Source: Mesorhizobium sp. 65-26 (GTDB lineage Bacteria > Pseudomonadota > Alphaproteobacteria > Rhizobiales > Rhizobiaceae). From it: a stretch of DNA of 55,032 bases. How positions within the stretch are numbered: position 1 is the first letter of the stretch; each line of letters starts with the position of its first letter. This document shows positions 1 through 55,032 of this stretch, piece by piece. The DNA is taken from contig MKVL01000018.1 in assembly GCA_001899205.1 (NCBI GenBank), positions 1-55,032 on the forward strand. The letters are read 5' to 3'. The notes below the pieces were generated by a model, which did no database searches, was not told where the DNA came from, and was given only the letters and a program-made list of their open reading frames with translations. Made by a program: the position numbers and the translations under genes.

Positions 1-1168
1 GCTCGATCCGGATTCCCTGGTGGGTGACCTGTCGGTCGGCGAGCGCCAGCGCATCGAGATCATCCGCTGCCTGCTGCAGACGCCGCAGCTGATCATCCTC
101 GACGAGCCCACGTCGGTGCTCACGCCGCAGGAAGCCGACAAGCTGTTCGAGACGCTGGAGCGCCTGCGCTCGGAGGGCAAGTCCATCCTCTATATCTCGC
201 ATCGCCTGGAAGAGGTGAAGCGTATCTGCGACCGGGCAACCGTGCTTCGCCACGGCAAGGTGGTTGGCCATTGCAACCCGCGCGAGGAAACTGCCGCCTC
301 GCTCGCCCGCATGATGGTCGGCAACGAGGTCAAGGCAGTGGTGCGCGCGCCCTCGGCCGGCATCGAGAGCGCCAAGCCGCTGCTCGAGATCCGCAATCTG
401 AACCGGAAGCCGGCGACACCGTTTTCCATTCCGCTCAAGAACATCAATCTCAGCGTCCGGGCCGGCGAGGTGATCGGCATCGCCGGCGTCGCGGGCAATG
501 GCCAGGGCGAGTTCTTCGAATCCGTCTCGGGCGAGGTGCTGCAGCAGGATGCCGGCTCGGTTCGCATTCGCGGCAAGGACGCCGGTGGTCTCACCATCAC
601 CGGACGCCGTCTGCTCGGCGCCGCTTTCGTGCCGGAAGAAAGGCTGGGCCATGGCGCCGCGCCGCGCATGAAGCTCTCGGAAAACCTGCTGCTGTCACGC
701 CATGCCACCGACGGCAAGACCTTCGTCGGCTCGGGTGGAATGGTGAAGAACGCCGCGATCTACAGTGCCGCTCAGCGTATCATCCAGATGATGGACGTAC
801 GCAAAAGCGCGCCAGATCCCGAGGCGGCAGCGCTTTCCGGCGGCAATCTGCAGAAATTCATCGTCGGCCGCGAACTCGACCGCAAGCCTGACGTCATGGT
901 CGTCAATCAGCCGACCTGGGGCGTCGACGCCGGCGCGGCCGCGCATATCCGGCAAGCACTGATCGAACTGTCGCGAGCAGGGTCCGCCGTCCTGGTCATC
1001 AGCCAGGATCTCGACGAGCTGTTCGAGATATCGGACGCAATTGCCGTGATGCACAATGGCGAGTTGTCGAAGCCGATGCCGATCGCGGAGGCTTCCTTCG
1101 AGAAGATCGGCTTGCTGATGGGCGGAGCGGAGCCCGGCCACGCAGACCATACGCTGGAGACGGCATGA
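1..1168 (+). CDS. Nucleoside-type ABC transporter ATPase, 3' part (5' end outside window)
   Basis: ATP-hydrolysing subunit of a BMP-type (nucleoside-like) importer, acting at the inner membrane. The reading frame is open from base 2, so the true start lies upstream and the first Walker A motif is missing. What remains is the end of the first ABC domain (signature LSVGERQR, Walker B LIILDEPTS, H-loop ISHR) and a complete second ABC domain with a non-consensus P-loop (GVAGNGQGE) and signature LSGGNLQK. This double-domain form with a degenerate second P-loop is typical of sugar and nucleoside importer ATPases. The stop overlaps the next gene by four bases (ATGA), so it heads a permease-permease-binding-protein operon. 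The substrate is not shown by the sequence; purine or pyrimidine nucleosides are the usual ligands of the family. Confidence 0.93.
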   Translation, partial: LDPDSLVGDLSVGERQRIEIIRCLLQTPQLIILDEPTSVLTPQEADKLFETLERLRSEGKSILYISHRLEEVKRICDRATVLRHGKVVGHCNPREETAASLARMMVGNEVKAVVRAPSAGIESAKPLLEIRNLNRKPATPFSIPLKNINLSVRAGEVIGIAGVAGNGQGEFFESVSGEVLQQDAGSVRIRGKDAGGLTITGRRLLGAAFVPEERLGHGAAPRMKLSENLLLSRHATDGKTFVGSGGMVKNAAIYSAAQRIIQMMDVRKSAPDPEAAALSGGNLQKFIVGRELDRKPDVMVVNQPTWGVDAGAAAHIRQALIELSRAGSAVLVISQDLDELFEISDAIAVMHNGELSKPMPIAEASFEKIGLLMGGAEPGHADHTLETA

Positions 1169-2295
1169 TGCGCCTGGAACTCGTCAAACGCCCGCAGCGT
1201 TCGCTGCTGTTTTCGATGCTGTCGCCGTTCATCGCCTTCGGGCTGACCATCATCGCCGGCGCCATCATGTTCGCGTTGCTCGGCGTCAATCCGCTCAACG
1301 CGTTTCGCATCTACTTCATCGAACCGATCAGCCAGGTCTGGCAGTTGCACGAACTGGCGATCAAGGCAGCGCCATTGATCCTGATCGCTGTCGGCCTGTC
1401 GGTCTGCTACAAGGCCAACATCTGGAACATCGGCGCCGAGGGCCAGTTCATCCTCGGCGGCATCGTCGGCTCCATCATCCCGGTGATGTTTCCGCAGTTC
1501 GAAGGGCCGCTGGTGCTGCCGCTGATGCTGCTGCTCGGCATGGTGGGCGGCGCGGCCTACGCGGCCATACCGGCGCTGCTCAAGACCCGTTTCAGCACCA
1601 ATGAGATCCTCACCAGCCTGATGCTGGTCTATGTCGCCCAGCTCTTCCTCGACTGGATGGTACGCGGCCCCTGGCGCGATCCGCAGGGCCATGGCTTCCC
1701 GCAGACCATACAGTTTGGCGACTCGGCCGTTCTGCCGCAGCTGATGCCGGACGCCGGCCGGGCCAATCTGGGCTTCGTCTTCGCTCTGGTCGCCGCCGTG
1801 GCGGTGTGGCTGCTGATGAGCCGCATGCTGAAAGGCTTCGAGGTTCGCGTGCTGGGTTCCAGCCCACGCGCCGGACGGTTCGCTGGGTTTGGCCCGAACC
1901 GCATGGTGTTCTTCGCCTTCACACTGTCGGGCGCGCTCGCCGGCCTTGCAGGCATATCTGAGGTTTCCGGCACCATCGGCCAGTTGCAGCCGGTGATTTC
2001 GCCCGGCTACGGCTTCACCGCCATCATCGTGGCGTTCCTCGGCCGCCTCAATCCGCTCGGCATCATCGCGGCCGGCCTCGTGCTCGCCCTGACCTATCTC
2101 GGCGGCGAGGCCGTCCAGACCGCGCTCGGGATTTCCGACAAGGTGGCGCGCGTGTTCCAGGGAATGCTGCTGTTCTTTGTCCTGGGCTGCGACACGCTCA
2201 TCCACTATCGCATCCGCCTCGTTGGCCTCGCGGCGCAGAAACCTGAGACCACGGCGAAGCTGGATGCCGCCGCGAAGCTGGGGGAGGCACGCTGA
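1165..2295 (+). CDS. ABC transporter permease, nucleoside/BMP type (first permease)
   Basis: Inner-membrane permease of the importer, 376 aa, BPD_transp_2 family (as in ribose and nucleoside transporters). Many hydrophobic segments are visible. A short conserved stretch near residues 85-95 (NIWNIGAEGQF) and the later EAVQTALGIS region match the YufP/NupB kind of permease. The start ATG overlaps the ATPase stop (ATGA); a second in-frame ATG follows immediately at 1168, so the exact start could be one codon later. The stop overlaps the next permease start (TGATG). Translational coupling and the paired second permease indicate a heterodimeric membrane channel. Confidence 0.93.
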   Translation: MMRLELVKRPQRSLLFSMLSPFIAFGLTIIAGAIMFALLGVNPLNAFRIYFIEPISQVWQLHELAIKAAPLILIAVGLSVCYKANIWNIGAEGQFILGGIVGSIIPVMFPQFEGPLVLPLMLLLGMVGGAAYAAIPALLKTRFSTNEILTSLMLVYVAQLFLDWMVRGPWRDPQGHGFPQTIQFGDSAVLPQLMPDAGRANLGFVFALVAAVAVWLLMSRMLKGFEVRVLGSSPRAGRFAGFGPNRMVFFAFTLSGALAGLAGISEVSGTIGQLQPVISPGYGFTAIIVAFLGRLNPLGIIAAGLVLALTYLGGEAVQTALGISDKVARVFQGMLLFFVLGCDTLIHYRIRLVGLAAQKPETTAKLDAAAKLGEAR

Positions 2296-3215
2296 TGGAC
2301 ATCACCGTCAACATCCTTTTGACGATCGCCACCGCGGCGACCCCGCTGCTGATCGCGGCGATCGGCGAGCTGGTCGTCGAACGCTCCGGCGTGCTCAATC
2401 TCGGCGTCGAGGGCATGATGATCATGGGCGCGGTGGGCGGCTTCGGCGCCGGCTATCTTACCGGCTCGCCCTGGATAGGGCTGATCGCGGCAATCGTCAT
2501 CGGCGCGCTGTTCTCCCTGCTTTTCGCGATCATGACGTTGTCGCTGGCGACGAACCAGGTCGCGACCGGCCTGTCGCTGACGCTGCTCGGCCTCGGTCTT
2601 TCCGGCATGATGGGCACCAGTTTCGTCGGCTTGCCGGGCGAGAGGCTGCCCAACCTCAACATTCCTGGCCTGTCCTCGATCCCGATCGTCGGCAAGCTTC
2701 TCTTCGGTCAGGATCCGATCTTCTACATATCGATCGCGCTGACCATCGCCGTGACGTGGTTCCTGTTCCGGACCCGCACCGGATTGACCCTGCGCTCGAT
2801 CGGCGACAGTCATACCTCGGCGCACGCGCTGGGCATCAAGGTGATCCGCTATCGCTACCTGGCCGTTCTCTTCGGCGGCGCCTGCGCCGGTCTTGCCGGC
2901 GGACATCTGTCGCTGGTCTACACCCCGCAATGGGTAGAGAATATGAGTGCGGGACGCGGCTGGATCGCACTGGCGCTGGTGGTGTTCGCCTCATGGCGGC
3001 CGTGGCGAGTACTGGCCGGGGCCTACATCTTCGGCGCGGTGTGGATCGGCCAGCTTCATGCACAGGCTTTTGGCATTCCGGTGCCTTCGCAGCTGCTTTC
3101 TTCGCTGCCCTATCTGGCAACCGTCGTCGTTCTTGTTCTAATCTCGCGCAACAAGCGTCTGACGATGATGAACACGCCGGCCTCGCTGGGGCAGCCATTC
3201 GTTCCGGATCGTTGA
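2295..3215 (+). CDS. ABC transporter permease, nucleoside/BMP type (second permease)
   Basis: Second permease of the importer, 306 aa, same BPD_transp_2 family but shorter, as the YufQ/NupC partner usually is. The N-terminal motif [14 protein letters not shown] (about residues 36-49) is the characteristic conserved block of this permease type. About eight to nine hydrophobic segments are visible. The ATG shares one base with the preceding stop (TGATG). It is followed after 50 bases by the gene for the binding protein, so all four components of an importer are linked. Confidence 0.94.
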
Positions 3216-3265
3216 CAACAAGAAACCATCGGGAAGCCCGAGGCTCAACACAGAGAGGTAACACA

Positions 3266-4333
3266 ATGAAAAAACTGCTTATTGCGCTGATGACGACGAC
3301 AGCCGCGCTGTCGCTGGCGGCAACCGCCGAGGCGGCCGACAAGCTGAAGGCGTGCTGGGTCTATGTCGGGCCGATCGGCGACTTCGGCTATTCCTACCAG
3401 CATGACCAGGGCCGCCTCGAGGCGCAGAAGGCGCTCGGCGACAAGATCGAGACCGCCTATCTGGAGAACGTCTCCGAAGGTCCGGACGCCGAGCGCGCTT
3501 TCGAGCGCCTGGCGCGTGAAGGCTGCAAGATCATCTTCGGCACCTCCTTTGGCTTCATGGACGCCGAAGTGAAGGTGGCTAAGAAGTTCCCGAAGGTGAT
3601 GTTCGAGCACGCCACCGGCTTCAAGACGGGCGACAACCTCGGCGTCTACAATGCGCGCTTCTATGAGGGTCGCTACGTCCTGGGACAGATCGCCGCCAAG
3701 GAATCCAAGTCCGGCGTTGCCGGCTACATCGTCTCCTTCCCGATCCCCGAAGTCGTGATGGGCATCAACTCCTTCATGCTCGGCGCCCAGTCGATCAACC
3801 CGAACTTCAAGGCCAAGATCGTGTGGGTGAACTCCTGGTTCGATCCGGGCAAGGAAGCCGACGCCGCCAAAGCCCTGTTCGACCAGGGCGCCGACATCAT
3901 CGTCCAGCACACCGATTCCACCGCGGCCCTGCAGGTCGCAGAGGAGCGCAAGCTGCACGGCTTTGGCCAGTCTTCGGACATGATCAAGTTCGCGCCGAAC
4001 GCGCAGCTGACCTCGCTCACCGACGAATGGGGCCCGTACTACATCAGCCGCATCCAGGCTGCGCTCGACGGAACCTGGAAGCCGGACAATGTGTGGCTGG
4101 GCATCAAGGACGGCGCGGTCAAGCTCGCGCCGTACACCAACATGCCCGACGACGTGAAGGCGATGGCCGAAGCGACCGAGAAGAAGATCGCCGGAGGCTG
4201 GAACCCCTTCACCGGTCCGGTCGCCAAGCAGGACGGCACGCCGTGGCTGAAGGACGGCGAAGTCGCCGACGACGGCACGCTGCTCGGTATGAACTTCTAC
4301 GTGAAGGGCATCGACGACAAGCTGCCGCAGTAA
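3266..4333 (+). CDS. BMP-family ABC transporter substrate-binding protein
   Basis: Periplasmic ligand-binding protein, 355 aa, of the BMP/PnrA family (PF02608), which delivers nucleosides or related ligands to the permeases encoded just upstream. The ATG at 3266 is chosen because AGAGAGG lies about seven bases upstream and the translation begins with a clear signal peptide (MKKLLIALMTTTAALSLAA, cleavage near AEA-ADK). The reading frame is open far upstream, but that part overlaps the second permease. The body shows the family pattern: VGPIGDFGYS near the N-terminus, a GTSFGFMD segment, and GADIIVQHTDST near residue 220. A strong terminator follows. In this family some members bind riboflavin or thiamine-like ligands, so the substrate remains open. 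Confidence 0.93.
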   Translation: MKKLLIALMTTTAALSLAATAEAADKLKACWVYVGPIGDFGYSYQHDQGRLEAQKALGDKIETAYLENVSEGPDAERAFERLAREGCKIIFGTSFGFMDAEVKVAKKFPKVMFEHATGFKTGDNLGVYNARFYEGRYVLGQIAAKESKSGVAGYIVSFPIPEVVMGINSFMLGAQSINPNFKAKIVWVNSWFDPGKEADAAKALFDQGADIIVQHTDSTAALQVAEERKLHGFGQSSDMIKFAPNAQLTSLTDEWGPYYISRIQAALDGTWKPDNVWLGIKDGAVKLAPYTNMPDDVKAMAEATEKKIAGGWNPFTGPVAKQDGTPWLKDGEVADDGTLLGMNFYVKGIDDKLPQ

Positions 4334-4354
4334 GGCTTGGGCCGGAACAAAAGG

Positions 4355-4380
4355 AAAGGGCGCCGCGAGGCGCCCTTTTT
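4355..4380 (+). terminator. Rho-independent terminator of the BMP importer operon
   Basis: A perfect 10-bp stem (AAAGGGCGCC, 4355-4364, with its complement at 4369-4378), a GCGA tetraloop, and a T run from 4376. It lies 22 bases after the binding-protein stop and before the convergent rimO gene. The A tract on the left arm lets it also work for rimO on the minus strand. Confidence 0.93.
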
Positions 4381-4412
4381 CTTTGCCGTAGCTCTCTTCG
4401 CGCCGTAGCGGC

Positions 4413-5726
4413 TCAGACGGCCGATCCATAAAGATCGTAGGCATCGGCGCGATCGATCTTGACGGTGACGATGTCGCCGGCGCGCAGCGGGCGGCGCGAC
4501 TGGATGTGGACGGAGCCGTCGATCTCCGGCGCGTCGTATTTCGTGCGGCCTTTCGCCGACGTGCCATGGGCCTCGTCGATGAGCACGGGCAGGCGCTTGC
4601 CGACCTTCCTGGCGAGCTTGGCGGCCGAGATCTTCTGCTGGCGCTGCATGAAGCGATGCCAGCGCGCTTCCTTGATCTCCTGCGGCACTTCCTCGAGGCC
4701 GAGATCGTTGGAGCGGGCGCCCTTGACGGGCTCATATTTGAAACAGCCCGCGCGATCGATCTTGGCCTCGTCCAGCCAGTCGAGCAGCATCTCGAAATCC
4801 TCCTCGGTCTCACCAGGGAAGCCGACGATGAAGGTCGACCGGATAGCGAGATCCGGGCAGATTTCGCGCCAGCCACGAATGCGCTCCAGCGTCTTTTCGC
4901 CATGGGCCGGGCGACGCATGTTCTTCAGCACGCCCGGTGAAGCATGCTGGAAGGGGATGTCCAGATAGGGCAGGATCTTGCCCTCGGCCATCAGCGGAAT
5001 GACGTCGGCGACGTGCGGGTAGGGGTAGACGTAGTGCATACGCACCCATACCCCGAGCTTGCCGAGTTCCTCGGAGAGATCGAGGAATTTGGCCCGCACT
5101 TCGCGATCGCCATACATGCTCGTCTGGTACTTGATGTCGATGCCGTAGGCGCTGGTATCCTGCGAGATGACGAGGATCTCCTTCACGCCTGCCTTGGCGA
5201 GTTTCTCGGCCTCGCGCAGCACGTCGGCCGCCGGCCTTGAGACGAGATCACCGCGCAAAGCGGGGATGATGCAGAAGGTGCAGCGGTTGTTGCAGCCTTC
5301 CGAGATCTTGAGATAGGCGTAGTGCCTCGGCGTGAGCTTGATGCCTTGCGGCGGCAACAGGTCGATGTAGGGATCATGGCTCGGCGGAGCTGCCTCGTGC
5401 ACGGCGGCCATGACGCTTTCGTAGGCCTGCGGACCGGTAATGGCCAGCACGTTGGGATGCTTCTCGCGGATCACATCCGGCTCGGCGCCGAGACAGCCGG
5501 TGACGATGACGCGGCCGTTCTCCGAAAGTGCGGAACCGATCGCTCCCAACGATTCATCACGCGCCGAATCCAGGAAGCCGCAAGTGTTGACCACCACCAG
5601 GTCGGCTCCATCATGCTTGCGCGTGATTTCGTAGCCCTCGGCACGCAGCCGGGTGATGATGCGCTCGGAGTCGACGAGCGCCTTCGGGCATCCAAGGCTG
5701 ACGAAACTGACGCGAGGGGCGGTCAT
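4413..5726 (-). CDS. rimO: Ribosomal protein uS12 (S12) methylthiotransferase RimO
   Basis: Radical SAM enzyme that adds a methylthio group to the conserved aspartate of ribosomal protein S12. 437 aa from the ATG at 5726 (translation [16 protein letters not shown]); an upstream in-frame start at 5771 would add 15 residues that look non-coding. The three N-terminal cysteines for the auxiliary cluster are visible ([26 protein letters not shown]), followed by the radical SAM motif CNNRCTFC (CX3CX2C) and a C-terminal TRAM domain. RimO rather than MiaB is indicated by the CPKALVDSE and NTCGFLDSA signatures. Single gene, convergent with the importer operon. Confidence 0.96.
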
Positions 5727-5879
5727 GACGGATTTTCCGGATTTTTTTGAATAGGCGGCGCAGTAACACACTTATTGCGGCATTGATATGGGCGCGGCCG
5801 CACGAAAAGGGCACCCTTTCGGCCATCCGCAGACGGCCCGTCTCAAGGCAAGCGGCGCGAACCGCCTGCTCAGTTGATC

Positions 5880-6533
5880 TTAGTTGATGGCATCGTTGAC
5901 GTGAGGCCAGACTTCCATGGCGCCGCGATAGATCATGTCGAGCGCGACGTAGAGGATGATCAGCAGGCCGATATAGGCGATCCAGCGATGGCGATGGAGC
6001 AGCTTGGCGATGAAGGAGGCGGCAAGCCCCATCAAGGCGACCGAAAGCACGAGGCCGATGACGAGGACGGGGAAATGGTCCCGCGCCGCTCCCGCCACCG
6101 CCAGCACGTTGTCGAGCGACATGGACACGTCCGCGACGACGATCTGCATAGCTGCCTGGCCAAGCGTCTTGCGTGCGCCGGGATCTCCGGCTTTGCGTTC
6201 CGCCGCCGTGTTCGAGAGGAGTTCGGTGGCTTCCCGTTCGTCGGCATGGTTGGTGCGCAGCTCGCGCCACATCTTCCAGCAGACCCACAGCAGCAGGATG
6301 CCGCCGGCCAGCACGAGGCCGACGATTTCAAGCAGGGTCACGGTTACGGTGGCGAACAGGATCCGCAGCGCGGTTGCCGCGAGGACGCCGATCAGGATCG
6401 CCTTCTTGCGCTGGTCGGAGGGCAGACCAGCGGCGGCCATGCCAATGACGATCGCGTTGTCGCCGGCCAGCACGAGGTCAATGGCGATGACCTGAAGCAA
6501 GGCTGAAAAGCCCGCGGCGGTGAAAATTTCCAT
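5880..6533 (-). CDS. TerC-family integral membrane protein (YjbE-like)
   Basis: 217-aa polytopic inner-membrane protein of the TerC family (PF03741). Two family signatures with acidic residues inside membrane segments are present: VLAGDNAIVIG (about residues 21-31) and a second DVSMSLDNVLAV (about 134-145). Roughly seven hydrophobic segments surround a charged loop (about residues 93-125). Relatives are linked to metal (manganese) homeostasis or export and to tellurite resistance; the metal here is not known. The start is supported by AAGAGG about ten bases upstream. I looked in the 160-base leader for a yybP-ykoY manganese riboswitch and did not recognise one. Confidence 0.88.
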   Translation of the reverse strand: MEIFTAAGFSALLQVIAIDLVLAGDNAIVIGMAAAGLPSDQRKKAILIGVLAATALRILFATVTVTLLEIVGLVLAGGILLLWVCWKMWRELRTNHADEREATELLSNTAAERKAGDPGARKTLGQAAMQIVVADVSMSLDNVLAVAGAARDHFPVLVIGLVLSVALMGLAASFIAKLLHRHRWIAYIGLLIILYVALDMIYRGAMEVWPHVNDAIN

Positions 6534-6696
6534 CGACTGGAAGCCTCTTGGTCGCCGATCGTTCGCGTTGTCCGACGCCCTATCGTGGATGGTTCCCGCC
6601 CGTCAAGACACAGGACGGATTTGGCAAATAGCGCCGTCGCCACGGCGCGCGCCTTTCAGGAATTTACTGGCACAAATGGGACAAGGCGGGCGCCAA

Positions 6697-7089
6697 TCAA
6701 TCGTAGAGATTGTATTTCGCCCAGTCGGCTTCCGGAATCTCGTCGCCGATCCTGTAGCGGAACTGTAGCACCTGCATGTGGTCGGGTGCCGTCTGGCATT
6801 TGAACTTCAGACGGTACCACTGCCCGTTGCTACGGAAGGCAGCTCCGGTGCTCTTGATGGCGTCGGCGCTCATCTGCGGGGTGGCGAAGGCATAAGCCAC
6901 GACGCGATCTGCCTTGTACTTGTGATCGTCGTGGCTGATGCGATCCAGGACTTCCGCGTCGCAGCGCTGTTCCAGCCGCGTCTGAGGGTCGAGCTTCAGC
7001 AGGCCGGCGCGCAGATGGCTGTCCATGGCGCCGGCGGGCCATGCGAGCGCGACAAATGCCAGCGATGAGAGGATGAGACGAATCCGCAT
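6697..7089 (-). CDS. DUF930 domain-containing secreted protein
   Basis: Small exported protein of unknown function, 130 aa from the ATG at 7089 (MRIRLILSSLAFVALAW...). This start gives a good Sec signal peptide with likely cleavage after AGA; an upstream ATG at 7185 would bury it behind 32 residues. The mature part has the DUF930-like block LDPQTRLEQRCDAEVLDRIS and two cysteines (in QRCDAE and KFKCQT) that could form a disulfide. This family is largely restricted to Rhizobiales. Nothing in the context suggests a function. Confidence 0.75.
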   Translation of the reverse strand: MRIRLILSSLAFVALAWPAGAMDSHLRAGLLKLDPQTRLEQRCDAEVLDRISHDDHKYKADRVVAYAFATPQMSADAIKSTGAAFRSNGQWYRLKFKCQTAPDHMQVLQFRYRIGDEIPEADWAKYNLYD

Positions 7090-7410
7090 AGGGGCAGAGA
7101 CACACCATATTTTTGTTGAAAAATCAACCAAACGGTCGCCCGCGGCAAGCCATGCAAGCCGTTCGCTCACAGCCTTTGATGACACATTTGCGTCATCCTA
7201 ATCCGGTGCGTTGATCTCTAAGAAGCTCTCGCGGAACCGGCGATGTCGCGCTGTTTATCCTTCGATATGACGAGTCGCCCGCTTCCACTCTGCCACCAAT
7301 ACGTTATGATCATCTAATATGCGAGGCGATGAGGAGGCAGCCAAGGTGATCGACGATGCCGTGACCGCAGTTGCGAACGACTGCGTGGCGGGCGTCGAAA
7401 GGGGCGAACG
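7090..7410. other. Intergenic stretch before the small-ORF patch
   Basis: No convincing gene. A minus-strand reading frame across 7255-7689 has no ribosome-binding site and looks random. A short AT-rich inverted repeat (GTTGA/TCAAC, 7115-7128) lies 25 bases upstream of the DUF930 start and may be part of its promoter region. The composition is less GC-rich than the flanking genes. Confidence 0.5.
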
Positions 7411-7506
7411 ATGTTCTGGCTGGGGTTTGGGGTGGGTGTTTCGTTGATGCTCGTGCTTATAGGCATCGGTTATTTCTTCTGCAAGGAGAGGGGAGCGGTC
7501 GACTAG
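7411..7506 (+). CDS. Putative 31-aa single-span membrane protein
   Basis: Short ORF (MFWLGFGVGVSLMLVLIGIG...) with one hydrophobic segment over residues 2-23 followed by a charged tail (KERGAVD). AAAGGGG lies about seven bases upstream of the ATG. No family is recognised. It sits in the accessory patch between a DUF930 gene and an integrase remnant, with two other tiny hydrophobic ORFs nearby. It could be a real small membrane protein or chance; the ribosome-binding site and the clean membrane-span-plus-tail layout favour a real one. Confidence 0.4.
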   Translation: MFWLGFGVGVSLMLVLIGIGYFFCKERGAVD

Positions 7507-7651
7507 ACGCGATGGAACGGCGACTGCCCGCGAGGCATTCGCCCGTGACCGCGTGATTGAACACCAGGAAACAGGGGCACGGAAGTGGCGGTTCATGACG
7601 CGACTGCCTTGGCTCGTCGAGGGACGAGAGAAGGTTTTGGGGGGATTGGGG

Positions 7652-7789
7652 ATGAAATCAGCGTTCCTGGCCGCATGCTTGCTGGCCATTTTCTTATCGG
7701 GCTACCCGTACAATCTGATGGGAATGGCCTTGTTATGCGTTTCGGTCGTGGTCGAGTGCTTCGTCGCGCTCACAAGGCCTCCGCTTTGA
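7652..7789 (+). CDS. Putative 45-aa small membrane protein
   Basis: Short ORF starting at the ATG at 7652 behind a G-rich GGGGGATTGGGG leader. Two hydrophobic segments are visible (AFLAACLLAIFLSG and MGMALLCVSVVVECFVAL), joined by a short YPYNL turn, so a two-span hairpin is likely. The same frame is open back to 7553, and an alternative start at 7595 is possible. No family is recognised. Confidence 0.4.
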   Translation: MKSAFLAACLLAIFLSGYPYNLMGMALLCVSVVVECFVALTRPPL

Positions 7790-7916
7790 AGGCAACCCTA
7801 TCCGTGTTTGAAGCACCGGATGCCTTCCAGCGAACACGACCGAGCCAGGATTGCCGGCAGCCGCAGACTTCCCGGTTGAAGCGTTGCTCGCAATGGTACG
7901 AAGGCGGAAGACGCGG

Positions 7917-8051
7917 TTAGGACGCAGCCCGAGCTTCGGCGATGCGTTGCCTAGTCCGAACGCGACGTTCATGCCAAAGCCGAACCAGAGCGACCGGCAG
8001 CATGGCAAGCAATAAGAGCGAAAAGGCGATCAGGCCAAAAATAGCGTGCAT
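7917..8051 (-). CDS. Putative 44-aa single-span membrane protein
   Basis: Starting at the ATG at 8051, the translation has one strong hydrophobic segment (IFGLIAFSLLLLAMLPVALV) followed by an arginine-rich cytoplasmic-type tail (LWHERRVRTRQRIAEARAAS). The frame is open upstream to 8162, but that part is not hydrophobic and has no clear start. A weak CGGAAA lies in the leader. No family is recognised. Confidence 0.4.
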   Translation of the reverse strand: MHAIFGLIAFSLLLLAMLPVALVRLWHERRVRTRQRIAEARAAS

Positions 8052-8226
8052 ATTCGAATTTCCGTACAAGCCGCGCGCAGTTCCGACGGGCTTACGCGCG
8101 CGGGATGCCCTGCGCCGTTCTCGGAAAAAGGTCAAGGCAACTTTTCGCCTTCCTGCGCGCACGCGTTACCCTGTTGCAAATCAGGGTGAGCTATCGGCCA
8201 CCGAGAAGGGCGCCATCCACGTTGGC

Positions 8227-8460
8227 CTACTGGCGGCCTGACCGGCTCGCCTTCCTAGCGGAACGCGCTGCGGCCAGCCCGAGATCAGGGTACGTGCCGA
8301 GGGACAGCAATTTCTCCTTCCCGCCAAACTCGTAGCGGTAGCGCCAGAGCTTCCCGCCGGCAGGGCTTACGTACAGGTGCAGGCTGCCGCCGTCCGCCAG
8401 CTTGTATGGCTTATCGGTCGGCTTGGCGTTGCGTACTTGCGTGTCTGTGAGCTTGGGCAT
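8227..8460 (-). pseudogene. Truncated phage/island integrase (DUF4102 N-terminal domain only)
   Basis: 77 codons matching the start of P4-type tyrosine recombinases: MPKLTDTQVRNAKPTDKPY, then LADGGSLHLYVSPAGGKLWRYRY, then KEKLLSLGTYPDLGLAAAR. This is the arm-type DNA-binding domain (DUF4102). Full integrases have about 400 residues; this one stops after ARKASRSGRQ. Reading on past the stop in the same frame gives ANVDGALLGG, which resembles the next part of such proteins, so a nonsense change in an old integrase is likely; the core-binding and catalytic domains are absent. It lies 175 bases downstream of tRNA-Ser on the same strand, the usual position for this integrase family. Confidence 0.8.
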
Positions 8461-8634
8461 TGTCGGCTCCTCCCTTCGATACCCGGTTTCGCAGAGGAGA
8501 ATAACCCGGCTTCTATCGGGTATGCAGGGTTACGGAGGATGATGGAGTAGCCGCGTTTTCAGCGACGAAAGCGCAAAAACCGAACGTATTTCAATGGCTT
8601 GTGTGACTAAGTATTGCTGGAAGTTACGAGGCCT

Positions 8635-8724
8635 TGGCGGAGGGAGTGGGATTCGAACCCACGGTGAACTTGCGCCCACGCCGGTTTTCAAGACCGGTGC
8701 CTTAAACCGCTCGGCCATCCCTCC
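8635..8724 (-). tRNA. tRNA-Ser (anticodon UGA)
   Basis: Reading the minus strand from 8724, the acceptor stem GGAGGGA pairs with TCCCTCC at 8645-8639, followed by discriminator G and an encoded CCA (8637-8635). The anticodon stem-loop is CCGGT-CTTGAAAA-CCGG with anticodon TGA. A long variable arm (GTGGGCGCAAGTTCAC) and the T loop GGTTCGAATCC are present. The total of 90 bases including CCA fits a class II serine tRNA. An integrase remnant follows downstream on the same strand. Confidence 0.97.
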
Positions 8725-8984
8725 AACGAGTTGCCTTTATTGCGCTTTCTTGTTTCGGCCAATTGGCTGAAACGGGCACTTTCCACGCAAATTGCAACTA
8801 CTTGGCTTCCGTTGCTGCTTATAGCGGTCCGCACTGCCGCGTCAACGTGCCTGGCGCCGCCCGCGTCGTCCCGATCCACAAATGTGCCGTGTATGCGGCT
8901 ATCGCTCCGAGCCGTCGAGGGCAGTAGTAGAGCGTTATCCTGATCGTTGAGTGACCGATCATGGGACGGACGCCCGCGGTGCGC

Positions 8985-9422
8985 TCAGCCGAGTTCCTGG
9001 GCGAGCCCGATCAGAAGCCCTTCAGGCCCCCGGATATAGCAGAGCCGGTAGGCGTTCTTGTACTCGACCACTTCGCCCACGAGCCGGGCGCCGCGCTTGC
9101 CTAGCCTTTCAAGCGTCTCATCCAGATCGTCCACCGCGAACATCACGCGCAGATAGCCCAGGGCGTTCACCGGGGCGTTTCGGTGATCCGCGACGACGGG
9201 CGGCATGAGGAAGCGGGATAGTTCGAGCCGGCCATGGCCGTCGGGCGTGCGCATCATGGCAATCTCGACTCGCTGGTCGCCCAGACCGGTGACGCGCCCG
9301 GCCCACTCGCCTTCGATCGTGGCCCGCCCTTCGAGCTCCAGGCCGAGCTCACGAAAGAAGTCGATTGTCGCTTCGAGGTCATCGACGACGATGCCTATAT
9401 TGTCCATCCGTTTGAGCGCCAT
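8985..9422 (-). CDS. VOC (glyoxalase/bleomycin resistance) family protein
   Basis: 145-aa protein of the vicinal oxygen chelate superfamily. The pattern is clear: MDNIGIVVDDLEATIDFF at the N-terminus, a second half starting at YLRVMFAVDDLDETLERL, and a final YIRGPEGLLIGLAQEL strand carrying a possible metal-ligand glutamate. Such proteins include lyases, dioxygenases and antibiotic-binding proteins, and the sequence does not say which. Single gene on the minus strand after tRNA-Ser; no operon partner. Confidence 0.85.
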   Translation of the reverse strand: MALKRMDNIGIVVDDLEATIDFFRELGLELEGRATIEGEWAGRVTGLGDQRVEIAMMRTPDGHGRLELSRFLMPPVVADHRNAPVNALGYLRVMFAVDDLDETLERLGKRGARLVGEVVEYKNAYRLCYIRGPEGLLIGLAQELG

Positions 9423-9761
9423 GTGCTCAATCTACAAGGTGTCGTCAGCCCGGCAAGGGGCTGGATCCGGGCCGAGGGAGAAGGTCTTCGGACGCTTCGC
9501 CATCTTGATATGGCGTATACCTAGTGGCTGCTCCGGATCGCCGCGTCACTACCCCGGTCTTCGCGGGCCTGCGGGCGTCCACCGCTCGCTGTGGCGGGCG
9601 TCACAATCTTGCCCGCTTTCGGACATAATCGGTTAACATCGTGCTAAACAATTCCTGCGCACAAGGGATCGGGGATCAGGGTGTAGCAGGCGCGGTAAGG
9701 TGAGCGACTTCCTGATGTTCACAGTGCCGCGTATTTGTTGAGACTAGGGGACAATCGAAAA
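9423..9761. other. Intergenic region upstream of rlpA
   Basis: About 340 bases without a supported gene. It holds two short perfect inverted repeats: GCCCGG/CCGGGC (9448-9453 and 9467-9472) and CGCCAT/ATGGCG (9498-9503 and 9510-9515, six-base loop). An AT-rich stretch around 9625-9655 (TCGGTTAACATCGTGCTAAA) is a plausible promoter zone for rlpA, but I cannot assign -35 and -10 boxes with confidence. Confidence 0.4.
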
Positions 9762-10964
9762 ATGCAGACTGCGACGCGACCGCGTCTTCGCCGTGCATCA
9801 GCCTTCGTGTTGTTCGCCATGTCGGCAACGATGCTTGCCGGTTGCGGGACCCCCGAGCCGAAGGCCATGGTCCTCAAGAAACCCCGCTCGAAGGAATATT
9901 TCGCCGAGACGGAATATGGCGTAAAGGCCAGTCCCTACGCGTCCTTCATGCGGCGCGGCGGCGGGCGCGACCAATTGGGCAAGCCCTATCAGGTTCGCGG
10001 CAAGTGGTATTATCCCAAGGAAGACAGGAAGTACTCGAAGGTAGGTCTTGCATCCTGGTATGGCGACGCCTTCCACGGTCGCTATACTGCCAACGGCGAA
10101 GTCTATGACACTGCGCACCTGACGGCGGCTCATCCGACCATGCCGTTGCCGAGCTACGCGCGCGTCACCAACATGAAGACCGGCAGCTCGATCATCGTGC
10201 GCGTCAACGATCGCGGTCCCTACCATGACGGCCGTATCATCGACCTGTCGAAGCGTGCCGCCCAGATGCTCGATTATGCCAATATCGGCACTGCGGAAGT
10301 GAAGGTAGACTATGTCGGCCGAGCGCCGCTCGACGGCGATGACGACCAGTACCTGATGGCATCATATCATCCCGGCAACCGGATCCCGGATCCTTCGGAC
10401 GGCTTGCCGACGGGCGTGATGGTTGCCATGAATGGGGCATCGCCCAGCCAGCCTGTCGGCGCCGGAGCTGTGCCATTTCCGGGCAAGCTGACGACCGGCG
10501 CCCAGCCGGCCTTCGCGACGCAGGCGCCCGTTTTCGGTGATATTGCCCTGCCGGACCAGGGGCCGATCGTGCCGCAGCGCCCAGACATGGGGCTGCCGGC
10601 CCAGTCGCCGTTCGCCATGGCGTCGCTGTCGTATGCGGATGAGCGTGTCGAGAGGGCGTCCACAGCCTTCGCGGCGCTCGATGCGCGCCAGCAGTTGCAG
10701 GATTGGAAGCGGCCCTCCGCGCCTCAATCGCAAGGCGGCTCGGCCGGCTTTGTCGCCGCCGGTACGTTCGATCACGCTTCCGAAGCCAAGCGGGTGGCAG
10801 CCCAGCTTTCCGCGTTCGGCAAGATCGAGATCCAGCGTTCGGTGCAGGGCGGCAACGATTGGTATTCCGTCAACCTCTATCCGGACGGACGCCACAACCT
10901 CGACGACCTGCTGCAGGCGGCATGGTCGCATGGAGCGCCCGACGCGCTTGCCGTGCGCGACTGA
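9762..10964 (+). CDS. rlpA: RlpA-family septal ring lipoprotein (lytic transglycosylase-like)
   Basis: Outer-membrane lipoprotein of the RlpA family, 400 aa, involved in peptidoglycan remodelling at the septum. The ATG at 9762 gives a lipoprotein signal with lipobox LAGC (residues 25-28, in TMLAGCGTPE). A double-psi beta-barrel domain spans roughly residues 100-195 (GLASWYGDAFHGRYTANGE; later RVNDRGPYHDGRIIDLS), keeping the acidic residues tied to glycan cleavage in RlpA. A proline-rich linker and a C-terminal SPOR-like domain (about residues 325-400, GTFDHASEAKRVAAQL) follow. AGGGGA lies upstream; the ORF also opens at a TTG at 9735. It is followed by a D,D-carboxypeptidase-like gene, also a cell-wall function. 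Confidence 0.93.
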   Translation: MQTATRPRLRRASAFVLFAMSATMLAGCGTPEPKAMVLKKPRSKEYFAETEYGVKASPYASFMRRGGGRDQLGKPYQVRGKWYYPKEDRKYSKVGLASWYGDAFHGRYTANGEVYDTAHLTAAHPTMPLPSYARVTNMKTGSSIIVRVNDRGPYHDGRIIDLSKRAAQMLDYANIGTAEVKVDYVGRAPLDGDDDQYLMASYHPGNRIPDPSDGLPTGVMVAMNGASPSQPVGAGAVPFPGKLTTGAQPAFATQAPVFGDIALPDQGPIVPQRPDMGLPAQSPFAMASLSYADERVERASTAFAALDARQQLQDWKRPSAPQSQGGSAGFVAAGTFDHASEAKRVAAQLSAFGKIEIQRSVQGGNDWYSVNLYPDGRHNLDDLLQAAWSHGAPDALAVRD

Positions 10965-11187
10965 CGCCATCGCGCATTGCGGAGCCGGACCAGACGGTTT
11001 TCCTCAGATGAAACGGACTTCCAGCTAGGGCTAAGCGCGCCGGTCGGTCTCGGGGTTGAAACTGGCGCGGGCGGCATCATGTCGTTACGCGATTGACGTC
11101 TGTTATTCATGCGCGGGCGGGTTGCTTCCGCGCCGGAAAACCGGAATGATCCGGCTCATATCATCTTGCTCCAACGGGTCGTGCCGA

Positions 11188-12351
11188 ATGGAATCACGCT
11201 GTCTCGCGCTTTTCCTGGGTCTGCTCAGCCTTGCCTTCGTATCGTCAGTCGAAACAGCCAGAGCGCAGCTTTTCGAGACCAAGGCCACGCAAGCCTTCAT
11301 GATCGACGCCGATACCGGGACGGTGCTGTTTTCGAAGGACGCCGACCGCCTGATACGGCCGGCTTCGATGGCCAAGCTGATGACCATGGAAGTCGTCTTC
11401 AACGCCATCAAATCGAAGCGCCTGACGCTGGACGACACATTCGTGGTCAGCGAGAACGCGTGGCGCAAGGGCGGCGCGCCATCCCGAACCTCAACCATGT
11501 TCGCCAAGGTGAAGTCGGCGATCCGCGTCGAGGACCTGATACAGGGCGTGACGGTTCAGGCGGCCAATGATGGCTGCATGGTGCTCGCCGAGGGCATGGC
11601 CGGCTCCGAGGAGAACTTCGCCGCGCAGATGACCGATCGCGCGCGCCAGATCGGCCTGGAGAAATCGACCTTCGTGAATTCCACGGGCCTTCCTGCCGAC
11701 GGACAGCAGACGACGGTGCGGGAACTGACGCTTCTTGCCCTGCATCTCTGGCGCGACTACCCCGACCTCTACCACTATTACGGCCTGAAGGATTTCAACT
11801 GGAACAACATCACCCAGGCGAACCGCAATCCGCTGCTGGCCATGGGTTTCGGTGCGGATGGGCTCGCCGTGGGCGCCAGCGAGGCAAACGGGTTCGGCAT
11901 CGTCGGCTCCGTCAGTCGCGATGGCACAAGGGTGATCATGGCCATGAGCGGCCTGGCCAATGATCGAGAGCGCAGCGAGGAGGCGCGCAAGCTGCTCGAA
12001 TGGGGTATTCGGTCGTTCCAGAAGACCGAGATATTCGGCAAGGACGAAGTGGTCGGCGAAGCCCAGGTTTTCGGCGGCGCGAAGCACGGCGTGGCGCTGA
12101 AGGCGAAAGGTCCGGTGGACATCTTCCTGCCCATTACCAATCGCGACAAGCTGACCGCCAAGATCGTCTACACCGGCCCGGTGGCAGCACCGGTGGAGCA
12201 AGGGCAGGCGATCGGCGCGTTGCGGGTCTGGATCGGCGACACGCTGAGCCAGGAGACGCCGTTGTTCGCGGCCGAGTCGGTCGCTGTGGGCACGCTGCCG
12301 CAGCGCGCGCTTGACGCCATCAAGGAACTTGCCGTCGGCTGGCTGCGTTAG
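11188..12351 (+). CDS. D-alanyl-D-alanine carboxypeptidase family protein (DacF-like) with altered active-site motifs
   Basis: Periplasmic protein of the low-molecular-weight penicillin-binding family (peptidase S11), 387 aa. Signal peptide over residues 1-26 (MESRCLALFLGLLSLAFVSS...ARA). The catalytic S60-M-A-K63 motif is intact (RPASMAKLM). The second motif, normally S-x-N, reads A125-A126-N127 (VQAANDGC), and the third, normally K-T-G, reads A227-V228-G229 (GADGLAVGASEANG); I confirmed the third in the nucleotides (ctc gcc gtg ggc). The C-terminal PBP5_C-like domain is present (about residues 290-380). With the lysine of KTG missing, normal carboxypeptidase activity is doubtful. An ATG at 11146, behind GGAAAACCGGA, is an alternative start. 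tmk and holB follow. Confidence 0.88.
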   Translation: MESRCLALFLGLLSLAFVSSVETARAQLFETKATQAFMIDADTGTVLFSKDADRLIRPASMAKLMTMEVVFNAIKSKRLTLDDTFVVSENAWRKGGAPSRTSTMFAKVKSAIRVEDLIQGVTVQAANDGCMVLAEGMAGSEENFAAQMTDRARQIGLEKSTFVNSTGLPADGQQTTVRELTLLALHLWRDYPDLYHYYGLKDFNWNNITQANRNPLLAMGFGADGLAVGASEANGFGIVGSVSRDGTRVIMAMSGLANDRERSEEARKLLEWGIRSFQKTEIFGKDEVVGEAQVFGGAKHGVALKAKGPVDIFLPITNRDKLTAKIVYTGPVAAPVEQGQAIGALRVWIGDTLSQETPLFAAESVAVGTLPQRALDAIKELAVGWLR

Positions 12352-12512
12352 AATTCCGCGGCGGGGTAGAAACACCTGGCGCTGCGTGGATGTGACGACG
12401 CTTGTCAGGCTTCGTCGAGAAAATTTGACTCGGGCTTCCGTCAAGGCGCGCGTCAGGACGACCACCATCATGGTGGACCTTTTTCCCGACCGGGACTAAG
12501 ACGATCGTGCAG

Positions 12513-13205
12513 ATGGACAAAGGTTTTCGATTGGCGCGCGGATTCTTCATCACCTTCGAGGGCGGGGAGGGCGCCGGCAAGTCAACGCAGATCGAGCGGC
12601 TTGCCCGAAAGATGCGTGCCAAGAAATACGACATCGTGGTGACGCGCGAGCCCGGCGGTTCGCCCGGCGCGGAAGCCGTGAGGCATGTGCTGCTTTCCGG
12701 CGCCGCCGAGCCTTTCGGAGCGAAGATGGAGGCGTTTCTTTTCGCGGCCGCGCGTTCGGACCATGTCGAACAGGTGATCCGGCCAGCGGTAGAGCGCGGC
12801 GCCATCGTGCTTTGCGACCGCTTCATGGATTCCTCACGCGTCTACCAGGGCGTCACCGGTGGCATCGACGTCGACTTCATGGATGCGCTGGAGCAGGTGG
12901 CGATCAACGGCATGGTGCCTGACATGACGCTGATCTTCGATATCGATCCCGCCGAAGGATTGCGGCGGGCAACGGTGCGGCGCGGCGGCGAGGCCGGCGC
13001 GGACCGTTTCGAGAAGGAGACGCTGGCCATTCACCGCAAGCGCCGGGAAGCCTTCCTTGCCATTGCCGCCGCCGAGCCGGACCGGTGCATCGTGATCGAT
13101 GCGTCGGGCGACCCCGACATGGTTGAGAACGTCGTGACCGCGACTGTTTTCGCGGCGCTGGAGGCAAGGACGCCGACGCAGAACCGGCAGACGGCCCCCG
13201 CATGA
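12513..13205 (+). CDS. tmk: Thymidylate kinase
   Basis: Phosphorylates dTMP to dTDP. P-loop [11 protein letters not shown] near residues 15-25, the DR motif in [14 protein letters not shown], and the LID region around [12 protein letters not shown]. 230 aa from the ATG at 12513; a GTG two codons earlier (12507) is an equally possible start. The glutamate- and alanine-rich C-terminal tail is normal for the group. The stop overlaps holB by four bases (ATGA), the common alphaproteobacterial tmk-holB arrangement. Confidence 0.96.
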
Positions 13206-14254
13206 TCTTCGAACGCATCGCGCCCGAGCAGCACGATACGCTCGACGGCGTTCCCGAACCTTCCGAGACGCCGCGCCTGATCGGACATCAGCAGGCGGCA
13301 AACATGCTCGCCTCCGCCTATCGGGCCGGCAAGCTACCCCATGCGCTGATTTTCGCCGGCCCGGTCGGTATCGGCAAGGCGACCCTTGCCTTCCATCTCG
13401 CGCACCACCTGCTGAAACATCCGATTTCAGGGGAGGCGCCACTGGCATTGGCGACGCCCGATCCGACCTCCTCGCTGTTTCGCCAGATCGCAACGGGGGC
13501 GCACCCCTCGGTGCTGCATCTGACGCGCCCGCTCAACGACAAGACCAAGAGTTTCAAGACCGTCGTAACCGTCGACGAAATCCGCAAGGTGAGCCGCTTC
13601 CTGTCGCTGACCTCGCATGATGGCAGCTACCGCGTTGTCATTGTCGACCCGGCCGACGACATGAACACCAACGCCGCCAATGCTCTGCTCAAGAACCTCG
13701 AGGAGCCGCCGGCGCGCTCGCTGTTCATCCTGATCGTGCACGCGCCGGGCAGCCTGCTGCCGACAATCCGCTCACGCTGCCAGATGGTGCGTTTGACGCC
13801 GCTGGATGATGAAAGCCTGCTCACGGTGCTGGGGACCACCGAGCCGCCGCCGCCGGAGGATCCCGAAGCGCGAGCCGCGCTGGTGGCAAGGGCAGGGGGC
13901 AGCGTTCGCAATGCAATCCTGCTTACGCAATATGGTGGCCTGGAGATCGCCGAGGCGCTGGATGCGCTGGTGAAGGGAAGGCGGGACGTCGCCGGCGCCT
14001 ACAAGCTGGCGGAGGCCGTCGCCGGCCGCGATCAGGCGATCCCCTTCGACATCTTCAACCGCCGTGCGCTTGACCTCTTGTCCGATGCGGCGAGCCGGGC
14101 AGCGATGACGGGCGACCTGGGACTGGCGAAAACCCTCTCCGACACTTGGCAGGAAGCGCTGGACGCTGTATCCGAGACCGAGACCTATAATCTCGACAAG
14201 AAGCAGCACGCCCTGACCATGATCGACCGCCTGAATTCTGCAATGCGAATGTGA
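13202..14254 (+). CDS. holB: DNA polymerase III subunit delta'
   Basis: Clamp-loader subunit, 350 aa, AAA+ fold. An N-terminal [16 protein letters not shown] helix precedes a modified P-loop ([11 protein letters not shown]), then [14 protein letters not shown], a Walker B-like [20 protein letters not shown] and the sensor region PTIRSRCQM. Delta' normally does not hydrolyse ATP. Overlaps tmk by four bases and is followed 85 bases later by metG. The tmk-holB-metG-tatD-hydrolase order is typical of Rhizobiales. Confidence 0.95.
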
Positions 14255-14339
14255 TGGCCCGCTGCGACGGGATGGCAATCGCCGTCCCGATGCGATATCC
14301 ACCGCCTCACTTCATTCAGAGATTCATGACGGTCCGTCC

Positions 14340-15890
14340 ATGTCACGCGACACTTTCTACATCACCACCGCTATTTCCTATCCGAACGGCAAGCCGCATA
14401 TCGGCCACGCCTACGAGCTGATCGCCACCGACGCGCTCGCCCGCTTCCAGCGGCTCGACGGCAAGGAAGTCTTCTTCCTCACCGGCACCGACGAGCATGG
14501 CATCAAGATGCTGCAGACGGCCCGAAAGGAAGGCATCTCGGCACGCGAGCTCGCCGATCGGAACTCGGCCGAGTTCAAGCGCATGGCCGTCGCGCTCAAC
14601 GCCTCCAACGATGATTTCATCCGCACCACCGAGGAGCGGCATTACGCGTCTTCGCAGGCGATCTGGAAGGCGATGGCCGCCAATGGCGACATCTACAAGG
14701 GCGGCTATGCCGGCTGGTACTCGGTGCGCGACGAAGCCTATTATGGCGAGGAAGAGACCGAGGTTCGGGCCGATAACGTCCGCTATGGGCCGCAGGGAAC
14801 GCCTGTCGAATGGGTCGAGGAGGAAAGCTATTTCTTCCGCCTGTCCGCCTACCAGGACAGGCTGATCGCGCTTTACGAAAACCAGCCGGACTTCATCGGC
14901 CCGGCAGAGCGGCGCAACGAAGTCATGAGCTTCGTGAAGTCCGGCCTGAAGGACCTCTCGATCTCGCGCACCACTTTCGACTGGGGTGTACCAGTTCCCG
15001 GCGACGAAAAGCACGTGATGTACGTGTGGGTCGACGCATTGACCAACTACATCACCGGTGTCGGATATCCCGATGAAAACGCTGACAAATGGCGCTTCTG
15101 GCCTGCGGATGCGCACATCATCGGCAAGGACATCGTGCGCTTCCACACGGTCTACTGGCCGGCCTTCCTGATGTCGGCGGGAATCCCGCTGCCGAAGCGC
15201 GTCTTCGGCCACGGCTTCCTGTTCAACCGCGGCGAGAAGATGTCGAAGTCGGTCGGCAACGTCATCGACCCGTTCACCATGATCGAGCACTACGGCCTTG
15301 ACCAGGTGCGCTACTTCTTCCTGCGCGAAGTGCCGTTTGGCCAGGATGGCAGCTACAGCCATGAGGCGATCGTCAATCGCACCAATGCCGACCTCGCCAA
15401 CGGGCTTGGCAATCTGGCGCAGCGTTCGCTGTCAATGATCGCCAAGAACTGCGGCGGCACCGTGCCGAAGCGTGGCGACCTGACGGAGGCCGACACGGCG
15501 ATCCTGGACCAGGCGGCGGCGGCCCTGGCAACCGCGCGCAAGGCCATGGCCGAGCAGGGCATCCATCTGGCGCTGGCGGCGATCTTCGGCGTCGTGGCGG
15601 AGGCCGACCGCTATTTCGCGGGGCAGGAGCCTTGGGCGCTGAAGAAGACCAATCCGGAGCGCATGGAGACGGTGCTGTGGACGACAGCTGAGGTGGTGCG
15701 GCGGGTGACGGTGCTTTGTCAGCCGTTTATTCCGGGATCAGCCGCGAAGCTGCTCGACCTGCTCGCCGTGCCGTCCGACAAGCGCGATTTCGCGCATGTC
15801 CATGCGGACCACGCCCTGGTGCCCGGCACGCCACTGCCGGCGCCTGAAGGCGTGTTTCCGCGTTACGTCGACCAGGATGGCAAGGCCTGA
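14340..15890 (+). CDS. metG: Methionine--tRNA ligase
   Basis: Class I aminoacyl-tRNA synthetase charging tRNA-Met, 516 aa. Signature motifs: HIGHAYE (HIGH class, residues 21-27) and KMSKS (about residues 300-304, [13 protein letters not shown]). The connective-peptide zinc-knuckle cysteines are absent ([16 protein letters not shown]), so this is the zinc-free short form without a C-terminal dimerisation domain. The stop overlaps the tatD start by one base (TGATG), giving a coupled unit with tatD and the hydrolase. Confidence 0.97.
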
Positions 15891-16690
15891 TGCTGATCGA
15901 CAGCCACTGCCATCTCGATTTTCCGGATTTCGCCGAGGAGCGGGCGGCCATCGTCGCCCGCGCCCAAGCGGCCGGAGTCGGCCGCATGGTCACGATCTCA
16001 ACGCGCGTGAAACGTTTTCAGCAAATTATTGAAATTGCTGAAACTTTTAGCGACGTCTATTGCTCGGTCGGCACTCATCCGCATAATGCGGCCGAGGAAC
16101 TCGACGTGACGACGGACGAGCTGGTGCAACTCGCCGCCCATCCCAAGGTGGTGGCGATCGGCGAAGCCGGTCTCGACTATTTCTACGACAAGGCGCCGCG
16201 CGACGCTCAGGCGCAGGGGTTTCGTACGCACATCGCCGCCGCGCGCCAGACCGGTCTGCCGCTGGTGATCCATTCCCGCGACGCCGATGACGACATGGCC
16301 TCTATCCTCGAGGACGAGACAGGGAAGGGCGCTTTCCCCTTCATCCTGCATTGTTTTTCCTCCGGACGACGGCTGGCTGAAATTGGCGTGGCGCTTGGCG
16401 GCTACGTCTCTTTTTCCGGCATCCTGACCTTCAAGAACTCCACCGACTTGCGGGCCATTGCCGCCGATGTGCCGCGCGATCGGTTGCTGGTCGAGACCGA
16501 CGCGCCTTACCTTGCGCCGATACCGTTCCGCGGCAAGCGCAACGAACCAGCCTTGGTCGTCAACACGGCCAGGGTGCTGGCCGAGACGATCGGTGTCACG
16601 GAAGGCGAGATAGCGACCATCACCACGGACAATTGCCTGCGGTTGTTCTCCAGGATGCCTCCTCTGCCAGCCGGATCGCGTGGCGCATGA
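15890..16690 (+). CDS. tatD: TatD-family metal-dependent hydrolase (DNase)
   Basis: 266-aa TIM-barrel metallohydrolase; relatives are 3'-5' exonucleases or deoxyribonucleases. Metal ligands are recognisable: DSHCHLD at residues 4-10, GEAGLDYFY, VIHSRDADDD, HCFSSG and the final ETDAPYLAP. It lies between metG and the metallo-beta-lactamase gene, with one- and four-base overlaps. Bases 16011-16050 are strikingly AT-rich for this genome and contain a perfect 9-bp inverted repeat (listed separately). The symbol follows common usage; whether the substrate is DNA has not been shown here. Confidence 0.93.
   Translation: MLIDSHCHLDFPDFAEERAAIVARAQAAGVGRMVTISTRVKRFQQIIEIAETFSDVYCSVGTHPHNAAEELDVTTDELVQLAAHPKVVAIGEAGLDYFYDKAPRDAQAQGFRTHIAAARQTGLPLVIHSRDADDDMASILEDETGKGAFPFILHCFSSGRRLAEIGVALGGYVSFSGILTFKNSTDLRAIAADVPRDRLLVETDAPYLAPIPFRGKRNEPALVVNTARVLAETIGVTEGEIATITTDNCLRLFSRMPPLPAGSRGA
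16016..16043. repeat. AT-rich 9-bp inverted repeat inside tatD
   Basis: TTTCAGCAA (16016-16024) and TTGCTGAAA (16035-16043) are exact complements with a ten-base spacer. They lie in a run of A/T-ending codons unlike the rest of the gene. Operator-like in form, but no regulator is linked to it by sequence. Confidence 0.6.
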
Positions 16691-17508
16691 GCGACCGTCT
16701 GCGCCTGACGATCCTAGGCTGCGGCTCTTCGCCGGGTACGCCACGCATCACCGGCGACTGGGGAAATTGCGATCCGGCCAACCCGAAGAACCGCCGCATG
16801 CGCACAGCGGCGCTCGTCGAGCGCATTGCGGCCAATGGGGCCCGGACCACCGTGGTCATCGATACCGGGCCGGATTTTCGCCAGCAGATGCTGATGGCCG
16901 GCGTCAAACGCATCGATGCCGTCGTCTACACGCATCCGCATGCCGATCATATCCATGGCATAGACGACCTTCGCGGCTTCGTGCTCGACCAGCGGCGGCT
17001 GATCGACGTCCATGCCGACCAGTTCACCATGGCGCGCCTGCGCGATGCCTTCGGCTATTGCTTCGAGACGCCTCCGGGCAGCTCTTATCCGCCCATCGTT
17101 TTGCCGCATATGATCGACCATGGCCGGGCGATCCGGATCGAAGGCGAGGGGGGTCCCCTCACCTTGCAGCCACTGCCGCAGATCCACGGCGATATCGTAT
17201 CGCTGGGTTTCCGCGTCGACGGCCTGGCCTATTGCCCCGATATCAGCGATTTTCCGGAAGCGACCGCCGCCCGGCTCACGGGCCTCGAAATGCTGGTGAT
17301 CGACGCGCTGCAATACAAGACGCATCCCAGCCATCTGTCGCTCGACCAGGCGCTCGGCTGGATCGAGCGGCTGGCGCCGAAGTCAGCCGTTCTCACGCAT
17401 ATGCATATACCGCTGGACTACGCCACGGTAATGGCCGAGACGCCGGACCACGTGGTGCCAGCCTATGACGGCATGATCATAGAAATGGCTTACAATCCAG
17501 CCGCGTAG
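16687..17508 (+). CDS. Metallo-beta-lactamase-fold hydrolase (PhnP-like)
   Basis: 273-aa MBL-fold metal-dependent phosphodiesterase-like enzyme. N-terminal LTILGCGSSPGTPRI, the dinuclear metal motif THPHADHIHG (HxHxDH, about residues 80-89), and later metal ligands in CPDISDFP and LTHMHIPLDY. The G-S-S-x-G-x-P start and overall layout match phosphoribosyl cyclic phosphate phosphodiesterase (PhnP) relatives, but the gene is not in a phosphonate-lyase cluster. Start 16687 is chosen for the ATGA overlap with tatD; an earlier in-frame ATG at 16633 lies inside tatD. In Rhizobiales this gene regularly follows tatD, so a housekeeping role is likely but unassigned. Confidence 0.9.
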   Translation: MSDRLRLTILGCGSSPGTPRITGDWGNCDPANPKNRRMRTAALVERIAANGARTTVVIDTGPDFRQQMLMAGVKRIDAVVYTHPHADHIHGIDDLRGFVLDQRRLIDVHADQFTMARLRDAFGYCFETPPGSSYPPIVLPHMIDHGRAIRIEGEGGPLTLQPLPQIHGDIVSLGFRVDGLAYCPDISDFPEATAARLTGLEMLVIDALQYKTHPSHLSLDQALGWIERLAPKSAVLTHMHIPLDYATVMAETPDHVVPAYDGMIIEMAYNPAA

Positions 17509-17532
17509 GCTCGTTTCCTTATAAACAATCGC

Positions 17533-17646
17533 ATGGACGATCCATCGCTCGTCCGTCAAGTCGACCTGACGGTGGCCGAGGCGGCGTATTTCGAGCAAGG
17601 CAATGGCGAGTTCCTGCCGACCCCGCGAACAGAGAGCTGCCCGTAG
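17533..17646 (+). CDS. Putative 37-aa ORF, possible thioesterase-like stub
   Basis: Short ORF beginning MDDPSLVRQVDLTVAEAAYF and ending FLPTPRTESCP. The stretch AYFEQGNGEFLPTPRTES recalls the first strand of hotdog acyl-CoA thioesterases (pattern FxxxGxxFxPTxxTxGPW), but the protein ends before any catalytic region. There is no strong ribosome-binding site. It may be the broken N-terminus of a lost gene or chance similarity. The rest of the gap to 17880 shows nothing recognisable. Confidence 0.25.
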   Translation: MDDPSLVRQVDLTVAEAAYFEQGNGEFLPTPRTESCP

Positions 17647-17880
17647 TGAAGGCCGCTACAGCCACTCATCGTCAAGCGCGGGCGCGTCTTCAGCACATCG
17701 ATCGGCTTCCGAACGAGAGCAACTGCGGCAGTCGTGGAAAGTGCCAAGCTCGTGATAAATATCGGGAAATCGCCGTAGCTGGCATCTGTGTAAGTTCCAT
17801 AATCTATCTTATGCGACTTTTATGTGTGGCGCTGTGGGCGTGCCCCGGTCCTCTCGCCGCTTATTCAGACCGCTCCGCTG

Positions 17881-18447
17881 TCAGCGGGACAGCTCCGATA
17901 GTTCCGTATCGAGGATCAGAGCCTGCTGGGCCGTCGCGTCGAGCATGCAGCTTACGATGATGTTGCTCTGCCGATCGGTGTTTATGGTTTCGGCCGAACC
18001 TTCGGCCCCGCAGCGCGCTTTGCGATAGTCGATCCAGGCGCGTTGCATCTTGCGGTAGCCTTCTCGCGCTTCGGGCGCCGCCTTGGCCATGAGCGCCGCA
18101 TAGGTCGCGTTGAGACGATCCTCCCACACGCTCACCTCGCGGTCGGCGCAATCGATCAGCCCGAGCTGCGATTGACCATCGTCGCTCTCGAACGAGCACA
18201 ACTCGGTCACGTAGTCGATGCACGAGCCAGGCTCGTGGCCAGAGAGCTTGATCTTGTTGTCGATATGGGCGGCTGGCGTCGGCGTGTCATTTATTCCAGG
18301 AACATTGCCCGGAAAGTCGCTGACATATTTCAGGCATTCGGCCAGCGCCGCCTTGTCCGAGGCACGAGCGGGCTCGCCAGTGACGGCAGGCGACGCGAAC
18401 GCCAGCAGGACAAGGCCACAACCCGCCAACATAAGAAAGCCCTTCAT
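17881..18447 (-). CDS. LprI-like secreted protein (DUF1311 family)
   Basis: 188-aa exported protein. Signal peptide at the N-terminus (MKGFLMLAGCGLVLLAFASP). The C-terminal half carries the LprI/DUF1311 pattern: C-ADREVSVWEDRLNATYAAL, then MQRAWIDYRKARC and a last cysteine (SCMLD). LprI of Mycobacterium inhibits lysozyme, but most members of the family are uncharacterised. At least six cysteines in the mature part suggest disulfides in the periplasm. GGAGAG lies eight bases upstream of the ATG. Monocistronic. Confidence 0.82.
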   Translation of the reverse strand: MKGFLMLAGCGLVLLAFASPAVTGEPARASDKAALAECLKYVSDFPGNVPGINDTPTPAAHIDNKIKLSGHEPGSCIDYVTELCSFESDDGQSQLGLIDCADREVSVWEDRLNATYAALMAKAAPEAREGYRKMQRAWIDYRKARCGAEGSAETINTDRQSNIIVSCMLDATAQQALILDTELSELSR

Positions 18448-18664
18448 CGCAAGCTCTCCATGGGTGCCAAAATCGTCACGGTTGCCCGCTTCCGAGCGTG
18501 CTCCGCGCCTAATTTAGAAACGTTGCGGATTGTCACTTTTGCACCAAGGCGGGCGATGGGCAACAGGGCGCGCCCTGCCCCATTTCGGTATGGCGTCAAA
18601 CCGGCCAAGCAAATAGCCTGTCTCGGAATGCTCCGCGTCGCAAGCATGGACAAGGCTATCAGGA

Positions 18665-19573
18665 ATGACCAATTCAGCTTCCTTTCTCGGTTTTCCCGAC
18701 AACCTTTGCGAAGGCAAGCCACGTGTGGTGATCTTCGGGGCTGGCCACGGCAGCACCTATCCCAGACAGGACAGCAGCGGTCATGCCTCGGCCGCCAACG
18801 CGATACGCGCGGCAAGCAAGGACGATGCGGCGTTTGTCGAGCACTGGGATTTTGATCTCGGCGGTCCGCTCTTCGCTGGCGGGCCAGCCTGCTGCGTCGA
18901 CCTCGGCGATCTCCCCACCACCATGCATGACAATGTAGGCAATCGAGCACTGATCGAGGCCAGGACGCGCGCGATCCTGTCCATGCCAGCCGTTCCGATC
19001 CTGCTCGGCGGCGACTGCTCGGTGACTATTCCGTTCCTTGCCGGCTTCGCCGATCAGGAACCGATCTGGGTTCTGCAGATCGACGCCCATATCGACTGGC
19101 GCGATGAGGTGCATGGCGAACGCCATGGCTATTCGAGCCCGATGCGGCGGGCGAGCGAGATGCCGCACGTCGCTGGCATGGTGCAGGTGGGCCTCCGGAG
19201 CGTTGGCAGCGCGCGCCTGGCCGAAATCGAGGCCGCGCGCCGCTATGGCAGCCGCTTCGTCACCGCCCGCGAGATTCACGCGCAAGGCGTTGAAGCGGCT
19301 TTGCGCCATATTCCGGATGCGGCGCGCGTTGTCATCGCTCTCGACTGCGACAGCGTCGATCCCGGCATCATGCCGGGAGTGGCGGCGCGAACGCCGGGCG
19401 GCCTCACCTACACGCAGGTCATCGACCTCATTGCTGGCGTTAGCGAACGCGGCAAGATCGCCGGCTTCGATCTCACCGAACTTTACCCTCCGTCCGACAT
19501 TGACGGACTGTCGGCCCTGACCGCCGCGCGGCTTCTCGTCAATGTGGTCGGCGCCGTCGTCCGGCAGGCTTGA
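18665..19573 (+). CDS. Arginase/agmatinase-family ureohydrolase
   Basis: 302-aa manganese-dependent amidinohydrolase fold (PF00491), cleaving guanidino compounds to urea plus an amine. Metal-binding motifs in order: GGDCSV (about residues 118-123), DAHIDWRD (about 139-146) and ALDCDSVDPG (about 221-230). The first motif is usually GGDH; here a cysteine replaces the metal-ligand histidine, a variant seen in some family members. The other ligands are intact. Arginase, agmatinase, guanidinobutyrase and guanidinopropionase cannot be told apart by eye. Neighbours are unrelated. Confidence 0.85.
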   Translation: MTNSASFLGFPDNLCEGKPRVVIFGAGHGSTYPRQDSSGHASAANAIRAASKDDAAFVEHWDFDLGGPLFAGGPACCVDLGDLPTTMHDNVGNRALIEARTRAILSMPAVPILLGGDCSVTIPFLAGFADQEPIWVLQIDAHIDWRDEVHGERHGYSSPMRRASEMPHVAGMVQVGLRSVGSARLAEIEAARRYGSRFVTAREIHAQGVEAALRHIPDAARVVIALDCDSVDPGIMPGVAARTPGGLTYTQVIDLIAGVSERGKIAGFDLTELYPPSDIDGLSALTAARLLVNVVGAVVRQA

Positions 19574-19770
19574 AGCCGGCTTCCGGCATCGTCTTCGGTC
19601 GCCAAGCGCAGAGCGGCCGCGGCAGGATGCACGGCGTATCAGAAAATCGAAATTGCCCGCTGTCGATTGACCCGCAATGGTCTCGGCGGGCATTTATCGA
19701 TGCGGTGCCGGCTTGCTCAGGGAGAGATCGGCCGGGCTCGCGCTTCCCGCGCGGAATTCCTTTGCCAACC

Positions 19771-20628
19771 ATGGATCGGCGGCAGGCTATGGAACGATTG
19801 AAGATCAATCTGATCGGGCCGGGCAAGGTCGGGCTGACCATCCTGCGCCGGATCGCCATGACCGGTGCCTGTACCGTTCAGGACATAGCGGGGCGTTCAA
19901 TCGAGAAGGCCGAGGCGGCCGTCGCCTTCGTCGGGGCGGGCGCCGCCGTTCGATCTGTCGCGGACATGCGACAGGCCGACCTGTGGTTGCTGACGGTACC
20001 CGACAGCCAGGTTGCGACAGCGGCCGCCGAGCTTGCGGCCACGCCTACCGCATCCGACACGCCGTCGGTGGCGGTACATTGCAGTGGTTTCCTGCCGGCC
20101 GACGAAATGAAGCCGCTGCGCGCCCTTGGCTGGCAGCTTGCAAGCCTGCATCCGGTCCTGACCTTTGCCGAGCCGGCCAAAGCCGTCTCGCATTTCGACG
20201 GCGTTTCCTGCGGCATGGAAGGCGATGCGGGCGCCCTCGCCCTTGTCGAGCCGCTTGTCACCGAGATCGGCGGAATGCCCTTCGGGATCAGGTCCGAGGC
20301 CAAGGCGATCTATCATGCGGCGGCGGTTTTCTCGAGCAATTTCAACGTCGTCTTGCAGGCGATCGCGCGGGAGGCATGGGCCAAGGCCGGCGTGCCGGAC
20401 GACGTCGCGGCCGCGCTCAATGCCACGCTGATGTCGGCGTGCACCGACAACGTCATGGAGCTGGGCCCCGCACGCGCCCTCACCGGCCCGGCATCGCGCG
20501 GCGACCAGCGCGTGGTTGACGAGCAGGAGGCGGCTGTCCGGTCCTGGCATCCGGATGCGGGCGAGATCTACCGCGAGATGAGCGTGTTGGCACAGCGGCT
20601 GAAGCGCACCGGCGGCACTCTCGAATAG
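19771..20628 (+). CDS. Rossmann-fold protein with DUF2520 domain
   Basis: 285-aa protein with an N-terminal NAD(P)-binding Rossmann fold (INLIGPGKVGLTI, about residues 9-21) and a C-terminal helical DUF2520 domain (from about residue 150; SEAKAIYHAAAVFSSNF, later ARALTGPASRGD). It resembles 6-phosphogluconate or ketopantoate reductase-type dehydrogenases in layout; the reaction is unknown. Start either at the ATG at 19771 or at 19789 (MERLKINL); neither has a strong ribosome-binding site. The next gene, an FMN oxidoreductase, starts 13 bases after the stop, so the two are probably cotranscribed. Confidence 0.82.
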   Translation: MDRRQAMERLKINLIGPGKVGLTILRRIAMTGACTVQDIAGRSIEKAEAAVAFVGAGAAVRSVADMRQADLWLLTVPDSQVATAAAELAATPTASDTPSVAVHCSGFLPADEMKPLRALGWQLASLHPVLTFAEPAKAVSHFDGVSCGMEGDAGALALVEPLVTEIGGMPFGIRSEAKAIYHAAAVFSSNFNVVLQAIAREAWAKAGVPDDVAAALNATLMSACTDNVMELGPARALTGPASRGDQRVVDEQEAAVRSWHPDAGEIYREMSVLAQRLKRTGGTLE

Positions 20629-20641
20629 GCGCGGAAACGAC

Positions 20642-21784
20642 ATGAAACGGATGCTGGCCGCACACTCCGTCGAGGATTTTCGCGCGCTCGCACGCCGACG
20701 GTTGCCGAAGTCGATCTTCGAGTTCGTGGACGGTGGCGCGGGCGAGGAGTTGACGCTGCGCGATAACCGCCACGGCTTTGATCGGATCCGATTGCTGCCG
20801 CGCGTGCTGACCGATGTCTCTCGGCCCGACATCACGAGCTCGATCGGTTCGGAAACGCGCCCTACCCCCTTGGTCATCTGCCCGATGGGCTCCTGCTCGC
20901 TCGTCTGGCCTTCGGCGGACATCGCCATCGCACGGGCGGCGGCGGCACGCGGTATCCCCTATACGCTGTCGACCATGTCCACCACCGGCATGGAGACCAT
21001 GGCGCGCTCGGTGTCGGGAGAACTGTGGTTCCAGCTCTATGTGCTGAAGGATTTCGATTTCAATCGGCAACTCGTACACCGGGCCGAGGAACTGGGCTAT
21101 TCCACACTGGTTGTGACGGTGGACCTGCAGGCCGGAGGCAAACGCGAGAAGGACCTGAGAAACGGCGTCTCCATTCCAATGCGGCCGACATTGCGGCATC
21201 TGGTCGACGGCATCATGCACCCGCATTGGGCGATGCAGCTGGTACGAAGCGGAGGACCGCAGTTCGAGAACGTGCGAGGATTTCTCGGCGACACCAGTGC
21301 CGGGCTCACGATCGCCGCCCGCGTCGGGCGCAACCTCCACGCCGGCTTCAACTGGAGCGACTTCGACCGCATACGGGAATGGTGGAAGGGACGCCTGATG
21401 GTGAAGGGCGTCCTGCACGCCGGCGACGCGGCGCGGCTCGTCGCGGCCGGCGCCGATGGCATCTGGGTGTCCAACCATGGCGGGCGCCAACTGGATGGCG
21501 CCATCAGCAGCATCGACGCGCTCCCGGCAATACGACAAGCGGTTGGCAATGATGTGCCGCTGGTCATCGACTCCGGCATCAGGACGGGGATGGATGTGAT
21601 CAAGGCCAAGGCGCGCGGCGTATCCGTGGCGGCCATTGGGCGCGCGGCGCTTTTCGGCGCGGCGGCGGGTGGAGAAGCGGGCGTCGCAAGGGTGCTGGAC
21701 ATCCTGTTGGATGAAGTGACCCTCGGCCTCACACTGGCGGGCGTGCCGCGTTTCCAACAGGTGGATTCCAGCCTGCTGGCATGA
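20642..21784 (+). CDS. FMN-dependent alpha-hydroxy-acid oxidase/dehydrogenase (lactate/glycolate oxidase family)
   Basis: 380-aa TIM-barrel flavoenzyme oxidising L-2-hydroxy acids to 2-oxo acids. Visible landmarks: IFEFVDGGAGEE at the N-terminus, FQLYVLKD, VTVDLQ, and the active-site signature SNHGGRQLDG (about residues 278-287) with the proton-abstracting histidine and substrate-binding arginine, then DSGIRTGMDV and GRAALFG binding FMN phosphate. Lactate dehydrogenase (LldD), glycolate oxidase and mandelate dehydrogenase are all possible. Probably cotranscribed with the DUF2520 gene. Confidence 0.9.
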   Translation: MKRMLAAHSVEDFRALARRRLPKSIFEFVDGGAGEELTLRDNRHGFDRIRLLPRVLTDVSRPDITSSIGSETRPTPLVICPMGSCSLVWPSADIAIARAAAARGIPYTLSTMSTTGMETMARSVSGELWFQLYVLKDFDFNRQLVHRAEELGYSTLVVTVDLQAGGKREKDLRNGVSIPMRPTLRHLVDGIMHPHWAMQLVRSGGPQFENVRGFLGDTSAGLTIAARVGRNLHAGFNWSDFDRIREWWKGRLMVKGVLHAGDAARLVAAGADGIWVSNHGGRQLDGAISSIDALPAIRQAVGNDVPLVIDSGIRTGMDVIKAKARGVSVAAIGRAALFGAAAGGEAGVARVLDILLDEVTLGLTLAGVPRFQQVDSSLLA

Positions 21785-21799
21785 TCGTTATCTGGGGGT

Positions 21800-21823
21800 G
21801 GAGAGGCCCAAGTCCCCCTCTCC
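21800..21823. terminator. Possible bidirectional terminator hairpin
   Basis: GGAGAGG (21800-21806) pairs with CCTCTCC (21817-21823) in the 51-base gap between the convergent hydroxy-acid oxidase and dsrE-like genes. There is no T run, so termination is uncertain. Confidence 0.3.
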
Positions 21824-21835
21824 CGCCATGTCACC

Positions 21836-22204
21836 TCAGAACGAAAGCGTCGCGGCCCCTTCCCTGATCTCGGCATGCATGACACTCGCGCCCGCGATGA
21901 TGACGCCGTCGATAAGATCCTTCTGCTCGTAGGCGCGTGCCTTCACGCATGGCGGACAGGCCCAGATCGTCCCGCCACGCTTCTGGAAGTCTTCTATCTG
22001 CCGGGCGAGCGGGTCCAGGGGCGGCACATGCGTCATCTGCTGGCCGCCGCGGCGGACCAGATCGATCGCCGTGCTGGTGAGGAAGACGAACACCTTCAAT
22101 CCGGCGGTAATGCCACCATTGGCAATGGTAAAGGCGACCGACGACAGTTCGGAATCGATCCCTCTCGTGACGAGGACGACCAGCTTGTCAGTTGAACCGG
22201 GCAT
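21836..22204 (-). CDS. DsrE-family protein with CPPC motif
   Basis: 122-aa small cytoplasmic protein of the DsrE/DsrF-like fold. N-terminal KLVVLVTRGIDSE, glycine-rich AFTIANGGITAGLKV, and a C-P-P-C pair in IWACPPCVKARAY (about residues 82-85), as in thiol or persulfide-handling members. An AAGGAGAA ribosome-binding site lies seven bases upstream of the ATG. Divergent from an AraC regulator with a 70-base intergenic region that contains a perfect palindrome, so regulation by that AraC protein is likely. Function in sulfur transfer or redox sensing is inferred from the family only. Confidence 0.8.
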   Translation of the reverse strand: MPGSTDKLVVLVTRGIDSELSSVAFTIANGGITAGLKVFVFLTSTAIDLVRRGGQQMTHVPPLDPLARQIEDFQKRGGTIWACPPCVKARAYEQKDLIDGVIIAGASVMHAEIREGAATLSF

Positions 22205-22226
22205 TGTATTCTCCTTGGGTTTGCGT

Positions 22227-22238
22227 TGAACGCGTTCA
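22227..22238. promoter_or_regulatory. 12-bp palindrome between dsrE-like gene and araC-type regulator
   Basis: TGAACGCGTTCA is a perfect palindrome in the 70-base divergent intergenic region, 23 bases upstream of the DsrE start codon. It is a candidate operator for the AraC protein or a global regulator. Confidence 0.45.
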
Positions 22239-22274
22239 CCCTAGGAGCGCGCCGGTCGCGCGTCTTTGGCCGCA

Positions 22275-23270
22275 ATGCTGGATGCTTTTTCCGAGAATCT
22301 GCGCCACCAGCGCGGCGTGGCCCGCGACGACGTGCTGTCGGCCGTCCTGGCCACAATACGCCTGTCGGGCTCGCTGCAATTCTGTTTCATGCCGACAGGC
22401 GAATGGCAGACTGACGGTGTTCCGCGCATGGCGGCCATGTCCGGGAGGCCGGGCGGGACCATGCCTTTCCATGTCCTGGCATCCGGCAGTTGTTGGCTGA
22501 GGATCGGCGGCGAGGAGTTGGAGCTTTCAGAGGGCGACATCGTCATGTTTCCCTTCGGCACCGGTCACCAACTTGGTGTCGGGCTCGGCGGCAGGCTGCT
22601 AACGCCGATCCTGGATCTGCCGCCGAGGCCATGGCGCGAAATCCCGGTGCTTCGCTACGGCGCGGCGTCCTCCGCCGTAACCCTGCTCTGCGGCTATCTC
22701 CAATGCGAAGGCGTTAGCTTCGCGCCGCTGAAGCAGGTTTTGCCCGAACTGATCCACATAAGAACATCAGCGGCAGCAGGCGACTGGCTGCGCACCACCG
22801 TTCGGCAAATGGCGGCGGAGGTCGTCACTCCGCGTGCCGGCGGGGTTTCGATGCTGCCGAGGCTCACGGAGATCATGTTCATCGAGATCCTGCGCCACCA
22901 GATCCTGGCGGCCGACCCGCGATCGACGGGCTGGCTCGCCGCCCTGGCCGATGCGTCGCTGTCGCGATGCCTTTCGCTTATCCACGACGATCCCGGGCGT
23001 GACTGGTCCCTGGAAGAACTGTCCACCGCCTGCGGCGTGTCCCGCAGCGTGTTGGCCGAGCGCTTCCAGAAGACGCTGGGCACCTCGCCGATCCGCTATG
23101 TACGCGACTGGCGGCTCTATCTGGCGAGTGTTGCCCTGACGACGACGGGCCGAACGATCGCTGCCATCGCCTTCGAAGCGGGTTACGCAACCGAAGCCGC
23201 CTTCAATCGCGCCTTCTCGCAAGCCTTCGGCGCGCCGCCGGCGACATGGCGGGCAAAGGCACAGAGCTAG
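22275..23270 (+). CDS. AraC-family transcriptional regulator with cupin-type sensor domain
   Basis: 331-aa DNA-binding regulator. The N-terminal half is a cupin-like ligand domain (about residues 15-130: GSCWLRIGGEELELSEGDIV then FPFGTGHQL), matching AraC regulators with a Cupin_6 domain. The C-terminal 100 residues hold two helix-turn-helix motifs (WSLEELSTACGVSRSVLAER and TIAAIAFEAGYATEAAFNRA) and end FGAPPATWRA. The first ATG is at 22275; a TTG nine bases earlier also opens the frame. It is divergent from the DsrE-like gene, its probable target. Confidence 0.9.
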   Translation: MLDAFSENLRHQRGVARDDVLSAVLATIRLSGSLQFCFMPTGEWQTDGVPRMAAMSGRPGGTMPFHVLASGSCWLRIGGEELELSEGDIVMFPFGTGHQLGVGLGGRLLTPILDLPPRPWREIPVLRYGAASSAVTLLCGYLQCEGVSFAPLKQVLPELIHIRTSAAAGDWLRTTVRQMAAEVVTPRAGGVSMLPRLTEIMFIEILRHQILAADPRSTGWLAALADASLSRCLSLIHDDPGRDWSLEELSTACGVSRSVLAERFQKTLGTSPIRYVRDWRLYLASVALTTTGRTIAAIAFEAGYATEAAFNRAFSQAFGAPPATWRAKAQS

Positions 23271-23276
23271 AGCAAT

Positions 23277-23687
23277 TCAGAAAAACCCTTCGAGGAATGT
23301 CGCGGCCTGATACGAAATGCCTACGATCTTGTTGGTAGCCTGGCGATAGAACTTGAAATTCAGCTCGGTTTCCGGCCGGCCGTCGTTCCAATCCCTGAAG
23401 TGTTTCAGTTCGGCCCTCCCCAGCGGCCTGGTCGCCAAGGTTGTCCGCTTTATAGCAACGCTGACGCGTGGGGTCTGGCGTTCCAGGTCGGGCCTTCTGG
23501 GGATTGCCGCCGACGATGTGACGAGACCGCGCGCGACGAGGCCCTGCCCGCCTTCGTTCTCGCTGGCGAAAAGGAAGATGATGTCGCCCACGGCTATTTG
23601 CTTGCCGCCATACATCGTCTTCTGTGCGACGAAGGAAAACAGCTCCGGCCGGGGATCGCGGATTTCGGCCTTGATTGCGAACGCCAT
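23277..23687 (-). CDS. Hypothetical protein, possible PUA/EVE-like fold
   Basis: 136 aa from the ATG at 23687 (MAFAIKAEIRDPRPELFSF); the frame is open to 23750, but that start looks poor. The middle, GDIIFLFASENEGGQGLVAR, resembles the strand-turn-strand of EVE/ASCH/PUA-superfamily domains, which bind modified bases in RNA or DNA. I cannot assign a family with confidence. It ends six bases from the convergent AraC gene and is followed upstream by ddl on the same strand. Confidence 0.6.
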   Translation of the reverse strand: MAFAIKAEIRDPRPELFSFVAQKTMYGGKQIAVGDIIFLFASENEGGQGLVARGLVTSSAAIPRRPDLERQTPRVSVAIKRTTLATRPLGRAELKHFRDWNDGRPETELNFKFYRQATNKIVGISYQAATFLEGFF

Positions 23688-23799
23688 GCCTGCCTCGCAT
23701 CCTTTGTCCCCTGCTCTCAAGCGGAACGTGAAGCACGAGGATTCCGTCAAGCCTGGACGGCGTCAAGCCTAAGGCGCGATGCGCGGATGGCGGCGACGT

Positions 23800-24879
23800 T
23801 CAGGCCAACGCCCGCTCGGCGCGCGCCAGGCCATGCACGACCAGCCGGTCGATGATCTCGGGGTAGCTTACCCCGCTTGCCGCCATGGCCTTGGAATACA
23901 TGCTGATGTCGGTGAAGCCGGGAATGGTGTTGAGCTCGTTGACGAGGATGCGCATCTCGGGCGTAACGAAGAAATCGACCCTGGCCATGCCGTCGCAGCC
24001 GAGGGCACGGAAGGCCCGCGCCGCGATGGAGCGCATCTCGCTTTCCACTTCGGCGGGCAGTTCCGCCGGCACCTTCAGAGCCGCGCCTTCGGCATCGACA
24101 TATTTTGCGTCATAGCTGTAGAAACCATGCCTGTCCGCTGGCACGATCTCGCCGGGCCGCGAGACGAAGAGGCCGCCCTCGGTGTCCTCCAGGACACTGC
24201 ATTCGATCTCCCGGCCGTTGATGAATTCCTCCGCCAGGAGCTTGCGGTCATGGCGGAAGGCTTCTGCCAGCGCCGCGCCGAATTCCTGGCTCGCCGACAC
24301 CTTTCTGACACCCACGGACGAGCCCTGGCGCGTCGGCTTGATGAACAAGGGCAGGCCGAGTTCGCCTTCCAGCTTCGCAAGGGCTGGAGCGTTCCCTTCG
24401 TGGATCGTCACCGAACGCGCCACCGGGAGCCCTGCAGCCTTCAGCAACTGCTTGGCGATGTCCTTGTCGAGCGCCGTCGCTGATCCGAGAATGCCACAGC
24501 CCGCCAGCGGGACGCGGGCCACCTCGGCAAGCCCCTGCACCGACCCGTCCTCGCCATTGAGGCCGTGCAGGACGGGAAACAGGATGTCGAGGTTCGCGAG
24601 AGATTCAGACGAGCCATCGGTCCGGATCGCTATCATCCGCCCCCTGCCGCCAGGGACGAGACAAATCTCGACGCCTGCCGACGGTGTCGCCAGGCGGCCG
24701 TCGTCATAGCTGCTCAGAAACCATTGTCCTTCGCGGGTGATGTATATCGGCACGGCGTCATATCGGGCCGGGTCGAGTGCCCGCATCACATTGGTCGCGG
24801 ACATAATCGAGACCTCGTGCTCGCTCGATCGGCCGCCAAACAGCACTGCAATGCGCAATCGGGTCGGCGATGCGGTCAT
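23800..24879 (-). CDS. ddl: D-alanine--D-alanine ligase (DdlA-like)
   Basis: 359-aa ATP-grasp ligase making the D-Ala-D-Ala dipeptide for peptidoglycan. Motifs: LFGGRSSEHEVSIMSA, LHGLNGEDGSVQG, KPTRQGSSVGV, the omega-loop DAKYVDAEG with the lysine-tyrosine pair of D-Ala-D-Ala enzymes, and NELNTIPGFT binding metal. It belongs to the longer DdlA type and is not in a mur/fts cluster, so it may be a second ligase. GGAGAG lies upstream of the ATG. Divergent from a GntR regulator, with a GntR-type operator between them, which suggests conditional expression. Confidence 0.93.
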   Translation of the reverse strand: MTASPTRLRIAVLFGGRSSEHEVSIMSATNVMRALDPARYDAVPIYITREGQWFLSSYDDGRLATPSAGVEICLVPGGRGRMIAIRTDGSSESLANLDILFPVLHGLNGEDGSVQGLAEVARVPLAGCGILGSATALDKDIAKQLLKAAGLPVARSVTIHEGNAPALAKLEGELGLPLFIKPTRQGSSVGVRKVSASQEFGAALAEAFRHDRKLLAEEFINGREIECSVLEDTEGGLFVSRPGEIVPADRHGFYSYDAKYVDAEGAALKVPAELPAEVESEMRSIAARAFRALGCDGMARVDFFVTPEMRILVNELNTIPGFTDISMYSKAMAASGVSYPEIIDRLVVHGLARAERALA

Positions 24880-24936
24880 GAAAGGCTCTCCGAAAGTCCG
24901 CCCGCAAGTCGATTCTTGCGTCTCATTCGTATACTC

Positions 24937-24946
24937 GTATACGAGA
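24937..24946. promoter_or_regulatory. GntR-type operator between ddl and the GntR gene
   Basis: TCGTATACGA matches the FadR/GntR half-site pattern TnGTnnACnA exactly and sits inside the perfect palindrome CTCGTATACGAG (24936-24947). A partial second copy, TCGTATAC, lies directly before it (24929-24936). It is located 57 bases upstream of ddl and 44 bases upstream of the regulator gene. Confidence 0.7.
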
Positions 24947-24990
24947 TTGCTTTATCTGTTCAAGCCAAAGGGGCATGGAACAGGTCGACA

Positions 24991-25671
24991 ATGGACCGGC
25001 TGACGGGACTGACGAACGCGATCGCCGGAAGGCCTGAAACAGTGGCCGATCGGATATCGGCGATCTTGCGGGAAGCGATCGCCACAGGCGCCCTGCCCGC
25101 TGGCGCGGCGTTGCGGCAGGATGAGCTCGCGGCCCGCTTCGGCTTCAGCCGCATGCCTGTGCGCGATGCCTTGCGACAACTGGAGACGGAAGGGCTGGTC
25201 AGCATCCATCCGACCAAGGGGGCTTTCGTCGCCTCGATGGACCCCGCCGAAATCAGGGAAATCTTTGCGCTGCGCGAATTGCTCGAGGTCGAGGCGCTTC
25301 GGCTCTCCTGCCCGCTGCTCGACGCCGGAGTTCTGCGCAAGGCCGCCGACATGCTGGATCAAATCGACGGAGAGGCGAACGTTGCGCGCTGGGGCGCCCT
25401 GAACGCGGCTTTTCATCTGGCGCTGTACAGTCGGTGCGGCAACAGCCGCCTGCTGGCGGCGATCGAGGCCTACCATGGGGCTGTCGATCGCTATGTCCGC
25501 GTTCTGCTGTCGAACCTGGACTATCAGAGCCGGTCCCAGGCCGAACACCGGGACCTGTTGGCTGCCTGCTCCAACGGGGACGAAAAGAGGGCTGCGTCTA
25601 TCCTGCGTGGGCATCTGCGCACGGGTAGCGACATGCTGTTCGAGGCTGTCCGCGGGCGAATACGCTCTTGA
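24991..25671 (+). CDS. GntR-family transcriptional regulator (FadR/FCD subfamily)
   Basis: 226-aa repressor-type regulator. N-terminal winged helix: TVADRISAILREAIATGALP, then RQDELAARFGFSRMPVRDAL (about residues 44-63), then the wing GLVSIHPTKGAFVA. The C-terminal FCD effector domain follows (IREIFALRELLEVEALRL; later HLALYSRCGNSRL and AEHRDLL). Start at the ATG at 24991; the upstream open frame has no coding character. Divergent from ddl with a matching operator between the two genes, so it probably controls ddl and itself. The effector is unknown. Confidence 0.9.
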   Translation: MDRLTGLTNAIAGRPETVADRISAILREAIATGALPAGAALRQDELAARFGFSRMPVRDALRQLETEGLVSIHPTKGAFVASMDPAEIREIFALRELLEVEALRLSCPLLDAGVLRKAADMLDQIDGEANVARWGALNAAFHLALYSRCGNSRLLAAIEAYHGAVDRYVRVLLSNLDYQSRSQAEHRDLLAACSNGDEKRAASILRGHLRTGSDMLFEAVRGRIRS

Positions 25672-25764
25672 GCCTGGCGGCGCGGATATCGCCGGCGATC
25701 CCGATGCAGGGGACCGCCGGCCGGCGCGAAACGTGTGGAGATGTTTGCGCGCCGTGGATCGCGA

Positions 25765-26076
25765 TCAGAGTTCGACGAAAACCGTGCCGGCCTCGATCCT
25801 TGCCGGATAGGTCCTGAGGTTGACGCAGGGCGGCAGGCGCTTGGCGACGCCAGTGCGATAGTCGAAGGCGCCTGCGTGCTTCGGACATTCGACCTCATAG
25901 TCCATGACCAGCCCCTCCGCGATGTGAACGGCCTCATGCGTGCAGAGTCCGTCGGTGCAGAACACCTCGTCATCGGGCGAGCGGAAGATCGCGTAGGTCC
26001 GACCGGCGTGGTCGAAGCGGCGGGCGCCTTCCTGTTCGATGTCGTCGAGGTCGCATGCCTTGATCCAGTCGGTCAT
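25765..26076 (-). CDS. MocE-like Rieske [2Fe-2S] ferredoxin
   Basis: 103-aa soluble Rieske ferredoxin that passes electrons to an oxygenase. Cluster ligands: C45-T-H47 and C64-P-K-H67 (LCTHE and CPKHAG), in the order CxH...CxxH. The start MTDWIKACDLDDIEQEG and the segment VNLRTYPARIEAG resemble MocE, the ferredoxin of rhizopine catabolism. AAGGAACGGAAG precedes the ATG. Last gene of a minus-strand cluster with a sugar-binding protein and a diiron sterol-desaturase-family hydroxylase, its likely electron acceptor. No dedicated ferredoxin reductase is encoded nearby. Confidence 0.9.
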   Translation of the reverse strand: MTDWIKACDLDDIEQEGARRFDHAGRTYAIFRSPDDEVFCTDGLCTHEAVHIAEGLVMDYEVECPKHAGAFDYRTGVAKRLPPCVNLRTYPARIEAGTVFVEL

Positions 26077-26116
26077 CTTCCGTTCCTTCGTTTGTGGCTC
26101 ATGTGTATCGACCGGT

Positions 26117-26148
26117 TCGATTTGGGCGAGCCACCTCCCCCAAATCGA
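26117..26148 (-). repeat. Intercistronic hairpin between binding-protein and ferredoxin genes
   Basis: A perfect 10-bp inverted repeat (TCGATTTGGG 26117-26126, CCCAAATCGA 26139-26148) with a 12-base loop lies 37 bases after the binding-protein stop. It has no T run on the minus strand. It probably stabilises the upstream message or limits read-through to the ferredoxin gene. Confidence 0.65.
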
Positions 26149-26184
26149 GGACGAGGAACCAGCAGGCGCCGGACGCCATCTGGC

Positions 26185-27132
26185 CTAGTTCTTGTTCAGG
26201 TACTCGGCCTCGTTCGCTGGCGTCACCAGTTCGAAGGGCACATAGACGACGCGGTCGACCTTTTCGCCCTTGGCGAGCGCGAGCGCCGCGTCGACACCGC
26301 CGCCGCCCTGCCCCTTGGCGTTCTGGAACACCGTCACCGAAAGCTCGCCGGCCTTCATCGCCTGCAGCCCGTCCTGCGTGGCGTCGATGCCGCCGACCAC
26401 CACGTTCTTCATGTCGACGCCGCCGGCCTTGAGCGCCAGGATGGCGCCGATGGCGGATTCATCGTTGTTGGCGATGACGGCATCGGGGGTCGCGCCCGCC
26501 GTCAGCCAGTTGGTCATCAGGTTCTGTGCGTTGTCGCGCGACCATTCCGACGATTGCTTGTCGGTGACCTTGATGAAGTTGCACATGTCGGTCGAAAAGA
26601 CCTGCTCGACATCCTTGGTGCGCTGCAGCGCGGCCTGATGCACCAGGCTGCCCATGACGATGTAGGCGGTGGCCTCTGAAGACTTGCCCCTCGCCCGCAA
26701 CAGCTTGCAGACCTCGAAGGCCTGCAGCGTGCCTGACTCGACCTCGTTCGAGCCGACATAGGCCTGCTTGTCCGGCAGGCTCTTCATGTCGGACGGTTCG
26801 AGGTTGACGAAAACCAGCGGAATGCCGGCCCTGGCGGCTTCCTCGCTGATGGTCTTGGAGGCGTTGGTGTCGACCAGCGTGACGATGATGCCGTCGACGC
26901 CGCTGGCGATGAAGTTCTTCACCTGGTCGAGTTGCTTGGCGACGTCGTTATGGGCGTCCTCGATCTGGATGTCGGCGCCCTTTTCCTTGGCACGAGCCTG
27001 CATGCCGTGCATCAGTAGCGTCTGGAAATTGTTGTCGAAGTCGACGATCGAGACCCCGAGCCTGGCGGCGAAGGCGCTGGCCGGCATCGACATAAGAGCG
27101 GCAATCGCCGTCGAGATGAGACGTTTCTTCAC
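26185..27132 (-). CDS. Periplasmic sugar-binding protein (rhizopine/ribose-binding type), orphan
   Basis: 315-aa type I periplasmic binding protein (Peripla_BP_4). GTG start with an excellent AAGGGAGGAA site, signal peptide over residues 1-23 (MKKRLISTAIAALMSMPASA). Typical segments: DFDNNFQTLLMHGM, DGIIVTLVDTNA, FVNLEPS and the hinge motif VIANNDESAIGAILAL, resembling inositol- and rhizopine-binding proteins (IbpA/MocB). No permease or ATPase gene is near, which is unusual for an importer component; it could serve a remote transporter or a signalling protein. Preceded by the hydroxylase gene and followed by the Rieske ferredoxin. Confidence 0.9.
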   Translation of the reverse strand: MKKRLISTAIAALMSMPASAFAARLGVSIVDFDNNFQTLLMHGMQARAKEKGADIQIEDAHNDVAKQLDQVKNFIASGVDGIIVTLVDTNASKTISEEAARAGIPLVFVNLEPSDMKSLPDKQAYVGSNEVESGTLQAFEVCKLLRARGKSSEATAYIVMGSLVHQAALQRTKDVEQVFSTDMCNFIKVTDKQSSEWSRDNAQNLMTNWLTAGATPDAVIANNDESAIGAILALKAGGVDMKNVVVGGIDATQDGLQAMKAGELSVTVFQNAKGQGGGGVDAALALAKGEKVDRVVYVPFELVTPANEAEYLNKN

Positions 27133-27203
27133 GGATTCCTCCCTTTCGGATGGAGTGCCGGTTCACCCCGTTTTCTTTCCGGCCCTTTCGGGATGGCTGG
27201 ATT

Positions 27204-27221
27204 GCTCGGCATGGGCCGAGC
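27204..27221 (-). repeat. Hairpin between hydroxylase and binding-protein genes
   Basis: GCTCGGC (27204-27210) and GCCGAGC (27215-27221) form a perfect 7-bp stem with an ATGG loop in the 115-base gap. Like the other intergenic hairpins of this cluster it lacks a T run. Confidence 0.5.
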
Positions 27222-27247
27222 GACTGGCTGTCAGGATGGGGCTGGCG

Positions 27248-28255
27248 TCATTTCGCGGCGGCGTTGGCGCGCTCGCGCTTCTTCTCGTAGCGCGCCTCCA
27301 TCAGCGCCTCGCCGTCCTTGCTGCCGTCGTGGAAAGTGCCGAACCACTTGTCGAACGGGATGAGGCCGTCGCCGTAATTCACCTCGAAATATTTGTGGTG
27401 GAGGTAGTGAATGTAGGCGTGGCTATCGACGCCGGCGTCCTCGGTCAGTTCCATCTTGTCGAAGCCGACATGGCCTGGAATGGCGCCGAATCCCGCATAG
27501 TGGAGCTGGTAGAGCGCCAGCAGCGGGTTCGACGGGATGATCAGGTGCCAGAAGGCGACGCCGAGGTAGCCGAGTTGCTCGACCGGGTGCATCGACAGCG
27601 ACGACCAGGGCGACGGGTTGACCGAATTGTGGTGCACCGAATGCACCCATTTGTAGAGCGGGCCCCAATGGATGGCGCGATGCAGCAGGAAGAAATGCGT
27701 CTCGTGGATGATCGGCACCACCAGCGCCAGCAGGAAGAGATAGACCGGGTGCTCGGCAAAGGTCAGCCACGGCACGTAGCCATTGGCATAGAGATGGAGG
27801 ATCACGACCTCGACTGCCGTCCAGATCGGCATGCCGGTGCCGAAGGTGCGCAGCATATTGTCGAGGTTCTGGTTCTCAAAGAAGAAGACTTTGTTCTTCT
27901 GCTCAGACGGCCATTTGCCATTGTATTTGAAGCGGTTGCCCTGTGCTTTAAAAGTATAGAGCCTGATCTCGAAAACCCCGAAGAAGACCAGCAGCGCGAC
28001 GGAGTTGACGATGAAGAGGCGCAGGATCCAGCCGACGGAGAGCGTCTTCATCGTCTCGACGTCGGGCAGCACGTAGCGCCACCACACCACGGCGGTGAGC
28101 GCAAAGAGCAGATTGTAGGGCAGGAAATAGTGAGGCAGCCATTTCAGCAGCGCCAGCGGGCGCGGCGGAAAGACGAAGAGCGGCGCGGTGCCGGCCGGTT
28201 CGTTGGGAGCCCAGTCGCCCCTCTTGTTGCGCTTGCCGAATTGCAGGTCATCCAT
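27248..28255 (-). CDS. Sterol desaturase / fatty acid hydroxylase family diiron membrane protein
   Basis: 335-aa integral membrane oxygenase (PF04116) that inserts oxygen or a double bond with a histidine-bound diiron centre. Histidine boxes: HETHFFLLHRAIH (residues 184-196), HSVHH (205-209) and HAYIHYLHH (279-287). About four hydrophobic segments (residues 40-63, 75-95, 143-160, 169-185). The ATG at 28255 is chosen: it is seven bases after the PanB-like stop with a TGAGGC leader, and longer starts run into that gene. Electron donor is probably the Rieske ferredoxin encoded downstream. Not the same family as MocD (which is a fatty acid desaturase type), so no symbol is given. Substrate unknown. 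Confidence 0.88.
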   Translation of the reverse strand: MDDLQFGKRNKRGDWAPNEPAGTAPLFVFPPRPLALLKWLPHYFLPYNLLFALTAVVWWRYVLPDVETMKTLSVGWILRLFIVNSVALLVFFGVFEIRLYTFKAQGNRFKYNGKWPSEQKNKVFFFENQNLDNMLRTFGTGMPIWTAVEVVILHLYANGYVPWLTFAEHPVYLFLLALVVPIIHETHFFLLHRAIHWGPLYKWVHSVHHNSVNPSPWSSLSMHPVEQLGYLGVAFWHLIIPSNPLLALYQLHYAGFGAIPGHVGFDKMELTEDAGVDSHAYIHYLHHKYFEVNYGDGLIPFDKWFGTFHDGSKDGEALMEARYEKKRERANAAAK

Positions 28256-28262
28256 GGTGGCC

Positions 28263-29054
28263 TCACAGGGGCTGAGACAGGCTGAGGAAGCGTTCATAGG
28301 CGGCATCGTCCATGTCCACCTGGTGCTTCGCTTCCGGATAGGTCCCGCCGGCGACGTCGCGGCCAAAGGCGCGGAAGGCGGCGATGCGCTTCTCCTGCAA
28401 TTCGGCTTCAAGCGTGACGAAGTCGGCATAGCGCTTGGCGTGGCGCGGGTAGTGGCCGGCGTGGGTGCCGAGCACGTCGCAGGAGAACAGATACTGCGTG
28501 TCGCAGGCCGCGCCGCAGCCCATGCCCATGGTGATCAACGGTGTCGAGCGCGTGATGTGCTCGGCCAACCTTACCGGCACGACCTCCACTTCGATGCATG
28601 CCGCACCTGCATTCTCCAGATCCTTGGCCGCGCGCAGCACCTTGAGAGCCTCTTCAGCCGTGCGTCCGATGGCGCGGAAATTCGTCCAGGTGGCCCTGTT
28701 GGGAACCAGGCCGACATGGCCTGTCACGGGAATTCCCTCGGCTGCCATGGCCTCAATGAAGCGCGGCGAATGCGACGAGTAGACCGCATCGGCGCCGCGC
28801 TTCATCATGGCGAAGCCCAGTCGCACCGCCTCGTCCGGCGAGGCGACCGCGCCATGCGGCATGCCGACCGAGAGGAACGCGTAGGGAGCCGCCTGGCGGA
28901 TGGCTTCAAGGTTGTGATCGGGTTCGCAGGAGAGGATGGCGATGTCGCAGGCAACGGCCGCCGCCGCTTCGGCCGGCGTGTCGACATGCAGCTGCAGCCA
29001 TTTGCGACTGCCCTTGGCGCTTTGCAGGTCGTAGGCCGTCAGCCGTCTCGCCAC
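28263..29054 (-). CDS. PanB-like protein lacking the ketopantoate hydroxymethyltransferase active site
   Basis: 263-aa protein of the PEP mutase/PanB superfamily. The C-terminal half clearly resembles 3-methyl-2-oxobutanoate hydroxymethyltransferase (GIPVTGHVGLVPN; EVEVVPVRLAEHIT; later CDVLGTHAGHYPRHAKRY). Against E. coli PanB from memory, the metal ligands Asp45 and Asp84 correspond to E44 and G64, Lys112 and Glu114 to Y92 and S94, while the catalytic Glu181 is kept as E157; about 20 residues between the first two sites are missing. It is therefore unlikely to make ketopantoate. GTG start behind GGGAGGA. Between a LacI regulator and a diiron hydroxylase gene, with a seven-base gap to the latter. 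Confidence 0.8.
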   Translation of the reverse strand: MARRLTAYDLQSAKGSRKWLQLHVDTPAEAAAAVACDIAILSCEPDHNLEAIRQAAPYAFLSVGMPHGAVASPDEAVRLGFAMMKRGADAVYSSHSPRFIEAMAAEGIPVTGHVGLVPNRATWTNFRAIGRTAEEALKVLRAAKDLENAGAACIEVEVVPVRLAEHITRSTPLITMGMGCGAACDTQYLFSCDVLGTHAGHYPRHAKRYADFVTLEAELQEKRIAAFRAFGRDVAGGTYPEAKHQVDMDDAAYERFLSLSQPL

Positions 29055-29087
29055 GTGTCATCCTCCCGTTTCACGAGGGGATAACAC

Positions 29088-29103
29088 CGCCCCTTGCGGG
29101 GCG
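29088..29103 (-). repeat. GC-rich hairpin between LacI and PanB-like genes
   Basis: CGCCCC (29088-29093) and GGGGCG (29098-29103) form a perfect stem with a TTGC loop, 25 bases after the regulator stop and upstream of the PanB-like ribosome-binding site. Confidence 0.45.
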
Positions 29104-29128
29104 CCGCTTGTTCCTTGATCAAATCAGA

Positions 29129-30133
29129 TCAAAGGTTCTCGGCGGTGAAGGTGATGAAGCGGATCGGCGGGTTTTCGACCGGCAGGTCGTGCAGGTTGAG
29201 CGCGGCGAGCACAAGGTCGATGGCGCGGCGCGCCTGTGCCTCCGGCGCCTGGTCGAGCACGACATCCATCGTGCCCTCCCGCAAGCCGCGCATGCTGCGC
29301 TCTGTAAGCTCATGGCCGATGAAGAAGATGTCGCTGCCTCTGGCGTGTTTGCGCAGCACCTCGTTGAGCGCCGTGTTGGCGCCGCCGGCATTGTAGAGCC
29401 CGGCAAGGTCGGGCCAGCGCTTCAGCGCTTCGTGCAACTGCTCGGCGTTGCGGTCGCCATCGTCGAAGCCGAACAGCGCGGCGATAGGCTCGAACTCCCG
29501 CCCCTCATCGATCAGGTAATCGAAAAAACCGCGCACGCGGTCGCGGTGGACACGGTAAATCTGGCTGTGGCAGAGTGCGACCACCTTGCCCGGCCGCCGC
29601 TGCATCTTCGCCATCAGCAGTCCCGCCATGCGGCCGGCGGCGTAATTGTCGATGCCGACATAGGCGCTTCTGGTGCCCGAGATCTGGGTGACGATCTGCA
29701 CGGTCGGGATGTTTTCCGCTTCGAGCTTGCGAAGCGCGGCGCTCACCTGCGGATGGTCAGGCGCGGCGAGTATGAGTGCGGCGCGCCGCGGATCAGGTTC
29801 CAGGATACGCTTGGCGATCGCAGCGGGATTAGCCTCGTCGAGGAAGGTGCGGTGGACAGCGATCGAACGGTCGAGCGTCGCTGCTATGCGTTCGAAGGCG
29901 CGGGAAAGCCGCGCGAAGAAGGTCGCGTCCGGCCTGACCAGGATCACCTCGATGCGGATCACGCCGCGATGTGCCTCCGGCAGCCGGCGCGGATAGTCCA
30001 GCGAACGCGCCGCCGCCACCACTTTCTCGACGGTCGCCGGTCGCACCCCGCCCCTGCCGTTCAGCACGCGTTCGACGGTCGCCGTGCCAACGCCGGCGCG
30101 GCGGGCTATCTCGAGGAAGGTGGGCTTTGAAAT
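29129..30133 (-). CDS. LacI-family transcriptional regulator with apparent ATT start
   Basis: Repressor with a LacI-type helix-turn-helix (FLEIARRAGVGTATVERVLN, residues 5-24) and a periplasmic-binding-protein-like effector domain (VILVRPDATFFARL; IPTVQIVTQISGTRSAYVGI; later LAGLYNAGGANTAL). No ATG, GTG or TTG lies in frame near the helix-turn-helix. The nearest is an ATG at 30247 that would add 38 odd residues. An ATT at 30133 directly before SKPTFLEI has GGGAG at good spacing and gives 334 aa, the normal family length, so a rare ATT start or a recent loss of ATG is inferred. Heads the PanB-like/hydroxylase/binding-protein/ferredoxin cluster. Confidence 0.8.
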   Translation of the reverse strand: MSKPTFLEIARRAGVGTATVERVLNGRGGVRPATVEKVVAAARSLDYPRRLPEAHRGVIRIEVILVRPDATFFARLSRAFERIAATLDRSIAVHRTFLDEANPAAIAKRILEPDPRRAALILAAPDHPQVSAALRKLEAENIPTVQIVTQISGTRSAYVGIDNYAAGRMAGLLMAKMQRRPGKVVALCHSQIYRVHRDRVRGFFDYLIDEGREFEPIAALFGFDDGDRNAEQLHEALKRWPDLAGLYNAGGANTALNEVLRKHARGSDIFFIGHELTERSMRGLREGTMDVVLDQAPEAQARRAIDLVLAALNLHDLPVENPPIRFITFTAENL

Positions 30134-30307
30134 GGGCGGCTCCCAGGCTGTCGGGCTGCAAGGGTAGCCAGAGGCTCGCCGGTTTCCAAGGTGGTGCCGG
30201 CCGCCGCCGGCACGGAATTCGTGACGGAGCCGCGTTGGCGTCGCCATCGGGAGGAAACAATCGCCTGCCAATCTCTCCTGGCACCGGATCCCGGCGGGGA
30301 GACAGCC

Positions 30308-31120
30308 ATGCTTGAAACGGACAAGGTGTTTGCCGGCTCCATTCCGGAAAACTACGACCGCTACATGGTGCCGTTGATCTTCGAGCCATACGCCGCGGAT
30401 CTCGCGCAACGCGCCATGGCATTGTCGCCGGGCGCCGTTCTGGAGGTCGCGGCCGGCACCGGCGTCGTGACGCGCGCGCTGGCGCCGAAACTATCGCGGG
30501 CTGCCAGCTATGTCGTGACCGACCTCAACCAGCCGATGCTGGACTACGCTGCCTCGCGACAGGCTCCGGATGGCCGCATCCAGTGGCGCCAGGCGGATGC
30601 CATGGCTCTGCCGTTCGAGGACGCCACCTTCGACCTGGTCTGCTGTCAGTTTGGCGCGATGTTCTTCCCCAATCGTCCGACAGCGTATCGCGAGGCCAGG
30701 CGTGTGCTGAAGCCGGGAGGACGTTTCCTGTTCAGCGTCTGGGATCGGATCGAGGAAAACGACTTCGCCGATGACGTGACCAACGCGCTCGCAAGGATTT
30801 TCCCGAACGATCCGCCGCGCTTCCTGGCGCGCACGCCGCACGGTTATCATGACAAGGATCTGATCCATGCCGACCTGGCAGAAGCCGGGTTCTCCGAGGT
30901 GGCGATCGATACGCTGGCGGAGCAGAGCCGCGCCCCCTCGCCTCGCATCCCCGCGGTCGCCTATTGCCAGGGAACGCTGCTTCGCAACGAGATCGAGGCA
31001 CGGGAAGCCGGAAAGCTCGCCGTCGCGACAGATTACGCCACGTCCGCCATCGCGGAGAGGCACGGCACTGGCGAGGTTGTTGCCAAGATCCAGGCACATG
31101 TGGTCGCCGCTACGGCCTGA
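30308..31120 (+). CDS. Class I SAM-dependent methyltransferase
   Basis: 270-aa cytoplasmic methyltransferase of the UbiE/Methyltransf_11 type. SAM-binding motif I VLEVAAGTGVVTRAL (about residues 44-58), acidic motif II VVTDLNQPML, motif III QWRQADAMALPFEDATFD, and ARRVLKPGGRFLFSV. ATG at 30308 with GGGGAGA nine bases upstream. Divergent from the LacI gene; substrate unknown. Confidence 0.88.
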   Translation: MLETDKVFAGSIPENYDRYMVPLIFEPYAADLAQRAMALSPGAVLEVAAGTGVVTRALAPKLSRAASYVVTDLNQPMLDYAASRQAPDGRIQWRQADAMALPFEDATFDLVCCQFGAMFFPNRPTAYREARRVLKPGGRFLFSVWDRIEENDFADDVTNALARIFPNDPPRFLARTPHGYHDKDLIHADLAEAGFSEVAIDTLAEQSRAPSPRIPAVAYCQGTLLRNEIEAREAGKLAVATDYATSAIAERHGTGEVVAKIQAHVVAATA

Positions 31121-31256
31121 CCTGTCGCACCCATCGTGGAGAGATCGTTGGCAGACCGGGCGCGTGGAGCGCGTCGGCGGAGGATACCCATGATCTGCCA
31201 TGGTGCATCTCCGCCTACGTCGACACATCCACCCAGGCGAGCAGAAAGGCAGCGGT

Positions 31257-32087
31257 TTAGAACAGGAACGCGGCTGTCGCCGGATCAGGTCCTGTCCGGC
31301 CGTCGGCGGTGTCCATGTCGCGGATCGTCTGCATGTCGCCGGCATCCAGGTCGAAGTCAAAGACGTTGAAATTGCCGGCGATGCGCTCCCGGTGGATCGA
31401 TTTCGGGATGACGATCAGCCCTTCCTTGAGATGCCAGCGGATAATGACCTGCGCCACCGATTTACCGTGCTTCTGGGCGATCTTTTCCAGTGTCGGGTCG
31501 GTCAGCAGACGGCCGCTGCCCAGCGGGCTCCAGCTTTCGATGTGGATGTCGTGCTTCCTGTGGAAGTCGCGCTTGTCGCGCTGCTGAAAGCGCGGGTGCA
31601 GTTCGATCTGGTTGACGACGGGTGTGACACCGGTTTCGCCGATGATCCGCTCCAGATGATCCTGGTTGAAGTTCGACACGCCGACCGAGGTGATGCGGCC
31701 TGCTTCCTTCAGTTCAACCAGCGTCTTCCAGGCTTCGACGTAATTGTTCTGGCCGGGTACGGGCCAGTGGATCAGGAACAGATCGATCCGGTCGATGCCG
31801 AGCTTTGCCATCGTGTCGTCGAAGGCCCGCAGCGCGTCGTCGCGACGGTGCGCGCCATTGCGCAGCTTCGAGGTGATGAACAGCTCTTTCCTCGGAACGC
31901 CGGCTGAGCGGATCGCCTCCCCCACGCCTTCCTCGTTGCGATAGCCCTCGGCTGTGTCGATCAGGCGATAGCCGGCCTCGATTCCCCACCGCACGACCTT
32001 GGCCGTGATATCCGGATCGACCTGCCATACGCCGAGTCCGATCCGCGGAATGGTGGCGCCGTCGTTCAATGTCAGCTGTTCAGGCAT
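31257..32087 (-). CDS. Aldo/keto reductase
   Basis: 276-aa NADPH-dependent aldo/keto reductase, TIM barrel. Catalytic tetrad is visible: Asp and Tyr in LIDTAEGYRNEE, Lys in FITSKLRNG, His in FLIHWP. NADPH-binding segment VIPKSIHRERIAGN near the C-terminus. It resembles the 2,5-diketo-gluconate reductase group. The ATG at 32087 with AAGGA upstream is preferred over the longer open frame. Divergent from the SMR gene. Confidence 0.9.
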   Translation of the reverse strand: MPEQLTLNDGATIPRIGLGVWQVDPDITAKVVRWGIEAGYRLIDTAEGYRNEEGVGEAIRSAGVPRKELFITSKLRNGAHRRDDALRAFDDTMAKLGIDRIDLFLIHWPVPGQNNYVEAWKTLVELKEAGRITSVGVSNFNQDHLERIIGETGVTPVVNQIELHPRFQQRDKRDFHRKHDIHIESWSPLGSGRLLTDPTLEKIAQKHGKSVAQVIIRWHLKEGLIVIPKSIHRERIAGNFNVFDFDLDAGDMQTIRDMDTADGRTGPDPATAAFLF

Positions 32088-32215
32088 GCCTGGGTTTCCT
32101 TGCTGTGGTGGTGTTTGCCCTGCCCGCCTATGTAGTCGCCCGGTTTGAAATGACGAGTTCACACTCGGGAAATCAGGAATTTTTCGGCTCCCTATCAAAG
32201 ATGCAGGCTTGAAAC

Positions 32216-32233
32216 ATACCGGACGGACGGTAT
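32216..32233. promoter_or_regulatory. Candidate TetR operator upstream of the SMR-tetR operon
   Basis: ATACCG and CGGTAT (32216-32221 and 32228-32233) form an inverted repeat with six bases between, 33 bases upstream of the SMR start codon. Short inverted repeats with CCG/CGG arms are typical TetR targets, and a TetR gene is the second gene of the operon. Confidence 0.55.
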
Positions 32234-32265
32234 TATTATCTGACCTTACTGGAATCGGAGCTTTC

Positions 32266-32610
32266 ATGAAACCCCTCGTCCTCGGATACGGCGCCCTCGC
32301 CCTGGCCATCATCTGCGAGGTCACCGGGTCAGCCTTCCTGCTACGCTCGGAGCAATTCACGCGGCTGGTGCCAACGCTGGCGATGGGCGCGTTCTACGCG
32401 GTGGCGTTCTTTTTCCTGTCCCAGGCGCTCAGGATGATCCCGCTCGGCGTGGCCTACGCGATCTGGGCCGGTCTCGGCATCGTGCTGACCGCCGCCGTGG
32501 GCGTCGTGGTGTTCCGCCAGTCGCTCGACACGCCTGCCTTCCTCGGCATCGCGCTGATTGTCAGCGGCGTCGTGGTCATGCAAACCTTCTCCAGCAGCTC
32601 AGGGCATTGA
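32266..32610 (+). CDS. SMR-family multidrug efflux protein (EmrE/QacE type)
   Basis: 114-aa four-span inner-membrane proton antiporter. The essential membrane-embedded glutamate is in ALAIICEVTGSAFL (about residue 17). The segment VAYAIWAGLGIVLTAAVGVV matches the quaternary-ammonium-compound subtype (EmrE/QacE) rather than the guanidinium exporters. ATG at 32266 with GGAG upstream. The TetR gene overlaps or directly follows the stop, and an inverted repeat lies in the leader: a self-contained, probably inducible efflux unit. Confidence 0.92.
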   Translation: MKPLVLGYGALALAIICEVTGSAFLLRSEQFTRLVPTLAMGAFYAVAFFFLSQALRMIPLGVAYAIWAGLGIVLTAAVGVVVFRQSLDTPAFLGIALIVSGVVVMQTFSSSSGH

Positions 32611-32612
32611 CG

Positions 32613-33158
32613 GTGTCGAACGCGCATACCCGCAAGAAGCAGCCGGAACTGGTGCGTCGTGCGCTTCTCGATTGCGCGGCCCGGCTTGCTCTCGACGAAG
32701 GCTTGACCGGGTTGAGTCTGCAGGCCGTGGCCAAGGCGGCCGGCGTCACCAAAGGCGGTTTGTTCCATCATTTCCCGAGCAAGGAAGCGCTGGTGGAAGG
32801 GGTGTTTGCCGACCTGCTTGGCCAGTTCGACGCCCAGATCGATGCCCTGATGGCGAAGGATCCGGAGCCGCGCGGCAGCTTCACGCGTGCCTATGTGGCA
32901 TCGGGACTGGGGCCTGGCGTGCTTGGCATAGACGGGCGCTGGGCCGCGCTCTCCATCTCCATGGTGGCCGACCCCGGACTTCGGCGCGTCTGGACCGATT
33001 GGCTGTCGGCCCGATTGCAGCGTCACAACGCGACCGACAGCGATCCGGCCCTCGAACTGGCGCGGCTTGCAGCCGACGGCGCCTGGCTTTCGCAGGAGTT
33101 CTCCACGCCGGGCAAGATCAGCGACCTGCGGGACCGGCTGCTGGCCTTGTGCCGCTGA
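32613..33158 (+). CDS. TetR-family transcriptional regulator
   Basis: 181-aa repressor. Helix-turn-helix LSLQAVAKAAGVTKGGLFHH (about residues 32-51) followed by FPSKEALVEGVF, typical for TetR. The C-terminal ligand domain fits the TetR_C family found with SMR pumps. Start: a GTG at 32613 with AGGG upstream is preferred; a TTG at 32607 overlapping the SMR stop is the alternative. Likely represses the SMR-tetR operon through the inverted repeat at 32216. Confidence 0.9.
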   Translation: MSNAHTRKKQPELVRRALLDCAARLALDEGLTGLSLQAVAKAAGVTKGGLFHHFPSKEALVEGVFADLLGQFDAQIDALMAKDPEPRGSFTRAYVASGLGPGVLGIDGRWAALSISMVADPGLRRVWTDWLSARLQRHNATDSDPALELARLAADGAWLSQEFSTPGKISDLRDRLLALCR

Positions 33159-33167
33159 AGGTCCACG

Positions 33168-33755
33168 TCACACGCGGGCACCTGCCCCGGTGCGATGCGA
33201 ACCTGCGCGGAGTGTCCAACGACCGCCGTCGCTGCGGAAATCAACCATGCTCAAGGGTTCGATGTCGATCTTGCGGTAGGATTGCCACGGCGCTCCCAGC
33301 ACATGAAGCATGGCTGCCCGGATCATCGCCGCGTGGGTGACGGCGATTGTATGGCCAGGGAGTTGAACCAATTCGTTCATGAATGTCGCCGCACGAAGCA
33401 GAAGGCCGCTCAGGGGTTCGCCGCCGTGCGGAGCGGCATTGGGATCCGCCAACCAGACGGCCAAGGCATCACCCTCCTCCGCCTGCACGTCGGCGAAAGT
33501 CCTGCCGGCCCAATCGCCATGGTCGTGATCGGCCAGGAGCGGCTGGACGGTTGCCGGCAGAGCCAGGGCTCCGGCCGTCTGACGCGCCCGAAGCGCGGGG
33601 CTGGTCCAGGTCCGGTCTGCACGCCTCAGGCCCTGGCGCATCGATTCCGCCATGGCAACCGAACGTGGCTCCAGCGGTTCGTCGAGCGGAAACGCCCCAT
33701 GGCGGGTGGCCCTGGTCGCTCCACTGCAGATCATGGTCAATCGTACGGACGTCAA
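33168..33755 (-). CDS. Histidine phosphatase-family protein lacking the catalytic histidine
   Basis: About 195 aa, branch 2 phosphoglycerate mutase-like fold of the kind linked to cobalamin/cobalt genes in rhizobia. The N-terminal motif normally reads (C/R)HGAT with a histidine nucleophile; here it is ICSGAT (checked in the nucleotides: tgc agt gga), so the nucleophile is serine. Other active-site features remain: ARQTAGAL, GGEPLSGLL and the second histidine in VTHAAMIRAAM. A TTG at 33755 with AAGAGG upstream is the chosen start; an ATG at 33800 is possible. Convergent with tetR. Probably non-catalytic or altered. Confidence 0.75.
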   Translation of the reverse strand: MTSVRLTMICSGATRATRHGAFPLDEPLEPRSVAMAESMRQGLRRADRTWTSPALRARQTAGALALPATVQPLLADHDHGDWAGRTFADVQAEEGDALAVWLADPNAAPHGGEPLSGLLLRAATFMNELVQLPGHTIAVTHAAMIRAAMLHVLGAPWQSYRKIDIEPLSMVDFRSDGGRWTLRAGSHRTGAGARV

Positions 33756-33988
33756 GTATCTGGGGTCCTCTTCCCAAATGACGGATATCACTTTTCCCAC
33801 CTAAACACGATTTGGCGGGGTCAGTCACATCCCGCCACTGATGGCGTAGCTGAATGGCGTGCATCTCGCCCTTATGGCGATGCCGCAAGGAAATCATATG
33901 CGCCGATACAGCCAATCAGGATGAACCGGCAAATCATCTTTCGCGTAAATTGGTTTTACTATTTAGAGTCGGAACCATTGCCGAAGCA

Positions 33989-34804
33989 TTACGGTTTTTC
34001 ACCGCGTCTGAGACGCCCCTCGATCAAGGCGATGACCGGCAGGAGATCGGCCACGCCGCTGACGACGTAGTGGGCACCTGCCCCGTTCAGGCGAGCCGCC
34101 GCCTCCGCCCGTTTCGTGCGAAAGGCATGTGGCGCCAGCGCCTGGGTTTCGGCGAGCGACAGGCCAAAGACGTTGCCGGTCACCGACACGCCAACCGTCC
34201 AGGCGCCGGCGTTGATGCCTTCGGCGATGCCAACTTCGGTGTCATCCACTTTCACGCATAGCCAGGGCGGGTAGACGCCGAGTTCGGTCAGCGCTTTCCA
34301 CAGCATGAAGGGCGTTGGCCTGCCGTCCGGCGTGTCGCCCGTGCAGACCAGGCAATCCGGTGAGAACCCCTGCTCAGCCGCGACTGGCAGGATCTCGGCC
34401 ATGATGTCGCGCGTGTAGCCGGTGGTCGAGCCGATCTTGTAGCCTCGCGCCCGCAATGCGGAGACGACATTGGCGACGCCGGGAATGACGTCCGAGAAGC
34501 TCGCCGCGACGGCGCGGTTCTTGGGCACGAAGACAGCGTAGACAGCATCGATGTCGGCTTCGGTCGGCGCCCGACCGTGTCGTTCCTCCCAGGCGCGGGC
34601 TATCCGTGGCTGCGATAGCAATGCGGCGATGTGTGGCCGCTTTGCCATGCCCATGGGCCCACGCGCCTCGTCGACGCTGATGGTAACGCCGAATTCGGCA
34701 AAGGCCTCGACGAAGACGCCCATCGGCGCCAGCGAACCGTGGTCGACCACCGTTCCGGCCCAGTCGAAGACAATGGCGCGGAGCAGGTTCGGATCGTTCG
34801 TCAT
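33989..34804 (-). CDS. phnX: Phosphonoacetaldehyde hydrolase (phosphonatase)
   Basis: 271-aa HAD-superfamily enzyme splitting phosphonoacetaldehyde into acetaldehyde and phosphate. The nucleophile motif is DWAGTVVD (residues 14-21); the Schiff-base lysine is in GPMGMAKRPHI (about residue 55). Cap and Mg sites: GSTTGYTRDIM and KVDDTEVGIAEG. Overlaps the upstream FAD oxidoreductase by four bases (ATGA), so the two are coupled. No phnW (2-aminoethylphosphonate transaminase) is nearby, so the oxidoreductase probably supplies the aldehyde. Confidence 0.95.
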   Translation of the reverse strand: MTNDPNLLRAIVFDWAGTVVDHGSLAPMGVFVEAFAEFGVTISVDEARGPMGMAKRPHIAALLSQPRIARAWEERHGRAPTEADIDAVYAVFVPKNRAVAASFSDVIPGVANVVSALRARGYKIGSTTGYTRDIMAEILPVAAEQGFSPDCLVCTGDTPDGRPTPFMLWKALTELGVYPPWLCVKVDDTEVGIAEGINAGAWTVGVSVTGNVFGLSLAETQALAPHAFRTKRAEAAARLNGAGAHYVVSGVADLLPVIALIEGRLRRGEKP

Positions 34805-35955
34805 GCAGTTTTCCTGACCTCGGAAGGAGCCATTCCGAAAAGCTCGCCGACAACCTCCTCGGCGATCGCGAATGACGTGCTGGCACCGGTACCGCTGGTG
34901 ATCATTACCAGGCGCACGTCGTCCTGCGGCGCATCGACGAACATCGTTTTGTCGGGCGCCGAGGCGTAGGTGCCGGTCCAGCGCTCGATCACGGGCGGAG
35001 CGATGCCGCCGAAAATCGCGCGGAATTCGTCGAGGATGATCTCGTCGACATGATCCGAGCCGAACGGGTCCGGGGTCATCGCGTAGTGATGCGAGTCGCC
35101 GACCACGAGCGTTCCGTCGATGCCCTGAACGACGATGAGATGCACGCCATTGTCGAGCGCTTGCCGCTGATCGGCTTCCAGCCTGCTCCGCAGCGCTGCA
35201 GCCTCGGGCAGCGCCGCGTAGCCGGCATAGCGGGCCAGGCCGAGGTCGGACATCAGCGCGGCCGGCAGACGTATGCCCGGGTCGGCCAGCCGCATCATCT
35301 GCAGCTTGCAGCGTGTGACGCCCTGCAGGGCGATCCGTTCAGGGTAAAGCGTCGTCAGGTCGTCGCCCGGGCAGACGATCACCTTGTCGGCAAGTATATC
35401 GCCCCGGCTGGTTGTCACGACCGGCGGCGCGACTGAACGCACTGCGGTGTTGCGACGGAATTCAACGCCGTGCCTGTTGGCCAGGAGGGCAGCCACGCGC
35501 GGGATGGCGTCGCGGGATTCGACGCGCAGTTCATGAGGGCTCCACAGCCCACCGGAAAGGCCCTTTCCGGAAACGCGGGCATGCTTCTCCATGTCGGCCG
35601 GTTCGAACAACTGGCAACCCTCGCCCATTTCCGTGCGCAGGAATGCCTCGACCACGACGCGAGCCTCGGGCCGACGGGCCACCACCACCGTACCGCGTTG
35701 AAGGATCTCAATGCCGGCGGGACCGGCTATCTCCAGCCAGATGTCGCGGGAACGCATCGCCCTTCGCCAAACCTCGCCGCGCTCCTGGCCGCTGACGGTG
35801 ATGAAACCGAAATTTCGGATCGAGGCGCCGTTGGCGCGGGCGTCGCGATCGATCACGACGGTGCGCAGGCCCTGACGCGCGGCGGCGAGCGCGTGGGCAA
35901 GCCCGACGATACCCGAGCCGACGATGGCGAGGTCGAACTGTTCCGGCGATTTCAC
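34801..35955 (-). CDS. FAD-dependent oxidoreductase of the phosphonate-associated (TIGR03364-like) group
   Basis: 384-aa DAO-type flavoprotein. FAD-binding motif DLAIVGSGIVGLAHALAAAR at the N-terminus and a C-terminal SGTGASTSFAIAEEVV segment. The group is known for genome linkage to phosphonatase; enzymes of this kind (PbfC/PbfD) are reported to oxidise 2-aminoethylphosphonate or its N-methyl form to phosphonoacetaldehyde, as I recall. The four-base overlap with phnX fits this. A GTG at 35955 with CGGAAG upstream is preferred; an ATG at 36003 adds 16 residues. A short inverted repeat AGGGT/ACCCT (36019-36037) lies in the leader. Confidence 0.88.
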   Translation of the reverse strand: MKSPEQFDLAIVGSGIVGLAHALAAARQGLRTVVIDRDARANGASIRNFGFITVSGQERGEVWRRAMRSRDIWLEIAGPAGIEILQRGTVVVARRPEARVVVEAFLRTEMGEGCQLFEPADMEKHARVSGKGLSGGLWSPHELRVESRDAIPRVAALLANRHGVEFRRNTAVRSVAPPVVTTSRGDILADKVIVCPGDDLTTLYPERIALQGVTRCKLQMMRLADPGIRLPAALMSDLGLARYAGYAALPEAAALRSRLEADQRQALDNGVHLIVVQGIDGTLVVGDSHHYAMTPDPFGSDHVDEIILDEFRAIFGGIAPPVIERWTGTYASAPDKTMFVDAPQDDVRLVMITSGTGASTSFAIAEEVVGELFGMAPSEVRKTA

Positions 35956-36208
35956 GTGGTGCTTCCGATTCACATCCCCAGGCGCGCATTCAAACCACGC
36001 CATGTGACAGGAACGTGTAGGGTGAACGATGTACCCTCAAGCGGGTGAAATGTCTGGCGAAGCGCTGCCGATTTGCGTATCACTTCGCCGCCGTAGCAGC
36101 GCCTGACGTCCCGAAGGGCGGCAAAACAGGGACGCTGCAGCATTTTGATTTCGCGCGGGGTCCTTTCCGGAAGCGGTTCGGGGTCATCCGCCAGGAGCCG
36201 TTATCCAC

Positions 36209-37393
36209 ATGTTCGAGAACCTTCAGCCTGCCCCCGCCGACAAGATCCTTGCCCTGATCGGCCTCTATCGGGCCGATCCCCGTTCCGACAAGGTCGACCT
36301 GGGTGTCGGCGTCTACAAGGATCGCGAAGGCAGGACACCGGTGATGCGCGCCGTGCGCGAGGCCGAGACGCGCCTGTTCGCTGGCCAGGACACCAAGACC
36401 TACCTTGGCCTTGCCGGCGACACGGCTTTCAACACGGCGATGATCAAGCTTGCCTTCGGTGACAAGGCCGACCTGTCGTGTATCCGCGCCGCGCAGGCGC
36501 CTGGCGGCTCCGGCGCGCTCCGGCTGGTGGCGGAGCTCTTGCAGCGCACGCGCGCTGGCGCCACGGTCTGGCTGTCCAATCCGACCTGGCCGAACCACAT
36601 GCCGGTCGTGCGCGCCGCCGGTCTCCAGGTTCGCGAGTATCCCTATTTCGACGCGGCGTCCGGCACCGTGCGCTTCGATGAAATGCTGGCGGCGCTGCGG
36701 ACAGCGGCGAGCGGCGACGTGGTTCTGCTGCACGGTTGCTGCCATAACCCGACCGGCGCCAATCTCAACGCCAGTCAATGGGCAAAAGTCGCGGATGTGC
36801 TGGTGGAGCGCGGCCTGCTGCCCTTCATAGACATCGCCTACCAAGGCTTCGGCGAGGGTCTCGACGCCGATGCGGAGGGCTTGCGGCTGGTCGCCTCGAA
36901 GGTTCCCGAGATGGTGGTTGCGTCGAGCTGTTCGAAGAACTTCGCCGTCTATCGCGACCGCGTCGGCGCGGCGATGATCATGGCCCGGGATGGCGCCCAG
37001 GCGGATGTGGCGATGAGCCAGATGCTGTCAGCGGCGCGCGCCATCTACTCTATGCCGCCCGACCATGGCGCGGCTGCCGTGCGTATCGTGCTGGAGGACG
37101 CCGCGCTGCGCGCCGACTGGGAAGCCGAACTGGAAGAGATGCGGCTGCGCATGCTGAGGCTTCGGGTGGCGTTCGCCGACGCTCTGCGCAGGCAGACCAA
37201 TTCCGATCGCTTCGACTTTGTCGCCAGCCATCGCGGCATGTTTTCCCGACTCGGATTGACGGAAGCGCAGGTCGAGCGGCTGCGCGTCGAGCACGGCGTC
37301 TACATGGTCGGCGACAGCCGCATCAACGTGGCCGGCCTGCCCGAGGACGGCATGGACCGGCTGGCCAAGGCGATCGTCTCGGTTCTCGACTGA
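36209..37393 (+). CDS. Aromatic/aspartate aminotransferase (class I, TyrB-like)
   Basis: 394-aa PLP enzyme transaminating aromatic amino acids and/or aspartate. N-terminal MFENLQPAPADKILALIGLY and DLGVGVYKDREGRTPVM are typical of the AspC/TyrB group. PLP-binding lysine is in SSCSKNFAVYRDRVG (about residue 245); NPTWPNH, CCHNPTGAN and DIAYQGFG bind cofactor. The C-terminal SRINVAGLPEDG contains the substrate-carboxylate arginine. It is not the phosphonate transaminase PhnW. Followed on the same strand by mazG. Confidence 0.92.
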   Translation: MFENLQPAPADKILALIGLYRADPRSDKVDLGVGVYKDREGRTPVMRAVREAETRLFAGQDTKTYLGLAGDTAFNTAMIKLAFGDKADLSCIRAAQAPGGSGALRLVAELLQRTRAGATVWLSNPTWPNHMPVVRAAGLQVREYPYFDAASGTVRFDEMLAALRTAASGDVVLLHGCCHNPTGANLNASQWAKVADVLVERGLLPFIDIAYQGFGEGLDADAEGLRLVASKVPEMVVASSCSKNFAVYRDRVGAAMIMARDGAQADVAMSQMLSAARAIYSMPPDHGAAAVRIVLEDAALRADWEAELEEMRLRMLRLRVAFADALRRQTNSDRFDFVASHRGMFSRLGLTEAQVERLRVEHGVYMVGDSRINVAGLPEDGMDRLAKAIVSVLD

Positions 37394-37525
37394 CGCGGAG
37401 CAAAGCCGGCGACGGCGCGATGCGGACAACCGCCGTGCGCGCTTTCTCCGGTTGCTGTGGACAATCCGCCGGCGCCGCATCCTCGCATGTGGCCGCGCAT
37501 CGGGCCGAGGGATAGCATCGTCTCC

Positions 37526-38350
37526 ATGAAGCCATCGAAGGACATTTCCCGCCTGATCGAGATCATGGCGGCGTTGCGCGAGCCTAAGACCGGCTGTCCG
37601 TGGGATATCGAGCAGAATTTCTCGACCATCGCTCCCTACACAATCGAGGAAGCCTACGAGGTGGCCGATGCCATATCGCGCGGCAATCCCGATGACCTGC
37701 GCGAGGAACTCGGCGACCTTCTGCTGCAGGTCGTCTACCATGCGCGGATGGCCGAGGAGGCCGGAGAGTTCGCCTTCGGCGACGTCGTGGAGGCCATTAC
37801 CACCAAGATGATCCGCCGCCATCCGCATGTCTTCGGCGACGAGACGGCGCGCGGCGCTGGCATGGCCAAGGGCATGTGGGAGAAGATCAAGGCCGAGGAA
37901 AAAGCCGAGAAGCGGGAAGCGCGCCTGGCGCGTGGCCTCGACCCCGAGGACAACGGCAAGGGATTTCTCGACAGCGTGCCTGTGGCCATGCCCGCCCTGA
38001 CCCGGGCGCTCAAGCTTCAGGAGAAGGCAGCCCGCGTCGGTTTCGACTGGAGCGAGGCAGCCCCGATCCTTGACAAGATCGAGGAGGAGATCGGCGAATT
38101 GCGCGAAGCGATGGCAAAGGGCGATACCGCGTCCATCAAGGACGAATTCGGCGACACGCTGTTCGCGCTGGTCAATCTCGGTCGTCACCTGAAGCTGGAC
38201 TCGGAAGCCGCCTTGAGCGGCACCAACGACAAGTTCCGATCGCGATTCCATTATGTCGAACGAGCGCTGGACGCATCAGGCGGGACGCTCGAGACAGCGA
38301 CGCTGGATGAGATGGAAAAGCTCTGGCAGGACGCGAAGAAGGCGAAATAG
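37526..38350 (+). CDS. mazG: Nucleoside triphosphate pyrophosphohydrolase MazG
   Basis: 274-aa house-cleaning enzyme that hydrolyses (d)NTPs to monophosphates. Two tandem MazG domains: the first with GCPWDIEQNFSTIAPYTIEE and the metal-binding EELGDLLLQVVYHARMAEE (EExxE...ExxD type), the second with GFDWSEAAPILDKIEEEIGE and DEFGDTLFALVNLGRH. ATG at 37526 is chosen over an upstream frame opening at 37457, which is not coding-like. Convergent with hflX. Confidence 0.95.
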   Translation: MKPSKDISRLIEIMAALREPKTGCPWDIEQNFSTIAPYTIEEAYEVADAISRGNPDDLREELGDLLLQVVYHARMAEEAGEFAFGDVVEAITTKMIRRHPHVFGDETARGAGMAKGMWEKIKAEEKAEKREARLARGLDPEDNGKGFLDSVPVAMPALTRALKLQEKAARVGFDWSEAAPILDKIEEEIGELREAMAKGDTASIKDEFGDTLFALVNLGRHLKLDSEAALSGTNDKFRSRFHYVERALDASGGTLETATLDEMEKLWQDAKKAK

Positions 38351-38362
38351 GGCTGGCCTCAC

Positions 38363-38398
38363 CGGGGCAGCGCTATGCCCCGCTCCGTTTGTGAGCGG
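38363..38398. terminator. Tandem hairpins between convergent mazG and hflX
   Basis: CGGGGCA/TGCCCCG (38363-38369, 38376-38382) forms a 7-bp stem, and CCGCTC/GAGCGG (38380-38385, 38393-38398) a second. They share bases and are therefore mutually exclusive. No long T run directly follows, but the position between convergent genes fits a bidirectional terminator. Confidence 0.4.
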
Positions 38399-38405
38399 AA
38401 CCGCC

Positions 38406-39797
38406 CTACTCGCTGTTTTTACGATGTAATCTGTTTTCGATCTCTTCGCGCGCGGCCTGTGTGGCCTGCAGAGATATGGTCGTGCTGCCGTCCTCGTTGT
38501 CGGTTCGCGACAGGACGTCACCATTGCGGTAAAGCCAGTCGACCATGCCGTAACGGGCGGGTTCGATGGTCACGGTCAGGGTTTTGAGTTCGCCGGAAAC
38601 CCTGGTCTCGATCAGCGCCTTCAGCGTATAGATACCCTCGCCGGTCACGGCAGAGACGGCGATGGGGGGCGTCTTGCCGCCGTCAACGCCATCAGCCAGA
38701 AGCCTGGCGCGATTGCCTTCGTCGAGCCTGTCGATCTTGTTCCAGACCTCGATGACGCGCCTGGTGTCGGTGGCGTCGACACCAAGATCGCCGAGGATGC
38801 GCTCGACGTCTTCAGCCTGCGCGGCTGTGTCGGGGTCGGAAATGTCGCGCAGATGGATGACGAGATCGGCCTCGACCACCTCTTCCAGGGTCGCGCGGAA
38901 GGCGGCGATCAGGTGCGTCGGCAGGTCCGAGATGAAGCCCACCGTATCGGAAAGGATGATCGGCGTTCCATGCGGCAGGCGAACGCGGCGCAGGGTCGGG
39001 TCGAGCGTCGCGAACAACATGTCCTGCGCCAGTACCCCCGCCCCGGTCAGCCGGTTGAACAGGGTGGATTTGCCGGCGTTGGTATATCCGACGATCGCCA
39101 CAACCGGGAACGGCACTTTCTTGCGCTTGGCACGGTGCAGGTCGCGCGTGCGCCGAACCGTCTCCAGCTCGTGCTTCAGCTTGGTGATCTTGTCCTGCAG
39201 GATGCGGCGATCGGACTCGATCTGGGTTTCGCCGGGACCGCCGAGGAAGCCGGCGCCGCCGCGCTGCCGCTCGAGGTGGGTCCAGCTCCGCACAAGGCGG
39301 CCCTTCTGGTAGTTGAGATGGGCGAGTTCGACCTGAAGCGTGCCTTCCTTGGTGCGGGCACGCTCGCCGAAGATCTCCAGGATGAGACCGGTACGGTCGA
39401 CTACCTTGGTGTTCATCTCTTTTTCGAGATTGCGCTGCTGCACCGGCGTCAAGGGATGATCGACCACGACCAGCTCGGCATGGCCTTCCTTGACGATCTC
39501 GGCGAACTCCTCGACCTTGCCGCTGCCGAGCAGCGTTGCCGGACGCGGGTCGTTGATCACCACCACCGCTGTATGGATCGGATCGAGGTCAATGGCGCGG
39601 GCCAGCCCCACCGCCTCGTCGCGGCGGGCCTCGGCCGAGCGCGTCAGGCGCGGCCTGCCGGGATCCTCGTCGGTGCGCGGCAGCCGGGGAAGCACAGGCA
39701 CGATGACGACAGCCCGGGTCGGGCCCTTGGCCTCGGTCCCAGGCTGTTTTGCCGGTTTGTCACGACCTGCGTGGGTCGTGTCCTTTTCACGTGCCAA
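38406..39797 (-). CDS. hflX: GTPase HflX
   Basis: 463-aa ribosome-associated GTPase involved in rescue of stalled or heat-damaged ribosomes. N-terminal HflX domain with GSGKVEEF and QVELAHLNYQKGRLVRSWTH, the GGPGETQIESDRR linker, then G1 IVGYTNAGKST, G3 DTVGFISDLP and G4 NKID. Starts directly after the hfq stop without a gap, the usual hfq-hflX pair. Confidence 0.96.
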   Translation of the reverse strand: MAREKDTTHAGRDKPAKQPGTEAKGPTRAVVIVPVLPRLPRTDEDPGRPRLTRSAEARRDEAVGLARAIDLDPIHTAVVVINDPRPATLLGSGKVEEFAEIVKEGHAELVVVDHPLTPVQQRNLEKEMNTKVVDRTGLILEIFGERARTKEGTLQVELAHLNYQKGRLVRSWTHLERQRGGAGFLGGPGETQIESDRRILQDKITKLKHELETVRRTRDLHRAKRKKVPFPVVAIVGYTNAGKSTLFNRLTGAGVLAQDMLFATLDPTLRRVRLPHGTPIILSDTVGFISDLPTHLIAAFRATLEEVVEADLVIHLRDISDPDTAAQAEDVERILGDLGVDATDTRRVIEVWNKIDRLDEGNRARLLADGVDGGKTPPIAVSAVTGEGIYTLKALIETRVSGELKTLTVTIEPARYGMVDWLYRNGDVLSRTDNEDGSTTISLQATQAAREEIENRLHRKNSE

Positions 39798-40043
39798 TCA
39801 GGCGCCCTGGCTTTCCTCGCCATCGAACATCTGAACCGGCTGGCTCGGCATGATCGTGGAAATGGCGTGCTTGTAGACGAGCTGGGAGTGGCCGTCTCGG
39901 CGCAGCAGGACGCAGAAATTGTCAAACGAAGTGACCACGCCGGTCAGCTTTACGCCGTTGATGAGAAAAATGGTGAGTGGGTTCTTGCTCTTGCGAACTG
40001 AATTCAGGAACAGGTCCTGAAGATTTTGCGATCGTTCCGCCAT
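39798..40043 (-). CDS. hfq: RNA-binding protein Hfq
   Basis: 81-aa Sm-like RNA chaperone that forms hexamers and mediates small RNA-mRNA pairing. Sm1 motif: [38 protein letters not shown]; Sm2: [14 protein letters not shown]. The length and short C-tail match alphaproteobacterial Hfq. The 147-base gap to the upstream dat gene probably holds its own promoter. Directly precedes hflX. Confidence 0.97.
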
Positions 40044-40190
40044 TGTTCTTGTCTTTCTTCGCCGATCCCTTTCGGTCCGCGAACCAATGCGTCAATGACC
40101 CGGCGCATCTCAAGCTCGCAAACACCGTCTTGCCGTCAGTAACGACAAGCAGAACGAGATGGATTGATGTTCATTCCACCTGTGCGGTTA

Positions 40191-41054
40191 TCAGGCTGGA
40201 CTTTTTTCCGCAACGTCAAAAAAGGCCTGCCGCAACGAAAGTGTCACGGAACCGGGATGTCCATTGGCCACGGGGTCGCCGTCGATCGCCACGACCGGCA
40301 TGGCGATGGTGGTCGCCGAACTGATGAATGCCTCCCTGGCGGCCTTGGCCTCGGCGACTGAAAAATGACGTTCCTCGATTCTCAGGCCAAGCTTGGCCGC
40401 GACATCGAACAGGGTGGTCCGGGTGATGCCGCGCAAGATGCCGTGCTCGGCCGGGCGGGTTACCAGAACCCCGTCCATGGTGATGATCCAGGCATTGGAC
40501 GAGCCGCCTTCCGTGACCATGCCGTCGGCATCGACGAACCAGGCCTCCTGGGCTCCGGCTTCCTTGGCCTTCTGCTTGGCGAGCACGTTCGGCAGCAGGC
40601 CGACGCTCTTGATGTCGACGCGATCCCAACGGTTCTCCGGTACGGTGATGATCCTGATGCCTGCCGCGGCGCGCTTGGCCTGGGCGGCCGGGTCGGCTTT
40701 GCGCGCGGTTATCACCAGCGAAGACGGTGTCCCCGCGGGAGGAAAAAGGAAGTCGCGGCTGGCCACGCCCCGAGTGACCTGCAGGTAGACGAGGCCGGTG
40801 GTGACGTGGTTGCGGCGTACCACCTCGCGCATCAGCAACGGCATGACGCCGCGCGAAACCGGCCAAGCGATGGACAATTCGCTGAGCGAGCGGCCCAACC
40901 GGCCGAGATGGCGCGGCATGTCGACGATGAAGCCGCGCGCCACCTCGCAAACCTCGTAGACGCCATCGGCGAACTGATAGCCACGGTCCTCAATGTGCAC
41001 GGCGGCGTCGGCATGAGCGACATAGCGCCCGTTCACATAGGCAATGCGTGGCAT
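40191..41054 (-). CDS. dat: D-amino-acid transaminase
   Basis: 287-aa class IV PLP aminotransferase interconverting D-alanine and D-glutamate precursors. Segments: NGRYVAHADAAVHIEDRGYQFADGVYE N-terminally (read in parts), the PLP lysine in RVDIKSVGLLPNVLAKQKA (about residue 150), and VTEGGSSNAW binding the cofactor phosphate. Branched-chain aminotransferase and ADC lyase are relatives, but the RGYQFADGVYEV start fits Dat. In this block it always lies between ntrX and hfq in rhizobial genomes. Confidence 0.9.
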   Translation of the reverse strand: MPRIAYVNGRYVAHADAAVHIEDRGYQFADGVYEVCEVARGFIVDMPRHLGRLGRSLSELSIAWPVSRGVMPLLMREVVRRNHVTTGLVYLQVTRGVASRDFLFPPAGTPSSLVITARKADPAAQAKRAAAGIRIITVPENRWDRVDIKSVGLLPNVLAKQKAKEAGAQEAWFVDADGMVTEGGSSNAWIITMDGVLVTRPAEHGILRGITRTTLFDVAAKLGLRIEERHFSVAEAKAAREAFISSATTIAMPVVAIDGDPVANGHPGSVTLSLRQAFFDVAEKSPA

Positions 41055-41148
41055 CGGGGTTCCTCGGGAAAGTCGCTCTTTCTAATGCGATTCCACTGTT
41101 GCCGTAACCGGCAAACATTGGGTCGCCGTCCGCTCGGTCGCTGGATCG

Positions 41149-42510
41149 TCAGACGCCCAGCGACTTCAACTTGCGGTGCAGGGCGGAACGCTCCATGCCG
41201 ATGAACTCGGCGGTCTTGGAGATATTGCCGCCGAAGCGGTTGATCTGGGCGATCAGATAGTCCTTTTCGAATTGTTCGCGCGCCTCGCGTAGCGGCAGGG
41301 CCATGATGTGCTGGTCCGACTGGTTCGGCGTGCGGGGCATGACGTCGCCGATCTCCGAAGGCAGCAGGTCCGCGGTGATCGGGGCATCGACGTCCTCGCC
41401 GCGCGCGAGGATCATCAGCCTTTCGACATTGTTGCGCAGCTGGCGCACGTTACCCGGCCAGTTGTGCGCCTGCAGGACGGCGAGCGCGTCGTCGCCGATA
41501 CGACGCGGCTTGATGCCGGCCTGGCGAGCAATCTGCTTCATGAAGTTGTCGACCAGATAAGGGATATCCTCGCGCCGCTCGGCCAATCCCGGCACGTTGA
41601 CCGGCACAACGGCAAGCCGGTGATAGAGATCCTCGCGGAAGCGTCCGTCGGCGATCATCGCCTCGAGATTCTGCGCCGTCGACGAGATGATGCGGACGTC
41701 GACCTTGACGCGCTTGGTTCCGCCCACCCGCTCGAACTGCTGCTCGACCAGAACACGCAGGATCTTGTTCTGTGTCTCGCGCGGCATGTCGGCCACCTCG
41801 TCGATATAGAGGATGCCGCGGTGCGCTTCTTCGAGCGCGCCGACCTTGCGCTCCGTGCCGTTCGATTCGGTGCCGAACAGCTCGATCTCCATGCGTTCAG
41901 GCGTGATATTGGCGGCGCTCAGCGTCACGAAAGGACCGCTCTTGCGGGCCGAAAGCGCGTGAATGGCGCGCGCCGCGAGTTCCTTGCCCGAACCCGACGG
42001 ACCGATGATCATGACACGGCTGTTGGTCGGAGCGACACGCTCGATGGTCTGACGCAACTGGCTCATGGCCGACGACATGCCGATCAGGTCGAAGGTCTCG
42101 CCACTGCGCTGCTTCAGATCGGAAACCTCGCGCCGCAGTTTCGAGGTTTCCAGGGCGCGCTCGGCAACGAGGATGAGCCGATCGGCCTTGAAGGGTTTCT
42201 CGATGAAATCATACGCGCCACGGCGGATGGCCGAGACCGCGGTCTCGATGTTGCCGTGGCCCGAGATCATCACGACCGGCAGATTGGGATGCATCGTCTT
42301 GATCTCGTCGAGCAGCGCCAGCCCGTCGAGACGCGAGCCCTGCAGCCAGATGTCGAGAAAGATCAGCCTCGGGGCGCGATCGGCGATCGCCGCCAGCGCG
42401 CTGTCGGCATCGAACGCCGTGCGGGTTTCGTGACCCTCGTCGCTCAGGATACCGGCGACGAGTTCGCGGATGTCTTCCTCGTCGTCGACGATGAGAATAT
42501 CAGACGCCAT
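41149..42510 (-). CDS. ntrX: Nitrogen assimilation response regulator NtrX
   Basis: 453-aa sigma-54-dependent-type response regulator. Receiver domain residues 1-120 (ILIVDDEEDIRELVAG; phospho-Asp in IFLDIWLQGSRLDG; Lys in IEKPFK). AAA+ domain with GPSGSGKE and ESNGTERKVGALEEAHRG in place of the GAFTGA loop, so sigma-54 activation is doubtful, as for other alphaproteobacterial NtrX. C-terminal Fis-type helix-turn-helix (GGNISKTAEFIGMERSALHR). ATG at 42510; it overlaps ntrY by 11 bases. Partner kinase is NtrY. Confidence 0.95.
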   Translation of the reverse strand: MASDILIVDDEEDIRELVAGILSDEGHETRTAFDADSALAAIADRAPRLIFLDIWLQGSRLDGLALLDEIKTMHPNLPVVMISGHGNIETAVSAIRRGAYDFIEKPFKADRLILVAERALETSKLRREVSDLKQRSGETFDLIGMSSAMSQLRQTIERVAPTNSRVMIIGPSGSGKELAARAIHALSARKSGPFVTLSAANITPERMEIELFGTESNGTERKVGALEEAHRGILYIDEVADMPRETQNKILRVLVEQQFERVGGTKRVKVDVRIISSTAQNLEAMIADGRFREDLYHRLAVVPVNVPGLAERREDIPYLVDNFMKQIARQAGIKPRRIGDDALAVLQAHNWPGNVRQLRNNVERLMILARGEDVDAPITADLLPSEIGDVMPRTPNQSDQHIMALPLREAREQFEKDYLIAQINRFGGNISKTAEFIGMERSALHRKLKSLGV

Positions 42511-44797
42511 TACCGACCTTTTCAGTTTCTCGTTCGTGTTCCGCACGGCCTTCGTCGTCCTTCGGCGGTGCCGTGGTCGACGCCGCGGGCGGCATGATTA
42601 TGCTGATCATCGCGCCTCGCCCGTTGTGGAAGTCGGCGGGCGCGTCGTGCAGTTCGAGCCGGCCGCCATGGTCCTCCACGATCTTCTTGACGATTGCGAG
42701 GCCAAGCCCCGTGCCCTTCTCTCGCGTCGTCATATAGGGCTCGAGCAAGCGTTGGCGATTCTCGCGCGGCAGGCCCTTGCCATTGTCGATGACATCGATT
42801 CGGATCGCGCCATTCTGACGCCCGGCTTGAATCCGGATTATGCCGTGCTCGCCGTCTTTCATTTCATCGAGACCGTCGATCGCCTCGGCCGCGTTCTTGA
42901 TGATGTTGCCAAAAGCCTGCGCCATCAGGCGGCTGTCGAACGTGCCCTTCAGCGCCTCGGTGCCGAAGTCCCGCTCGAAGGTGATGTCGGGGCGGCTCAC
43001 CTCGACAAGGAATGAAGCTTCGCGCAGCGATTCGCGCAGGTCGATGACTTTCATCTCCGGCTTCGGCATGCGCGCGAAGGCGGAGAACTCGTCGACCATT
43101 CGGCCGATGTCTCCCACCTGGCGGATGATTGTATCGGTGCACTGGTCGAAGACCTCGCGGTCCTCGGTGATGACCTTGCCGTAACGACGCTTGATGCGTT
43201 CGGCGGAAAGCTGGATCGGCGTCAGCGGATTCTTGATCTCGTGGGCGATGCGGCGCGCGACGTCCGCCCATGCCGAGGAGCGCTGCGCCTGGAGGAGATC
43301 GGTGATGTCGTCCACGGTCACAACGTAGGACTTGTCCTCGGTGCCGTTGTCGCCAGCCTCGATCGTGATCTGCACGTTGAAGGTGCGCTCCATGCCGGTA
43401 CGATAGAAGGTGACCTGCTCGCGATAGACGGGCTTGCCCGACTTGCGACCGATCTCGAACACGCGTCCGACGTGCGGCAGCACGGCGGAGAGGTTCTGGC
43501 CAAGGGCCGCCTCGGCCGAAATGGCAAGCATCGTTTCGGCAGAACGGTTGACGATGGTGACGATGCCGTAGGGATCGACGCCGATGACACCCGCGGTGAC
43601 GCCAGCCAGGACCGCTTCGGAGAAGCGCCGCCGCTCGTCGATGAGATCCTTGGCCGAAAGCAGTTCGTTGCGCTGCGACTTCAGCTCGAGAAGCATGTTG
43701 TTGAAGGTGTCGCCGAGCGAGGCGACATCCCCGTCGGAATGGCGGACCGGAACCGCCACGTCGAGATTGCCAGTGGCCACCTCGTCGGCGGCGCCGATCA
43801 GCTGGCGGATCGGCCGCACAAGGCGGTCGGCCACGGCAATGCCGGTCCATATGGCGGACAGGATGATGATCAGTGTCAGCGACAAATAGGGCAGCGCGAA
43901 GGCGATCTGCGAGGTGCGGCGGTTGTCTTCCAGGCCGCGATACTCGTCAGTGTTGGACTTGACGATCTGGCGCGCCTTGATCACCTCTGGGTCGACGAGG
44001 CGGATGGTGTAGAGATAGAGCCCCTCTATCTCGCGCAGCTTGACGATGGCGCCCATGATGTTGCGGGTGCGGGGTTCGATCAGAACCGGCTTGCCGTCGG
44101 ACGCGCTGGTCACCGCCCCTTCCGGGGGCTCGGGCATTGAGAAGTCGGCCTCGGTCTTCGCGCTCATCACGAAGGAGCCGTCGGGCTTGATCAGAGCGGC
44201 GTGCGCGAGACCGCGTCCTACCGCCTCCTTGTTCATCAGATCCAGGAAGCCCGTGCGGTCGAGCCCGTAAAGCGTGCGCGACGCATCGAGATCATAGGCC
44301 ATCGACAGTGTCGTGCCCTGAAGGTTGCGCGCGTTCTCCTGCACATAAGCGTCAGCGATCGACAGGGACGAGTTGACGATGGTCTTGGTGCGAATCTCGA
44401 ACCAGCGGTCGAGACCGATGTCCAATGTGATCGAGGCGATGATCGCGACCATGATGGCGGGTATGGCCGCGACGAGGGCAAACATCGCCACGATGCGCAC
44501 ATGCAGCCGCGATGCCGCCCTGCCGTGCCGACGAGCCGTCAGGATGCGATGCACCTCGCGCCCGACAAGCGCGGCCAGGAACAGGACGAAGAAGGCGTTG
44601 AGGGCGATCAGGGCCTGGGTCGTCGTCGCATTTGGCGTGATCGGGGTCGCTCCGACCAGGATGGCGAAGGAGATGGCCGCCGTGACAAGCGCGCCCGCCA
44701 CAGCGACGATGCCGGGCAACGCGAGAAGCCGACGACCCTCGCGGGTGCCGGTTGCGCTGAAAAGCGGTTTGTTGAGCGTCGTTGCCTGACTCGCCAT
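42500..44797 (-). CDS. ntrY: Sensor histidine kinase NtrY
   Basis: 765-aa inner-membrane histidine kinase. Transmembrane segments near residues 27-50, 60-80, 95-118 and about 290-315, then HAMP (RLVRPIRQLIGAADEVATGN), PAS, HisKA with the phospho-acceptor in [20 protein letters not shown], and an HATPase_c domain (NIIKNAAEAIDG; DNGKGLP; GTGLGLAIVKKIVEDHGG). It phosphorylates NtrX and affects nitrogen, redox and envelope responses in related bacteria. The ATG at 44797 is preferred over 44842. Two direct repeats lie 34-62 bases upstream. Confidence 0.94.
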   Translation of the reverse strand: MASQATTLNKPLFSATGTREGRRLLALPGIVAVAGALVTAAISFAILVGATPITPNATTTQALIALNAFFVLFLAALVGREVHRILTARRHGRAASRLHVRIVAMFALVAAIPAIMVAIIASITLDIGLDRWFEIRTKTIVNSSLSIADAYVQENARNLQGTTLSMAYDLDASRTLYGLDRTGFLDLMNKEAVGRGLAHAALIKPDGSFVMSAKTEADFSMPEPPEGAVTSASDGKPVLIEPRTRNIMGAIVKLREIEGLYLYTIRLVDPEVIKARQIVKSNTDEYRGLEDNRRTSQIAFALPYLSLTLIIILSAIWTGIAVADRLVRPIRQLIGAADEVATGNLDVAVPVRHSDGDVASLGDTFNNMLLELKSQRNELLSAKDLIDERRRFSEAVLAGVTAGVIGVDPYGIVTIVNRSAETMLAISAEAALGQNLSAVLPHVGRVFEIGRKSGKPVYREQVTFYRTGMERTFNVQITIEAGDNGTEDKSYVVTVDDITDLLQAQRSSAWADVARRIAHEIKNPLTPIQLSAERIKRRYGKVITEDREVFDQCTDTIIRQVGDIGRMVDEFSAFARMPKPEMKVIDLRESLREASFLVEVSRPDITFERDFGTEALKGTFDSRLMAQAFGNIIKNAAEAIDGLDEMKDGEHGIIRIQAGRQNGAIRIDVIDNGKGLPRENRQRLLEPYMTTREKGTGLGLAIVKKIVEDHGGRLELHDAPADFHNGRGAMISIIMPPAASTTAPPKDDEGRAEHERETEKVGNGV

Positions 44798-44830
44798 AGT
44801 CCCGTCTTGAGCCGGTGAATGCGTCGGATC

Positions 44831-44859
44831 TATGCAACGCATTGTGGCGATTATGCAAC
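44831..44859. promoter_or_regulatory. Direct repeats upstream of ntrY
   Basis: TATGCAAC occurs at 44831-44838 and again at 44852-44859, 21 bases apart (two helical turns), 34 bases before the ntrY start. On the minus strand the unit reads GTTGCATA, close to the TTGCA half-sites found at the dusB-ntrBC promoter. A candidate NtrC or NtrX site. Confidence 0.5.
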
Positions 44860-44920
44860 AAGTGTGGCCGGGACGGAAATCTTTCCCTCGCCCGTCCCCT
44901 GGAAAAGGATCGCTTCCCGC

Positions 44921-46378
44921 CTACTGCCGCGACGATTTGTAGACGTTGACGCCGAGCTCGCGAATCTTCTTGCGCAGTGTGTTGCGATTGAGGCCCAGCA
45001 ACTCGGCCGCCTTGATCTGATTGCCGCGCGTTGCGGTCATCGAGGCCAGCACCAGCGGGTACTCCACCTCGGCAAGAATGCGCTGGTAGAGGCCGGCCGG
45101 CGGCAGTTCCCCGGCAAAGGATGCGAAATAGCGTTGCAGGAAGTGCTCGACGGCCTGGCCAATGGACAGGTCGTCGGGAATGAGATTGCCGGCATCCGGC
45201 ACGACCGGGCGCTCTCCGGTCTTCAGCTCGGTTTCGATGATCTCGGCTGAAATCTCGTCCTGCGAATAGAGGGCGGCCAGCCTGCGGATCAGGTTCTCGA
45301 GTTCGCGGACATTTCCCGGCCAGGCGTAGCGCTTCATCATCTCGATGCCGCCCGTTGCAATGCGCTTGGTCTGCAGGCCTTCCATCTCGCCGCGCTTGAA
45401 GAAGTGGCGCACGAGGTCGGGAATGTCCTCGGAGCGCTCGCGCAGCGCCGGCAGGCGCAGCGGCACGACATTCAACCGGTAGAAGAGATCCTCGCGGAAA
45501 AGCCCCTGGTTGATCAGGGTCCGCAGGTCCTTGTTGGTCGCGGCCACGATGCGCACATCGGTTTTGATCGGCGTGCGGCCGCCGACCGTGGTGTACTCGC
45601 CCTGCTGGAGGACACGCAGCAGGCGCGTCTGGGCCTCCATCGGCATGTCACCGATCTCGTCGAGGAACAGCGTGCCGCCCTCTGCCTGCTCGAAGCGACC
45701 GGTCGAACGGTTCTGCGCGCCGGTGAAGGCGCCTTTCTCATGGCCGAACAGCTCGGATTCGATCAGGTCGCGCGGGATTGCCGCCATGTTGATGGCGACG
45801 AACGGACCGCCGCGCCTGCGGCCATATTCGTGCAGCGCGCGAGCCACCAGTTCCTTGCCGGTGCCCGACTCGCCTGAAATCATGACCGTGAGGTCCGTCT
45901 GCATCATCCGCGCCAGCATGCGGTAGATGTCCTGCATGGCCGCCGAGCGGCCGACGAGCGGCATGGTCTCCGGCTGTTCCTCGGGACGCGTATCGATTGT
46001 CGGACGCCGCGGCTCCGAAAGCGCGCGATTGACGATGTTGAGCAGCTCGGTGAGGTCGAACGGTTTCGGCAGATACTCGTAGGCGCCGGTCTCCGAGGCA
46101 CGGATGGCGGTCATGAAGGTGTTCTGCGCGCTCATGACAATGACCGGCAGTTCGGGCCGCGCTTTCTTGATGCGCGGCAGCATGTCGAACGCGTTCTCCT
46201 CGGGCATCACCACATCGGTGATGACCAGGTCGCCCTCTCCCGCCGCCACCCAGCGCCAGAGGGTCGATGCGTTTGACGTCACCCGCACGTCATGGCCGAC
46301 ACGGGAAAGCGCCTGGTTGAGCACGGTACGGATCGCCGCGTCGTCATCAGCGACGAGAATGTTGCCGCGTATGGTCAT
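44921..46378 (-). CDS. ntrC: Nitrogen regulation response regulator NtrC
   Basis: 485-aa sigma-54 activator. Receiver domain ([19 protein letters not shown]; Asp54-type site in [13 protein letters not shown]; Lys in YLPKPFD), AAA+ domain with Walker A GESGTGKE, the sigma-54 contact loop GAFTGA ([10 protein letters not shown]), Walker [10 protein letters not shown], and C-terminal Fis-type helix-turn-helix ([20 protein letters not shown]). It activates nitrogen-scavenging genes under nitrogen limitation. Overlaps ntrB by four bases; 123 bases separate it from ntrY. Confidence 0.97.
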
Positions 46379-47505
46379 TTGCGGTCTCCTTCGCTGTCAC
46401 CATCGCTGAACGATGTTTCCTTCCACGCTGGCATCAGAATACGGAAGGTGGTGCCGCGCGGCGTGGAATCGCATTCGATGATGCCGCCATGCTCGCCAAC
46501 GATCTTGGCGACCAGGGCAAGGCCGAGGCCGGAGCCGTTCGGCTTGGTCGTGATGAAAGGATCGAACAGGATCGGCAGGATATCCTCGGAAACACCAGGC
46601 CCGTTGTCGCGCACGCAGAATTCCAGCGGCAGCGACACGCGGTCCTGTGTTCCCGGTACCGACACCCGGATGCCCGGCCGGAAAGCCGTCGACAACACGA
46701 TCTCGCCCTGCGGGTCGGCACCGATCGCCTCTGCCGCGTTCTTGACCAGGTTCAGGAACACTTGGATGAGCTGGTCGCGATTGGCGAAGACCGGAGGCAG
46801 TGAAGGATCATAGTCCTCCAATATCCTGATTCTCTTGGCAAAACCGTTCTTGGCGATCGCCTTCACATGGTCGAGGACGACGTGGATGTTGACAGGGTAA
46901 CGGTCGATCGGCCGCTCGTCAGAAAACACCTCCATGCGGTCGACGAGCGATACGATCCGGTCCGTCTCGTCCGTGATGAGGCGGGTCAGCGCGCGATCCT
47001 CGTCGGAGGCGGAGAGTTCGAGTAATTGCGCGGCGCCGCGTATGCCTGAGAGCGGGTTCTTGATCTCATGCGCCAGCATGGCGGCAAGGCCCGTCACTGA
47101 GCGAGCTGCCCCACGATGTGTCATCTGGCGGTCGATCTTGTCCGCCATCGAGCGCTCCTGGAACATCACCACGACGGAGCCCGGAAACTCCGGAACCGGC
47201 GCAACGTAGAGGTCCACCACCTTCTCGATGCCGAGCCGGGGCGAGGAAACGTCCACCCGGTATTCGTTGACGGGCGCATGCCGCTCGCGCACCTGGTCGA
47301 CGAGCGTCAGCAGCGGACTGCCGAAAGGCACAAGCTTCGACAGCGTGTTGCGGGCAAGCATCGTCGCGCTGGAGCGGAAGAAGTCCTCGGCATCGGCGTT
47401 GGCGAAGGTGATGTAGCCGGCCGGATCGATCATGATCACCGGTCGGCGGATCGTGTTGAGCACGATCTGCGCGGCGTCCGTCATCTGTGTTCCGAGAGCG
47501 TTCAT
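46375..47505 (-). CDS. ntrB: Nitrogen regulation sensor kinase NtrB
   Basis: 376-aa soluble histidine kinase/phosphatase controlling NtrC in response to PII protein. PAS domain (residues 10-110), HisKA with the phospho-acceptor in [20 protein letters not shown], and HATPase_c ([40 protein letters not shown]). ATG at 47505 overlaps the dusB stop (ATGA) and the stop overlaps ntrC (ATGA), so dusB-ntrB-ntrC are translationally coupled. A longer frame reaching 47808 lies within dusB. Confidence 0.96.
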
Positions 47506-48527
47506 GCCGCACTCCGCAGGCTTGCTTCCGTCATCGCGGCGCTCAGCGCGTCGCGAAGCATGACCGTCACGCTTTCCGGCTCGCGAGACGTCAGGACGGC
47601 CTTTCTCCGGTCGCCGGCAATATGCGGCGCGTGCCGGTCGAGATACCAGCCGAGATGCTTTCGCGCCTGCCGCAGGCCGCTTTCCATGCCGTAGAATGCA
47701 AGCATGTCCTCGTAGTGGGCGACGACATAGTCGGCCAAATCCGCGGGGGTTGCCGGCCGGTTGCAATCGGCGCCCGCCGCTTCGGCCGCGATGCCGCCCG
47801 CCGTCCACGGCGCGCCGTAGTGGGCGCGGCCGATCATCACCGCGTCGGCTCCCGATTGGTCGAGGATCGTGGCGGCATCGGACGCGGAAGTCACGTCGCC
47901 ATTGGCAACGACTGGAATGGAGACAGCCTCCTTGACGCGGGCGATGGCGCGCCAGTCGGCCTTGCCTTCATAGAATTGGCAGCGTGTGCGGCCATGGATC
48001 GTCACCATGGCGACGCCGGCCTGCTCGGCGCGTCGCGCGAGCATGGGCGCGTTGAGCGCGCTTTCATCCCAGCCGAGCCGCATCTTGACAGTCACCGGCA
48101 CGCTGACCGCCCCCACCACGGCCTCGATCAGTGAGAGCGCATGGTCGAGGTCGCGCATGAGCGCCGACCCGGCATAGCCGCCCGTCACCTTCTTGGCCGG
48201 GCATCCCATGTTGATGTCGATGATGTCGGCGCCCTCGCCCGCGGCGATGCGCGCGCCCTCTGCCATATGCGCGGCTTCACGACCCGCCAGCTGCACCATG
48301 TGGACCGGGAGCCCCGAATGACGGACGCGCAGGCTGGAGCCAGCCCTGCCCTTGGCGAGCTCGCCACTCGCCACCATTTCGGATACGACGAGGCCCGCGC
48401 CGTGCGCATGGGCGCGCCGGCGGAATGGATCATCTGTGATCCCCGACATCGGCGCCAGAAACACGCGGTTACGAATAGCCACGCCGCCGACGTCGAGAGG
48501 CAGGGCCAGCTTGCTCAGATCGGGCAT
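47502..48527 (-). CDS. dusB: tRNA-dihydrouridine synthase (NifR3/DusB type)
   Basis: 341-aa FMN enzyme reducing uridines in tRNA. Start [20 protein letters not shown], catalytic cysteine in [42 protein letters not shown] and the FMN-phosphate site [12 protein letters not shown]. Known in rhizobia as the first gene (nifR3/orf1) of the ntrBC operon. ATG at 48527. Divergent from ispDF; the 140-base region between has NtrC-like inverted repeats. Confidence 0.95.
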
Positions 48528-48551
48528 GCACAAAAACCAAGCATCTTCATA

Positions 48552-48611
48552 CGTTGCACATTCTGTAACCAGAACAATGGCAATGTGCAACGCGCAATGA
48601 CGCCACATTGC
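48552..48611. promoter_or_regulatory. Inverted repeats in the dusB-ntrBC / ispDF divergent promoter
   Basis: CGTTGCACATT (48552-48562) and AATGTGCAACG (48582-48592) are an exact 11-bp inverted repeat with a 19-base spacer. A second one, GCAATG/CATTGC (48594-48599, 48606-48611), follows. TTGCAC/GTGCAA arms resemble NtrC half-sites, and the ntrBC operon is autoregulated by NtrC in related rhizobia. Confidence 0.65.
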
Positions 48612-48667
48612 GGCGCAATTGGGAAAAATGCTGGCCTTCGGCTCTGGGCGCGACTAAGCCACACATC

Positions 48668-49897
48668 ATGACTGACGCAAGTGCAAACCTGGGCGTGGCG
48701 GCATCCGAAAAAGTCGCCGTGGTAATCGTGGCCGCTGGCCGCGGCGCGCGCGCCGGCCAAGCCAACGGCCCCAAGCAGTATCAGCGCATCGGCGGCCGCG
48801 CGGTAATAACCCACACGCTGGACGTATTCCTGCGGCATCCACGAACCGGTCCCGTCGTCGTTGCCATCCATGCGGACGATGTCGAGCTTTTCCGCGAGGC
48901 GGCTGGTGGCCACGCCGAGCGCGTCACCGCGGTCGTCGGTGGCGCCACCCGGCAGGATTCCGTGCGCCTTGGGTTGCTGGCCCTCAAGGGATATGCGCCG
49001 GCGCGCGTCCTCATCCATGACGCCGTTCGCCCCTTCGTCGATGCGGAGGTGATAGATCGCACGATCATGGCCATTGGCGAGCGCCAGGGCGCGCTGCCCG
49101 CCCTCCCCGTCGCAGACACGCTGAAGCGCGAATCGACCACGGGGATGATCGACGAGACCGTTTCCCGCGCCGGCCTCCATGCCGCGCAGACGCCGCAGGG
49201 CTTCCCGTTCCTGGCTATTCTCGAAGCACATGAGAAGGCCCATCACATGGGCCGGTCCGACTTCACCGACGATGCCGCGATCGCCGAATGGGCACGAATT
49301 CCGGTGAAGATCGTTCCGGGGTCGGCCGACAACACCAAGCTTACCTGGGCGCGTGATATCGCCATGGCCGATCAGCGGCTGTCGGCGGAGCGGCCACGTT
49401 TCCCGGATATCAGGACGGGCAATGGCTACGACGTCCACGCCTTCGAGGCCGGCGACCACGTGACCCTGTGCGGCGTCGCCATCCCGCACAATCGAAAACT
49501 GTCCGGGCACTCGGATGCCGATGTCGGGCTCCACGCCTTGACCGACGCGCTGCTGGCGACCTGCGGCGCGGGCGATATCGGCACGCACTTCCCGCCATCC
49601 GATCCGCAGTGGAAGGGCGCGGCGTCGCATTTGTTCGTCGAACATGCCGCAAGGCTGGTGCGGGAGCGCGGTGGCCGCATTGCAAATGCCGACATCACGC
49701 TGATCTGCGAGGCGCCGCGCGTCGGGCCGCATCGCGAAACGATGACGGCGGCGCTCTCGCGAATGCTGGGCATCTCGCCGGATCGCATCTCGATCAAGGC
49801 CACGACCAATGAGCGGCTTGGCTTCGTCGGGCGGGAAGAAGGCATCGCCGCCATTGCGACGGCCAGCGTGGTTTTCCCCGGAGAGGTGCCTGAATGA
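48668..49897 (+). CDS. ispDF: Bifunctional IspD/IspF isoprenoid (MEP pathway) enzyme
   Basis: 409-aa fusion. The N-terminal IspD domain (residues 15-235: [33 protein letters not shown]) makes CDP-methylerythritol. The C-terminal IspF domain (residues 245-400: [49 protein letters not shown]) makes methylerythritol cyclodiphosphate. The fusion is characteristic of alphaproteobacteria. ATG at 48668; the stop overlaps cinA by four bases. Confidence 0.97.
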
Positions 49898-50382
49898 GCT
49901 ATGAAGGCCTGCCCAACCGCTTGCTTGAAGCCTGCCAGGCGCAAAACATCATGCTGGCAACGGCCGAGAGTTGCACCGGCGGGATGATCATCGCAGCGCT
50001 GACCGACATCGCCGGCTCATCCGCCGTGGTCGACCGCGGTTTCATCACCTATTCCAACGAAGCCAAGATGGACATGCTGGGCGTTTCCGCCGAGACGCTC
50101 CAGGCGCATGGCGCCGTCTCGCGGGAAACAGCGCTTGAGATGGCCGCGGGCGCCCTCGCCCGCTCTCGCGCGAGCCTCACGCTCGCCGTCACCGGCGTCG
50201 CCGGTCCGGGAGGCGGCTCGCCGGAAAAGCCAGTCGGGCTCGTCTGGTTCGGCGTTGCCGTGAACGGAAAGCCGGTTGCCGCCGAGCGCATGCTCTTTCC
50301 CGACAAGGGCCGCGACTTCATTCGCCACGAGACTGTCCGCCACGCCCTTGACCTCGGCCTGAAAGCGCTCGGCGTTTCCTGA
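49894..50382 (+). CDS. pncC: CinA-family nicotinamide-nucleotide amidohydrolase (PncC)
   Basis: 162-aa stand-alone CinA C-terminal domain that deamidates nicotinamide mononucleotide in NAD recycling. Conserved [20 protein letters not shown] (residues 23-42), [28 protein letters not shown] and [20 protein letters not shown]. Coupled to ispDF by an ATGA overlap. Convergent with the ratA-like gene. Confidence 0.92.
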
Positions 50383-50398
50383 CGGCTGCGCCCGGCGC

Positions 50399-50854
50399 CT
50401 AGGCCGGCGAGACGCCATAGATCACGTCAGCCCGTTTCTCGAAGGCTTCCGAGAACATTCGGAAGGCCCGATCGAACATCGTGCCCATGACGGCGCCCAG
50501 GATGCGGCTCTTGAATTCGTAGTCGATGAAGAACCGCACCGAGCAGCCGCCATCGGCCGGCTCGAACCGCCAGAGATTGCTCAGATATTTGAACGGCCCA
50601 TCAATGTACTTCACGTCGATGACATTCTCGTCGGGCTTGAGCAGGACCTGCGTTGTGAAGGTCTCGCGAATGGCCTTGTAGCCGATGCTCATGTCGGCGA
50701 CGAGCACCGTGCGGCCGTCGCGCTCCTTGCGCGAGCGCACCGTCAGCGCTTCACACAGCGGCAGGAATTGCGGATAGGACTCCACATCGGCCACCAGCGC
50801 AAACATCTGCTGCGGCGTGTGCGATACGCGGCGGGTGGCTTCGAATTTGGGCAT
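50399..50854 (-). CDS. RatA/Coq10-like START-domain protein
   Basis: 151-aa polyketide cyclase/START-type protein. N-terminal FEATRRVSHTPQQMFALVAD and VESYPQFLPLCEAL are diagnostic of the Coq10/RatA group, which binds quinones in eukaryotes and acts on 50S ribosome subunits in E. coli (RatA). ATG at 50854; ten bases separate it from the upstream lipA stop, so it is in the lipA transcript. No RatB partner is adjacent. Confidence 0.88.
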   Translation of the reverse strand: MPKFEATRRVSHTPQQMFALVADVESYPQFLPLCEALTVRSRKERDGRTVLVADMSIGYKAIRETFTTQVLLKPDENVIDVKYIDGPFKYLSNLWRFEPADGGCSVRFFIDYEFKSRILGAVMGTMFDRAFRMFSEAFEKRADVIYGVSPA

Positions 50855-50864
50855 TAACGCGGAG

Positions 50865-51830
50865 CTAGCCGGCTTTTTTGAGCTGTGCTTCGCGCGCCGC
50901 GCGCAGCTTGGCGAAATCATCGCCGGCGTGGTGCGAGGAACGCGTGAGCGGGCTCGACGCCACCAGCAGGAAGCCCTTGGTCCTGCCGATCGTCTCGAAG
51001 GACTTGAACTCTTCGGGCGTGACGAAGCGGATCACCGGATGGTGCTTCTTCGACGGCTGCAGGTACTGGCCGATGGTCATGAAGTCGACATTGGCCGAAC
51101 GCAGGTCGTCCATCAGTTGCAGCACTTCGTTACGCTCTTCGCCGAGACCGACCATGATGCCGGACTTGGTGAAGATCGACGGGTCGAGTTCCTTGACCCG
51201 CTGCAACAGCCTGATCGAATGGAAATAGCGGGCGCCGGGCCGAACCGTCAGGTAGTTGGAGGGCACCGTTTCGAGATTGTGGTTGAAGACGTCGGGCCGC
51301 GCGGCAACAACAATCTCCAGCGCGCCTTCCTTGCGCAGGAAGTCGGGCGTGAGGATCTCGATCGTCGTCAAAGGCGCCGCGGCGCGAATGGCGAGGATGA
51401 CATCAGCAAAATGCTGCGCGCCGCCATCGGCGAGGTCGTCGCGGTCGACCGAGGTGATGACGACGTGGCTGAGCCTCATCTGCTTGACGGCGTGCGCGAC
51501 ACGCGCCGGCTCGTCGGCGTCCAGTGCCGTCGGAATGCCTGTCGCGACGTTGCAGAAGGCGCAGGCTCGGGTGCAGATCTCACCCATGATCATGAAGGTG
51601 GCGTGCTTCTTGTCCCAGCATTCGCCGATGTTGGGGCAGCCGGCTTCCTCGCAGACCGTCACCAGCTTGTGCGACTTGACGATCTCGCGCGTCTCGACAT
51701 AGCCCTTCGACATGGGCGCCTTGACGCGTATCCATTCCGGTTTGCGCAGCACCTCCTGATCGGGCCGATGGGCCTTTTCGGGATGCCGCGGACGCGGCGC
51801 TTTGGTGATCGTATCGAGGACGGTGACCAT
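50865..51830 (-). CDS. lipA: Lipoyl synthase
   Basis: 321-aa radical SAM enzyme inserting sulfur into octanoyl groups of pyruvate and 2-oxoglutarate dehydrogenases. Auxiliary cluster motif [13 protein letters not shown] (CX4CX5C) and radical SAM motif CTRACAFC (CX3CX2C), then the C-terminal [13 protein letters not shown] at 51830 is preferred over an earlier in-frame start at 51932, which would run through the terminator hairpin of the glsB gene. Functionally linked to the pyruvate dehydrogenase genes upstream. Confidence 0.97.
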
Positions 51831-51904
51831 GTCGGGAACCCATTCTTGGCCACCGCTTTCCGGCGGCGGCCCTGCAATGTCATCTAGGACTTTTCGCCGC
51901 AAAG

Positions 51905-51943
51905 AAAAAGGCCGACACGGCGCATGCCGCAACGGCCTTTTTT
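51905..51943 (-). terminator. Rho-independent terminator after glsB-like gene
   Basis: AAAAAGGCCG (51905-51914) pairs with CGGCCTTTTT (51933-51942); an inner CGGC/GCCG stem (51918-51921, 51926-51929) extends it. On the minus strand it follows the glsB stop by 23 bases and ends in a T-rich run. It separates glsB from lipA. Confidence 0.9.
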
Positions 51944-51965
51944 ACATAGCTGGGCCTTTCAGGAG

Positions 51966-52220
51966 TCAGCGGCGTACCAGCCGTCCGACCCAGATCAGCA
52001 GGCAGGCGCCGACAAATCCGGTGATCAGATAAGCGATCCAGCCTATGCCGAAGATGCCGAGATTCAATGCCTGCAGGATGGCATTCAGAACGATCGCCCC
52101 GACGATGCCGAGGATAATGTTCATCAGGATGCCGGTATTGCTCTTCATGACCATCTCGGCCAGCCAGCCCGCGAGGCCGCCGATGATGATAGCTGCGATC
52201 CAGCCTACGCCATTCGTCAT
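51966..52220 (-). CDS. GlsB/YeaQ/YmgE-family stress membrane protein
   Basis: 84-aa inner-membrane protein of the former transglycosylase-associated family (PF04226). Three hydrophobic segments with glycine repeats: GWIAAIIIGGLAGWLAEMVM, GILMNIILGIVGAIVLNAIL, GWIAYLITGFVGACLLIWVG. Expressed under envelope or general stress in other bacteria; molecular role unclear. Flanked by its own terminator. Confidence 0.9.
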   Translation of the reverse strand: MTNGVGWIAAIIIGGLAGWLAEMVMKSNTGILMNIILGIVGAIVLNAILQALNLGIFGIGWIAYLITGFVGACLLIWVGRLVRR

Positions 52221-52306
52221 ATTTTCTCTCCCTGGATGAGTGAAAACGCATTCTCAAACGAACTGTCTTGCCGTCGATCTCCGCTGAGTCTGGCATCTTC
52301 AATTTA

Positions 52307-53752
52307 TCATGCATTCAGCGCGCGACCATAGGCGTCGAGCACGCTTTCCTTCATCATCTCCGACAGCGTCGGATGTGGGAAGATCGTGTGCATCAACTCT
52401 TCCTCGGTTGTCTCGAGGTTCATCGCCACGACGAAGCCCTGGATGAGCTCGGTCACCTCGGCGCCGACCATGTGCGCGCCCAGCAACTGTCCCGTCTTCT
52501 TGTCGAAGATGGTCTTGATGAAGCCCTGATCCTCGCCGAGCGCGATGGCCTTGCCGTTGGCGGCGAACTGGAAGCGGCCGACGCGTATGTCCTTGCCCTC
52601 GGCCTTGGCCTTGGCTTCGGTCAGGCCGACGGAGGCAACCTGTGGGCTGCAATAGGTGCAGCCGGGGATCTTCAGCTTGTCGATGGCGTGCACGCCCGGG
52701 AAATTGGCGATCTTCTCGACGCAGACGACGCCCTCGTGCTCGGCCTTGTGGGCGAGCATCGGCGGGCCCGCGACATCGCCGATAGCGTATATGCCCGGCA
52801 CATTGGTCTTGCCGTAGCCATCGACGACGACACAGCCGCGTTCCGTCTTCACGCCGAGCGCCTCGAGACCGAGATTCTCGATATTGCCCTGCACGCCGAC
52901 GGCCGAAATCATGCGGTCGGCGGTGATCTTCTCGACCTTGCCGTCCTTCATCTCGACATGCGCCGTGACCGAGTTGGCGCCCTTCTCGACCTTGGTGACC
53001 TTGGCCTCGAGGATGATCTTCATGCCCTGCTTCTCGAACTGCCGCTGCGCGAATTTCGAGACCTCGGCGTCCTCCACGGGCATGACCTGAGGCAGAAGCT
53101 CGACCACGGTCACCTCGGCGCCCATCGTGCGATAGAAGGAGGCGAACTCGATGCCGATGGCGCCGGAGCCCATCACGAGGAGCGATTTCGGCATCTCCTT
53201 CGGCACCATCGCCTCGAAATAGGTCCAGATCAGCTTGCCGTCGGGCTCGATGCCGGGCAGCGCGCGCGGGCGGGCGCCGGTGGCGAGAATGATGTGCTTG
53301 GCCGTGTAGGTGCCCTCACCCTTGACGCCCTTTGGCACGGGCGGCTGCGGCTCCATCGGCTTCTTGGCGGTCTTGGAGACGACGATCTCACCGGGCTTCG
53401 TCAGCTTGGCCTCGCCCCAGATCACGTCGACCTTGTTCTTCTTCATCAGGAAGGAGATGCCGGCGTTGAGACGCAGTGAGACCTTGCGCGAGCGGTCGAC
53501 AACAGCGGCGGTGTCCGGGGTGACTTTGCCGTCGAGCTTCAGGCCGTAGTCCTTCAGATGATCGGAATAGTGCATGATCTCGGCCGAGCGCAGCAGTGCC
53601 TTGGTCGGAATGCAGCCCCAGTTGAGGCATATGCCCCCGAGATGCTCGCGTTCGACGATCGCGGTCTTGAAGCCGAGCTGGGCGGAGCGGACGGCCGTCA
53701 CATAGCCGCCAGGGCCGGAGCCGATGATGATGACGTCGTAGTTCTCAGCCAC
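52307..53752 (-). CDS. lpdA: Dihydrolipoyl dehydrogenase (E3)
   Basis: 481-aa FAD/NAD enzyme reoxidising dihydrolipoamide in 2-oxo-acid dehydrogenase complexes. FAD motif DVIIIGSGPGGYVTAVRSAQ, redox-active disulfide GGICLNWGCIPTKALL (C-x4-C), NAD motif VMGSGAIGIEFASFYRTMGA, and the C-terminal His-Glu pair in HTIFPHPTLSEMM. Placed downstream of pdhC and an SGNH hydrolase, so it is the E3 of the pyruvate dehydrogenase complex. Confidence 0.96.
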   Translation of the reverse strand: MAENYDVIIIGSGPGGYVTAVRSAQLGFKTAIVEREHLGGICLNWGCIPTKALLRSAEIMHYSDHLKDYGLKLDGKVTPDTAAVVDRSRKVSLRLNAGISFLMKKNKVDVIWGEAKLTKPGEIVVSKTAKKPMEPQPPVPKGVKGEGTYTAKHIILATGARPRALPGIEPDGKLIWTYFEAMVPKEMPKSLLVMGSGAIGIEFASFYRTMGAEVTVVELLPQVMPVEDAEVSKFAQRQFEKQGMKIILEAKVTKVEKGANSVTAHVEMKDGKVEKITADRMISAVGVQGNIENLGLEALGVKTERGCVVVDGYGKTNVPGIYAIGDVAGPPMLAHKAEHEGVVCVEKIANFPGVHAIDKLKIPGCTYCSPQVASVGLTEAKAKAEGKDIRVGRFQFAANGKAIALGEDQGFIKTIFDKKTGQLLGAHMVGAEVTELIQGFVVAMNLETTEEELMHTIFPHPTLSEMMKESVLDAYGRALNA

Positions 53753-53767
53753 GGTTTTCTCCTTGAT

Positions 53768-54403
53768 TCACAATTCGAGCATTACGCGGACGACCGGCGC
53801 CAGCGCCTCACCAATGCGGCGCGTGTTCTCGGCGTCGAGATGGACGCCATCGAGCGGCGTGGTGACGGCAACGCCGCCGGCATCGAAGAAGCCGCAACCG
53901 GCCTCATCGGCAAGCGCGGCGTAAAGCGGCGCGAGCCGGCCCGAAGCCTTGTCGCCGCCGGCGAACATTTCCCGGAATTCGGCGTTATCGGTGCCGCTGA
54001 GCACAGGCGGCGAGACGATCAGGATTTCCGGCGCCTGCCAGTCGAACGGATAGTCATGTCCGCGCACGATATCGATGAGGCGCTGCATGCCCTGCTTGGC
54101 CGCGACGGGGCTGCCATGGATCCACGGCTTCATGTCGTTGGCGCCGAGCATGATGATCACGAGATCGATGGGCGCGTGGCTGGTCAGGATGGTCGGCAAC
54201 AGCCGCGCGCCGTTGCGGTCGGCGCCGGCAAGATGATCGTCGAACGCAGTGGTGCGGCCGTTCAGCCCTTCGGCGATGACTTGCACGTCACCGCCGAGAT
54301 GTTTCTCCAGCACGCTCGGCCAGCGGTCTTCCAGCCGATGGCGACCGCCTTCCGCGCTATAACCCCAGGTCAGGGAGTCGCCATAGCAGAGAACCGTCTT
54401 CAT
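53768..54403 (-). CDS. SGNH/GDSL-family hydrolase
   Basis: 211-aa serine esterase of the SGNH fold. Block I CYGDSLTWGY (nucleophile Ser10), oxyanion residues in AEGLNGRTT (Gly/Asn) and LGANDMKPW (Asn), and catalytic Asp-His in DGVHLD. No signal peptide, so cytoplasmic. It lies between pdhC and lpdA, 15 bases from the latter. Arylesterase-like relatives are common at this place in rhizobial pdh operons; the substrate is unknown. Confidence 0.92.
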   Translation of the reverse strand: MKTVLCYGDSLTWGYSAEGGRHRLEDRWPSVLEKHLGGDVQVIAEGLNGRTTAFDDHLAGADRNGARLLPTILTSHAPIDLVIIMLGANDMKPWIHGSPVAAKQGMQRLIDIVRGHDYPFDWQAPEILIVSPPVLSGTDNAEFREMFAGGDKASGRLAPLYAALADEAGCGFFDAGGVAVTTPLDGVHLDAENTRRIGEALAPVVRVMLEL

Positions 54404-54482
54404 CCACTCGCCCTGTCCATGGGAGCTTGCCGCTGGCTGGCCATATGCGCTTTACCTGCGATGTGGCCGCCGCGCCAGAAAC

Positions 54483-55032
54483 CTACACCAGCATGCCCAT
54501 CGGGTTTTCGACGAGGCGCTTGAAGGCGCCGATGAGTTCGGCGCCGAGCGCGCCATCGACCGCGCGGTGATCCGTCGACAGCGTCACCGACATCACCGTC
54601 GCGATCTTGATCTCGCCGTTCTTCACCACCGCCCGCTCCTCGCCCGCGCCGACCGCAAGGATCGTCGCGTGCGGCGGGTTGATGACGGCCGCGAAATCCT
54701 TGATCCCGAACATGCCCAGGTTCGAAACAGCCGTCGTGCCGCCCTGGTATTCCTCGGGCTTCAGCTTGCGGCTGCGCGCCCGGCTCGCCAGATCCTTCAT
54801 CTCGTTGGAGATCACCGACAGCGTCTTTTCGTCCGCATGGCGGATGATCGGCGTGATCAGGCCGCCGGGGATCGACACCGCGACACCGACATCGGCATGC
54901 TTGTGCCGCACCATCGCGCCCTCTGTCCACGACACATTGGCATCCGGAACCGCCTTCAACGCCATCGCCATCGCCTTGATGATCATGTCGTTGACGGAGA
55001 GCTTGTAGGCCGGAACCTCGCCCTTGTCGGTC
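54483..55032 (-). CDS. pdhC: Pyruvate dehydrogenase E2 (dihydrolipoamide acetyltransferase), C-terminal part
   Basis: C-terminal catalytic domain of the acetyltransferase core; the 5' portion with the lipoyl domain is outside the window and the frame is open to its end. Visible: KLSVNDMIIKAMAMAL, GLITPIIRHADEKTLS, SNLGMFGIKDF and the active-site motif STDHRAVDGALG (DHRxxDG). Operon context with lpdA assigns it to pyruvate rather than 2-oxoglutarate dehydrogenase. Confidence 0.95.
   Translation of the reverse strand, partial: TDKGEVPAYKLSVNDMIIKAMAMALKAVPDANVSWTEGAMVRHKHADVGVAVSIPGGLITPIIRHADEKTLSVISNEMKDLASRARSRKLKPEEYQGGTTAVSNLGMFGIKDFAAVINPPHATILAVGAGEERAVVKNGEIKIATVMSVTLSTDHRAVDGALGAELIGAFKRLVENPMGMLV

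Follow-up and report, generated by a model that had tools for sequence, protein, structure and literature searches.

Organization of the five-gene locus

From our analysis of the 55,032-nucleotide stretch of Mesorhizobium sp. 65-26 contig MKVL01000018.1 (hereafter, the window), five genes at positions 25765-30133 were found to be open, complete, and encoded on the minus strand, and their family matches agreed with those named in a first-pass annotation. The first gene (29129..30133, minus strand) encodes a LacI-family regulator with a LacI HTH and a Peripla_BP_4 ligand domain (Pfam); an ATT codon begins at position 30133 and is likely the start codon. It is followed on the same strand by genes for a PanB-like protein, PanBL (28263..29054, GTG start), a membrane diiron hydroxylase of the FA_hydroxylase superfamily (27248..28255), the periplasmic sugar/cyclitol-binding component of an ABC transporter (26185..27132), and a MocE-family Rieske [2Fe-2S] ferredoxin (25765..26076), with successive intergenic gaps of 74, 7, 115, and 108 bp. 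We claim no LacI operator, because the upstream regions aligned too poorly in footprinting. No permease or ATPase gene lies beside the binding-protein gene in the window, and no convincing reductase gene was found there; a weak MocF-like match at 52757-53293 (27% identity) was not accepted.

The hydroxylase, which adjoins PanBL in many relatives and is a candidate O-demethylase, matches PF04116 with 62.7 bits (cut-off 31) and carries the histidine clusters HETH, HRAIH, HSVHH, and HYLHH. The ferredoxin, its likely electron donor, scores 175.9 bits against TIGR02377, over the cut-off of 136.15, and carries a CxH...CxxH pattern; we take these histidine clusters and this pattern to be iron ligands. 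The binding protein (PF13407, Peripla_BP_4) scores under every NCBIfam cut-off listed. Its nearest solved chain is 4yo7 (E 2e-51), the ligand of which is presumably myo-inositol, and its homologues occur in moc-like clusters of relatives. The first-pass label of inositol/rhizopine type is only loosely right for this protein, which scores 36.6 bits against a cut-off of 420 for the rhizopine-binding model.

The same score bears on the reading that the genes form a strict rhizopine (3-O-methyl-scyllo-inosamine) locus. A MocE ferredoxin over its cut-off and an analogous set of oxygenase and binding protein are what such a locus would have, but besides the low score of the binding protein, the operon has no MocD-type FA_desaturase, its oxygenase being a PF04116 protein, and we consider a rhizopine locus very unlikely. 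Rhizopine-binding proteins over the cut-off were found in 7 of 394 genomes. Within 13-20 kb around these seven loci and one just below the cut-off, no match to PanBL, MocE, or the diiron oxygenase was found, and mocDEF may lie elsewhere in those genomes. Among the same loci, a weak MocF-like match was seen in L201 and a weak binding-protein match in L204.

PanBL is a PanB-fold clade without the PanB metal site

PanBL matches Pantoate_transf (PF02548) with 136 bits and reaches only 98.9 bits with TIGR00222, the panB equivalog model, which has a cut-off of 207.55. Its fold is that of PanB, the 28 best Foldseek matches all being PanB chains, and the matches ranked after these include methylisocitrate lyase and phosphonomutase folds. 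The residues D45, D84, and E114 are, as we assume, the metal ligands of PanB. In the alignment columns, D84 and E114 are absent from all 85 PanBL proteins, and D45 is kept in only 5 of 84 full-length genes; the metal site is lost, and the His and Glu of PanB, His113 and Glu157, are conserved. Phylogenetically, PanBL forms a clade separate from true PanB. The tree was built from 174 proteins, reduced to 111 by removal of near-copies (≥85% identity), with most of L207-L218 and fragments shorter than 215 residues left out beforehand and with E. coli PanB and the PanBL of the window added afterwards. Weaker PanB-like matches (L237-L245) had higher scores with E. coli PanB as the reference and were placed among the true PanB proteins.

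PanBL proteins are named ketopantoate hydroxymethyltransferase in public records. That annotation and the PanB fold speak for a second such enzyme serving pantothenate synthesis, a role that we reject as extremely improbable: PanBL scores below the panB cut-off, its metal ligands are gone, it belongs to a separate clade, and the source genome also encodes a true PanB that passes the cut-off. Furthermore, an R. etli study reports that the second panB, on p42e, did not complement panB (PMC3082293), and this homologue very probably belongs to the PanBL clade.

Conservation and gene partners of PanBL

We then compared gene neighborhoods, with counts at the loci resting on tblastn because some antisense ORFs persisted in the gene calls (e.g., L048). 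Close relatives were defined as the 15 loci with a PanBL at least 88% identical to that of the window (L077-L090 and L093). The hydroxylase and a LacI regulator of the window type are present in all 15, MocE lies within 6 kb in 14 (exception L078), and the binding protein is found in 14 (exception L080). The complete set occurs in 13 of the 15, so the locus passes the co-occurrence check proposed with the first-pass annotation. Over a wider set of loci, a diiron oxygenase or MocE was found within 6 kb in 34/40 and 74/80 PanBL loci vs 0/20 true-PanB control loci. Across 297 genomes of the order, 26 carry both MocE and PanBL, 16 only MocE, 5 only PanBL, and 250 neither. On this co-occurrence, at loci and across genomes, chance assembly of the five genes was rejected. 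PanBL often accompanies moc-like clusters. Counting against the reading proposed below, PanBL is missing from the 10 kb around 28 of 66 MocE genes and around 10 of 22 hydroxylase homologues, S. meliloti pSymA carries LacI-hydroxylase-MocE with PanBL absent, and none of the sought oxygenases was found at seven PanBL loci (L037, L049, L052, L060, L072, L128, and L136).

The oxygenase partner of PanBL varies among at least four classes (FA hydroxylase, FA desaturase/MocD-like, PhyH, and Rieske), with at least seven changes of class on the PanBL tree. At one site of the genus, the same mocDEF string occurs both with and without PanBL. These observations bear on the possibility that PanBL is a lyase or aldolase cleaving a C-C bond of the oxidized substrate itself, as the related isocitrate-lyase/PEP-mutase barrels do, rather than acting on a C1 unit. 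The lyase and phosphonomutase folds ranking next after PanB and the changed chemistry implied by the missing metal ligands would suit such a role. Against it stand the four unrelated classes of oxygenase partner, the folate genes that adjoin PanBL in some loci, described below, and the mocDEF string without PanBL, which would be odd if PanBL were an essential step on the substrate; a lyase or aldolase seems unlikely to us.

Folate and inositol gene links

Of 123 PanBL loci, 8 have PurU within 10 kb (6 of these at 3 kb or less) and 4 have FolD. Neither gene turned up at the 20 true-PanB controls or at the 20 MocE loci lacking PanBL. Two strings are contiguous, namely IolG-MocE-MocF-PurU-hydroxylase-PanBL-FolD in L125 and PanBL-PurU-FolD in L139. 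The loci with FolD or PurU are few and some of them are close kin; their adjoining PanBL in some relatives points to folate one-carbon chemistry. The first-pass annotation had given the PanB-like protein no role, and the folate role proposed here comes from these neighbors.

IolG is absent from the window, and only 11 of the 123 PanBL loci have it inside 10 kb, which counts against the reading proposed below. The source genome itself has a second PanBL cluster, on contig 5, with genes for a PanB-like protein, a MocF-like protein, MocE, LacI, a MocD-like desaturase, an IolG (true inositol dehydrogenase) scoring over its cut-off, and a binding protein that shares 61% identity with the one in the window. 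The earlier remark that moc enzymes are absent therefore applies to the window and not beyond it, MocF-type reductases also accompanying the same core in relatives. In published work, root exudate induced mocDEF-like and iol genes, and pinitol was the compound at the highest concentration in that exudate (PMC5789663); legume nodules are reported to accumulate the methyl-inositols pinitol and ononitol (PMC8730688).

A further possibility is that the hydroxylase is no demethylase and instead hydroxylates a sugar, polyol, or lipid at a carbon of its ring or chain, the product being processed by PanBL or other enzymes. Fatty acids and sterols are substrates of PF04116 proteins, public records name the hydroxylase proteins sterol desaturase family, and the demethylase role is a prediction; but the clusters hold sugar-type binding proteins, LacI regulators, and IolG, a MocD-like desaturase accompanies the same PanBL/MocE core in other loci, and the FolD/PurU linkage would be left aside, which makes this reading rather improbable.

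A putative O-demethylation module

Our tentative reading, which we regard as quite possible though short of probable, is that the five genes, under LacI control, encode a module for oxidative O-demethylation. Its substrates would probably be O-methyl-inositols, and PanBL would transfer the C1 unit set free in the reaction to tetrahydrofolate (THF). We infer the reactions, their order, and the substrate from gene neighborhoods. The binding protein would help to take up a cyclitol or sugar that bears a methyl group; our best guess is an O-methyl-inositol, for example pinitol or ononitol. Electrons would pass from a MocF-type reductase encoded elsewhere through MocE to the diiron hydroxylase, which would convert the O-methyl group to RO-CH2OH. 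PanBL would then combine the hydroxymethyl group, or freed formaldehyde, with THF to give 5,10-methylene-THF, resembling PanB run in reverse without the metal-bound keto acid. FolD and PurU, where they adjoin PanBL, would convert 5,10-methylene-THF to formate and THF, and the freed inositol would enter the iol route via IolG. E. coli PanB is reported to accept free formaldehyde (PMC10127515), and a passage of a review describes the condensation of formaldehyde with THF as spontaneous (PMC8879981). The chemistry of PanBL may nonetheless be other than proposed, the PanB metal ligands being gone. Overall, the first-pass interpretation is partly supported: our results agree with its idea of a moc-like module that oxidizes or demethylates by means of an oxygenase from a different family, the substrate remaining putative.

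Just as tentatively, the PanBL clade as a whole may be a formaldehyde- or hemiacetal-capturing, methylene-THF-forming family, a folate counterpart of Fae, that was repeatedly recruited by different demethylating oxygenases from rhizobia to marine HIMB59/Pelagibacter-like bacteria and that in the window serves an O-methyl-inositol demethylase. In the titles, abstract openings, and passages searched, we found no description of a PanB-like protein in demethylation, which leaves its absence from print unproven. If the proposal is true, a protein publicly annotated as a pantothenate enzyme has another job, one described so far, in the review passage, only as a spontaneous reaction (PMC8879981), and candidate genes for pinitol and ononitol use are at hand. 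Both questions can be addressed directly in harmless soil bacteria such as Mesorhizobium, R. etli, or S. meliloti, in which the positions of the genes are known.

Comparison with known systems

The locus resembles rhizopine mocDEF in having a membrane oxygenase fed by a MocE-family ferredoxin, a sugar-type binding protein, and an inositol derivative as the likely substrate class; it differs in its FA_hydroxylase superfamily oxygenase, the added PanB-like protein, the lack of an adjoining reductase gene, and a binding protein that is not of the rhizopine type. The fixV/LacI-mocDEF clusters of rhizobia (PMC3538637) likewise place a LacI regulator beside a moc-type oxygenase set, but have a desaturase-type oxygenase and a divergent LacI, whereas the window has an FA_hydroxylase and a co-directional LacI. 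A PanBL gene forms the end of such a LacI/mocDEF-type cluster on p42e of R. etli and on pSymB of S. meliloti; the main text of PMC3538637 gave no match to 'panB'.

PanBL shares with PanB the fold and the conserved His and Glu, but it lacks the metal ligands, has its own clade and other gene partners, and, according to the R. etli study cited above, has a homologue that cannot replace panB (PMC3082293). With the formaldehyde-activating enzymes Fae and Gfa, PanBL would share the job of faster formaldehyde capture by a cofactor, which in its case would be tetrahydrofolate. Fae and Gfa belong to families other than that of PanBL.

The operon and its PanB-like protein

As proposed in the first-pass annotation, five same-strand genes occupy 25765-30133; all lie on the minus strand with one stop each and unbroken frames, and domain searches identified LacI, Pantoate_transf, FA_hydroxylase, Peripla_BP_4 and Rieske proteins. 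The operon, in a genome of 6.84 Mb, is real and conserved, and is probably mis-annotated in public records. By NCBIfam models, the ferredoxin scores above the MocE-family cut-off and the PanB-like protein (PanBL) far under the panB cut-off; Mesorhizobium provides the top named matches of the latter among the best 80 of 470 loci. Near the 3' end of the operon lies a D-alanine--D-alanine ligase homologue (23800-24879, minus strand; 444 bits against the NF002528 subfamily model, cut-off 262), with a GntR/FCD regulator (24991-25671) between it and the operon. The LacI initiator is apparently a non-canonical codon (30131-30133, minus strand). Across 19 loci (the window and the compared loci L077-L090, L093, L091, L092 and L131), 15 have ATT and four have ATC at the initiator position, and ten of the 19 have no ATG, GTG or TTG from the upstream in-frame stop to the helix-turn-helix; the position is GTG in L073 and L252, and ATG in L253.

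The AlphaFold model of PanBL is confident (pLDDT 92.6, a single weak loop) and its top 28 PDB matches are all PanB. A fully supported branch parts 85 PanBL from 28 PanB rows in a tree of 113 proteins, which was made by a quick search, has SH-aLRT support only and contains long branches. The active site is changed, as noticed earlier: E. coli PanB residues D84 and E114 are replaced in 85/85 PanBL, K112 is Tyr in 80/85, D45 is retained in 5/84, and H136 and E181 are conserved in 85/85, all of these residues having functional roles in PanB. The window PanBL is ruled out as a PanB by two tested features.

Conservation and gene partners of PanBL

We surveyed 297 genomes of the order, fetching neighbourhoods for 40 of the 54 PanBL places counted there; a second set, from a scan of genome contigs, comprises the 80 named loci that ranked highest among 470, and L034/L094 is apparently one locus present in both sets. 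A diiron oxygenase (FA_hydroxylase or FA_desaturase type) or MocE lay within 6 kb of PanBL in 34/40 loci and in 74/80 of the best 80 of 470, the oxygenase counted alone in 31/40 and 71/80, and MocE in 28/40 and 45/80; among 20 true-PanB control loci from the surveyed genomes, neither partner occurred within 6 kb (0/20). Conversely, PanBL lies within 10 kb of 38 of the 66 above-cut-off MocE genes and of 12 of the 22 hydroxylase homologues (identity at least 48%). The link of PanBL with MocE or an oxygenase is strong, not obligate.

In the window genome, PanBL ends a MocF-MocE-desaturase string at locus L048, with LacI and a binding protein beyond. Three genomes of the genus (L247-L249), whose corresponding site was recognised by eye from a single conserved neighbour gene, have MocF-MocE-desaturase-LacI there and lack PanBL; L248 and L249 also show the binding protein. 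PanBL is likewise absent from the LacI-hydroxylase-MocE set of S. meliloti pSymA, and pSymB of strain 2011 carries LacI, desaturase, MocE, MocF and PanBL; SM_b20817-20820 of strain 1021 have been named LacI, mocD, mocE and mocF (PMC11387232). The existence of moc strings with and without PanBL fits a C1-rescue add-on, and the strings without it (L247-L249, pSymA) counter the reading of PanBL as an essential step on the substrate.

Exchange of the oxygenase

On the PanBL tree, the oxygenase class changes at least seven times among rows with a known partner, and the sister of the window's PanBL subclade consists of marine HIMB59/Pelagibacter-like rows with a desaturase. Pfam-confirmed PhyH stands beside PanBL in L142 and L144 and one small ORF away in L132, and a Pfam-confirmed Rieske oxygenase adjoins it in L071; a fourth PhyH, found by tblastn alone, is near PanBL in L150, which also has desaturase and MocE. 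None of the sought oxygenases was found at seven PanBL loci (L037, L049, L052, L060, L072, L128, L136). Whatever the oxygenase class, oxidative demethylation would yield formaldehyde or its hemiacetal. Since PanBL is common to unrelated oxygenases, it probably works on the product they share.

The marine single cells and MAGs (L103, L104, L106-L123) are streamlined HIMB59/Pelagibacter-like bacteria in which a small membrane protein, weakly matching DUF2269 in the one representative tested, is encoded ahead of a desaturase-PanBL pair. L115 and L119 each contain an additional PanBL accompanied by separate desaturase, MocF-like and MocE genes, followed in L115 by a sugar-ABC ATPase. Upstream of PanBL in L104, L108 and L109, the opposite strand carries genes of the gamma-butyrobetaine hydroxylase-like (TauD + GBBH-like_N), 3-hydroxyacyl-CoA dehydrogenase-like and Rieske ring-hydroxylase families, a hint of methylated-amine substrates there. 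By eye, a 115-residue ORF on Rhizobium lentis plasmid p1 (L074, 10804-11151), with a hydroxylase-like start and a MocE-like end, looks as if the two genes had fused through internal deletion, the flanking PanBL, reductase and PurU being apparently intact. At the desaturase-MocE-PanBL loci L207-L211, of the window's genus, an ORF resembling, by eye, aromatic amino acid (histidine) ammonia-lyase directly adjoins PanBL on the opposite strand.

Possible link to folate

PurU occurs within 10 kb of PanBL in 8/123 loci (within 3 kb in six of these) and FolD in 4/123, three within 1.2 kb and one, probably unrelated, at 8.8 kb. Neither was found within 10 kb in 20 true-PanB controls, nor in 20 MocE loci without PanBL, some of which end early at contig ends. 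L125 and L139 show the most complete strings, IolG-MocE-MocF-PurU-hydroxylase-PanBL-FolD and PanBL-PurU-FolD respectively, and in L212 a further PurU has a four-base overlap with PanBL. As L125, L127 and L129 are close kin, there are fewer independent FolD/PurU events than the counts show. Gene neighbourhood and residues make transfer of a C1 unit to folate the best-supported idea for the role of PanBL.

Candidate substrates

The window's binding protein belongs to the ribose/galactose type, with 4yo7, whose ligand we take to be myo-inositol, as its nearest structure; a binding protein 61% identical to the one in the window is part of the second PanBL cluster of the window genome (contig 5), where IolG scores above the TIGR04380 cut-off, as it does in L059, L065 and L125. 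By tblastn, IolG lies within 10 kb of PanBL in 11/123 loci, in 0/20 controls and in 3/20 MocE loci without PanBL. In R. mesoamericanum, mocDEF-like, iol and ABC genes responded by induction to a root exudate with pinitol as its most concentrated component, which the authors of that study interpreted as rhizopine use (PMC5789663). Lotus nodules contain pinitol and ononitol (PMC8730688), and an inositol derivative has been proposed as the signal of FixV, a regulator of the LacI family with homologues flanking mocDEF (PMC3538637). Taken together, these findings favour O-methyl-inositols as substrate; none of them is on the window's own proteins. In three rhizobia, Mimosa root exudate also induced a distinct sterol-desaturase/FA-hydroxylase gene that is located on symbiotic plasmids and has less than 40% identity to other orthologues (PMC5789663).

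Comparison with known systems

The second panB of R. etli (RHE_PE00443, plasmid p42e) was reported to retain 5/12 active-site residues, to have no detectable metal domain and to fail to complement a panB mutant (PMC3082293). The stretch of p42e examined (40 of 505 kb) holds one PanB-family gene, last in a desaturase-MocE-FAD reductase-PanBL string divergent from a LacI gene, and its protein places inside the PanBL clade. This is very probably the gene tested in that study (PMC3082293). By two tested features, the operon is no rhizopine locus; in its probable mode of action, it is moc-like.
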